From Candidatus Rokuibacteriota bacterium (GTDB lineage Bacteria > Methylomirabilota > Methylomirabilia > Rokubacteriales > CSP1-6), in contig QHSI01000117.1 of assembly GCA_003221515.1 (NCBI GenBank), positions 1-39,567 on the forward strand: a DNA stretch of 39,567 nucleotides, in the 5' to 3' direction. Below the pieces are notes generated by a model, which saw only the letters and a list, made by a program, of their open reading frames with translations, ran no database searches and had not been told where the DNA came from. Of the stretch, positions 1 through 39,567 are shown piece after piece. A program made the position numbers and the translations under genes. Each line of letters opens with the position of its first letter. Position 1 is the first letter of the stretch.

Positions 1-177
1 TCGCGAGCCGCGCCGCTTCGAGCGCGTCGCGCCGCTCGCGTACGGCGTGCGCGTGGCCGAGACGCGGGGGCGCGATCGTCGAGCGCGACGCTCGCGTCGC
101 GCGACGGGCGCGCGACGCTGCAATCTGCCAGCTTTTTCTTCGCCGCGTCGCGGCGCCGACGAGTACCCTGATACGCG
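1..177. other. Window edge upstream of argS, no supported gene
   Basis: These 177 bases are extremely GC-rich. A plus-strand frame from base 2 stays open through to the first bases of argS, so this could be the tail of a truncated upstream gene, but the translation is Arg-rich and not recognisable. A weak -10-like TACCCT lies at 164-169, eight bases before the argS ATG, with no convincing -35. Confidence 0.3.
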
Positions 178-1830
178 ATGCGACTGACGGAGACGCTGAC
201 CGACGGGCTGCGGGCCGCGCTCGCGAAGGCGGGCTTGCCGACGCTCGACGAGTGCGCGTGGGAGATCCCGCGCCAGGCCGAGCACGGCGACTACGCGACC
301 AACGCCGCGATGGTGCTGGCGCGCGCCGCGAAGCGGGCGCCGCGCCAGATCGCCGATCTCATCGTGAAGAATTTCCCCCCGCTCGACGAGGTCGAGCGGC
401 TCGAGGTCGCGGGGCCCGGATTCCTCAACGTGTTCCTGTCGCCGGCGTGGTGCGCGGGCGCGCTTCGCGAGATTCTGGCGGCGGGCTCGGCGTACGGCCG
501 CGCCGAGAGCCCGGCCGGTGGGCGCGTCCGTCTCGAGTTCGTCTCCGCCAACCCGACGGGTCCGCTGGTGATCGTCAACGCCCGCGCCGCCGCCGTCGGC
601 GACTCGCTGGCGCGGCTGCTCCGCTCGCAGGGCGTGCAGGTTACGACGGAGTTCTACGTCAACGACGCCGGCAACCAGTTCGAGGCGCTGGCGCGCTCGC
701 TCGACGTACGCGTGCGCCAGGAGCTCGGCGAGCCGGCGGTGCTCCCCGAGAACGGATATCCCGGCGAGTACCTCGTCGATCTGGCGAAGGCGTATCGCGC
801 CGAGGGCTGCCGCGTCGCGCCCGCCGCCTCCGAGCGCGAGCGCGTCGAGCACTTCGGCCGCTACGCGGTGACGCGGATCGTCGAGGCGCAGCGCAGGGTC
901 CTGCGCGACTACGGGGTCGAGTTCGACGTCTGGTCCTCCGAGCAGCGTGACGTCCGCGACCAGGGCCTCCCGGAGAAGGTGCTGGCAGAGTTCGCGTCGC
1001 GCGGGCTCAGTTACGACGCCGACGGCGCGCTCTGGTTTCGCTCGACCGCGTTCGGCGACGACAAGGATCGGGTCGTGCGCAAGTCGAACGGCGAGCTGAC
1101 CTACCCGGCGGTCGACATGGCGTTCCATCACTACGTGAAGTTCGGGGCCGCCGACCGGATCATCGACCTGCTCGGTCCCGATCACCATGGCTACGTGCCC
1201 CGCATGAAGGCCGCGCTGCAGGCGCTCGGCCACCCGGCCGAGGCGTACCAGGTGCTCATCGTCCAGCTCGTGACTCTGCTGCGCGACGGTCAGCCCGTGC
1301 GCATGTCGAAGCGGCGGGGCGAGTTCGTGCTGATGGACGAATTGCTCGAGGAGGTCGGCCGCGACGCCGCGCGCTTCACGTTCCTGATGCGGCGCCACGA
1401 CAGCCCGCTCGACTTCGACCTGGCGGTCGCGACGCGGCAGACGAGCGACAACCCCGTGTACTACGTCCAGTACGCGCACGCGCGGATTCGCTCCATCTTC
1501 GGTCAGGCGGTCGAGCAGGGGATCGCCGCGCCGGTGCCCGCCAGCGTGGACACGAGGCCGCTCGTCGAGCCCGCCGAGCAGGCGCTGATCAAGCGCCTGC
1601 TGGAGTATCCCGAGCTCGTGCGCGGCGCCGCGCTGGCGCTCGAGCCCCATCGCGTCGCCTACTGGCTCCACGAGCTCGCCGCCGAGTTCCACGCCTGGTA
1701 CAAACACCATCGGGTGATCCAGGACGACGTGCGGCTGATGCACGCGCGCATGGCGCTCTGCGCCGCGGTGGGCGGGGTGATCCGCAACGGGCTCGACCTC
1801 CTGGGCGTGAGCGCTCCGGAGAGCATGTGA
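178..1830 (+). CDS. argS: Arginyl-tRNA synthetase with atypical HIGH motif
   Basis: Class I synthetase that charges tRNA-Arg with arginine in the cytoplasm; 550 aa, normal for the family. The N-terminal additional domain spans roughly residues 1-110, the Rossmann core begins at SANPTGPL (123-130), a KMSKS-type loop reads MSKR at 376-379, and the C-terminal DALR-like anticodon-binding domain runs to the end (the HELAAEFHAWY stretch is typical). The family normally has HVGH directly after the NPTGPL stretch; here residues 131-134 are VIVN, so both HIGH histidines are missing while the surrounding fold is well conserved. The ATG at 178 gives the expected N-terminus. The stop overlaps the start of the SPOR gene. 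Identity as ArgRS is secure; catalytic details are unusual. Confidence 0.95.
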   Translation: MRLTETLTDGLRAALAKAGLPTLDECAWEIPRQAEHGDYATNAAMVLARAAKRAPRQIADLIVKNFPPLDEVERLEVAGPGFLNVFLSPAWCAGALREILAAGSAYGRAESPAGGRVRLEFVSANPTGPLVIVNARAAAVGDSLARLLRSQGVQVTTEFYVNDAGNQFEALARSLDVRVRQELGEPAVLPENGYPGEYLVDLAKAYRAEGCRVAPAASERERVEHFGRYAVTRIVEAQRRVLRDYGVEFDVWSSEQRDVRDQGLPEKVLAEFASRGLSYDADGALWFRSTAFGDDKDRVVRKSNGELTYPAVDMAFHHYVKFGAADRIIDLLGPDHHGYVPRMKAALQALGHPAEAYQVLIVQLVTLLRDGQPVRMSKRRGEFVLMDELLEEVGRDAARFTFLMRRHDSPLDFDLAVATRQTSDNPVYYVQYAHARIRSIFGQAVEQGIAAPVPASVDTRPLVEPAEQALIKRLLEYPELVRGAALALEPHRVAYWLHELAAEFHAWYKHHRVIQDDVRLMHARMALCAAVGGVIRNGLDLLGVSAPESM

Positions 1831-2438
1831 TGGTGGGGCGAGCCCGGCGCCAGCCGAGCCGCCTGGCCTCGCTGCTGTTCGTGGTGGGGTGCCTCGCGGT
1901 GCTCGCGACCACGTTCATGCTGGGCGTCATGGCCGGCCGGTTCTGGCCGCGCGAGCCCTCCGCGCCGACCTCCACGCTCGCCAAGGGCTCCAAGGAGGCG
2001 GCGGCGGCCCGGCTCGGCGGCGATCGCTCGGCACGGCCGACGGAGCCCGCACCGACGCTCACGTTCTATCAGGACCTGACCGCGCCGCTGACGTCGCCGC
2101 CGCCTCCGCCGAAGTCCACGAGGCCCGCTCGCGTCGACAGGAGCGACAAGCTCGACGCGGCGCCCAGGCCCGAGGCCGCCCCGACCGCCGAGTTTCCGAA
2201 GGCCGGCACCGCCTTCACCGTGCAGGTCGGCGCGTACAAGGCGAGGGAGCCCGCGGACGCGCTGCGCTCGCGACTCGCCGCCGCGGGCCTCGAGGCCTAC
2301 GTCGCCCACATCGACGCCCCCGCCGGAGTCCGGTTCCGAGTGCGCGTCGGCTCGTTCACGACGCGTGCCGCCGCGCAGGAGGTCGCCGACCGGATCGGTC
2401 GCGCGCGCGCGCTTCCGGCGTACGTCACGACACAGTGA
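1830..2438 (+). CDS. Membrane-anchored SPOR-domain protein
   Basis: A 202-aa protein with a short cytoplasmic N-terminus, one hydrophobic membrane segment at about residues 12-34, a low-complexity Pro/Ala-rich linker, and a C-terminal SPOR domain over the last 75 residues (starts FTVQVGAYKAREPADALRSR and includes the second half-repeat FRVRVGSF). SPOR domains bind peptidoglycan lacking stem peptides and usually target proteins to the division septum, so a role in envelope or division is inferred. The start is either ATG 1830 or GTG 1827; both overlap the argS stop, giving translational coupling. It lies one base before hpt. The exact partner or enzyme it works with cannot be told. Confidence 0.85.
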   Translation: MVGRARRQPSRLASLLFVVGCLAVLATTFMLGVMAGRFWPREPSAPTSTLAKGSKEAAAARLGGDRSARPTEPAPTLTFYQDLTAPLTSPPPPPKSTRPARVDRSDKLDAAPRPEAAPTAEFPKAGTAFTVQVGAYKAREPADALRSRLAAAGLEAYVAHIDAPAGVRFRVRVGSFTTRAAAQEVADRIGRARALPAYVTTQ

Positions 2439-2439
2439 G

Positions 2440-2970
2440 ATGGCGCCGTCGGCTCTCGGGCGCGTGCTGGTCAGTGCAGACGCGCTGAAGGCGCGCGTCG
2501 CGGAGCTCGGGCGCGCCATCGCCCGCGACTATGCCGGGGCGAGTCCGGTGCTGGTCGGCGTGCTCCAGGGCGCGGTGCCCTTCCTCGCCGACCTGATGCG
2601 CGAGCTTCCGCTCGACCTCACGGTGGATTTCCTGCGCGCGTCCAGCTATGGCTCCGGGACCAACTCGTCGGGCGCCGTGCGGCTGCTCTCCGATCTGACG
2701 GTCGACATCAAGGGCCGGCCCGTCCTGCTGGTCGACGACATCGTCGACACCGGCCTCACCCTCGCCGTGCTCAAGCGCACGCTGGAGGCGCGCGGGCCCC
2801 TGAGCGTGCGGACGTGCGTGCTCCTCGACAAGCAGGGGCGTCGTCAGACCGAGATCGACGTCGACTACGTCGGGTTCACGATCCCGAACGTCTTCGTCGT
2901 CGGGTACGGCCTCGACTACGACGGGCTCTATCGCAACCTGCCCTACGTCGCGACGCTCGACGCGACCTGA
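2440..2970 (+). CDS. hpt: Hypoxanthine phosphoribosyltransferase
   Basis: Purine salvage enzyme that transfers the phosphoribosyl group of PRPP to hypoxanthine or guanine; 176 aa, typical for bacterial HPRT. The PRPP-binding signature is seen as [11 protein letters not shown] near residues 88-98, the N-terminal base/PPi loop as [14 protein letters not shown], and the C-terminal purine-pocket region as [20 protein letters not shown]. The frame is open further upstream, but ATG 2440, one base after the SPOR stop, gives the standard N-terminus. It precedes ftsH, the same neighbour as in many bacteria (tilS-hpt-ftsH); tilS is not seen here. Confidence 0.95.
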
Positions 2971-2999
2971 CGCCGCATCGCGTCAGTGGTCCCTGGTGC

Positions 3000-3005
3000 T
3001 ATAAT
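3000..3005 (+). promoter_or_regulatory. Extended -10 element before ftsH
   Basis: A perfect TATAAT preceded by TGC (TGN extended -10) lies in the 47-base gap between hpt and ftsH. No good -35 is seen, as is common for extended -10 promoters. The hexamer ends 12 bases before the ATG at 3018, so the 5' leader would be only about six bases. TATAAT is rare by chance in DNA this GC-rich. Confidence 0.55.
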
Positions 3006-3017
3006 GGCCGGGCCAGC

Positions 3018-4835
<1,818 letters not shown>

Positions 4836-4853
4836 CGGCTCGGCTCGATTCTC

Positions 4854-5702
4854 GTGCATCGAGCCTCCCTCGGCGGTGTGTCCCTCGGCAGCGGTTGTCC
4901 CGTCGCCGTCATGGGCGCTCTGAACGTCAGCCCCGAGTCTTTCCACGCCGGCTCGGTGCACGCGATCGGCGAGGATCTGCTCGCCGCCGCGCTCACGATG
5001 GTCGAGGCCGGCGCGGCGCTGATCGACGTCGGGGCACGCTCCACCGCGCCCTATCTCGATACGGCCGTCGGCGAGCAGGAGGAAGCGGAGCGACTGGAGC
5101 GCGCGATCGGCCTCCTGGCGTCCAAGGTGTCCGTGCCGCTCTCGGCCGACACACCGCGCCTCGGGCCGGCTCGCGCGGCGCTCGCCGCCGGCGCACAGGT
5201 GATCAACGACGTCTCGGGTCTGCGCGACCCCGCGGTCGCGCGGCTCGTCGGCGAGCACGGCGCGAGCGTGATCCTCATGGCGTCCCCCGGAGGCGGTTCC
5301 CAGGCCGAGGACCCGGTCGCGGCCGTGAAGGGGTTGCTGGCCGAGGCTCTCGAGCGCGCGCGGGCGGCCGGGATCCCGGAGGGCCGGATCGTCCTCGACC
5401 CGGGCATCGGCTTCTTCAGGAACGAAGCGATCGGCTGGGACGAGTGGGATGCTCGTATCCTCGCCGGCCTGGACGCTTTCGGTGCGCTCGGGCGACCGTT
5501 CTGTGTCGCCGTGTCACGCAAGTCGTTCATCGGCGCGATCACGGGCCGCCAGCGAACCGAGGATCGGCTGGCCGGCTCGCTCGCCGCCGCGACCCTGGCC
5601 GTCTGGAACGGCGCGGCTCTGATCCGCACTCACGATGTGGCCGAGACGGTGGACGCGGTCCGGGTCGCCGAACGCATACGGAAAGCGATGCGCGCCCTAT
5701 AA
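4854..5702 (+). CDS. folP: Dihydropteroate synthase, divergent
   Basis: Folate-pathway TIM-barrel enzyme that condenses dihydropterin pyrophosphate with p-aminobenzoate; 282 aa. Recognisable motifs are MGALNVSPESF (family MGILNVTPDSF), NDVSG, DPGIGFF, SRKSFIG and the terminal RTHDV. Several usual residues differ: loop 2, normally GGESTRPG, reads GARSTAPY near residues 62-69, so its Arg and Gly are replaced, and the usual SVDT is SADT. Position directly after ftsH and before glmM supports the folP assignment. The start is GTG 4854, 18 bases after ftsH; no better start precedes the first motif. A related pterin-binding enzyme with another acceptor is possible but less likely. Confidence 0.85.
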   Translation: MHRASLGGVSLGSGCPVAVMGALNVSPESFHAGSVHAIGEDLLAAALTMVEAGAALIDVGARSTAPYLDTAVGEQEEAERLERAIGLLASKVSVPLSADTPRLGPARAALAAGAQVINDVSGLRDPAVARLVGEHGASVILMASPGGGSQAEDPVAAVKGLLAEALERARAAGIPEGRIVLDPGIGFFRNEAIGWDEWDARILAGLDAFGALGRPFCVAVSRKSFIGAITGRQRTEDRLAGSLAAATLAVWNGAALIRTHDVAETVDAVRVAERIRKAMRAL

Positions 5703-5703
5703 T
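5698..5703 (+). promoter_or_regulatory. TATAAT hexamer overlapping folP stop, before glmM
   Basis: A perfect TATAAT covers the folP stop codon and ends 18 bases before the glmM ATG. The following GAAAGGGTGA stretch could serve as ribosome-binding site. No clear -35 was found at 17 bases, so this may be a weak internal promoter or chance. Confidence 0.4.
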
Positions 5704-5721
5704 CGAAAGGGTGACCACGCA

Positions 5722-7071
5722 ATGACGCGCTTGTTCGGGACCGACGGGATCCGGGGCGTAGCGAACGAGGACCTCACACCCGACCTCGCGTTCCGGCTGG
5801 GGCGCGAGCTGGTCGCCACCCTCCAGGCCGAGCACGGGGCCGATCGGATGCGGCTGGTCATCGGTCGCGACACCCGTCGCTCGGGCCCGCTGCTCGAGGC
5901 GGCCCTGAGCGCCGGCGCCCTCTCCGCCGGCGCCGATTGCTACGCGGTCGGGGTCCTGCCCACGCCCGGCATCGCGGTGCTCACGCGCCGGCTCGAGGCG
6001 CACGGCGGCATCGTGCTGAGCGCCTCCCACAACCCGTTCGAGGACAACGGCATCAAGCTCTTCTCGTCGGAGGGGACCAAGTTCCCCGACGCCTGGGAGG
6101 CCGAGATCGAGCGGCGGATCGGCGAGGAGGACAAGGCACCCCGCGCGCGCGGCGCGCAGATCGGCGAGCTCGTCTACTACGACCGCGCCGAGGCCGACTA
6201 CGTCGACTTCCTGTGCGGCTGCTTCCCGCTCGACCTGGGCAAGCTCACCGTCGCGCTCGACTGCGCCCACGGCGCCACGTTCCGCGTCGCGCCGCGCGTG
6301 TTCCGCCGGCTGGGCGCGCGGGTGGTCACGATCGGCGCGCGGCCGGACGGCATCAACATCAACGCCGACGCCGGCGCGCTCCATCCGGGGAAGCTCCAGA
6401 AGAAGATCCGGGCCAGCGGCGCGTCGGTCGGCTTCGCCTTCGACGGCGACGGCGACCGGCTCATCTCCGTCGACCACACCGGGGAGATCCGCGACGGCGA
6501 CTACGCGCTGGCGATCGCCGGCCGCCACCTGGCCGCGCGCCAGCGGCTCAAGCAGAATCTCGTGGTGACCACGGTCATGGCGAACCTCGGCCTTGACCAG
6601 TCGCTGGAAGCGGTCGGCATCCGCGTGGTCAAGACCCAGGTCGGCGACCGCTACGTCTTCGAGGAGATGCATCGGCTCGGCGCCAACCTGGGCGGCGAGC
6701 AGTCTGGCCACCTGTTGTTCCTCGACCACTCACCGGCCGGCGACGGCATCCTCTCGGCCCTGGCGCTGCTGAGCGTGGCCGTCGAGACCGGTGAGCCGCT
6801 CGCGTCGCTGGCCACGTGCCTGCGAAAGTTCCCGCAGGTGCTCATCAACGTTCCGGTGCGATCCAAGCCGCCGATCGAATCGATCCGAGGAGTCGGCCAG
6901 CGTGTCGGAGAATTCGAGCGGGAGATGAGCGGCCGTGGGCGCGTGCTGCTCCGGTACTCCGGCACCGAGCCGCTGGCCCGCGTGATGATCGAAGGCGCCG
7001 ACGGCGCCCGGATCCGCACGATGGCCGACGAGCTGGCCGGGCTGATCCGGGCCCAGATCGGCGACGTGTGA
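5722..7071 (+). CDS. glmM: Phosphoglucosamine mutase
   Basis: Converts glucosamine-6-phosphate to glucosamine-1-phosphate for UDP-GlcNAc, feeding peptidoglycan and lipid A; 449 aa, standard. It has FGTDGIRG at the N-terminus, the phosphoserine loop SASHNP with the catalytic Ser at residue 102 (as in E. coli GlmM), the metal loop DGDGDR, the sugar loop GGEQSGH, and the phosphate-binding RYSGTEPLARVM near the C-terminus. ATG 5722 gives the expected MTRLFGTDGIRG start. The last codon overlaps the GTG of acpS. The family's usual neighbour cdaA is absent between folP and glmM. Confidence 0.97.
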   Translation: MTRLFGTDGIRGVANEDLTPDLAFRLGRELVATLQAEHGADRMRLVIGRDTRRSGPLLEAALSAGALSAGADCYAVGVLPTPGIAVLTRRLEAHGGIVLSASHNPFEDNGIKLFSSEGTKFPDAWEAEIERRIGEEDKAPRARGAQIGELVYYDRAEADYVDFLCGCFPLDLGKLTVALDCAHGATFRVAPRVFRRLGARVVTIGARPDGININADAGALHPGKLQKKIRASGASVGFAFDGDGDRLISVDHTGEIRDGDYALAIAGRHLAARQRLKQNLVVTTVMANLGLDQSLEAVGIRVVKTQVGDRYVFEEMHRLGANLGGEQSGHLLFLDHSPAGDGILSALALLSVAVETGEPLASLATCLRKFPQVLINVPVRSKPPIESIRGVGQRVGEFEREMSGRGRVLLRYSGTEPLARVMIEGADGARIRTMADELAGLIRAQIGDV

Positions 7072-7451
7072 ACATCTCCGGGATCGGCGTGGACCTCGTG
7101 AGCATCCCCCGGATGCGTGAGACGATCGAGCGCTGGCAGGATCACTTCCTGCAGCGCGTGTTCACCGCGGGCGAGATCGCCTACTGCCGCCGGCGGAGCG
7201 ATCCGGCGCCGCATTTCGCCGCGCGCTTCGCCGCGAAGGAAGCGGGGTTCAAGGCGCTGGGCACGGGGCTGCGCCTGGGCGTCCGCTGGCGCGAGCTCGA
7301 GGTGCGCCGCGACGGGGAGCAGGCGCCGACGCTCGTCCTGTCGGGGCGCTCGCGAGAGATCGGGTTGTTTCGGGGCGGGAGCCGGATGTTGCTCTCGCTG
7401 ACCCACGAAGGAGAATATGCGCTCGCGCAGGCGATCCTGGTGGGCGACTAG
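7068..7451 (+). CDS. acpS: Holo-[acyl-carrier-protein] synthase
   Basis: Transfers 4'-phosphopantetheine from CoA to the conserved Ser of apo-ACP; 127 aa, typical trimeric AcpS size. The metal-binding motif GIGVDLVSIPRM is at the N-terminus and the second motif is FAAKEAGFKALG, with Asp and Glu for Mg2+. The C-terminus has SLTHEGEYALAQA. The start is GTG 7068, overlapping the glmM stop by four bases. It would be the natural activating enzyme for the ACP encoded at 15745, since no other phosphopantetheinyl transferase is in the window (inference). Confidence 0.95.
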   Translation: MNISGIGVDLVSIPRMRETIERWQDHFLQRVFTAGEIAYCRRRSDPAPHFAARFAAKEAGFKALGTGLRLGVRWRELEVRRDGEQAPTLVLSGRSREIGLFRGGSRMLLSLTHEGEYALAQAILVGD

Positions 7452-8190
7452 CTTGGCGGTCGGCCCCATCGTCTTCGCCGCGTGCGCGGCGCCCGTCGAG
7501 CTCTACCAGAGCGGCGAGGACGTGCCCGGGACGATCGCCGCCACGCTGGGCCGGCGCTCGGTCGTGATCGCGGCACCCCACGGCACCTCGGACGCGCGCA
7601 CCGGGGACATCGTCGCCGAGCTCGGCCGACGCACCGGATTCAGCATGGTCGTCGCGCGGGGCTTCAACCTCGAGCCCGACGGGTCCGATCAGGCCGGGCG
7701 ACGCTATCAGGTCAACCGACCGTTCGAGGGCGTGCCCGGCCGCCCGCCCGCCGAGGCCATCGCCACCGAAAGTGCCCGACGGGTCTACGACGTCTACGAA
7801 CGAAAGGTTCGCGAGGCCGCGCAGGGGCCGCTCGGCTTCTACGCCGAGCTCCACGGCAACAACCATCGCGACGCCGCCAGTCGCATCGAGATCGCCACCG
7901 TCGGGGTCGACCGCGACGAGGCGATCCAGCTCCGCGCCCTCTTCGAGCTGATCCGCGACGCGCACCTCCGGGGGAATCGCGAGGCGCCGAGCCTCGCGGT
8001 GCTCGTGGAGCCCGGCGACACCATCCGCTACGCCGCGTCGGGCGCCAAGCGCGACGGGATCTTGAGACTCGCGCGCCGCGCCCTCCACATCGAGCTGCCG
8101 CGCGGCGCGCGAACGGAGTGGCGGGAGATCTACACCGCGATCCTCGCCGACTTCCTCGTCCAGGCGGTCTCGCTGCCCGCCGGAAAGTAG
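7417..8190 (+). CDS. Predicted lipoprotein, possible zinc amidohydrolase
   Basis: A 257-aa protein with an N-terminal RSRRR positive region, a hydrophobic stretch and a lipobox-like FAAC at about residues 20-23, so it is probably a lipoprotein. The body holds VVIAAPHGTSDARTGDIV and FYAELHGNN, which look like the His/Glu metal-site segments of N-formylglutamate amidohydrolase or related zinc peptidases. Assignment to that superfamily is tentative. The ATG at 7417 overlaps acpS by 35 bases but is the only start that supplies the signal peptide. It is inserted between acpS and nnr, which are often adjacent. Substrate unknown; a cell-wall or peptide substrate is a guess. Confidence 0.6.
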   Translation: MRSRRRSWWATSLAVGPIVFAACAAPVELYQSGEDVPGTIAATLGRRSVVIAAPHGTSDARTGDIVAELGRRTGFSMVVARGFNLEPDGSDQAGRRYQVNRPFEGVPGRPPAEAIATESARRVYDVYERKVREAAQGPLGFYAELHGNNHRDAASRIEIATVGVDRDEAIQLRALFELIRDAHLRGNREAPSLAVLVEPGDTIRYAASGAKRDGILRLARRALHIELPRGARTEWREIYTAILADFLVQAVSLPAGK

Positions 8191-8195
8191 TCACC

Positions 8196-9758
8196 GTGCA
8201 GGGTGTCTTCACCGCCGAGGAGATGCGGCGGCTCGACCGGCGCGCGATCACCGAGTTGGGCATTCCTGGCGCGACCCTGATGGAGAACGCCGGTCGCGGC
8301 GCCGCCGACGCGATCGTCGCCGGGCTCCGCGCGCTGGGCGCGCCCCCGCGCGGCGCGCGGGTGGTCGTGGTCTGCGGCAAGGGCGGCAACGGGGGCGACG
8401 GCTTCGTCGTGGCGCGCTGGCTCAAGCGCCGCGGCGCGCGGCCCTCGGTGATGCTGGCCTTCCCGTCCGACGAGATCGGCGGCGACGCCGGTCGGAAGCT
8501 CGCGGAGCTCGGACGCGCCGGGATCCGTCCGCTCCCGCTCGAAGACGACGCGGCGGCCGCGGCTCGGCTCGCGCGGGCCGACGTCGTGATCGACGCGCTC
8601 CTGGGCATCGGCTCCCGCGGCGCGCCGGAAGGGAACATCGCGCGGGCGATCACGCTCATCAACCGAAGCGCGCGCCCGGTCGTCGCGCTCGATATCCCCT
8701 CGGGCGTCTCGGCGGACGATGGAGGGCATCAGGCAGCCGCCGTCCAGGCGGTGCTGACCCTGACGTTCGCCGGGCTCAAGCGCGGCCTGATCACCGGCCC
8801 GGGGGCGGCGCTGGCCGGACGCGTGAGGGTGATTCCGATCGGCGTGCCCGACGTCGAGGTCGCGCGCGGGGTCACGACGTTTCTCCTCGAGGCGCGCGAC
8901 GTCCGGCGCCATTTTCCGCCGCGCCCGCGCGGCGCCCACAAGGGGACCTACGGCCACCTCCTGCTGGTGGCCGGGTCGCTCGGCAAGACCGGCGCGGCCG
9001 CGCTGAGCGCCGCGTCCGCGATGCGCGCCGGAGGCGGGCTGGTCACGGTCGCGACGCCTCTCAGCCAGCAGCCGATCGTCGCGAGCCTGGTGCTGGAGGC
9101 GATGACCGAGCCGTTGCCCGAGACGGCCGCGCGCACGATCGGGCTGAAGGCGCGCGAGGTCGTGGCCGAGCTCGCCACGTCGCGCGACGCCGTCGCCGTC
9201 GGCCCCGGCATCGGCCTCGACGCGGAGACCCGGCAGGTCGCGCGGAGCCTGGTCGCGGAGCTGCGCAAGCCGATGGCGATCGACGCCGACGGGCTGACGG
9301 CGCTGGCCGGCCACCTGAAAGCGCTGAGCGCGGCGCCGGCGGCGCGGTGCCTCACGCCGCATCCGGGCGAGATGGCGCGGATGCTCGAGACCGGCGTGGC
9401 CGACGTGGAGCGCGACCGGATCGAGTGCGTACGCGCGTTCGCGACGTGCCATGGGGCGTACGTCGTGCTGAAGGGTGCGTGGAGCGTGATCGGCGCGCCG
9501 GACGGCCGCGTGTTCGTGAATCCCACCGGGAACCCCGGGATGGCGAGCGGCGGCACCGGCGACGTGCTCACGGGCATGCTCGGCGCCTTCCTGGCGCGCG
9601 GTCTCGAGCCCGGCGCCGCGTTGCAGGCGAGCGTGTTTCTCCACGGCCTCGCCGGGGACATCGCCGCCGAGCGCGTCGGCGAGGAGTCGCTGATCGCGCG
9701 CGACGTCATCGCGGCGATCCCGGAGGCGTTCACGAGGCTTCGTGTCGACGCGGACTGA
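8196..9758 (+). CDS. nnr: Bifunctional NAD(P)HX epimerase/dehydratase
   Basis: Metabolite-repair enzyme: the N-terminal YjeF/NnrE domain (about 1-215) epimerises hydrated NAD(P)H, and the C-terminal ribokinase-like NnrD domain (about 225-520) dehydrates it using ADP or ATP. Visible are LMENAGRGAAD, VVCGKGGNGGDGFVVAR and DIPSGVSADDG in the first half, and RGAHKGTYGHLLLVAGS, TPHPGEMARML and NPGMASGGTGDVLTGML in the second. Length 520 aa fits the fused form. The start is GTG 8196, five bases after the preceding gene; the longer open frame upstream is the shadow of that gene. It overlaps tsaE by 17 bases. Confidence 0.95.
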   Translation: MQGVFTAEEMRRLDRRAITELGIPGATLMENAGRGAADAIVAGLRALGAPPRGARVVVVCGKGGNGGDGFVVARWLKRRGARPSVMLAFPSDEIGGDAGRKLAELGRAGIRPLPLEDDAAAAARLARADVVIDALLGIGSRGAPEGNIARAITLINRSARPVVALDIPSGVSADDGGHQAAAVQAVLTLTFAGLKRGLITGPGAALAGRVRVIPIGVPDVEVARGVTTFLLEARDVRRHFPPRPRGAHKGTYGHLLLVAGSLGKTGAAALSAASAMRAGGGLVTVATPLSQQPIVASLVLEAMTEPLPETAARTIGLKAREVVAELATSRDAVAVGPGIGLDAETRQVARSLVAELRKPMAIDADGLTALAGHLKALSAAPAARCLTPHPGEMARMLETGVADVERDRIECVRAFATCHGAYVVLKGAWSVIGAPDGRVFVNPTGNPGMASGGTGDVLTGMLGAFLARGLEPGAALQASVFLHGLAGDIAAERVGEESLIARDVIAAIPEAFTRLRVDAD

Positions 9759-10167
9759 GATCTCCTCGGTGAGCCCCGAGGAGACGGAGGCCGCCGGCGA
9801 GCGCCTCGGCCGCGCGCTGCGGCCCGGCGCGGTGGTCGCGCTGACCGGCGAGCTCGGCGCCGGCAAGACGTGCTTCATCCAGGGTCTCGTTCGCGGTCTC
9901 GGCGCCGCCGTCCGCGCCACGAGCCCGACCTTCGTGCTGGTCAATCAGTACAAGGGCCGGGTGCCCATCCACCACGTCGACGCGTATCGGACCCAGAGCC
10001 TGACGGAGATGATCGACCTCGGCCTCCTCGAGCTGATGAGCGGTGAGGGCGTGACGCTGATCGAGTGGGCCGACAAGCTCCGCTCGCTGCTGCCGCCCGA
10101 CGCGATCCATGTGAGCATCCGCGGCGTCGGCGACGAGCCGCGCCAGATCACGATCCATCTGTCTTAG
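9742..10167 (+). CDS. tsaE: tRNA threonylcarbamoyladenosine biosynthesis ATPase TsaE
   Basis: P-loop ATPase that works with TsaB and TsaD to make t6A37 on ANN-decoding tRNAs; 141 aa, typical. Walker A is GELGAGKTCF near residues 33-42, followed by the family-specific TSPTFVLVNQYKG and HHVDAYR, and the Walker-B-like LIEWADKL. The start GTG 9742 lies inside the nnr 3' end, giving translational coupling, and nnr-tsaE adjacency is common. The gap to radC is 196 bases. Confidence 0.95.
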   Translation: MSTRTEISSVSPEETEAAGERLGRALRPGAVVALTGELGAGKTCFIQGLVRGLGAAVRATSPTFVLVNQYKGRVPIHHVDAYRTQSLTEMIDLGLLELMSGEGVTLIEWADKLRSLLPPDAIHVSIRGVGDEPRQITIHLS

Positions 10168-10328
10168 GTGCGCCTCGGTCGGCGGGGCCGGTTCGTATGC
10201 TCGCCTCGGGCCTGGCGGCCCCGGCCCCCGGGCGGCCCTGCGGCTCACACTGCCGCCCCGCGACGACCGGCGGCGCACACCGCCGCGTCACCGTCTCACG
10301 GACGTTCCCCCGTATCGAAATCAGCGCG

Positions 10329-10357
10329 TTGACGCGTGCGCGCCGGCCACGTACGAC
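10329..10357 (+). promoter_or_regulatory. Promoter of radC, probably leaderless
   Basis: A -35 TTGACG at 10329-10334 and a -10-like TACGAC at 10352-10357 are separated by exactly 17 bases. The -10 ends six bases before the radC ATG at 10364, so transcription would begin at or next to the start codon. No Shine-Dalgarno is seen between them. The geometry matches the element at 12673-12701. Confidence 0.5.
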
Positions 10358-10363
10358 AGCCGT

Positions 10364-11038
10364 ATGGCCGTCGAACGTTGGCCTGAGCGCGATCGCCCGC
10401 GCGAGCGGCTCTACTGGAACGGCCCCGAGGCGCTCGCCGACGCCGAGCTCCTCGCCATCCAGCTCGGTTCGGGCACGCGCGGCAAGAGCGCGGTCGACGT
10501 CGCGCGCGAAGTGCTGGCCGTCTACGGCTCGCTCGCCGAGGTCGCGGGCCGCGAGGTGACCGAGCTCGCGAAGGTCACGGGGGTGGGACCGGCCAAGGCC
10601 GCTCGGCTCGTCGCGGCCTTCGAGCTGACCCGACGCCTTCGGGCTCGCACGCCCGGCGCGCGGCTGGTCCTGTCCGGCCCCGCCGAGGTCTACGCCGCCT
10701 TCGGGCCGCTGATGGAGGACCTCCAGCGCGAGGTGTTTCGTGTCGCGCTCCTCGACGCGCAGAACGGTCTGCTGAGGGATCGGGTGATCTCGCAGGGCAC
10801 GCTGTCGGCCAGCCTGGTCCACCCGCGCGAGGTGTTCAAGCCGGCGATCCTCGAGTCGGCCGCGTCGGTGATCCTGCTGCACAATCACCCGAGCGGTGAT
10901 CCCACGCCCAGCCGCGAGGACATCAGGCTCACGCGCCAGCTCGTCGAGTGCGCGCGTCTCCTCGACTTGCGGATCCACGATCACCTCGTGATCGGCCAGG
11001 GCCGCTTCGTCAGCTTGGCCGAACGAGGGATCATCTAG
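10364..11038 (+). CDS. radC: RadC/YeeS family JAB1/MPN metalloprotein
   Basis: A 224-aa RadC family protein, historically named for DNA repair but of uncertain biochemical role. An N-terminal helix-hairpin-helix region (TELAKVTGVGPAKAARLVAA, about 64-83) precedes the MPN domain. The JAMM metal motif is complete: H173-N-H175, S183 and D186 in HNHPSGDPTPSRED, so zinc-dependent hydrolase chemistry is possible. The ATG at 10364 gives the standard WPERDRPRERL N-terminus. It stands alone behind its own promoter-like element and converges with the small minus-strand gene at 11051-11293. Confidence 0.93.
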   Translation: MAVERWPERDRPRERLYWNGPEALADAELLAIQLGSGTRGKSAVDVAREVLAVYGSLAEVAGREVTELAKVTGVGPAKAARLVAAFELTRRLRARTPGARLVLSGPAEVYAAFGPLMEDLQREVFRVALLDAQNGLLRDRVISQGTLSASLVHPREVFKPAILESAASVILLHNHPSGDPTPSREDIRLTRQLVECARLLDLRIHDHLVIGQGRFVSLAERGII

Positions 11039-11050
11039 GACGGGCCGGCG

Positions 11051-11293
11051 TCAGCTCTTCGCGATCTTCTCGATCTCCTTCCGGGGCAGGGTCTGGAGAC
11101 GTGAGAGCAGCGACTTCACCTTACGCTCGCACGAATGGTCGGCCAGGATCAGCTTCTTGGAACGGGTCCCGTTGACGATGTAAGCCACCCAATCGTCGAG
11201 ATTGGGCGTACCCCTCCACGCGACGGTGACGCCGCTCATACGCAGGCGTCGCCGGCCCTCCACCTTCGCGAGTGGCTTCCTACTGCCGTCCAT
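11051..11293 (-). CDS. Small protein of unknown function
   Basis: An 80-aa basic protein ending in a Lys-rich helix (LSRLQTLPRKEIEKIAKS). No family is recognised. The frame is open much further upstream (to 11584), but the ATG at 11293 is preceded on the minus strand by GGAGG nine bases away, a good Shine-Dalgarno, so this shorter start is preferred. Base composition is less GC-rich than neighbouring genes. It lies tail-to-tail with radC, and its upstream region is the gene-free stretch with DnaA-box-like repeats. Confidence 0.55.
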   Translation of the reverse strand: MDGSRKPLAKVEGRRRLRMSGVTVAWRGTPNLDDWVAYIVNGTRSKKLILADHSCERKVKSLLSRLQTLPRKEIEKIAKS

Positions 11294-11629
11294 CGCGCTT
11301 TGTTCCTCCAGAAAAGGCTCGGTCGGAATGACCGCGGTGCAAAGTTGGACTCGACGGGTGTCATCGCCCGCCAACCTTACGAGTGCGGCGATTTCAGTGT
11401 CAAGATCTCGTTTACCCGCAAAAAATGCGCGCATGCCGCGCTGCGCACGAGCCGCGCCGCGTGGAATCCGGGAATCTTTTGGGGTGTGCTCTCCGTGGAC
11501 GAATGGACCGTCACAATTCGGCGACGCTTCCGTGAGAGCGCGCCAGACCGTGCGAATTTGTGGTCTGTGGACAACGGTGGACAAGTGGATAAGGTGTGGA
11601 GCATTTTTTTCCTAGCCGTCCGGGCGCGC
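11294..11629. other. Gene-free stretch between two minus-strand genes
   Basis: About 336 bases without a supported gene, less GC-rich than the surroundings. It contains the palindrome ATGCGCGCAT near 11424, a run of six A, the DnaA-box-like array at 11566-11603, and a run of seven T just after that array. It holds upstream sequence for the small minus-strand gene. Open frames crossing it show no conserved features. Confidence 0.6.
11566..11603. promoter_or_regulatory. Array of DnaA-box-like nonamers
   Basis: Four same-orientation nonamers lie within 38 bases: TGTGGACAA (11566-11574, perfect reverse of TTGTCCACA), GGTGGACAA (11576-11584), AGTGGATAA (11584-11592) and TGTGGAGCA (11595-11603, weaker). 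Start-to-start spacings are 10, 8 and 11 bases, about one helical turn. A seven-T run follows. A further weak match, CGTGGACGA, is at 11494-11502. This could be part of a replication origin or a DnaA-regulated site. Confidence 0.45.
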
Positions 11630-12616
11630 TCAGCGCGCGGCGAGCACGCGCTCGAGAATCCGGCGCGCCAGGATGGGCCCGCGGGTGACGAAGCCGGTGA
11701 AATATCCGACGGCGTTCGCGCCCGCGCGGAGGAGCTGCACGGCCTTGTCGGGTGAATCGACACCGCCGGTCGCGACGATCTCGAGCTCGCGGCCGAACGC
11801 GCCGCGTGTGCGGCGGAGATTCGCCAGCGTCGCCGGGAAGATGTCGGGCCCGGAGAGCCCACCGGCGCCCTGAGAGAGCCGCGGGTCCTCGATGCGTCGC
11901 GTGTTGCCGTAGTTGACGATCCGCACGCCCGCGTCGAGCGCCGCCGGGATGATCTGCTTCTGGTTCGTCTCGTCGAAGTCGGGAGAAAGCTTGACGATCA
12001 ACGGCTTGGCGGTGGCGCCGCGCACCTCGTGTAACAGCGCCGCGAGCTCGCCGGGCTTGCGGCTCCACTCGTACACCAGCCTGGTGTTGGGCGACGAGAT
12101 GTTGAACTCGACGAGGTCGCCGAGCGGTCCGAGCTCGCGTACGAGTCTCACGTACTGATCGATGGACTCGCCGGCCACGCTGACGATCAAGGGGACGCGA
12201 TGGGGAAGGCGCGCCATCGCGGCGCGGAACGCCGTCAGGCCCGGATTCTGAAAGCCGTTGCAGTTCACGAGGCCCGGGCCGGCGTCGGAGCGCGTCCGCA
12301 CAAGGTTGGGCTCGGGATGCCCGGGGCGCGGATCCACCGTGATCGACTTGGCGGTGACGGCTCCGAAGCCCAGGCCCATCGCGCGCGAAAGGATTCGGGG
12401 ATCGTAGTACATCGCGGCGAGGATGAGGGGGTTGGGCAAGGACACGCCGCCCAGCGTCACGGCGAGTCGCGGATCCTCGAGGCGAAAGCTGCCGAGCCGA
12501 TCGAGCGGCACCCGGCGGAGCACGCTCTGGCCCAGCGCGATGGCCGCCGGCTCGGGGAGGCGCGAGAGAAGGCCGTCGTAGAAGAACCGGTAGAGGGCGG
12601 CGATCGATCGGCTCAT
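11630..12616 (-). CDS. pyrD: Dihydroorotate dehydrogenase
   Basis: FMN-dependent oxidation of dihydroorotate to orotate in pyrimidine synthesis; 328 aa from the preferred ATG at 12616, which starts MSRSIAALYRFFYDGLL, an N-terminal helix like that of membrane-associated class 2 enzymes. The motif EFNISSPNT carries the Ser typical of class 2, and VKLSPDFDE and the FMN phosphate-binding VATGGVDSPDKA are present. In contrast, GAVTAKSITVDPRPGHPEP and GFQNPGLTAF look more like class 1 enzymes. A longer frame reaches 12694 but adds no conserved sequence. The gene is isolated on the minus strand, divergent from the lipoprotein gene at 12708. Confidence 0.85.
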   Translation of the reverse strand: MSRSIAALYRFFYDGLLSRLPEPAAIALGQSVLRRVPLDRLGSFRLEDPRLAVTLGGVSLPNPLILAAMYYDPRILSRAMGLGFGAVTAKSITVDPRPGHPEPNLVRTRSDAGPGLVNCNGFQNPGLTAFRAAMARLPHRVPLIVSVAGESIDQYVRLVRELGPLGDLVEFNISSPNTRLVYEWSRKPGELAALLHEVRGATAKPLIVKLSPDFDETNQKQIIPAALDAGVRIVNYGNTRRIEDPRLSQGAGGLSGPDIFPATLANLRRTRGAFGRELEIVATGGVDSPDKAVQLLRAGANAVGYFTGFVTRGPILARRILERVLAAR

Positions 12617-12672
12617 TGGGTTTGTAGCCGCGACGGGCCGGAGGATAACACGCACTCCGTTGCGCGCGGCGC

Positions 12673-12701
12673 TTGACGATAGCGACGGTGCCATTTAGGG
12701 T
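12673..12701 (+). promoter_or_regulatory. Promoter before the biosynthetic locus
   Basis: TTGACG at 12673-12678 and TAGGGT at 12696-12701 are 17 bases apart. The -10 ends six bases before the TTG start at 12708, the same layout as the radC promoter. It faces away from pyrD and is the best candidate promoter for the lipoprotein gene and possibly the ketosynthase operon behind it. Confidence 0.5.
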
Positions 12702-12707
12702 AAGGCG

Positions 12708-13505
12708 TTGAAATTCATCGTGAACTGGCGCCGCGCAGCTCTCGTCAGCATCGTGGTTCTCACCGCGGCCTGCGCGAACACGCTGGCGACGGGCGACGCG
12801 CCGCCGCCCCGCCTCGACCAGCGGATCGCCGCGCCGTCGTTCTCTTTCGCGGCCGACACGTTCGCGTTCCCCAACCTGATCGGCGCGCGGCACCCGAACG
12901 AGCCCGATATCTACGCGCACTATTGCTTCGTGCTTGCGCGCGGCCTGCGCCAGTTCGCCCAGTTCGGCCGGTTCGACCCGGCACTGCCCAAGCTCGATCG
13001 GGCCGGGTACGTCGAGCGGGTCAAGCGTGTCGCCGACCTGTCGGTGTGGAAGCCGGCGCTGCCCCCTGACGACCGCGTCGTGATTCCCGGCTACGCGAAC
13101 CTGCGCGAGTTCTCGCACGCCGAAGAGAGCGCGGTCAAGGAAGGGCTCGGCGGCCCGTTCTGGACTTGGGTGCACTGGACCAACTGGCGCGTCACGCTTC
13201 CGGTGACCGGTGGCCATCAGGAGGGAGTCGCCCGGGAAATCCTCGCCGACCTCCGCGCCGGCCGGCTGGTCCAACTCCTGGTGACGAACTGGCCGAAGCC
13301 CGAGCTGAATCACACGATCGTCGTCTTCGAGTCCCGCTCGACCGAGAACGGTATCGAGTTCGGCGTGTGGGATCCGAACAATCCGTCCGAGCCCGGCCTC
13401 ATGACCTTCGAGCAGACCGCCCGTCGGTTCTGGGCGACCCACCTGTACGACACGGAGCCCGGACCGATCCGGGCGTTCCGCATGTACTACTCTCCGCTGC
13501 TATGA
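12708..13505 (+). CDS. Lipoprotein, possible papain-like fold
   Basis: A 265-aa protein with a basic N-terminus, hydrophobic stretch and lipobox TAAC (Cys about residue 22), so it is probably an outer-membrane or periplasmic lipoprotein. A Cys in HYCFVLARG (about residue 73), a His in NHTIVVFE and an Asp/Asn in VWDPNNP occur in the order seen in papain-like or C39-like cysteine peptidases, but this is only a pattern match. The start is TTG 12708, or GTG 12720 in the same frame, which would still leave a signal sequence. It is the first plus-strand gene before the ketosynthase cluster, 54 bases upstream, and may be co-transcribed with it. Confidence 0.6.
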   Translation: MKFIVNWRRAALVSIVVLTAACANTLATGDAPPPRLDQRIAAPSFSFAADTFAFPNLIGARHPNEPDIYAHYCFVLARGLRQFAQFGRFDPALPKLDRAGYVERVKRVADLSVWKPALPPDDRVVIPGYANLREFSHAEESAVKEGLGGPFWTWVHWTNWRVTLPVTGGHQEGVAREILADLRAGRLVQLLVTNWPKPELNHTIVVFESRSTENGIEFGVWDPNNPSEPGLMTFEQTARRFWATHLYDTEPGPIRAFRMYYSPLL

Positions 13506-13559
13506 CAAAGCTCGCGACGTCCGCCTGCCACCTGCCGGCGCGGCGGTGTGGCGCCCGCG

Positions 13560-14750
13560 ATGCCCGGAGCAACGCGCCTGCGCGCTGAGCCCGTCACGCT
13601 CGTGGCCGCGGGCGCCGTCACGCCGCTGGGCGCCGACCTCGACGCCTTCTGGTCCGGGCTCGTCACCGGAAGCGACGGGATCTCGGCGATCGAGCGCTTC
13701 CCGGTGGCCGACCTGCGTGTCAGGCGCGCGGGCGAGATCAAGAAGCTGCGGCCGCTGCCGAGCGTGCGCCAGCCCGCATGCCGTGCGACGCACCTTCTGC
13801 TGGCCGCGGCGGAGGACCTGCTCGCCCGCGCCGCGATCACCGCCGAGCCCGCGCGAATCGCGGTCGTCGTCGGGACCGCGCTCGGTGGCGTCGAGCAGCT
13901 CGAGCGCGCCCTGGCGCCCGAGGGCCGCCCGCGCCACGCCGCCGCGGCCTTCTACGACACGCCCACGCACGCGCTCGCGCGCCGGGTCGACGCGCGCGGG
14001 CCGGTCGTGACCGTGTCCACCGCCTGCGCAGCGGGCGCGACGGCCCTCGGCGCGGCGGCCGACCTGCTGCGCGCCGACCTCGCTGACGTCGTGGTCGCTG
14101 GCGGTTACGACGCGCTTTGTCGATTTGTCTTGCGCGGCTTCGACGCCCTGCGATCGCTCACGCGTGACCGCGTTCGCCCGTTCGACCGCCGGCGCAACGG
14201 CCTGCTGCTGGGCGAGGCGGCCGCGCTCGTGCTGATGACGCGCGACGGATGGTCGGAAGGGCCGACGCTCGGTCGGCTGCTCGGCCACGCGAGCGCCAGC
14301 GACGCCGCGCACATCGCCGCGCCGGACCAGAACGGCCGCGGCCTCGAGCTGGCCGTTCGCTCGGCGATCGACGAGGCGGGGCTCATACCGGACGACGTGG
14401 ACTTCGTGAGCGCGCACGGCACCGGCACGCCGCTCAACGATCGGATCGAGGCCGACGTGCTCAAGCGGACACTCGGCCCGCGGGTCCAGACGATTCCCGT
14501 CAACTCGATCAAGGCGGGCCTGGGCCACACGATGGGGGCCGGCGCGACGCTCGAGGCCATCATGTGCCTGCTGGCGGCGCGCGAGGGCGTCGTGCCCCAC
14601 ACGCTCGGGCTCGAGGAGCCGGATCCCGCCTGCGACCTGGACCACGTCATGGGGTCGCCACGCGCCGTCCATCCACGGATCAGTCTCAGCACGTCGCTCG
14701 GCTTCGGCGGCTGTAACGCGGCGCTCGTGCTCGAGGGAATCGAGGCGTGA
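13560..14750 (+). CDS. Beta-ketoacyl-ACP synthase, FabF-like (first KS)
   Basis: Thiolase-fold condensing enzyme extending an acyl chain on ACP by decarboxylative Claisen condensation; 396 aa, full FabF length. The catalytic triad is complete: Cys156 in STACAAG, His286 in HGTGTPLND and His323 with Lys318 in IKAGLGHTMGA, plus the C-terminal SLGFGGCNAAL. The N-terminal LVAAGAVTPLGADLDAFW matches the family. The start is probably ATG 13560; GTG 13548 is an alternative. The next gene begins at its stop (TGATG), and that partner lacks the catalytic Cys, so a KS/chain-length-factor-like heterodimer is inferred. It is more like ketosynthases of aryl-polyene or type II polyketide systems than housekeeping FabF by context. 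Confidence 0.9.
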   Translation: MPGATRLRAEPVTLVAAGAVTPLGADLDAFWSGLVTGSDGISAIERFPVADLRVRRAGEIKKLRPLPSVRQPACRATHLLLAAAEDLLARAAITAEPARIAVVVGTALGGVEQLERALAPEGRPRHAAAAFYDTPTHALARRVDARGPVVTVSTACAAGATALGAAADLLRADLADVVVAGGYDALCRFVLRGFDALRSLTRDRVRPFDRRRNGLLLGEAAALVLMTRDGWSEGPTLGRLLGHASASDAAHIAAPDQNGRGLELAVRSAIDEAGLIPDDVDFVSAHGTGTPLNDRIEADVLKRTLGPRVQTIPVNSIKAGLGHTMGAGATLEAIMCLLAAREGVVPHTLGLEEPDPACDLDHVMGSPRAVHPRISLSTSLGFGGCNAALVLEGIEA

Positions 14751-15586
14751 TGGTCGGCACGGCGGTCGAGCGCGTCGCGGTGTTGACGGGATGGGGCGAC
14801 GGGCTCGGAGCGTTGCCCGAGAACGCCGCGCGCGCCGCGGCCGGCCGCCCGGTGATCCCGATTCCTCGCCCCGACCTCGGGGGCGACCGGTTCAGGCGCG
14901 CGACGCGAGAATGTCTGCTGGGCATCGCTGCGGTCGACGCGCTGCTTCGCGATGGAGGGATGTCGCGGGAAGCGATCCGCGGCACCTCGACCGCGCTGAT
15001 CTATGCCACCGGCGGCGCCTACGGCGCCTCGAACGCCGCGTTCATCGCCGGCTCGTCGAGTCGCGTGGCCGTTGGCGATACGCGCGAGACGCGGCACGGC
15101 TCGTCGTGGGCCGGCGCGCTGAACTTCCCGTACACTGCGCCGAGCGCGATGGCCGGCGAGGTCGCGATCGAGTTCGGACTGACCGGGCAGTATGGCATCC
15201 TGATCGGCGGCGCCGTGGCGGCGATCGACGCGCTCTGGCAAGCGACGCGGCTCCTGGCCGGGGGGCGTTGCGCGCGCGCGCTCGTGCTGGCGGTGGAGAC
15301 CTTCGAAGAATGCGAGCCGCTCTACGCGCGGGGCCGGTGGCTCGTCCGGCGGCCGCTGGTCGAGGCCGCCGCGTGCGCGCTCCTGGTGCCCGGCGCGCGG
15401 TCCGCGCGGTACGACGTCCCGCGCGAGCCCGCCGCGCTCGAGACGCTGGCGCGCGTCCGCGCCGGCGAGACGTTCGCGTGCGCGCCGCTGATCGCGCTGG
15501 CGCTGGCCCGGAACGGTGGGACGATGGAACCGATCAGCGTGACCGGCGAGTGGCGCGGCCGCCGCGCGGGCTTGCACTGGGAGTAA
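14750..15586 (+). CDS. Ketosynthase-like protein lacking active-site Cys, short
   Basis: A 278-aa ketosynthase-fold homologue. Ungapped alignment with the KS at 16017 from the shared GLTG places Ala at about residue 155 where the KS has its catalytic Cys (GQYGILIGGAVA against GPRETVVTACSS). The protein ends where the second thiolase half with its two His residues would be, so no condensing activity is expected. It most likely acts as a chain-length-factor-like partner of the preceding KS, with which it overlaps at TGATG (GTG 14747 is an alternative start). Similar Cys-less partners (such as ApeC) are known in aryl-polyene systems. Three 48-bp repeats follow directly after the stop. Confidence 0.75.
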   Translation: MVGTAVERVAVLTGWGDGLGALPENAARAAAGRPVIPIPRPDLGGDRFRRATRECLLGIAAVDALLRDGGMSREAIRGTSTALIYATGGAYGASNAAFIAGSSSRVAVGDTRETRHGSSWAGALNFPYTAPSAMAGEVAIEFGLTGQYGILIGGAVAAIDALWQATRLLAGGRCARALVLAVETFEECEPLYARGRWLVRRPLVEAAACALLVPGARSARYDVPREPAALETLARVRAGETFACAPLIALALARNGGTMEPISVTGEWRGRRAGLHWE

Positions 15587-15730
15587 GTGGTAGTAGGAGC
15601 CGAGGGGCGTCGCGCCACGAGGCGACCCTTCAAAGTGGTAGTAGGAGCCGAGGGGCGTCGCGCCACGAGGCGACCCTTCAAAGTGGTAGTAGGAGCCGAG
15701 GGGCGTCGCGCCACGAGGCGACCCTTCAAC
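15587..15730. repeat. Three tandem copies of a 48-bp repeat
   Basis: Units run 15587-15634, 15635-15682 and 15683-15730. They are identical except that the last base of unit three is C rather than A. Each begins GTGGTAGTAGGAGCCGAGGG and contains an imperfect hairpin (GTCGC and GCGAC arms around an eight-base loop). The unit length is a multiple of three. The array fills the gap between the Cys-less KS partner and the ACP ribosome-binding site. Confidence 0.95.
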
Positions 15731-15744
15731 AGATCAGGAGGGTT

Positions 15745-16020
15745 ATGGAACCCAAGGAAGTGTTCGACGAGCTCAAGACGATGCTCGTGAGCCGGCTCAA
15801 GTTCGATCCGCGCCGCGCCGTGGACCTGACCCTCGAGACGGCGCTGCCGAAAGGCGTCGAGGACTCGATCGGCCTCGACTCGCTCGACTTCATCGAGTTG
15901 TCGATCGCCATCGAGGAGCGCTTCGGCATCGCGATGGACGAGTCAGCGGATCTGGCCCCGCACTTCGCGTCGTTCGACACGCTGTCGCGCTACATCGCGT
16001 CGCGGACGACCCGCGCGTGA
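15745..16020 (+). CDS. Acyl carrier protein
   Basis: A 91-aa acidic carrier protein with the 4'-phosphopantetheine attachment site at Ser46 in GLDSLDFIEL, followed by the typical helix SIAIEERFGI. It carries growing acyl intermediates for the flanking ketosynthases and possibly donates acyl chains to the LpxL-like acyltransferase at 29409. A strong Shine-Dalgarno (AGGAGG, six bases or so before ATG) sits just after the 48-bp repeats. The stop overlaps the GTG of the next KS. It is a pathway-type ACP rather than the housekeeping AcpP, judging by position between ketosynthases and the Asp-Ser-Leu-Asp motif context. Confidence 0.93.
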   Translation: MEPKEVFDELKTMLVSRLKFDPRRAVDLTLETALPKGVEDSIGLDSLDFIELSIAIEERFGIAMDESADLAPHFASFDTLSRYIASRTTRA

Positions 16021-17195
16021 AGCCCGTCGCGATCACCGGGCTCGGAGTCGTCAGCCCGTTCGGCGCCGGTGTCAAGGCGTTCTGGGAGGGGCTCAGCAGC
16101 GGGGTCTGCGCCATCCGGCCGATCACGCTGATCGACACCGAGGGGTTCCGCTGCCGGATCGCGGCCGAGGTGCCCGGGCCCATCGCCGGCTCGGCGCGCC
16201 GGTCGCGCGCCGACCGGCTGGCCCTCGCCGCCGCACGGGAGGCGCTGGACGACGCCGGGGTCGATCGCGGCGATCGTGAGGACGCCGCGGTGATCGTGGG
16301 CGCGGTCGGCGGCGGCATGCTCGAGGCCGAAGCGTGGCACTGGCGCCGCATGCGGGGCAGCACCGAGCCGGTGCCCCGGCCGCTCGCCTCGAGCTTTCCC
16401 TCCGCGCACGCCGACGTGATCGGCAGCACCCTCGGCCTCACCGGGCCGCGCGAGACTGTCGTGACCGCGTGCAGCTCCGGCGCCGCGTCGCTCGCGATGG
16501 CGGCCGATCTCGTCGGCGACGGTGTCGTCCCGGTCGCCCTCGCCGGCGGCGTGGACGCGCTGACCCGGATCTGCTTCATGGGATTCAACGCGCTGCGGCT
16601 CCTCGACGCGGCCCCCTGCCGCCCCTTCGATCGCGATCGGCGCGGCATGTCGATCGGCGAGGGCGCCGCGTTCGTCGTGCTCGAGGATCCGGCGCGGGCC
16701 CGGGCGCGCGGTGCGCGAGTCTACGCCGAACTGGTCGGCTACGGGATGACCGGCGACGCGTTTCACGTCACGTCGCCGCACCCGGAGGGCGAGGGGATGG
16801 CTCGGGCGATGCGGATCGCGCTGCAGGGCGCGGGCGTGGCCGCGGCGTCGGTCGGGTACGCGAACGCGCACGGCACCGCCACGGCCCAGAACGACCGGAT
16901 CGAGGCGCGCGCGATGCGTGACGTATTCGGCGAGGGTGGGCTGCTCGTCAGCTCGACGAAGTCGATGATCGGCCACACGATGGCCGCCGCCGGCACGCTC
17001 GAGGCGGTGGCGACGGTGCTGGCGGTCAGCAGTGAGCTCGTGCCGCCGACGGCGCAGCTGGAGACGCCGGACCCGGAGATCCCCTTCGATTGCGTCCCGC
17101 GCGTGGCGCGCGAGGCGACGGTGGAGTTCGCCATCTCGAACTCGTTCGGCTTCGGCGGCCAGAACGTGACGCTCCTGTTCAAGCGCGCGGCGTGA
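16017..17195 (+). CDS. Beta-ketoacyl-ACP synthase, FabF-like (second KS)
   Basis: Second intact condensing enzyme, 392 aa. The catalytic residues are Cys152 in VTACSSGA, His285 in NAHGTATAQND and Lys315/His320 in TKSMIGHTMAAAG, with the terminal NSFGFGGQNVTLL. The N-terminus ITGLGVVSPFGAGVKAFW is standard. The start is GTG 16017, overlapping the ACP stop by four bases, and the next gene starts at its stop (TGATG). With the Cys-less partner at 17195 it repeats the KS/partner pattern of the first pair. The two full KS proteins are clearly different sequences, so this is not a recent duplication. Confidence 0.92.
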   Translation: MKPVAITGLGVVSPFGAGVKAFWEGLSSGVCAIRPITLIDTEGFRCRIAAEVPGPIAGSARRSRADRLALAAAREALDDAGVDRGDREDAAVIVGAVGGGMLEAEAWHWRRMRGSTEPVPRPLASSFPSAHADVIGSTLGLTGPRETVVTACSSGAASLAMAADLVGDGVVPVALAGGVDALTRICFMGFNALRLLDAAPCRPFDRDRRGMSIGEGAAFVVLEDPARARARGARVYAELVGYGMTGDAFHVTSPHPEGEGMARAMRIALQGAGVAAASVGYANAHGTATAQNDRIEARAMRDVFGEGGLLVSSTKSMIGHTMAAAGTLEAVATVLAVSSELVPPTAQLETPDPEIPFDCVPRVAREATVEFAISNSFGFGGQNVTLLFKRAA

Positions 17196-18157
17196 TGGGA
17201 CAGCGGGTCGCCATCACGGGTGTCGGCGTGGTGGACGAGCGCACGCCGGACGTCGCGACCTGGCTCGCGGACGAGTCGGAAGCCCGGCGCCTCTCGCGCA
17301 TTTGTCAGCTGACCGTGGCGGCCGGCCGCCGGGCGCTGGCGGACGCCGGCCTCGACGCCCACGGCGGGCTGGCGGTGATGGTCGGCACCGAGTTCGGGGA
17401 CATGGTCTCGACGATCTCGTTCGTGGACGGATACCTCGGTCGCGGGCCCGGCGGCCTCTCGGCGTTGCTCTTCCCGCACACGGTCATGAACACGATGGCG
17501 GCGACGACGGCGATCGCCGTCTCGGCGAAGGGCCTTTCGCTGACCCTCAGCGCGTTGACGGTCGCCGGCGAGCTGGCGATTGCGCGCGCGGCGTCGGCGA
17601 TCCGCGCCGGCCGCGTGGGGGCGTGCCTGGCGGGCGGCGCCGACGAGCCCGCCCCGCTCGTCATGAGCGCGCTGCGCGAGGCGGGCGCCGCGCCAGAGCT
17701 CCGGGCGGCCGGCGCGGGCTTCGTCGTGCTCGAGACTTTCGACGGCGCGCGCGAGCGTGGCGCCCGGATCCTCGGCGAGATCGCCGGCGCCGCCTGGCGC
17801 GCGGTGCCGGCGCGTCCTCATAGGATTGGGAGCACCGCGAGCTCGCGCGCGATCGCCGCCGCCCTCACCGAGGCGGGCGCAAGCGCCGCCGAGGTCGGGC
17901 GTGTCTACACCAGCGCGAACGGCGACGGTCCCCGCGAGGAATGGGAGCGCGCGCTGGTCGACGCGGCGCTGGCCCCGCACCGCCTGACGCATCGCTCGCT
18001 GAGCGTGCCGACCGGGCGCCACTCCGGCCTGGCCGCGCACTCCGTGGCGACGGCAGCGTCGGAGGGCGGCGACAAGCTGGCGCTCGTCCACGCGGTCGCC
18101 CGCGGCGGCAATCAGGTTGCGATCCTCGTCCGCGGCCCGGACGGTTCTGATTCATGA
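17195..18157 (+). CDS. Ketosynthase-like protein lacking catalytic residues
   Basis: A 320-aa ketosynthase-fold homologue with the N-terminal VAITGVGVVDERTPDVATWL and a FVVLE strand typical of the family. At the Cys position, ungapped alignment with the neighbouring KS puts Thr at about residue 122 (GLSLTLSALTVAG). The first active-site His region reads TSANGDG instead of NAHGTAT, so that His is Asn. It should therefore be inactive as a condensing enzyme and probably partners with the KS at 16017. It overlaps the KS stop at 17195 and the following GT2 by four bases (ATGA). It is only remotely similar to the other Cys-less protein. Confidence 0.75.
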   Translation: MGQRVAITGVGVVDERTPDVATWLADESEARRLSRICQLTVAAGRRALADAGLDAHGGLAVMVGTEFGDMVSTISFVDGYLGRGPGGLSALLFPHTVMNTMAATTAIAVSAKGLSLTLSALTVAGELAIARAASAIRAGRVGACLAGGADEPAPLVMSALREAGAAPELRAAGAGFVVLETFDGARERGARILGEIAGAAWRAVPARPHRIGSTASSRAIAAALTEAGASAAEVGRVYTSANGDGPREEWERALVDAALAPHRLTHRSLSVPTGRHSGLAAHSVATAASEGGDKLALVHAVARGGNQVAILVRGPDGSDS

Positions 18158-19215
18158 GCGCGCTGATCGTCGTTCCCGTCTTCAACGAAGCCGGCACGGT
18201 CGGCGAGGTGGTGGCCGCGGCGCAGGCGCACGGCGCCGTGCTGGTGGTCGACGACGGCTCGCGCGACGGAAGCGCCGACGTCGCGCGGCGGGCCGGCGCC
18301 GACGTGATCCGCCACCCGCGGCGGCTCGGCAAGGGCGAAGCGATCCGGACCGGCGTCGCCGCCGCGCAGGCGCGCGGCGCGTCGATCGTCGTGACGCTCG
18401 ACGGCGACGGACAGCACAGCCCGGCCGAGCTCGGCGCCCTGCTCGACGCGGCGCGGGCCATGCCGCGGGCCATCGTGGTCGGAGTTCGTCGCGGAGAGTG
18501 CGGCGGCCTGCCGCCCGACCGATTGAACGCGATGAGGGTCGCCGGATTCTTCGTCAACTGGGCGTGCGGCCTCAGGCTCGACGACACTCAGTCGGGCTTC
18601 CGGGCCTACCCGATCGAGCTCTTCGACCACGTCCAGCCCCGTCACGGCGGCTTCGTGTTCGAGACCGAAGTGCTGGTCGCTGGCGTCGCGCGCGGCTGGC
18701 CGGTCCACGAAGTGCCGGTGACCGCGATTCCCCGGGCTCGCCAGCGCAGCCGGTTTCGCCCGGTCAGCGACGGCGTCGCGATCGGCGGCTATCTCGCGGG
18801 CCGCGTGGCCGTGCGCTGGGCGATCGAGGCCGGCGCTCTCGTGGGCGCGCTCGTGAAGCCATTCCTCGGCGAGCGGCGTCGCGCCCGGCACGCGGTGACG
18901 ATGGAGCAGGCCGCGATCTACGCCGGCGCGCCGGCGCTGTGGGCGTTGTCGATCGGCAGCTCGGCGATCCAGCACGTCGTGAACCGGGTCAACCTGTGGC
19001 GACGCGACCCGCGGCCCCGCCGGGCGCTGGTCGCCGCCCAGGCGACCGTCGCCGCGCCGGTGCTGCTGGTACTCCTCGTCGTGCAGGCGTTCGCGCCGCG
19101 GCGGATGCCCGACTTCGTCTCGCCGCTCGTGCGCTGGTTCTGCTCGCAGGACCGGCTCGACGCCGAGCCCGAGCCGCTCGCCACCGTCGCGAACCCGATC
19201 AGCCCGCACCGGTGA
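18154..19215 (+). CDS. GT2 glycosyltransferase, polyprenyl-phosphate sugar type
   Basis: A 353-aa family-2 glycosyltransferase resembling dolichol-phosphate mannose synthase and ArnC. Seen are VVPVFNEAGTV at the N-terminus, the nucleotide-binding DDGSRDGS, the DXD-type LDGDGQHSP, and the QSGFRAYP acceptor-loop motif. The C-terminal 100 residues have one or two hydrophobic segments (about 249-267 and 289-310) that could anchor it in the membrane. Members of this group often load a sugar onto undecaprenyl phosphate. With the small DMT transporter (23530) and the ArnT-like GT83 (23898) it could form a sugar-loading, flipping and transfer chain (inference). It is coupled to both neighbours by overlaps. 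Confidence 0.85.
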   Translation: MSALIVVPVFNEAGTVGEVVAAAQAHGAVLVVDDGSRDGSADVARRAGADVIRHPRRLGKGEAIRTGVAAAQARGASIVVTLDGDGQHSPAELGALLDAARAMPRAIVVGVRRGECGGLPPDRLNAMRVAGFFVNWACGLRLDDTQSGFRAYPIELFDHVQPRHGGFVFETEVLVAGVARGWPVHEVPVTAIPRARQRSRFRPVSDGVAIGGYLAGRVAVRWAIEAGALVGALVKPFLGERRRARHAVTMEQAAIYAGAPALWALSIGSSAIQHVVNRVNLWRRDPRPRRALVAAQATVAAPVLLVLLVVQAFAPRRMPDFVSPLVRWFCSQDRLDAEPEPLATVANPISPHR

Positions 19216-20483
19216 TGGCACCCGAACTCCACGACGTCATCGTGGTCGGGGGAGGGCCGGCCGGCTCCACGACCGGCGCGTTCCTCGCCCGGGCGGGCCG
19301 GCGCGTGCTCCTGTTCGAGCGCGAGCAGTTCCCGCGGTTTCACGTCGGTGAGTCCCTGCTGCCGGCGACGATGCCGATCCTCGACCGGCTGGGCGCGCTG
19401 CCGGCCGTCGCGGCGCACGGCTTCCAGACGAAGTACGGCGCCGCGTTCTCCGACCAGGAGTCGGCCACCGAGCACACGTTCTATTTCCTCAGGGGCCAGC
19501 CGTGGCCGAACTACTCCTTCCAGGTCCAGCGCGGGGACTTCGACGCGCTGCTGCTCGACCACGCGGCGAAGCAAGGCGTCGAGGTCCGCCACCGCGCCGG
19601 CGTAGAGTCAGTGGCGTTCGATGCCGACGGCGTGACCGTATCGGCGCGCCACGACGGAACGCCGCTCACGGCGCGCGCGAAATTCCTGGTCGACGCGAGC
19701 GGGCGCGACGCCCTGCTCGCCGCCACGCTCGGCCACCGCGAGCGCATTCCCAACCTCGGCAAGGTCGCGCTCTTCGCCCATTTCCGTGGCGCCGAGCGCG
19801 CCCACGGCCGCGACGAGGGCAACATCCAGATCCACGTCTTCGCGGACGGCTGGTTCTGGTGGATTCCGCTCGCCGGTGATCTCACCAGCGTCGGCTGCGT
19901 CATGCACGCGCGGACCGTGCGCGAATGGCCGGGGAGCCTCGACGCGCTCTACGCCGAGATGATCCGCCGGTGCGAGCGCGTCGCCCGCGGGCTGGTCGGC
20001 GCCGAGCGGGTGACCGAGATCCACCGGGTCGCCAACTTCTCCTACGCCAATGCTCCGATCGTCGGCGACCGGTTCCTGGCGGTCGGCGACGCGGTCGCGT
20101 TCGTCGACCCGATCTTCTCGACCGGCGTGCACATCGCCATGCAGTCGGGCGAGCTGGCCGCCCGCGCGATCGACGAGGCGCTCGCCGACGACCGCTTCAC
20201 CGCGGCGCGGTTCGCGCCGTATCAGAAGACGCTCGAGCGGGGGCTGCGGCCATTCTTCCGCTTCATCCACAAGTACTACGAGCCGGCGTTCCTCGAGACG
20301 TTCATGCGCCCGCGGACACGCTTCGTCCTGCACGCCGTGCTCAGCGTGCTCTCCGGGGGCGCGTTTCTGAGGATTCGCTGGAGCACGCGAGTGGCCCTCG
20401 AGGTGCTGTTCGCCGCGGCGCGCATCAACGTCTGGGCGCGCCGCCGCGCCGGCCGGCCGGTGGAGTCGCGACTCGAGTGGTGA
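19215..20483 (+). CDS. FAD-dependent halogenase-like oxidoreductase
   Basis: A 422-aa flavoprotein of the halogenase/geranylgeranyl-reductase superfamily. The FAD dinucleotide fold is VIVVGGGPAGST near the N-terminus, followed by FPRFHVGESLLP. The halogenase hallmark WxWxIP is present (W213, W215, I217, P218), and a Lys at 73 in FQTKYGAAF sits where carrier-protein-dependent halogenases have their catalytic Lys. The second FAD region is GDRFLAVGDAVAFVDPIFSTG. The C-terminal 100 residues are basic and partly hydrophobic. It may halogenate or otherwise oxidise an ACP-bound intermediate of the neighbouring ketosynthases; many family members do not halogenate, so the reaction is open. Overlaps both neighbours. 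Confidence 0.82.
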   Translation: MAPELHDVIVVGGGPAGSTTGAFLARAGRRVLLFEREQFPRFHVGESLLPATMPILDRLGALPAVAAHGFQTKYGAAFSDQESATEHTFYFLRGQPWPNYSFQVQRGDFDALLLDHAAKQGVEVRHRAGVESVAFDADGVTVSARHDGTPLTARAKFLVDASGRDALLAATLGHRERIPNLGKVALFAHFRGAERAHGRDEGNIQIHVFADGWFWWIPLAGDLTSVGCVMHARTVREWPGSLDALYAEMIRRCERVARGLVGAERVTEIHRVANFSYANAPIVGDRFLAVGDAVAFVDPIFSTGVHIAMQSGELAARAIDEALADDRFTAARFAPYQKTLERGLRPFFRFIHKYYEPAFLETFMRPRTRFVLHAVLSVLSGGAFLRIRWSTRVALEVLFAAARINVWARRRAGRPVESRLEW

Positions 20484-21667
20484 GGCCCCTCCGGGTGCTC
20501 CGTGGCTATCTGTTCACGGTCCTCGGCATCGCGATCGGCGTCGCGGGCCTCGTGTCGCTGGGCGCGATGAGCGAGCGGATCGTGCGCTTCATCGACGGCG
20601 GCGATCGGTTCGTCTTGGGGCAGATCTCCGTCGCCGGGCGCGGCATGGGCATGGGAGCCGGATTCACCGCCGGCGGCCTTCTGCCGGCCTCGGCGGTCGC
20701 CGCGATCGCGGCCGTGCCGGGCGTGGCGGGCGTCCAGCCGCAGGTGATGCTCCCGCTGAACCCGAGCACGTCGCAGTTCATGACGCTGACCCAGGAGCTG
20801 GTGCTCGGCTTCGACCTCTCGGTCCCGATGCCGAACCGTCACTATCGCTCGCTGCCGGTGCGTGCCGGGCGCTTCCTGCGCGAGGGCGACCGCCGGGTCG
20901 CGGTCCTCGGCGCCGCGTTCGCGGCGTCGCGGGGCCTCGGCGTGGGCTCGCGGCTCACGCTCGAGGGCGAGTCGTACGAGGTGGTGGGCGTCCTGGACCG
21001 GATGTTGACGGCGCCCGATCGATTCGTGATGGTGCCGATCGCCGACGCGCGCGCGCAGTGGGTCGCGAAGGACGCGCTCCTGCGCACCGTGCTCGCCTCG
21101 GGCGCGATGCCGCTCACCGCCTCCGACCTCAACACCGGCGCCGCGGTCGGGTGGCGCGACGGCGAGGACCCGGATGCGGTGGCGCTGCGCATCCGGGAGC
21201 GCGTGCCGGGCGTCAACGTCCAGCTCCCGAGCGAGCTGAGCCAGCTCCTCCGCTCGTCGACCGCGTTCTTCTCCGCGCTGCTGGCCGGCATCGGCGTCCT
21301 GGCGTTCGTCATCGGCGGCCTCTCGCTGGCCAACACCGTCGCCGCCGCCGTCTTCGAGCGCATTCGCGACTTCGGCGTGAAGCGCGCGCTGGGCGCCACC
21401 GACCTGCAGCTCGGGCGCGAGGTGCTGGCCGAGGCGCTGGCGGTGACGCTGGTCGGCGGCCTCGCCGGCATCGCGCTGGCGCTCTCGCTCGGATCGTTCA
21501 TCGACGCCTTCGTCGCGGGCGGCAACCAGCAGCTCTTCCACTTCTCGCCGCGCCTGCTCGGTGGCGCCCTCGCGTTCTCCGTCCTGCTCGGGACCGCCGC
21601 CGCGGCGTACGCGACCGCCCGCGTCGTCTCCGTCTCGCCGGCCGAGGCGATCCGCCGGGCCAGCTGA
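20480..21667 (+). CDS. ABC transporter permease, MacB/FtsX family
   Basis: A 395-aa membrane protein with the FtsX/MacB layout: one N-terminal membrane helix (about 9-30), a large periplasmic domain, and three C-terminal helices (about 271-293, 320-345 and 358-380). The last ends in the VSVSPAEAIRRAS signature typical of these permeases. MacB-type transporters move lipids, lipoproteins, peptides or toxins by a mechanotransmission mechanism. The start is GTG 20480, overlapping the flavoenzyme stop; the ATPase follows at TGATG. Given the operon, export of the pathway product or of its lipid carrier is inferred. Confidence 0.88.
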   Translation: MRPLRVLRGYLFTVLGIAIGVAGLVSLGAMSERIVRFIDGGDRFVLGQISVAGRGMGMGAGFTAGGLLPASAVAAIAAVPGVAGVQPQVMLPLNPSTSQFMTLTQELVLGFDLSVPMPNRHYRSLPVRAGRFLREGDRRVAVLGAAFAASRGLGVGSRLTLEGESYEVVGVLDRMLTAPDRFVMVPIADARAQWVAKDALLRTVLASGAMPLTASDLNTGAAVGWRDGEDPDAVALRIRERVPGVNVQLPSELSQLLRSSTAFFSALLAGIGVLAFVIGGLSLANTVAAAVFERIRDFGVKRALGATDLQLGREVLAEALAVTLVGGLAGIALALSLGSFIDAFVAGGNQQLFHFSPRLLGGALAFSVLLGTAAAAYATARVVSVSPAEAIRRAS

Positions 21668-22347
21668 TGCTGCGCGCCGTCGGGCTCGTCAAGTCGTACC
21701 GGGCCCCGTCGGGGGCGCCGATTCGCGTGCTGGGCGGCGTCGACCTGACCGTGAAGGCGGGCGAGATCGTCGTCGTCACCGGCCCGTCGGGCTCGGGCAA
21801 GAGCACGTTGCTGAACGTCCTCGGGCTGCTCGAGGCCGGCGACGGCGGCGACGTGTGGTACCAGGACGACCGCGTGACCGCGCTCGGCCGCACCGCGAGG
21901 AGCCGGGCGCGGGGCGGCTACGTCGGCTTCCTGTTCCAGTCGTTCCTGCTGCTGCCGTCGCTCACGGCGCTGGAGAACGTGCTGCTGGCCGCGCGCTACG
22001 TCGGGCGCTCGGGGCCGGCGACCCGACAGCGGGCGCTCGATCTCCTGGCCGAGGTCGGCGTCGCGGATCGCCGCGACCATTTCCCGCCGCAGCTCTCGGG
22101 CGGCGAGCAGCAGCGCGTCGCCTTCTGCCGCGCGGTGCTGAACGATCCGCCGCTGTTGCTGGCCGACGAGCCGACCGGAAGCCTCGACGACGCCAACGGC
22201 GCGGTGATCCTCGCCGCGCTTCGTGGTCGGGCGCGCGCCGGCGCCGCGGTCGTCGTCGTGAGCCACCGGCCGGAGGCCGCCGTCGGCGCCACGACCGTAT
22301 ACCGGCTGCGGGACGGCGCGCTCGAGTCGTCGTGGCCGCATGAATAG
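21667..22347 (+). CDS. ABC transporter ATPase, LolD/MacB type
   Basis: A 226-aa ATP-binding subunit. Walker [11 protein letters not shown]-loop [18 protein letters not shown], signature LSGGEQQR, Walker [13 protein letters not shown] and H-loop VVSH are all intact. It pairs with the permease that ends at its start codon. The ENV residue triplet after the Q-loop is typical of LolD-like exporters. Its 3' end overlaps the start of the next, much less GC-rich gene by eight bases. Confidence 0.93.
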
Positions 22348-23092
22348 CGCCAACGTCGCGGTGTTCGCGGTTCTGGCGGCCCTGATGACCGCGCTGCCGT
22401 CGGCGGACTATGCGCACGGTGCTGCGCCACAAGCGCAATACGTTCTGGCGATGAGCAAAGACGACAAGATCTGTAAGCCCCTTCTAGCTGTGTACAACCG
22501 CAACATCAGCCTGGACCTCGGCCCAAAATCTCAGCCCTACCCATATCCTTGGCCGGCGCCGAGCCAAGTATCGCTGAAGTGGACCACCAAGAAGTGGCAA
22601 GGATTAGCCGACGATCAGCGCGTTCTGGAGAAGGCTTACACCGTAGCAGAGGCCGATGTTGACGGCGATGGCCGGATGAATATCGTCGTCCGGTTGGCGG
22701 CTTGGCTTCGCAGCGACGACCGTTTCACTTCGCTCACGGTGTTCCCGGGAGGAACTGTACTTCCCGATCAGATGGATCAGTACAAACGTTTCGAGCCACA
22801 GCAGGCAGTAGCCACGGTGGTCGCAGGCGGTTATGACCTCCCCAAGCTGAATCGAAGGGTCCAGCCCACAGCGCTCAACGATTTCGACGTCATTCGCTTT
22901 GGTGGCCGTGAGTTTGTCACCGGCAAGACAGTGGAGATGGACGGGATCGTCGAGCTGAAGAACGTGCCCCGGTGGCGAGTGGTCAGCCGCGTGCGCATCG
23001 CGGCCTCACCCAACCGTCCTGAACCTGACCTCGACAAGGTTCTCGATAGCGTGTGCTACTTCCAACTGAAAGCGTCTCCTTCGAAGGGATAA
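22340..23092 (+). CDS. Secreted protein of unknown function, atypical composition
   Basis: A 250-aa protein with an N-terminal hydrophobic signal sequence (about residues 5-24, likely cleaved near AHG-AAP). It has no recognised family. DVDGDGRMN near residue 114 resembles a calcium-binding loop of dockerin or EF-hand type. Two Cys remain in the mature part. The gene is markedly less GC-rich than its neighbours and uses A/T-ending codons more often, so it was probably acquired recently. Even so, its ATG lies inside the ATPase gene, coupling it to the operon. It is followed by another exported protein. Confidence 0.6.
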
Positions 23093-23116
23093 CGATTGCC
23101 AGAGAGGAGGAATCGC

Positions 23117-23530
23117 ATGAATCGCATGCTGGGAGCGCTCGCGCTGGTGCTGAGCCTCGTGACCGTCACTTGCGCCGCCGAGCCCGTGTCGGAGACGTAC
23201 GGGGTGCCGCTCGACAAGGCCTGGAGCGTCACCCAGGCGGTCCTCAAGCAGCTCGGCTGGGACATCGAGAAAGCGGACCGCGAGATCGGCTGGATCACCA
23301 CGGACTCGCGGCGCTTCGAGGGCGAGGACTACGGTGTCTACGCCAAGGGGACGCGCCATCGGCTGGTCATCCACCTGAAGGCGGCCGGCACGGACCGGAC
23401 GACGCTCTCGGTGGAGCGCACCGTGTTCAAGCGGGAGCGGATCCTCTGGATGGACAACGACGAGCCGATCGCGACCACGGACCAGACCGTGGAGAAGAGC
23501 CTGCTCGCGGCGATCCGGAAGTCGCTCTGA
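23117..23530 (+). CDS. Exported protein, BamC-like
   Basis: A 137-aa protein with a signal sequence ending near TCAAEP (a lipobox-like VTCA is seen, so it may be a lipoprotein). The mature part, with AWSVTQAVLKQLGWDIE, GWITTDSRRF and later beta strands, resembles one BamC/NlpB-type domain, a fold used by outer-membrane assembly lipoproteins; this is a weak match. ATG 23117 follows a good Shine-Dalgarno (AGAGGAGG) and is preferred over TTG 23096. The next gene starts at its stop (TGATG). Its role in the locus may be envelope placement of the product, which is a guess. Confidence 0.6.
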   Translation: MNRMLGALALVLSLVTVTCAAEPVSETYGVPLDKAWSVTQAVLKQLGWDIEKADREIGWITTDSRRFEGEDYGVYAKGTRHRLVIHLKAAGTDRTTLSVERTVFKRERILWMDNDEPIATTDQTVEKSLLAAIRKSL

Positions 23531-23901
23531 TGCCGAAGACCCTGGTCCTGGTGTTGATCGCGACGCTGATCGGCGGCACCGGCCACGTCCTCCTGTCGAA
23601 GGGCATGCGATCGGTGGGAGATCTCACCGAGGCGCCGGCCCTTCGCCTGGGCGCCATGGTCGCCGCCGCCCTGACGAGTCCGTGGCTCTTGGTGGGCGTA
23701 GCGCTCCAGGCGGCGTTCTTCGTGATGTACCTGACGCTGCTCTCGCGCGCCCCGGTGACCCAGGTGCTGCCGTTGACCGCGGTCGATTACATCGTCGTCG
23801 CGTTGGTGGCACGGTTGCTGCTCGCCGAGGCGGTGACGCCGACCCGCTGGGCGGGAATTCTCTTGATCGTCGCCGGCGTCTTCCTGGTCTCACGAACCTG
23901 A
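23530..23901 (+). CDS. Small DMT-type transporter, ArnE/EamA-like
   Basis: A 123-aa protein with four predicted membrane helices (about 4-22, 38-58, 64-84 and 99-120), the size and layout of SMR/ArnE-type half transporters. The central SRAPVTQVLPLTAVDYIVVAL and LLLAEAVTPTRWAGILLIVAG segments are typical of the EamA repeat. In the aminoarabinose pathway, ArnE/ArnF flip an undecaprenyl-phosphate sugar between ArnC and ArnT; the GT2 at 18154 and the ArnT-like gene directly downstream suggest the same job here. ATG 23530 overlaps the previous stop. Small-molecule export is an alternative. Confidence 0.75.
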   Translation: MPKTLVLVLIATLIGGTGHVLLSKGMRSVGDLTEAPALRLGAMVAAALTSPWLLVGVALQAAFFVMYLTLLSRAPVTQVLPLTAVDYIVVALVARLLLAEAVTPTRWAGILLIVAGVFLVSRT

Positions 23902-25658
23902 CGCGCGCGGGGCGCGGCTATGAACAGGGGACGACGCCGCTCCTCGCCGCGGCGCTGGCGGCGCTCGCCGCGGTCCCGCTCCTCTTCGGCGGTCTCGGCG
24001 CCGTGCCGTTCGACGACCCGGGCGAGGGGATGCACGCGGAGATCGCGCGCGAGCTGGCGGCGTCCGGCGATCCGTTGACGCTGACGCTGAACGGCGTCCG
24101 CTACGTCGACAAGCCGCCGCTCCTCTACGTGCTGGCCGCCCTCGGCTTCGCGACTTTGGGCCCGAGCGAAGCGGTGGCGCGCGCCGTCCCGGCGGTGGCC
24201 GCGCTCGCCGCCATCTGGGCCACCACGTGGCTCGGCGCGCGGCTGCTCGACGGCTCCGGCGGCGTCGTGGCGGGTCTGGCGTTGCTGACGAGTGTGGGCT
24301 TCTTCGCGTTCGGTCGCTACGTCCGACCGGAGACACTGTTCGTGGCGGCGCTCGCCGGCGGATTCGCCCTGTGCCTGGTCGGAATCAGCGAGGGCCGGCG
24401 CGGCCTCTGTGTCGGCGGCCTCTCCGTCTTCGGGATCGCCGCGCTGACCAAGGACCCGCTGGGCGCCGTGCTGCCGCCGCTGGCGATCGGCCTGGCGCTC
24501 GTCCTGGCCGGACGGGCGCGCCCCCTCGGCGCGTGGCTGCCGTGGTCGGGCGTGCTCGGGGGCCTGGTCGTCGGTTTCGGCTGGTGGATCGGCATGGAGC
24601 TGCGCACGCCCGGGTTCAGCTGGTACACAGCGATCGACAACCACGTCTTGAACGTGGCGCGAGCCCGCTACTTTCCCGACGAGGACGTGCCGCTGTCCGC
24701 GGTGCACTTCCTCACCGTCGCGATCCTGGGCTCGGCGCCGTGGGCGCTCGCCGCCGGCGTCGCGATCTGGTCGCTCGTACGGCGGCGGGCGTGGCGCGAC
24801 GCCGACGAGATCGCCTGGGTGGCGCTGACGATCTGGATCGTCGGCGTGCTCGGGTTCACCGCGCTGTCGCCGTTCCGCCTGCCACACTACGGCCTGCCGG
24901 CCTCGTTCGCGCTGGCGCTCCTCGCGGCGCGCGGCTGGCAGGGCCATGGCGGTCGCGGGCTCGCGCTGGCTCACGCCGGCTTCTTCGCGCTGGTCGCCCT
25001 CGGCTCCGTGCTGGCGTGGGCGAGCGACGGCTCGCGGTTCCTCTTCTCGGTGGTCGGTACGACCGACGTCGCCTCGCTGAAGAGCTCCGCGGCCGGGTTG
25101 CCCCCTCCGATCCCGCCGTTCGCCGAGTTCCGGCCGCTCCTCGGCGCCAACGCCGTCGTGTTCGCGGCGGGCGCGCTCGTGACCAGCCTCCTGACTGTCC
25201 TCGCGGGCTGGTCGGAGCGCGCGCAGCGACTCGTCGTCTTCGCGGTCATCACGACCATGGTCGGCGCGCTTCCTTCGTGCGCGGCGGCGCTCGGGCTCGT
25301 CGCGTCCCATCGCGCCGTGAGCGGCCTGGCCCGCGACGTGGGGCGACTGATGGCGCCCGAGGATCTCCTGGTCCACGAGGGCCCCCTCGAGAACTCCGGC
25401 GCCCTCGAGTGGTACGCCGGGCGCAGGCCCGTGATCGTCGACGGCTGGCGCAGCGTGCTGGGGTTCGGCGCCGAGCGGCCGGAGGCGCGCGACGTCTTCT
25501 GGAGCGGCGACCGGCTCCGCGAGGCGTGGACCAGCGGCCGGCGCGTGTGGGTGGTGAGCGTGCGGAGCCCGGCGCGCAGCCTCGTCGCCGATCTGCCGGG
25601 CGCCCGCCTGCTCGCAGTGGCCGGCGGACGGGCCCTCTGGGTGAATGAGCTAAGATAA
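23898..25658 (+). CDS. ArnT-like (GT83) membrane glycosyltransferase
   Basis: About 586 aa with some 11-12 hydrophobic helices. The first periplasmic loop has PFDDPGEGMHAEIAREL and the YVDKPPLLY motif, hallmarks of ArnT/PMT-family transferases that use polyprenyl-phosphate sugars. The C-terminal region forms a soluble periplasmic domain (EWYAGRRPVIVDGW). Its acceptor is unknown; in ArnT it is lipid A. No ATG, GTG or TTG occurs in frame between 23682 and 24003, yet the first helix is encoded there. A CTG at 23898, overlapping the previous stop as CTGA, matches the four-base overlaps used throughout this operon and is taken as start, with doubt. Confidence 0.82.
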   Translation: MTRAGRGYEQGTTPLLAAALAALAAVPLLFGGLGAVPFDDPGEGMHAEIARELAASGDPLTLTLNGVRYVDKPPLLYVLAALGFATLGPSEAVARAVPAVAALAAIWATTWLGARLLDGSGGVVAGLALLTSVGFFAFGRYVRPETLFVAALAGGFALCLVGISEGRRGLCVGGLSVFGIAALTKDPLGAVLPPLAIGLALVLAGRARPLGAWLPWSGVLGGLVVGFGWWIGMELRTPGFSWYTAIDNHVLNVARARYFPDEDVPLSAVHFLTVAILGSAPWALAAGVAIWSLVRRRAWRDADEIAWVALTIWIVGVLGFTALSPFRLPHYGLPASFALALLAARGWQGHGGRGLALAHAGFFALVALGSVLAWASDGSRFLFSVVGTTDVASLKSSAAGLPPPIPPFAEFRPLLGANAVVFAAGALVTSLLTVLAGWSERAQRLVVFAVITTMVGALPSCAAALGLVASHRAVSGLARDVGRLMAPEDLLVHEGPLENSGALEWYAGRRPVIVDGWRSVLGFGAERPEARDVFWSGDRLREAWTSGRRVWVVSVRSPARSLVADLPGARLLAVAGGRALWVNELR

Positions 25659-25664
25659 CGACGA

Positions 25665-27092
25665 ATGGCCGACTACCTGCGCACGTTGTTCCTGCACCCG
25701 CCGTCGTTTCGGGGATTCGACGGAGGGGCCGGGGCCCGCTACCAGGCGCGACGCGAGATCCGGTCGTTCTGGTATCCGACGTGGCTAGCCCAGCCCGCGG
25801 CGCTGGTGCCCGACAGCCGCCTCGTCGACGCGCCGCCGGCCGGGCTCGCGCTGCCCGACGTGGCGCCGCTCGCGCGCGAGTACGACCTGGCGGTGCTCCA
25901 CACGAGCGCGGCCTCGTTCGCGCACGACGTGCGCGTTGCCGAGGCGCTCAAGCGCGAGAACGCCGGCCTCCGCGTCGGCTTCGTCGGCGCGCACGTGGCC
26001 GTCCAGCGCGAGCGCGCGCTCGCCGCGTCGCCGGCCATCGAGTTCGTCGCCGGCAACGAGTTCGACTTCACGATCCAGGAGATCGCGCAGGGGCGCCCGC
26101 TCGCCGCGGTGGCCGGGCTCAGCTATCGCGTGAACGGGCACTTCGAGCGGACGGCCGAGCGTCCACCGCTCGAGAACATGGACGCGCTGCCGTTCGTGGT
26201 CGACGTCTACCGGCGCGACCTCGTCGTCGAGCAGTACTTCATCGGCTATCTGCTGCACCCGTACGTGTCGCTCTACACGGGGCGCGGATGCCGGTCGCGC
26301 TGCACGTTCTGCCTCTGGCCCCAGACCGTGGGTGGCCACCGGTACCGCACGCGCTCCGTCGAGCACGTCGTGAGCGAGATCGCGCAGGCCCGGCGCCACT
26401 TCCCGCAGGTGAAGGAGTACTTCTTCGACGACGACACGTTCACGGACGACCTGCCGCGCGCCGAGGCGATCGCCCGCGGCCTGGGCCGGCTCGGCGTGAC
26501 GTGGTCGTGCAACGCCAAGGCGAACGTGCCGGCCTCGACGCTGAAGGTGCTCCGCGACAACGGCCTGCGGCTCTTGCTGGTGGGCTACGAGTCCGGGAGC
26601 CAGGCGATCCTGAACAACGTCAAGAAGGGCGTGCGCCTCGACCTGGCCCGCGAGTTCACCCGCAACGCCAAGGCGCTCGGGATCAAGATCCACGGCACGT
26701 TCATCATGGGGCTGCCGGGCGAGACGCGCGAGACGATCGAGGAGACCATCACGTTCGCGCGCCAGATCGATCCCGATTCGCTCCAGGTGTCGCTGGCGGC
26801 GCCGTACCCGGGCACGGCGCTCTACCAGGAGGCGCTCGAGCGCGGCTGGCTCGAGCGGGACGAGCTCGTGGACGCGGGCGGTGTGCAGGCCAGCGTGCTC
26901 GGCTACCCGCACCTGTCGCGCACGGAGATCTTCGCGTCGGTCGAGAGCTTCTACCGGCGATTCTACTTCCGGCCGCGGAAGATCTTCGGCTTCCTCAGGG
27001 AGATGGCGACGGACGCCGCGGTTTGCCGGCGCCGCCTCGCCGAGGGCGCCGAGTTCGTGCGCTTCCTCGCGCGCCGTCACTCGTCGGCATAG
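25665..27092 (+). CDS. HpnJ-like B12-binding radical SAM protein
   Basis: A 475-aa radical SAM enzyme strongly resembling HpnJ, which makes the cyclitol ether head group of bacteriohopanetetrol. The N-terminus LFLHPPSFRGFDGGAGARYQ and the DAPP segment match that family. A cobalamin-binding-like Rossmann domain covers about residues 1-180. The 4Fe-4S motif is C209-x3-C213-x2-C216 in GCRSRCTFCLWPQ, followed by FFDDDTF and the MGLPGETRETIEET strand. A -10-like TAAGAT lies eight bases before the ATG. Its last 98 bases overlap the opposing deacetylase gene. The substrate could be a hopanoid or another amino-sugar-bearing lipid; no hopanoid cyclase is in the window. Confidence 0.85.
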   Translation: MADYLRTLFLHPPSFRGFDGGAGARYQARREIRSFWYPTWLAQPAALVPDSRLVDAPPAGLALPDVAPLAREYDLAVLHTSAASFAHDVRVAEALKRENAGLRVGFVGAHVAVQRERALAASPAIEFVAGNEFDFTIQEIAQGRPLAAVAGLSYRVNGHFERTAERPPLENMDALPFVVDVYRRDLVVEQYFIGYLLHPYVSLYTGRGCRSRCTFCLWPQTVGGHRYRTRSVEHVVSEIAQARRHFPQVKEYFFDDDTFTDDLPRAEAIARGLGRLGVTWSCNAKANVPASTLKVLRDNGLRLLLVGYESGSQAILNNVKKGVRLDLAREFTRNAKALGIKIHGTFIMGLPGETRETIEETITFARQIDPDSLQVSLAAPYPGTALYQEALERGWLERDELVDAGGVQASVLGYPHLSRTEIFASVESFYRRFYFRPRKIFGFLREMATDAAVCRRRLAEGAEFVRFLARRHSSA

Positions 27093-27849
27093 CGATGACC
27101 CGCCCGGCGGGATCGCCGGGCGCGGTCGCGTCGGCCACCCTCTCGGCCCGCTCGTCGGCTTCGCGTCCGTCCAGCAGGTCGCCGACCGTGACGAGCTCGT
27201 AGCCCATCTCGCGTATGCCGTCGATCATCGGCGCAAGCGCTGCGACCAGGCGAAGCGGCGCGCCGCGGGTGCCCTCGGCGTCGTGCAGGTCGACGATGGC
27301 GCCGGGATGGGCGCGGTGCAGGACGTCGCCCACCTGCTGCGCCGCCGCCACCGGACGCAAACCTTCTGGCTGGATCGACCAGAGCACGCAGCGCTCTTGA
27401 TGACGACGGAGCGCGCCGAACATCGCCGCGTTGACCATGCCCCACGGCGGCCGGAAAAAACGGGGCGGACGGCCCGCGAGCGACCCGAGCAGGTGGTGAG
27501 CGCGACCGATCTCGTCCTCGGTTCGGCGCGGGCCGCAGAGCCAGAGGCTCCGGTGCGACCAGCCGTGGCTCGCGATCTCGTGCCCCGCGGCCGCGATCCG
27601 TCGCACGGTCTCGGGCACACGCGCCGCGCGCTCGCCGACCAGGAAGAACGACGCGCGTACGTGCTTGTGGACCAGGATGTCCAGGATCCGCTCCGTCCAG
27701 ACCGCGTCGGGGCCGTCGTCGAAGGTGAGCGCGATCGCTCGGCGCGCGGCCGGGCCGCGCCGGACGCAGCCGGTCGTCAGCAGGTGAGGGCCCCAGGCGT
27801 ACGCCGCCCACGCGCCCGCGGCGCCGAGCGCCAGCCGCGCCAGGATCAC
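26995..27849 (-). CDS. Polysaccharide deacetylase, NodB family
   Basis: A 284-aa protein with an N-terminal hydrophobic helix (about 5-24) as membrane anchor and a NodB domain. The motifs are complete: TFDDGPD (Asp44-Asp45), SHGWSH with zinc ligands His95 and His99, RPPWG at 133-137 and DLHD with His189. It should remove N-acetyl groups from an N-acetylglucosamine-type sugar, probably on the periplasmic face. The start is GTG 27849, overlapping the preceding GT by four bases. The last 33 or so residues are Arg/Pro-rich, lie antisense to the HpnJ-like gene and look unconserved. Confidence 0.9.
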   Translation of the reverse strand: MILARLALGAAGAWAAYAWGPHLLTTGCVRRGPAARRAIALTFDDGPDAVWTERILDILVHKHVRASFFLVGERAARVPETVRRIAAAGHEIASHGWSHRSLWLCGPRRTEDEIGRAHHLLGSLAGRPPRFFRPPWGMVNAAMFGALRRHQERCVLWSIQPEGLRPVAAAQQVGDVLHRAHPGAIVDLHDAEGTRGAPLRLVAALAPMIDGIREMGYELVTVGDLLDGREADERAERVADATAPGDPAGRVIAMPTSDGARGSARTRRPRRGGAGKPRRPSPSP

Positions 27850-28964
27850 GGCGCGCGCACTCCGCGCTCGAGCACCGCGGCGACGATGTGCTCGGTCGCG
27901 TCCGGGCGGCGGAGGCGGCGCATTCGCCCGCGGAGGTGCTCGAGCAGCTCGGGCTCCGCGAGCGCGTGCTCGAGCAGCGCGGTCAGCTCCGACCGCGAGC
28001 GGGCGGCGAGCGCGATCCCGGCGCGCGCCGCGAAACGCTCGTTACGGCGCTCCTGCCCGGGGAGCGAGCCGTAGAGGAGCAGCGGGGTCTCGCTCGCCAT
28101 CGCCTCCGCGAGCGTCATGCCCCCCGCCTTCGTCACCAGGAGGTCGGCCGCCGCCATCAGCCGCCGGACGTCGTCGACGTAGCCCAGCGCACGGATCGGG
28201 CTCCCATCGGTCAGTCGCGCGAGGGTCGCGTGGAGCGGCCGGTCGCGCCCGGCGACGACCAGCCCCTGGAGCGGCCGGCGCATCGAGAGAAGCGCGCGGG
28301 TGACGTCGGGCAGTCGGCCGAGCGAGCCCTGCGAGCCCGCCATCGCCAGCACGACCGGCGCCTGTGCCGACAGACCCAGGCTCGCCCGCGCCGCCGACGG
28401 TGCCACAGGCTCGGCGAAGTCGGCGCGGAGCGGCACGCCGGTCACGACCACGCGCTCGGCCGGGATGCCGCGCGCGATGAGCTCGTGACGCACCTCACCC
28501 GCGGCAACGCAATAGCGGTCGACGTGGCGCGCGATCCACTGGCTGTGCGCGACGAAGTCGGTGACGACCGTGGTGTGGGGCGGCATCCTGGTCCCGAGCC
28601 CGGCGAGCGCCGACATCGCCGCCGCCGGCGTGGCGTGGACCGTGACGACGACGTCGGGCGCCAGCCGCTCGAGCAGCGCGAAGAGCCGCCGGGTGCCGAG
28701 CCGCGTCACGCCGAGCGTCAGCGACGAGTCGCTCGCCATCCAGTCGCCGAGCGCGTAGCCGAGGCCCCACAAGAACGGCGCCTGCCGGAGCAACGCGTAG
28801 TAGACCGCGCGGCTCGCGCGATCGAAGACGGGATGGACCAGCTCGGCGAAGTGGTCGACGACGGTCACCGTCGCCTGCGCCCGCTCGAAGCCGGCGGCGA
28901 GACTCCGGGCGGCGGCGTTGTGACCCGAGCCGTAGCTGGCGCTGAGGATCAGGACTCGCGTCAT
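27846..28964 (-). CDS. MGDG-synthase-like glycosyltransferase (GT28)
   Basis: A 372-aa GT-B fold transferase of the MurG/MGDG synthase/UgtP group, which adds sugars from UDP donors to diacylglycerol or similar lipids. The N-terminal LILSASYGSGHNAAARSL is the family signature, TTVVTDFVAHSQW matches the lipid-binding domain, and the donor-binding region is LVTKAGGMTLAEAMASETPLLLYGSLPGQE. It forms a two-gene operon with the deacetylase (GTGA overlap), suggesting glycosylation with an N-acetylated sugar followed by deacetylation. ATG 28964 gives the expected start; a GGAGG lies about 14 bases upstream on the minus strand. Confidence 0.9.
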   Translation of the reverse strand: MTRVLILSASYGSGHNAAARSLAAGFERAQATVTVVDHFAELVHPVFDRASRAVYYALLRQAPFLWGLGYALGDWMASDSSLTLGVTRLGTRRLFALLERLAPDVVVTVHATPAAAMSALAGLGTRMPPHTTVVTDFVAHSQWIARHVDRYCVAAGEVRHELIARGIPAERVVVTGVPLRADFAEPVAPSAARASLGLSAQAPVVLAMAGSQGSLGRLPDVTRALLSMRRPLQGLVVAGRDRPLHATLARLTDGSPIRALGYVDDVRRLMAAADLLVTKAGGMTLAEAMASETPLLLYGSLPGQERRNERFAARAGIALAARSRSELTALLEHALAEPELLEHLRGRMRRLRRPDATEHIVAAVLERGVRAP

Positions 28965-29022
28965 CTGTTGATCGCCGCGCCTCCGCGCATCATCGTACCT
29001 TGTTCGGCGCGCCGGGGCTGGC

Positions 29023-29028
29023 TAGACT
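29023..29028 (+). promoter_or_regulatory. -10-like element before the small membrane gene
   Basis: TAGACT lies eight bases before the ATG at 29037 in the 72-base divergent gap. A loose -35-like TTGTTC occurs 17 bases upstream (29000-29005). The short distance to the start codon again suggests a very short leader. Confidence 0.3.
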
Positions 29029-29036
29029 GCACCGTG

Positions 29037-29396
29037 ATGGCACGGTTCGGGTTCGTACGCGCCTGCGCCCGCAGTCAGGTCGCCGTGGGTATTTTGTTCA
29101 TGGTGCTGGGGCCCGTCGCGGCGGGCGCGGCGCTCCTGTGGTGGCCAGCCGAGCTCTTCACGCGGGTGCCGGCGGAGTGGCGAGGGTTCGTCCAGCCGCT
29201 CGCGGCGCTGGCGGTCCTCCTGCTGGGCATCGTCATCGGCTCGCGGCTCGTGCTCCGCGGCCAGCTCCTCCTCATGCTCGTCGAGATGCGCCGCTCGCTC
29301 GCCCGCATCGACCGGCGCCTGCGGCGCGGCGCCCCCATGGAGGAGGCGCCCCCCGACCGGCGAGACGCCACCACTCGCCTCCTTCCGCGCCGGTGA
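29037..29396 (+). CDS. Small two-helix membrane protein
   Basis: A 119-aa protein with two hydrophobic segments (about 14-36 and 53-72) and a basic, Arg-rich C-terminal tail predicted to be cytoplasmic. No family is recognised. The much longer open frame upstream is the antisense shadow of the GT28 gene, so ATG 29037 (or GTG 29034) is used. It is the first gene of a plus-strand group with the acyltransferase and methyltransferase, 12 bases before the next start. A scaffolding or anchoring role is possible but unsupported. Confidence 0.55.
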   Translation: MARFGFVRACARSQVAVGILFMVLGPVAAGAALLWWPAELFTRVPAEWRGFVQPLAALAVLLLGIVIGSRLVLRGQLLLMLVEMRRSLARIDRRLRRGAPMEEAPPDRRDATTRLLPRR

Positions 29397-29408
29397 ACGC
29401 GCTTTAAG

Positions 29409-30317
29409 ATGTCTCGCGTGGAGAGCCCGTCCGCGGTCCGAGCACCGCTCCCGCGCTGGTACGCCCACCGCTACAACCGCTCCGAGCTGTATCGGCTGGT
29501 CGCGGCGGCGACGCGATGGCTGCCGCGGCCCACGCGCCTCGAGCTGGCCCGCCGCATCGGCCACCTGGCGCCGCGGGTCCTGCCGGCCGAGCGCGCTGCG
29601 GTCAGAAACACGCTGTCCGTCATGACCGGCGCCGTCGGCTCACGGCTCGCCGAGCTGACGCGCGACGTCTTCGGCGAGTTCGCGATGTGCTTCAGCGACC
29701 TGATCGTGGCCAGCCGCCGCCCGGCCCGGGTCTCGGCGCACATGGGGCCCGTGCGGGGCATCGAGCAGCTCCTGCGCCAGGAAGGCGCGGTCGTGTCGCT
29801 GACGGCCCACGTCGGCAACTGGGAGCTGGCCGGGCGGCTGCTCGCCCAGCATTCGGCGCGCCCGACGCACGTCGTGGTGGCGGTGGAAGAAGCGCGCGCC
29901 CTCGAGCGCTGGCTGCGACGCGACGGCGACGGCGTGCGCTTCGTGGCCCGCGCGCAGCCGACGGTCTCGCTGACGCTGATGGCCGCGCTGCGCCGCGGTG
30001 AAGCGGTCGCGCTACAGGGCGACCGCGCGCTCGGCAATCGCGGCGACGTGATGGTGCCCTTCTTCGGCCGGCCCGCGCCGTTTCCGGTGGGCCCCTTCCA
30101 GCTCGCACGCGCCGCGGCCGTCCCGCTGGTTCCGGCGTTCTGCACGCTCGGCGCCGACCGCGAGTACGTCGTCCGCGTCCTCGATCCGCTGCCGGTCGTC
30201 CGCGGAGCGGAGGAGGACGGACTACGGACGTGGGTGGCCAACCTCGAGCGCGTCGTGGCCGAAAAGCCGACGCAGTGGTTCAATTTCTTCGACATATGGA
30301 ATCCGTTCGGGTCCTAG
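29409..30317 (+). CDS. LpxL/HtrB-like lysophospholipid acyltransferase
   Basis: A 302-aa protein of the lipid A biosynthesis acyltransferase family, which moves acyl chains from ACP to lipid acceptors at the inner membrane. The catalytic HxxxxE is HVGNWE at 134-139 (counted from ATG 29409), followed by QGDRALGNRGDVMVPFFGRPAPFPVG, the second conserved block, and the terminal WFNFFDIWNPF. The TAAGAT at 29405-29410 overlaps this ATG; if it is a promoter, GTG 29418 in the same frame is the start. Acyltransferases of this family also occur in aryl-polyene and flexirubin clusters. It overlaps the methyltransferase by 22 bases. Confidence 0.85.
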   Translation: MSRVESPSAVRAPLPRWYAHRYNRSELYRLVAAATRWLPRPTRLELARRIGHLAPRVLPAERAAVRNTLSVMTGAVGSRLAELTRDVFGEFAMCFSDLIVASRRPARVSAHMGPVRGIEQLLRQEGAVVSLTAHVGNWELAGRLLAQHSARPTHVVVAVEEARALERWLRRDGDGVRFVARAQPTVSLTLMAALRRGEAVALQGDRALGNRGDVMVPFFGRPAPFPVGPFQLARAAAVPLVPAFCTLGADREYVVRVLDPLPVVRGAEEDGLRTWVANLERVVAEKPTQWFNFFDIWNPFGS

Positions 30318-31510
30318 GCGCCGCGGAAGCCGACGAGATGGCCCGGCGGCTGGCCGAGGTGCTGCCGCCGCGGATCAGCGCGCCGTTCACGAGCGCGTTC
30401 GTCCGCTCCAGCACGCTCTTCGACGAATACGTCGACGGCCTCGTGCTCTCGGTGTTCCGCGCGGTCGGGCTCGCGGAAGCGGCGCGGGAACCGGGCACGG
30501 CCGACGAGATCGTGCGGCGCGCGGGCCTCGAGCCCGGCCGAGCCCGGGTGCCCGTCGAGTGGATCCTGCGGCGGATCGGTCGCCGCGGAATCCTCGAGCC
30601 AAGCGAGGGCGGGGGCGCGACGCGCTTTCGTCTGATCGGAAAACTCCCGGACCTCGATCCGCTCGCGGTGCGGGAGGAGCAGCGCCACCTGGATCCGTCC
30701 TGGCTTCCGTCGTACGTCCTGGCCGAGACCGTCGCCAAGGACTATCCGGCGTTCCTGCGCGGCGAGCGGGTGGGGGAGGAGATTCTCTTCTCGCCCCTCC
30801 GCTTGCGGCTGTGGGTCGACTTCTTCTCGAACGACAACGGCCTCTACGCGGTGAACAACTCGGTCGGCGCTGGCGCCATCGAGGAGTGGATGCCGCGTGG
30901 TCCGGCGACCATCGTCGAGCTCGGCGGCGGGCTCGGCAGCGGCGCGACGGCCGTGCTGGACGCGCTCCGACGCGCCGGGCGCTGGGGAGAGATCAGCGAG
31001 TATCGGTTCACGGAGCTGGTGCCCGCGTTCCTTCGGCGCGGCCAGAACGCGCTCCAGACCCGGTTCCCGGACGCGTCGTTCCTGCGCTTCGCGTCGCTCG
31101 ACATGAACCGGCCGCTCGGCGAGCAGGGCGTGGCGCCGGGGAGCGTCTCGCTCGTCTACGCCGTGAACACGGTCCACGTCGCGCGCGATCTCGGCTTCAC
31201 CCTGCGCGAGATCTTCCAGGCCCTCGCCCCCGGCGGCCGGCTCGTCATCTCGGAGTGCATCCGGACGACCTCGGCGCACGTGATCTACGTCGAGTTCATC
31301 TTCAACCTGATGGAGACGTTCCGGTCTCCGGTGCTGAACCCGAGCTACCGCCCCAACGGCGGCTTTCTCACTCCCGAGCAGTGGCAGGGCGCGCTGCAGG
31401 CCGCCGGCTTCGTCGACGTGCGCATGTACCCAGACCTCCGACGCCTCCGGGCCGACTTCCCGGATTTCTGCGTCGGCGCCGTGAGCGCCCGCCGTCCGGC
31501 AGGCGCATGA
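30296..31510 (+). CDS. SAM-dependent methyltransferase
   Basis: A 404-aa protein with an N-terminal winged-helix-like region (about 35-120, containing GTADEIVRRAGLEPGRARVP) as in O-methyltransferases that dimerise, and a Rossmann core. The SAM-binding motif I is IVELGGGLGSGATAVL near residues 206-221, motif III-IV is SVSLVYAVNTVHVARDL, and the later region has LAPGGRLVISE and FLTPEQWQGALQAAGF. The likely target is a hydroxyl or carboxyl of a small molecule. ATG 30296 lies inside the acyltransferase 3' end, so the two are co-translated. It is the last plus-strand gene of the locus. Confidence 0.88.
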   Translation: MESVRVLGAAEADEMARRLAEVLPPRISAPFTSAFVRSSTLFDEYVDGLVLSVFRAVGLAEAAREPGTADEIVRRAGLEPGRARVPVEWILRRIGRRGILEPSEGGGATRFRLIGKLPDLDPLAVREEQRHLDPSWLPSYVLAETVAKDYPAFLRGERVGEEILFSPLRLRLWVDFFSNDNGLYAVNNSVGAGAIEEWMPRGPATIVELGGGLGSGATAVLDALRRAGRWGEISEYRFTELVPAFLRRGQNALQTRFPDASFLRFASLDMNRPLGEQGVAPGSVSLVYAVNTVHVARDLGFTLREIFQALAPGGRLVISECIRTTSAHVIYVEFIFNLMETFRSPVLNPSYRPNGGFLTPEQWQGALQAAGFVDVRMYPDLRRLRADFPDFCVGAVSARRPAGA

Positions 31511-31532
31511 TTTCCTCCGGCGGCCTTCGGGT

Positions 31533-31955
31533 CTAGTCGCTGGGCTTCTGGGAGTAAACGCAGAAGAGGCCGTACTCCTTCACCCGATACTTCTCCAAAC
31601 TCTGATACGTATTGATCTCGACAACTGGGCCTTCTGATGACAGCCTCCTCAGCGCCACCAACCATCCGGCCCACCCGCACGTTGCTTCGCGATTCACTTC
31701 AAGCAAGAGCTCATTGTCGGACATCGCGCTTACTCGAATCTTCGCGTGTTTGCAGTCCATCCAGCTGAACGTCGACTGGTCCGTCACCAAGGGGTGTCCG
31801 CCGCAGGCAGGGCCGAGTCCTTCGTACCATCCAAGCCATTTCGATGACACAGGCACGTCGGCGGCGCTTGCGTTCGTTGCGCAGCCGGGCAGGCTCACCG
31901 TAAGGGTTAGCGCGGCGAACAATAAGTGCCAGTTGTACGTGTAGACGGCTTTCAC
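31533..31955 (-). CDS. Lipoprotein of unknown function, low GC
   Basis: A 140-aa protein with a signal sequence and lipobox LPGC (Cys about residue 25). The mature part has three further Cys and several Trp (YEGLGPACGG, SWMDCKHAKI, REATCGWAGW), suggesting a small disulfide-bonded extracytoplasmic domain. No family is recognised. The start is GTG 31955. It is clearly less GC-rich than its surroundings, like the gene at 22340, and stands alone on the minus strand between the biosynthetic locus and the transporter genes. Horizontal acquisition is likely. Confidence 0.6.
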   Translation of the reverse strand: MKAVYTYNWHLLFAALTLTVSLPGCATNASAADVPVSSKWLGWYEGLGPACGGHPLVTDQSTFSWMDCKHAKIRVSAMSDNELLLEVNREATCGWAGWLVALRRLSSEGPVVEINTYQSLEKYRVKEYGLFCVYSQKPSD

Positions 31956-31978
31956 GCGACCGGTCCATAGGTCGCATG

Positions 31979-31992
31979 GCCAGATTTCTGGC
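31979..31992. repeat. Short inverted repeat upstream of low-GC lipoprotein
   Basis: GCCAGATTTCTGGC has perfect six-base arms around two bases. It lies 24 bases before the GTG start of the minus-strand gene at 31955 and could be an operator, but there is only one copy. Confidence 0.3.
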
Positions 31993-32066
31993 GGTCAACG
32001 CCTCCTACAAAATCAGAGGGTGAAGCGGTCGTGCTTGGCTCCTCGGCCTGAGCGCCAACTTGGGAG

Positions 32067-32375
32067 CTACTGCCCCCAGTGGATGACGACCTTCAGCTTC
32101 GGATACTCGGGCGCCTTGCCGTCGAGGTCGACGACCCGCAGCGATTTGTCGGGAGCTTCCAGCAGCAGGTTGTTGTTGCCATAGGCGATGAACTTGCCCC
32201 ACGACTTCGGGACGACGAGCTCGCCGTACTTCGGGATCGTGGTCTGCGCCATCGCCGGTGTCGTCGACAACGAGTCGGGCGAGAGGGACTCGGGCAGCCA
32301 CGGGCGAACGGCGATGATCACGAGGGCCACGGCGATGACGGTCAGCACGCTCTTCGCGTAACGATCGAAGGTCAT
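32067..32375 (-). CDS. Small exported or membrane-anchored protein
   Basis: A 102-aa protein with an N-terminal hydrophobic helix (about 8-24) and possible cleavage near TPAMA-QTT. The mature part, with VPKSWGKFIAYGNNNLLLEA, has alternating polar and hydrophobic residues like a small beta-barrel or beta-sandwich, but no family is recognised. A Shine-Dalgarno GGAGG lies six bases before the ATG on the minus strand. It follows the solute-binding protein gene by 30 bases and may be co-transcribed with it. Confidence 0.6.
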   Translation of the reverse strand: MTFDRYAKSVLTVIAVALVIIAVRPWLPESLSPDSLSTTPAMAQTTIPKYGELVVPKSWGKFIAYGNNNLLLEAPDKSLRVVDLDGKAPEYPKLKVVIHWGQ

Positions 32376-32405
32376 TGGGTTCCTCCTGGAAGCGATGGTA
32401 CTGCG

Positions 32406-33950
32406 CTACTGGGCCTTGACGCGCATGTCCTCGTACGACGGCCACACCGTCATCGGGACCAGGTTGATCGTGTGGTCGGCGATCCGCGGCCCGATGCCCA
32501 TGAGCGCGCGCAGGTCCATGATCGGCGCGAACATCGCCCGGTCGATCGTGAGCTGCTGGATCCGGTGGAGGAGCGCCTCGCGCTTCTTGACGTCGCGCTC
32601 GCCCGCTTGCTGCTGGAACATGTCGTCGATGTCGGGATACCCGCCGTAGGCGTAGGCGCCCTTGGAGCTGATGAACTCCGCGACCCGGCTGGCCGCGTTG
32701 CCCGAGTTGCCGACCGCGGTCATGAACACGCCGCGCAGCTTCTTTTCCCGCCATGCGGCGTAGAAGGCCGCGCGCTCCATCGGCCGCATCTTCATCCGGA
32801 TGCCGACCGCGTTGAGGTAGTTCAACGTCGCCTCCGCCACCGTGGGGAACCCGGGAATCGGCACGAACTCGCCGGCGTCGAGCCCGTTCGGATAGCCGGC
32901 CTCGGCGAGGAGCTGCTTGGCCTTCTGCGGATCGTAGGGCGGCGGCTCGACCTGCAGCGCGAAGTCCATGACGCGAGGCACGATGACCCCGGCCGGCGGG
33001 CAAAAGCCCAGACAGGCGGCCTCGTTCGTCGTCTTGCGGTCGAGGGCCAGGTTCACCGCTTGCCGCAGGCGCTTGTCGTACCAGGGTGACTTCGCGTCCC
33101 ACTGCTCGGCGAACTCGAGCCAGAAGATGGACGCGTGGCGTGACGAGACGAGCTGCAGACGCGGATCCCGCTTCACCTCGAGACCCTCTGGACCGTCCAG
33201 CGCGACGGCGATGTCCGCCTCGCCCGTCTTCAGCATCGCCAGACGCGTGCCCACGTCGGGCACGCTTTTGAGGACCAGCCGCTTCACGTTGGGCACGCGC
33301 CGCCAGTATCCCGTGTACGCCTCCAGCACCACCTCGACGCCCGGCGTGTGGCTCACGAACTTGTACGGTCCGGCGCCGATCGGCTGCTTGCGGAACCCGT
33401 CGTCGCCGACGTGGGTCATGTATTTCTTGGGGACGACGATGCCGGCGCCGGTGGCGGTCGTCCCGTAAAACGTCATGAAGTCGGGCCAGGGGGCGTTCAG
33501 CCGGAAGCGCACCGTGAGCGGATCGACGACGTCCACCTGCTTGACGCGCGTCTGCAGCTCCTTGAGGCCCGCGCCTTTGTAACGCTCGAAGCTGAATTTC
33601 ACGTCCTCGGCGGTGAGCGGATCGCCGTTGTGGAACTTGAGCCCGCGGCGCAGCTTGAACTCGTACACGAGCCCGTCGGCGCTCTCCGTCCACGACTCGG
33701 CCAGGCTCGCGCCCATCTTCTGGTTCGGCATCGGGCGCACGAGCGCGTCGTGGATCGCGTAGAGCGTGCCGAACGGGGTGATCTGGGGCGGGGCGCTCGA
33801 CGGGTCGAACCATGTGGGCGCGATCGTGACGTGCCAGGCGATGATCACTTCGCCCGCGGGGGGCGCCTGGCCGGATACCGTCTGGGGCGCTGCGAACGTC
33901 GACAGGACCGCGACGAGCAGCGCCGTCATCGTGAGACGTGAGGTCCGCAT
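32406..33950 (-). CDS. Family-5 extracellular solute-binding protein
   Basis: A 514-aa periplasmic binding protein of the peptide/nickel (DppA/OppA) type. A Sec signal peptide precedes the QAPPAGEV mature start. Typical segments are ASLAESWTESADGLVYEFKLRRG, FHNGDPLTAEDVKFSFER (fold signature), IGAGPYKFVSHTPG and LRQAVNLALDRK. The chosen ATG 33950 has GGAGG seven bases upstream; the open frame extends 20 codons more without a signal benefit. Ligand unknown (peptide or other small molecule). It is transcribed away from two related but distinct binding-protein genes and has no permease next to it. Confidence 0.9.
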   Translation of the reverse strand: MRTSRLTMTALLVAVLSTFAAPQTVSGQAPPAGEVIIAWHVTIAPTWFDPSSAPPQITPFGTLYAIHDALVRPMPNQKMGASLAESWTESADGLVYEFKLRRGLKFHNGDPLTAEDVKFSFERYKGAGLKELQTRVKQVDVVDPLTVRFRLNAPWPDFMTFYGTTATGAGIVVPKKYMTHVGDDGFRKQPIGAGPYKFVSHTPGVEVVLEAYTGYWRRVPNVKRLVLKSVPDVGTRLAMLKTGEADIAVALDGPEGLEVKRDPRLQLVSSRHASIFWLEFAEQWDAKSPWYDKRLRQAVNLALDRKTTNEAACLGFCPPAGVIVPRVMDFALQVEPPPYDPQKAKQLLAEAGYPNGLDAGEFVPIPGFPTVAEATLNYLNAVGIRMKMRPMERAAFYAAWREKKLRGVFMTAVGNSGNAASRVAEFISSKGAYAYGGYPDIDDMFQQQAGERDVKKREALLHRIQQLTIDRAMFAPIMDLRALMGIGPRIADHTINLVPMTVWPSYEDMRVKAQ

Positions 33951-34076
33951 TGTCAGCCCTCCAGCATGGGGGGTGTCGTCGTTGTGGGCGCGACGCGCCG
34001 AGAATAGCATCCTTGCCTTGACTTCACCCGGTGCCTATGGGAGGTTCGCCGCACTCGGACCGGGAGGAGAACTTCA
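33951..34076. promoter_or_regulatory. Divergent intergenic region between binding-protein genes
   Basis: These 126 bases must hold promoters for both directions. On the plus side, a segment starting CTTGACTTCA at 34017 and running through ATGGGAG recurs upstream of the second tandem gene (from about 35798), so a control element was duplicated with the gene. A possible -35 TTGCCT (34013) and -10 TATGGG (34036) are 17 bases apart. Confidence 0.35.
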
Positions 34077-35768
34077 ATGCCTGCCACCGACCCTCGCCAG
34101 ACCACTCGCCGCGGCGTGACTCGACGTGATTTCCTCAAGCGGGCCGCCGTGACCAGCGCCGGGATGACCGCGTTGGCTGTCGGCGCGAGTCGGCAAAGAG
34201 CCTCCGCCGCCTCGCCGTATCCCGACTGGATCGGGGCGAGCCTCAAGCCGCCGAAGCGAGGCGGGGTCCTCACCCGGGCCTCGGCCTGGGACCCGCCGGT
34301 GATCGACCCGCGTCTCACGCAATCGGTGGGGCTGTTCCAGTTCGCCGGGCTGACCAGCAATCGCCTCCTGCGGTATGCGTTCGCCGACGAGGCGACCGGT
34401 TACACCGACCTCAGCCTCAAAGGAGACCTCGCCGAGTCCTGGCAGGGGAGTCCCGACCAGCGGGTGTGGACCTTCAAGCTGCGCCGAGGCGTCAAGTGGC
34501 AGAACGTGCCGCCGCTCAATGGGCGCGAGCTGGTCGCCGCCGACATCAAGTACTGCTTCGAGGCCTACGCGAAGGAGGGCGTGCAGGCGTTCACGTTCCA
34601 GGAAATCGAAGGTATGGAGACGCCCGACACGCACACGCTGCGCGTCTACCTCAGGACGCCCAATGCGCTGTTCCCGCAGAACGTCGCCGAGCCCGTCGCG
34701 GTGATCTTCTCGCGCGAGGTCCTCGAGGAGGACGGCGACCTCAAGAAGCGCATGATCGGCACCGGGCCCTTCGTCCTCAAGGAGCACACGCGCAAGGTGC
34801 GCATCGTCCTCCAGCGCAACCCCGACTACTTCGACACCGGTCGGCCCTACGTCGACGAGTACGTCATCCTCTCGGCGCCGGACTCCGCCACCCGCGCCGC
34901 CGCATTCCGCACGGGCCAGAGCGACTTCCTGCCGCTGCAGAGCCCGTCCGAGGTGGAGGCGATCCGCAAGACGAATCCCGCCGCCGTCGTGCAAGCGCTC
35001 ACGCCCTCGATCACGCCGTTCGGGCTGGCGCTGGCCCAGGACAAGCCGCCGTTCAACGACCTGCGCGTCCGCCGCGCGCTCTCGATGGCCATCGACCGCC
35101 AGAGGCAGGTGGACACGGTGTACGAGGGCCACGGCATCGTCACCGCGGGCGTGCCGTGGATCTATTACCAGGACGCGAAGCCGGCGGCGAAGGACCTCGG
35201 CCCCTGGTGGCAGTACCGACCCGCCGACGCCAAGCGGCTGCTGGCCGAGGCCGGTCACCCCAACGGCTTCGAGACGACGCTGTTCTACTACGAGTACTTC
35301 CCGCAGATGTCCTCGCAGGTGCAGCTCGTGCAGCAGGACCTCAAGAAGAACCTCAACGTCAACGTGAAGATCAGCAAGCTCGACTACACGAGCTACTACG
35401 GGCGATACGTCGAGGGCAGGTGGGATGGGATGGCCTGGGGCTTCCAGTCCGGACACGCGGTAGGCCTCGACGAGCGGACGTACGTGTACATGCATTCGAA
35501 GTCGACGAAGAACTTCTTCCGCGTCAACGATCCCCTCATCGACGAGCTGACCGTGAAGCTCCGGCAGGCGCCCGACCGGGCCGAACAGCGCGCGACCGCC
35601 AGGAGGATCGTGGACCGGGAGTACGACCAGGTGCTGAGGATGTGGATGCCCCACGGCTCGAACTTCGTGCTCTTCCAGCCACACCTGAGAAACGTGGCCG
35701 GCGGCGTCCTGCGCGGCACCATCGGATATGGCTCGCCGACCATCGCCCGGCTCTGGATCGACAAGTAG
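34077..35768 (+). CDS. Tat-exported family-5 solute-binding protein (copy 1)
   Basis: A 563-aa substrate-binding protein of a DppA/OppA-type ABC importer. The N-terminus has a twin-arginine signal (TRRDFLKRA) followed by a hydrophobic stretch, so it is exported folded. Typical segments are GDLAESWQGSPDQRVWTFKLR, GVKWQNVPPL, IGTGPFVLKEHTRK and RVRRALSMAIDRQ. A strong GGGAGGAGA Shine-Dalgarno precedes ATG 34077. It is highly similar along its whole length to the next gene, so the pair arose by tandem duplication. The permease genes follow the second copy. Confidence 0.92.
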   Translation: MPATDPRQTTRRGVTRRDFLKRAAVTSAGMTALAVGASRQRASAASPYPDWIGASLKPPKRGGVLTRASAWDPPVIDPRLTQSVGLFQFAGLTSNRLLRYAFADEATGYTDLSLKGDLAESWQGSPDQRVWTFKLRRGVKWQNVPPLNGRELVAADIKYCFEAYAKEGVQAFTFQEIEGMETPDTHTLRVYLRTPNALFPQNVAEPVAVIFSREVLEEDGDLKKRMIGTGPFVLKEHTRKVRIVLQRNPDYFDTGRPYVDEYVILSAPDSATRAAAFRTGQSDFLPLQSPSEVEAIRKTNPAAVVQALTPSITPFGLALAQDKPPFNDLRVRRALSMAIDRQRQVDTVYEGHGIVTAGVPWIYYQDAKPAAKDLGPWWQYRPADAKRLLAEAGHPNGFETTLFYYEYFPQMSSQVQLVQQDLKKNLNVNVKISKLDYTSYYGRYVEGRWDGMAWGFQSGHAVGLDERTYVYMHSKSTKNFFRVNDPLIDELTVKLRQAPDRAEQRATARRIVDREYDQVLRMWMPHGSNFVLFQPHLRNVAGGVLRGTIGYGSPTIARLWIDK

Positions 35769-35887
35769 CGAAGCGAGCCTCCGTCGAGTCAGGATTCCCT
35801 TGACTTCATCAGGGGCGCATGGGAGTTTTGCGCCACTCGCTGCCCCTATTTGCGCCAATATCTGGATATTCATGGGAGGAAGTTGCA

Positions 35888-37591
35888 ATGCCCGCCACCG
35901 ACCCTCGTAAGCCCTCTCGCCGTGACGTGTCGCGACGGACCTTTCTCAAGCGCGCCAGCTGGACCGGGGCGGGCATGACCGCGCTGGTCGTCGGCGCCGG
36001 TCGCGGACGCGCATCGGGTCAGGCGACGGCGGCGGCAAGCTATCCCGAGTGGATTCCGGCGAGCACCAAGCCGCCGAAGCGCGGCGGCGTTCTCACCCGC
36101 GCGTCGGCCTGGGACCCGCCGCTGATCGATCCGCGGCTCACGCAATCGGTCGGGCTCTACCAGTTCGCCGGTCTCACCAGCAATCGCCTCGTGCGCTATG
36201 CGCTCTCGGACGAAGCTGGCGGGCCGAGCGACCTCACGCTGAAGGGCGATCTCGCCGAGTCGTGGCAGAGCGATTCCGCCAACCGCGTGTGGACGTTCAA
36301 ACTCCGCCAGGGCGTGAAGTGGCAGAACGTGGCACCGCTCAAGGGGCGCGAGCTCACCGCCGCCGACGTCAAGTACTGCTACGAGGCGTACGCGAAGGAA
36401 GGCGTGCAGACCTTCACGTTCCAGGAAATCGAGGGCATGGAGACGCCGGACAAGTACACGTTGCGCGTCCACCTCAAGAGCCCCAACACGCTCTTTCCGC
36501 AGAACGTGGCCGAGCCGATCGCGATCGTCTTCGCGCGGGAGGTCCTGGAAGAGGACGGCGATCTCAAGAAGCGTTTGATCGGCACCGGCCCGTACATCAT
36601 GAAGGAGCACAGCCGCAAGGTTCGGGTGGTGCTCCAGCGCAACCCCGACTACTTCGACAAGGGGCGTCCGTACATCGATGAATACGTAATCCTGTCGACC
36701 CCGGACGACTCTACCCGCAAGGCCGCCTTCCGTACAGGTCAGGCCGATTTCATCTGGGTCGCGAGCCCGTCCGAAGTCGAGGTGCTTCGCAAGACGAACC
36801 CCAACGCAGTCGTGCAGGCCTATCACAACACGCTGGCGCCGTTCGGGGTGGCGCTGGCGCAGGACAAGCCGCCGTACAACGACGTGCGGGTGCGCCGCGC
36901 GATCTCGATGGCCATCGATCGCCAAAAGCAGGTCGACACGGTGTTCGAAGGCCACGGAATTCCCGGCTGGGGCGTGCCGTACCTTTACTACCAGGATAAG
37001 GCGCCGACCCTGAAGGAGCTCGGCCCCTGGGTCCAGTACCGTCCGGAAGAGGCCAGGAAGCTCCTGGCCGAGGCCGGCCACGGCAAGGGCTTCGAGACGA
37101 CGCTCTTCTACTATGAGTACTTCCCGCAGATGAGCTCGCAGGTGCAGCTCGTGCAGCAAGATCTCAAGAAGAATCTCAACATCGATATGAAGATCACCAA
37201 GCTCGACTACACGACCTACTACGGCCGTTACGTGGAAGGTAAGTGGGACGGGATGTCCTGGGGGTTCCAGTCGGGCCACGCGGTAGGCCTGGACGAGCGG
37301 ACTTATCACTACATGTACTCGAGGTCGACGAAGAACTTCTTCCGGGTCAACGACACGGTCATCGACGATCTGACGACCAAGCTGCGGCGCACCGCCGATC
37401 GCAACGAGCAGCGAGCGATCACCAAGAAGATCGTCGATCGGGAGTTCGACCAAGTGCTACGCATGTGGATGCCCTATGACAACGGGTTCCTCGTGTTCCA
37501 GCCCCACGTGCAGAACGCGGCCGCCCGTGCGCTTCGCCGTAGCGATGGCTACGGATCGCCCACCCTGGCCAGGGCCTGGCTCGACAAGTGA
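35888..37591 (+). CDS. Tat-exported family-5 solute-binding protein (copy 2)
   Basis: A 567-aa paralogue of the preceding gene, differing mainly in the signal region, in parts of the ligand-facing middle (for instance ADFIWVASPSEVEVLRKTNP against SDFLPLQSPSEVEAIRKTNP) and at the C-terminus. The twin-arginine motif is SRRTFLKRA. ATG 35888 has GGGAGGAAG upstream; the frame is open from 35819 without support. It directly precedes the two permease genes and probably serves them; the sequence differences suggest that the two copies bind different ligands. Confidence 0.92.
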   Translation: MPATDPRKPSRRDVSRRTFLKRASWTGAGMTALVVGAGRGRASGQATAAASYPEWIPASTKPPKRGGVLTRASAWDPPLIDPRLTQSVGLYQFAGLTSNRLVRYALSDEAGGPSDLTLKGDLAESWQSDSANRVWTFKLRQGVKWQNVAPLKGRELTAADVKYCYEAYAKEGVQTFTFQEIEGMETPDKYTLRVHLKSPNTLFPQNVAEPIAIVFAREVLEEDGDLKKRLIGTGPYIMKEHSRKVRVVLQRNPDYFDKGRPYIDEYVILSTPDDSTRKAAFRTGQADFIWVASPSEVEVLRKTNPNAVVQAYHNTLAPFGVALAQDKPPYNDVRVRRAISMAIDRQKQVDTVFEGHGIPGWGVPYLYYQDKAPTLKELGPWVQYRPEEARKLLAEAGHGKGFETTLFYYEYFPQMSSQVQLVQQDLKKNLNIDMKITKLDYTTYYGRYVEGKWDGMSWGFQSGHAVGLDERTYHYMYSRSTKNFFRVNDTVIDDLTTKLRRTADRNEQRAITKKIVDREFDQVLRMWMPYDNGFLVFQPHVQNAAARALRRSDGYGSPTLARAWLDK

Positions 37592-37639
37592 TGGAGCGTT
37601 GACGGCACCCAAGACCCGATAGAGAGAGGGCGAGCGTCC

Positions 37640-38590
37640 ATGCAGAAGTACGTGATCCGGCGCCTGCTGCTCGCCGTGCCGGTCCTGTTGCTCTCGTCAC
37701 TGATCGTCTTCGGCTTGATGCGCGTCATGCCGGGCGACGCGCTGATCGCGTTGATGGGCGAGTCCGGCAACGTGGGCCAGAAGGAGCTGGCGAAGCTTCG
37801 CAAGGACCTCGGTCTCGACAAGCCCTACCACGGACAGTACATGCTCTGGCTCTGGCAGATGGTGAACCTGAACCCGGGCGACTCCATCTTCACCAACGAG
37901 CCGATCTCGGTGTCGCTGAAGAAGGCGATCCCGGTGACGCTCGAGCTGGCCGCGCTGGCGATGATCCTCGGCATCACCATCGCGGTCCCGATCGGCGTGC
38001 TGTCAGCGACGCGGCAGGACACGACCGCCGACTACGCGGGACGCGTCGTCGCGGTGTCCGGCCTCTCCATCCCTGATTTCTGGCTGGCGACGCTCGTCAT
38101 CACCTTCTCCGCGATCTGGGTCCACTGGATCCCGCCGATCGGCTACGTGAGCCTCTGGGAATCGCCGTGGCGCAACCTGCAGCAGTTCCTGCTACCCGCC
38201 GCCGTGCTCGGCTTTCGCCTCTCGGCGGCGACGATGCGCATGACGCGCTCGACCGTGCTGGAGGTGCTGCGCGAGGACTACGTGCGCACGGCCTGGGCCA
38301 AGGGGCTCGCCGGCCGCATGGTCGTGTACAAGCACGCCCTGAAGAACGCGCTGATCCCGGTCGTCACCATCGTCGGCGGGCAGCTGGGCGTCCTGCTCGC
38401 GGGCACCGTCGTGGTGGAGACGATCTTCGCCCTGCCAGGCATGGGACGCTTGACCGTCGAGGCGATCCTGTACCGCGACTATCCGGTCGTGCAGACCAAC
38501 GTGATGCTCGTCGCCGCCACGCTGGTGACGCTGAACCTCGTGGTGGACCTCACCTACGCGTGGCTCGACCCGCGGATCCGGTACCGCTGA
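37640..38590 (+). CDS. ABC transporter permease, DppB family
   Basis: A 316-aa inner-membrane permease. The N-terminal YVIRRLLLAVPVLLLSSLIVF and RVMPGDAL are typical of DppB/OppB, with six predicted helices and the cytoplasmic EAA-like loop DYVRTAWAKGLAGRMVVYKHALKNAL, which contacts the ATPase. The end LVDLTYAWLDPRIRY is also typical. ATG 37640 has a purine-rich stretch before it. It imports the ligand delivered by the upstream binding proteins, and its stop overlaps the partner permease start. Confidence 0.95.
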   Translation: MQKYVIRRLLLAVPVLLLSSLIVFGLMRVMPGDALIALMGESGNVGQKELAKLRKDLGLDKPYHGQYMLWLWQMVNLNPGDSIFTNEPISVSLKKAIPVTLELAALAMILGITIAVPIGVLSATRQDTTADYAGRVVAVSGLSIPDFWLATLVITFSAIWVHWIPPIGYVSLWESPWRNLQQFLLPAAVLGFRLSAATMRMTRSTVLEVLREDYVRTAWAKGLAGRMVVYKHALKNALIPVVTIVGGQLGVLLAGTVVVETIFALPGMGRLTVEAILYRDYPVVQTNVMLVAATLVTLNLVVDLTYAWLDPRIRYR

Positions 38591-39486
38591 TGGCGACGGT
38601 CACCGAGCGGGTCATTCGCGTCGAGGACGCGCCGGTCATCATCGGGCGCACGCGCGCCCTGCTCGCCGCCCTGAAGCGCAATCCGCTCGGCGCGGCCTCG
38701 GCGGCGCTGCTCGTCGTGATCGTCCTCACCGCGATCTTCGCCGAGGTGTTGGCGCCCTACGATCCGCTGGCGCCGCAGCCCGAGATCCGCCTGGCGCGGC
38801 CGTCGTGGGATCACCCGTTCGGCACCGACGACATCGGCCGCGACGTGCTGAGCCGCGTGATCCACGGCGCCCGCATCTCGCTCTGGGTGGGGCTGCTCGC
38901 CGTCGGCATCGGCACCGCGGCCGGCATGGTCATCGGATTGCTGTGCGGCTACTGCGAGGGGCGCGTGGACCTGCTGTTCCAGCGCGTCATGGATGCCATC
39001 CAGGCGATCCCCGCGCTGGTGCTCGCACTGGCCATCGTGTCGGTGCTGCGACCGAACACCACCAACGCGATGATCGCCATCGCGATCGTGATCATCCCGG
39101 GCAACTCGCGCATCGTGCGCGGCGCCGTGATGTCGGCCAAGCAGAACCGCTACGTGGAGGCCGCGCAGGCCATCGGCTGCCGCCACCCGCGCATCATCCT
39201 GGGCCACATCCTGCCCAACGTGACGGCGCCGATCCTCGTCATCGCCTCCATCTGGCTCGGCAACGCGATCCTCATCGAAGCGACGCTCTCGTTCCTCGGC
39301 GTGGGCACCCAGCCGCCGACGCCGTCGTGGGGGCTGATGCTCTCCAGCACGGGCCGCGCGTTCATGGAGCAGGCGCCGTGGCTCGCGATCTTCCCCGGCC
39401 TCGCGATCAGCCTCGCCGTGCTCGGCTTCAATCTCTTCGGCGACACGCTGCGCGACGCCTGGGACCCGAAGCTGCGTCAGCGGTAA
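38590..39486 (+). CDS. ABC transporter permease, DppC family
   Basis: A 298-aa partner permease with the OppC N-terminal helix (NPLGAASAALLVVIVLTAIF), the HPFGTDDIGRDVLSRVIHGA motif, and the EAA-like loop YVEAAQAIGCRHPRIILGHILPN. The end is GDTLRDAWDPKLRQR, as usual. The start at ATG 38590 overlaps the DppB stop (TGATG). ATPase genes of the dppD/dppF type would be expected next, but the window ends 81 bases later. Confidence 0.95.
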   Translation: MATVTERVIRVEDAPVIIGRTRALLAALKRNPLGAASAALLVVIVLTAIFAEVLAPYDPLAPQPEIRLARPSWDHPFGTDDIGRDVLSRVIHGARISLWVGLLAVGIGTAAGMVIGLLCGYCEGRVDLLFQRVMDAIQAIPALVLALAIVSVLRPNTTNAMIAIAIVIIPGNSRIVRGAVMSAKQNRYVEAAQAIGCRHPRIILGHILPNVTAPILVIASIWLGNAILIEATLSFLGVGTQPPTPSWGLMLSSTGRAFMEQAPWLAIFPGLAISLAVLGFNLFGDTLRDAWDPKLRQR

Positions 39487-39567
39487 ACCCCACCCGTCTC
39501 GAGCGCGGATACTGAATACATGGGCGGCGCGGTGCGCGATATCCCGACCCCGGCGTCGGCGCCATAA
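39487..39567. other. Window end, no supported gene
   Basis: These 81 bases contain only a 15-codon open frame from ATG 39520 to the TAA at the very end. No ribosome-binding site or conserved feature supports it, and the expected transporter ATPase gene is not visible. Confidence 0.5.

Follow-up and report, generated by a model that had tools for sequence, protein, structure and literature searches.

The closest described counterpart of the locus reported here is the HpnI-HpnK-HpnJ route to bacteriohopanetetrol (BHT) cyclitol ether (Schmerk et al. 2015, as cited in PMC12583986). Across the 80 HpnJ loci that we compared in GTDB genomes, Proteobacteria mostly carry HpnI, and often also HpnK, beside HpnJ. 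Further points of reference are the GT28 enzymes UgtP/YpfP and MGDG synthase, whose donors are UDP-Glc or UDP-Gal, the CE4 deacetylases of peptidoglycan and chitin, and the Arn and FlmF2-NaxD-FlmK systems, which are polyprenyl-phosphate amino-sugar routes to lipid A. Among the papers searched, we found no account in which a GT28 or NodB enzyme takes part in making hopanoids. Like the HpnI-HpnK-HpnJ route, our locus has a true HpnJ, an accompanying glycosyltransferase and deacetylase, and hopanoid genes in its host, but it differs in gene order and carries a GT28 enzyme (GT-B fold) for the GT2 enzyme HpnI and a NodB-type (CE4) deacetylase for the YdjC-fold HpnK.

The window, by which we mean the whole stretch of 39,567 nucleotides that was analysed, derives from a Candidatus Rokuibacteriota bacterium (contig C105 in our set; host genome 5.1 Mb, 95% complete). 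Rokubacteria are soil and groundwater bacteria and make hopanoids, which are membrane lipids. Open reading frames were checked by translation at the coordinates below, and families were assigned by NCBIfam and Pfam profile scores:

18154..19215, + strand: GT2 polyprenyl-phosphate sugar synthase-like (PpgS-like) protein; NF058614 120.6 bits; context
23527..23901, + strand: ArnE-like EamA small membrane protein; PF00892 37 bits, NF011625 30 bits; context
23682..25658, + strand: ArnT-like GT39 membrane glycosyltransferase, immediately upstream of hpnJ; PF13231 42.5 bits; ketosynthase (KS) locus context (ORF span; the true start may lie ~225 bp further in)
25665..27092, + strand: HpnJ, radical SAM BHT-cyclitol-ether synthase family; TIGR03471 740.9 bits, cut-off 577.6
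26995..27849, - strand: NodB-type (CE4) deacetylase with N-terminal hydrophobic segment; PF01522 Polysacc_deac_1 106.6 bits; proposed HpnK substitute
27846..28964, - strand: GT28 / MGDG-synthase / UgtP-type glycosyltransferase; PF06925 MGDG_synth 89.7 bits; proposed HpnI substitute
29409..30317, + strand: LpxL-like acyltransferase; PF03279 86.2 bits; context

The initial annotation had described an HpnJ homologue facing an operon of an MGDG-synthase-like glycosyltransferase and a NodB deacetylase, with which the coordinates and the TIGR03471, PF06925 and PF01522 matches all agree. The GT28 and NodB ORFs overlap by 4 bp on the same strand and are translationally coupled, and the HpnJ and NodB ORFs lie tail-to-tail with a 98-bp overlap in the window, a spacing that ranges in relatives from overlap up to a gap of >1 kb. 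Linkage of all three recurs in 17 Rokubacterial genomes, spread over seven genera, with one further case interrupted by a contig end, and the arrangement is therefore not due to chance. Of the flanking genes, that for the ArnT-like protein frequently adjoins hpnJ in relatives on the gene-order map, and the LpxL-like gene occurs near window-type hpnJ only in the window's genus among the regions read. The GT2 protein at 18154-19215 was considered as a candidate HpnI and rejected as PpgS-like.

The window HpnJ is full length, its TIGR03471 match spanning model positions 2-471 of 472, and is the sole HpnJ above cut-off in its genome. Its translation carries the radical SAM CxxxCxxC motif as CRSRCTFC and retains 182 of the 187 positions that are invariant in HpnI/HpnK-linked HpnJs. 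Its nearest named relatives are Candidatus Rokuibacteriota MAGs. In the HpnJ tree, the window copy falls in a clade of 18 rows (support 99), nested within the family beside HpnI-linked and shc-linked copies. Judged by cut-off, motif and tree position, it is thus a member of the HpnJ family, and an earlier suggestion that it might form an outgroup clade was overturned by the tree. Positions 83, 126 and 389 were considered as a sequence signature of GT28-type HpnJ and discarded; they are variable and do not track partner type.

The glycosyltransferase combines the PF06925 domain (89.7 bits against a gathering score of 25) with a GT28 C-terminal domain. The solved structure closest to it in sequence is the processive diacylglycerol glucosyltransferase 9wde (137 bits), followed by MGD1 4wyi (116 bits), with MurG far behind. 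It shares fold family and motifs with UgtP/YpfP and MGDG synthase, but it is linked to hpnJ and hpnN, is coupled to a deacetylase and scores 253.7 bits against the UgtP diglucosyl diacylglycerol synthase model NF010135, below the cut-off of 500. Its donor motif, PGQExxN, resembles that of UgtP and MGD1, and UDP-GlcNAc is therefore a donor that we only infer. On these profiles the protein is not a member of the HpnI (GT2) family, although we propose that it does the same job.

The deacetylase scores 106.6 bits against PF01522 (gathering score 23.1), and the conserved portion of its ORF lies at ~27120-27849. The NodB motifs TFDDGP, SHGWSH, RPPWG and LHD are present and mostly conserved in orthologues. 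Its PDB relatives are peptidoglycan/chitin deacetylases, with which it has domain and catalytic motifs in common; in contrast to these, it is coupled to a lipid-type glycosyltransferase and in profile searches lies below every NCBIfam equivalog cut-off, including that for NodB chitooligosaccharide deacetylase (TIGR04243, 117.5 against 240 bits). Judged by its domain it does not belong to the HpnK (YdjC-fold) family, and the same job is again proposed for it.

The host genome possesses genes for the putative hopanoid acceptor: SHC (777.6 bits), HpnH (522.8 bits), HpnA (452 bits against a cut-off of 367.65) and a protein resembling HpnG (105 bits, below cut-off) are encoded side by side on contig C191. 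No HpnI (TIGR03472) above cut-off was found in this genome, where the best match reached 51.8 bits against 310, and the best match to HpnK (TIGR03473) was a YdjC protein at 107 bits against 232.6. The latter was rejected as HpnK; it is ChbG-like, scoring 171 bits for ChbG against 107 for HpnK, below both cut-offs.

We lean towards the reading that the three enzymes produce a cyclitol ether on a hopanoid, following the same three-step logic with two enzymes swapped. The GT28 enzyme would take HpnI's part and use UDP-GlcNAc to place GlcNAc on a predicted acceptor, bacteriohopanetetrol; the NodB-type deacetylase, presumably acting on the resulting hopanoid, would then deacetylate it as HpnK does; and HpnJ, a canonical member of its family, would rearrange the glucosamine to give a cyclitol ether as the predicted product, in a step order modelled on the described route. 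Complete hpnI and hpnK genes elsewhere in the genome were looked for and not found above cut-offs, and co-occurrence of the glycosyltransferase and deacetylase with hpnJ was found in relatives. The idea that this logic had been built from different families came through both checks.

Co-occurrence was surveyed across 95 genomes of the class, all draft assemblies and mostly incomplete MAGs. SHC was found in 91, HpnJ in 48, relatives of the window NodB in 48 and of the window GT28 in 44, HpnI above cut-off in 12, and HpnK above cut-off in 3, none of which belongs to the window's order. In the order, GT28 is present in 33 of 36 single-HpnJ genomes without HpnI and in none of five with HpnI (Fisher p 7e-5, a statistic that ignores kinship). 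It also occurs in all four genomes with both HpnJ systems, one of each kind; two of these (G050, G053) have 9% contamination, and a third (G062) was counted here because its HpnI contig ends where hpnJ would be expected. The three exceptions to the 33 comprise one gene lost at a contig end (G052), one genome that is 75% complete (G036) and one unexplained case (G038); G036 and G038 have hpnJ and neither GT28 nor NodB. NodB was found in 42 of 46 HpnJ-positive and 6 of 14 HpnJ-negative genomes of the order, counting as positive G055, whose hpnJ is severed by a contig end. Neither G055, where hpnJ was missed, nor G052, where GT28 was missed, was accepted as a counter-example, since contig ends sever the genes. 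With the SHC tree as a stand-in for the species tree, independent pairs ran in the same direction for HpnJ with GT28 (3-5 of 6), HpnJ with NodB (4-6 of 7) and HpnI with absence of GT28 (2 of 2); none of these pairs ran in the opposite direction, and the numbers are too small for significance. HpnI and the window-type GT28 thus behave as alternatives, an exclusion that rests on two independent lineages within the order.

These distributions bear on whether GT28 and NodB might be enzymes for an ordinary glycolipid or envelope polymer that have come to lie near hpnJ by chance rearrangement, with unrecognised HpnI and HpnK activities supplying the HpnJ substrate. Such a reading would account for the pair being kept in hpnJ-less genomes (G070-072, G093, G094; G082 has GT28 alone) and for a GT28 sequence closest to diacylglycerol glycosyltransferases, but we consider it very improbable given the exclusion between HpnI and GT28, the linkage of GT28 with hpnJ in several arrangements at two loci, and the separate GT28 at hpnI's place in other phyla. 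Under our preferred hopanoid reading, the hpnJ-less genomes with GT28 and NodB could, by analogy, have BHT-glucosamine as their endpoint, as in Rhodoligotrophos appendicifer, which is described in PMC12583986 as lacking hpnJ and having only BHT-glucosamine.

A conserved locus encodes ketosynthases, a GT2, a FAD enzyme, a MacB-like ABC transporter, EamA and ArnT-like proteins and ends in reverse-oriented NodB and GT28 genes, with hpnJ between ArnT and NodB in the window's HpnJ clade. In G037, G039, G063 and G073-075 the KS locus lacks hpnJ, which lies elsewhere and adjoins the shc cluster in G037 and G039. GT28 lies in the shc neighbourhood in G046, G047 and G077, in the order shc, Mla-type transporter genes, an inositol-3-phosphate-synthase-like gene, an hpnN-like gene and GT28, then hpnJ on the opposite strand. 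In locus L181, GT28 is 3 bp from the hpnN-like gene (TIGR03480, 561 bits), with shc further along and hpnJ tail-to-tail, an arrangement shared by G046 and G047, and in G056 and G060 GT28 is divergent from hpnJ. GT28 and hpnJ have therefore been brought together in several arrangements at two loci, and in three genomes GT28 is tied directly to hopanoid genes. The GT28s of G046, G047, G056, G060 and G077 form one clade in the tree and thus reflect rearrangement, not fully independent recruitment.

The position of hpnJ inside the KS locus in the window's clade is what would be expected if the substrate of the trio were some lipid other than a hopanoid, perhaps one made by the upstream KS/ACP/FAD locus, and HpnJ were a paralogue that had taken on a new amino-sugar lipid; two substrates would also explain why some genomes have the trio and a separate HpnI-HpnJ pair. 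In most genomes, however, the trio's HpnJ is the sole HpnJ, in hopanoid makers, and the hpnN-adjoining GT28 relatives near shc, the HpnI/GT28 exclusion in single-HpnJ genomes and the near-complete retention of invariant HpnJ positions likewise make this reading quite unlikely. A narrower version, in which HpnJ, GT28 and NodB of the window's clade would furnish a non-hopanoid lipid from the adjoining KS/ACP/FAD locus with a cyclitol-ether head group, seems to us doubtful to a similar degree; if true, HpnJ chemistry would be used outside hopanoids. The initial annotation's interpretation as a whole thus survives in its central part, the three-step logic from other families, and not in its outgroup HpnJ or its suggestion of a non-hopanoid lipid, which is disfavoured by the hopanoid genes in the genome and by the shc/hpnN neighbourhood of GT28 relatives.

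The role of NodB is less certain than the rest of the proposal, because NodB also tracks the neighbouring lipid locus. We regard as fairly unlikely a division of labour in which GT28 replaces HpnI on the hopanoid and NodB belongs to the KS/GT2/EamA/ArnT locus, deacetylating a polyprenyl-phosphate N-acetylhexosamine before ArnT-like transfer, with the HpnK step performed by an unrecognised enzyme. ArnD and NaxD carry out such a deacetylation in lipid A modification, and, as in the Arn and FlmF2-NaxD-FlmK systems, the locus gathers a GT2 (here PpgS-like), a NodB-type deacetylase and ArnE-like and ArnT-like genes in one neighbourhood. NodB moreover remains in the KS/EamA/ArnT locus in G042 and G091, where hpnJ and GT28 are lacking (G042 has HpnI-HpnJ elsewhere), and in G046 and G077 GT28 lies near shc with NodB on another contig. 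Unlike those lipid A systems, however, GT28 and HpnJ join here, and GT28 and NodB stay paired where ArnT is not nearby: they are coupled across most of the order, including in G058, G070, G088 and G093, where neither gene was seen in a KS locus. The association of NodB with HpnJ in the survey and a NodB gene beside hpnJ in another phylum (L091) also tell against this division. Although its retention in the KS/EamA locus would also fit an Arn-like role, NodB is the likely substitute for HpnK: the order lacks HpnK, and HpnJ is accompanied by NodB with either GT28 or HpnI as the glycosyltransferase.

Beyond the phylum, a GT28-like gene lies directly upstream of hpnJ, hpnI's usual place, in MAGs labelled as Actinomycetes (L065, L073) and Acidobacteriota (L052), and a NodB-type gene lies downstream of hpnJ in L091 (Actinomycetes). 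The HpnJs of L052, L073 and L091 are above cut-off. The GT28s of L052 and L073 are ~29% identical to that of the window, and those of L052, L065 and L073 fall on long branches outside the Rokubacterial group. HpnI was found in none of these four genomes and in all six other HpnJ genomes searched alike. On the basis of these trees and searches, the best reading is that HpnI has been replaced by GT28 enzymes at least twice, and HpnK by NodB, with a hopanoid as the lipid.

Cyclitol-ether hopanoids serve as geochemical biomarkers, and their makers are predicted from the presence of hpnI, hpnK and hpnJ. Acidobacteria with hpnI and hpnJ and without hpnK have been judged unable to make the ether (PMC5462960), and PMC12583986 reports four alphaproteobacterial producers in which none of hpnI, hpnK or hpnJ was detected, a result given there as unexplained. 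Should enzymes of the GT28 and NodB types be able to replace HpnI and HpnK, genomes with apparent gaps in the pathway may be misread, Rokubacteria would become candidate sources of cyclitol ethers, and the missing steps would be given named genes.

Three genomes of the class survey (G050, L162/L163; G053, L166/L167; G061, L177/L178) carry two HpnJ systems, with one HpnJ adjoining HpnI and the other adjoining GT28 and NodB, the proposed substitutes for HpnI and HpnK. The HpnI-linked copies group with the HpnJ of a Gemmatimonadota locus (L025), suggesting that they arrived by transfer or binning contamination. HpnI likewise adjoins HpnJ in L025 itself and in two further loci, L022 and L094, all three being from Gemmatimonadota and Acidobacteriota; no HpnK was found near the HpnI-HpnJ pair in these three loci, a parallel to the lack of hpnK described in Acidobacteria (PMC5462960). 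In an Actinomycetes MAG, hpnJ is followed immediately downstream by another gene for a B12-binding radical SAM protein (L073:4466-5947).

In the window, the hpnJ and nodB ORFs overlap tail-to-tail by 98 bp (window:26995-27092), as they do in G048, a relative; several other relatives have a gap instead, and the overlap is therefore not general. Just past the hpnJ/NodB/GT28 region, three consecutive solute-binding proteins belong to one family (window:32406-37591). Beside hpnJ on the other flank is a ketosynthase (KS) locus, conserved and common to Rokubacteria:

window:13548-25658, ketosynthases, ACP-like domain, FAD halogenase-like enzyme, PpgS-like GT2, MacB-like ABC transporter, ArnE-like and ArnT-like genes

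The squalene-hopene cyclase (shc) neighbourhoods of Rokubacteria (L181, and L237 from the window genome) include:

L181:13178-14251, - strand, inositol-3-phosphate-synthase-like gene (TIGR03450, 519.6 bits; cut-off 638)
L237:16019-17092, + strand, inositol-3-phosphate-synthase-like gene, same position in the cluster
L237:14767-15933, phosphonopyruvate-decarboxylase-like TPP enzyme (307 bits; cut-off 312.5)

The sole squalene-hopene cyclase found in G069, another surveyed genome, is divergent (G069:C23:2210-4090, L305; 629.8 bits) and sits on a very long branch. In both L181 and L237, Mla-type genes and an hpnN-like gene flank the inositol-3-phosphate-synthase-like gene, which, judged by its sequence, would place a candidate cyclitol-phosphate synthase within the hopanoid cluster.
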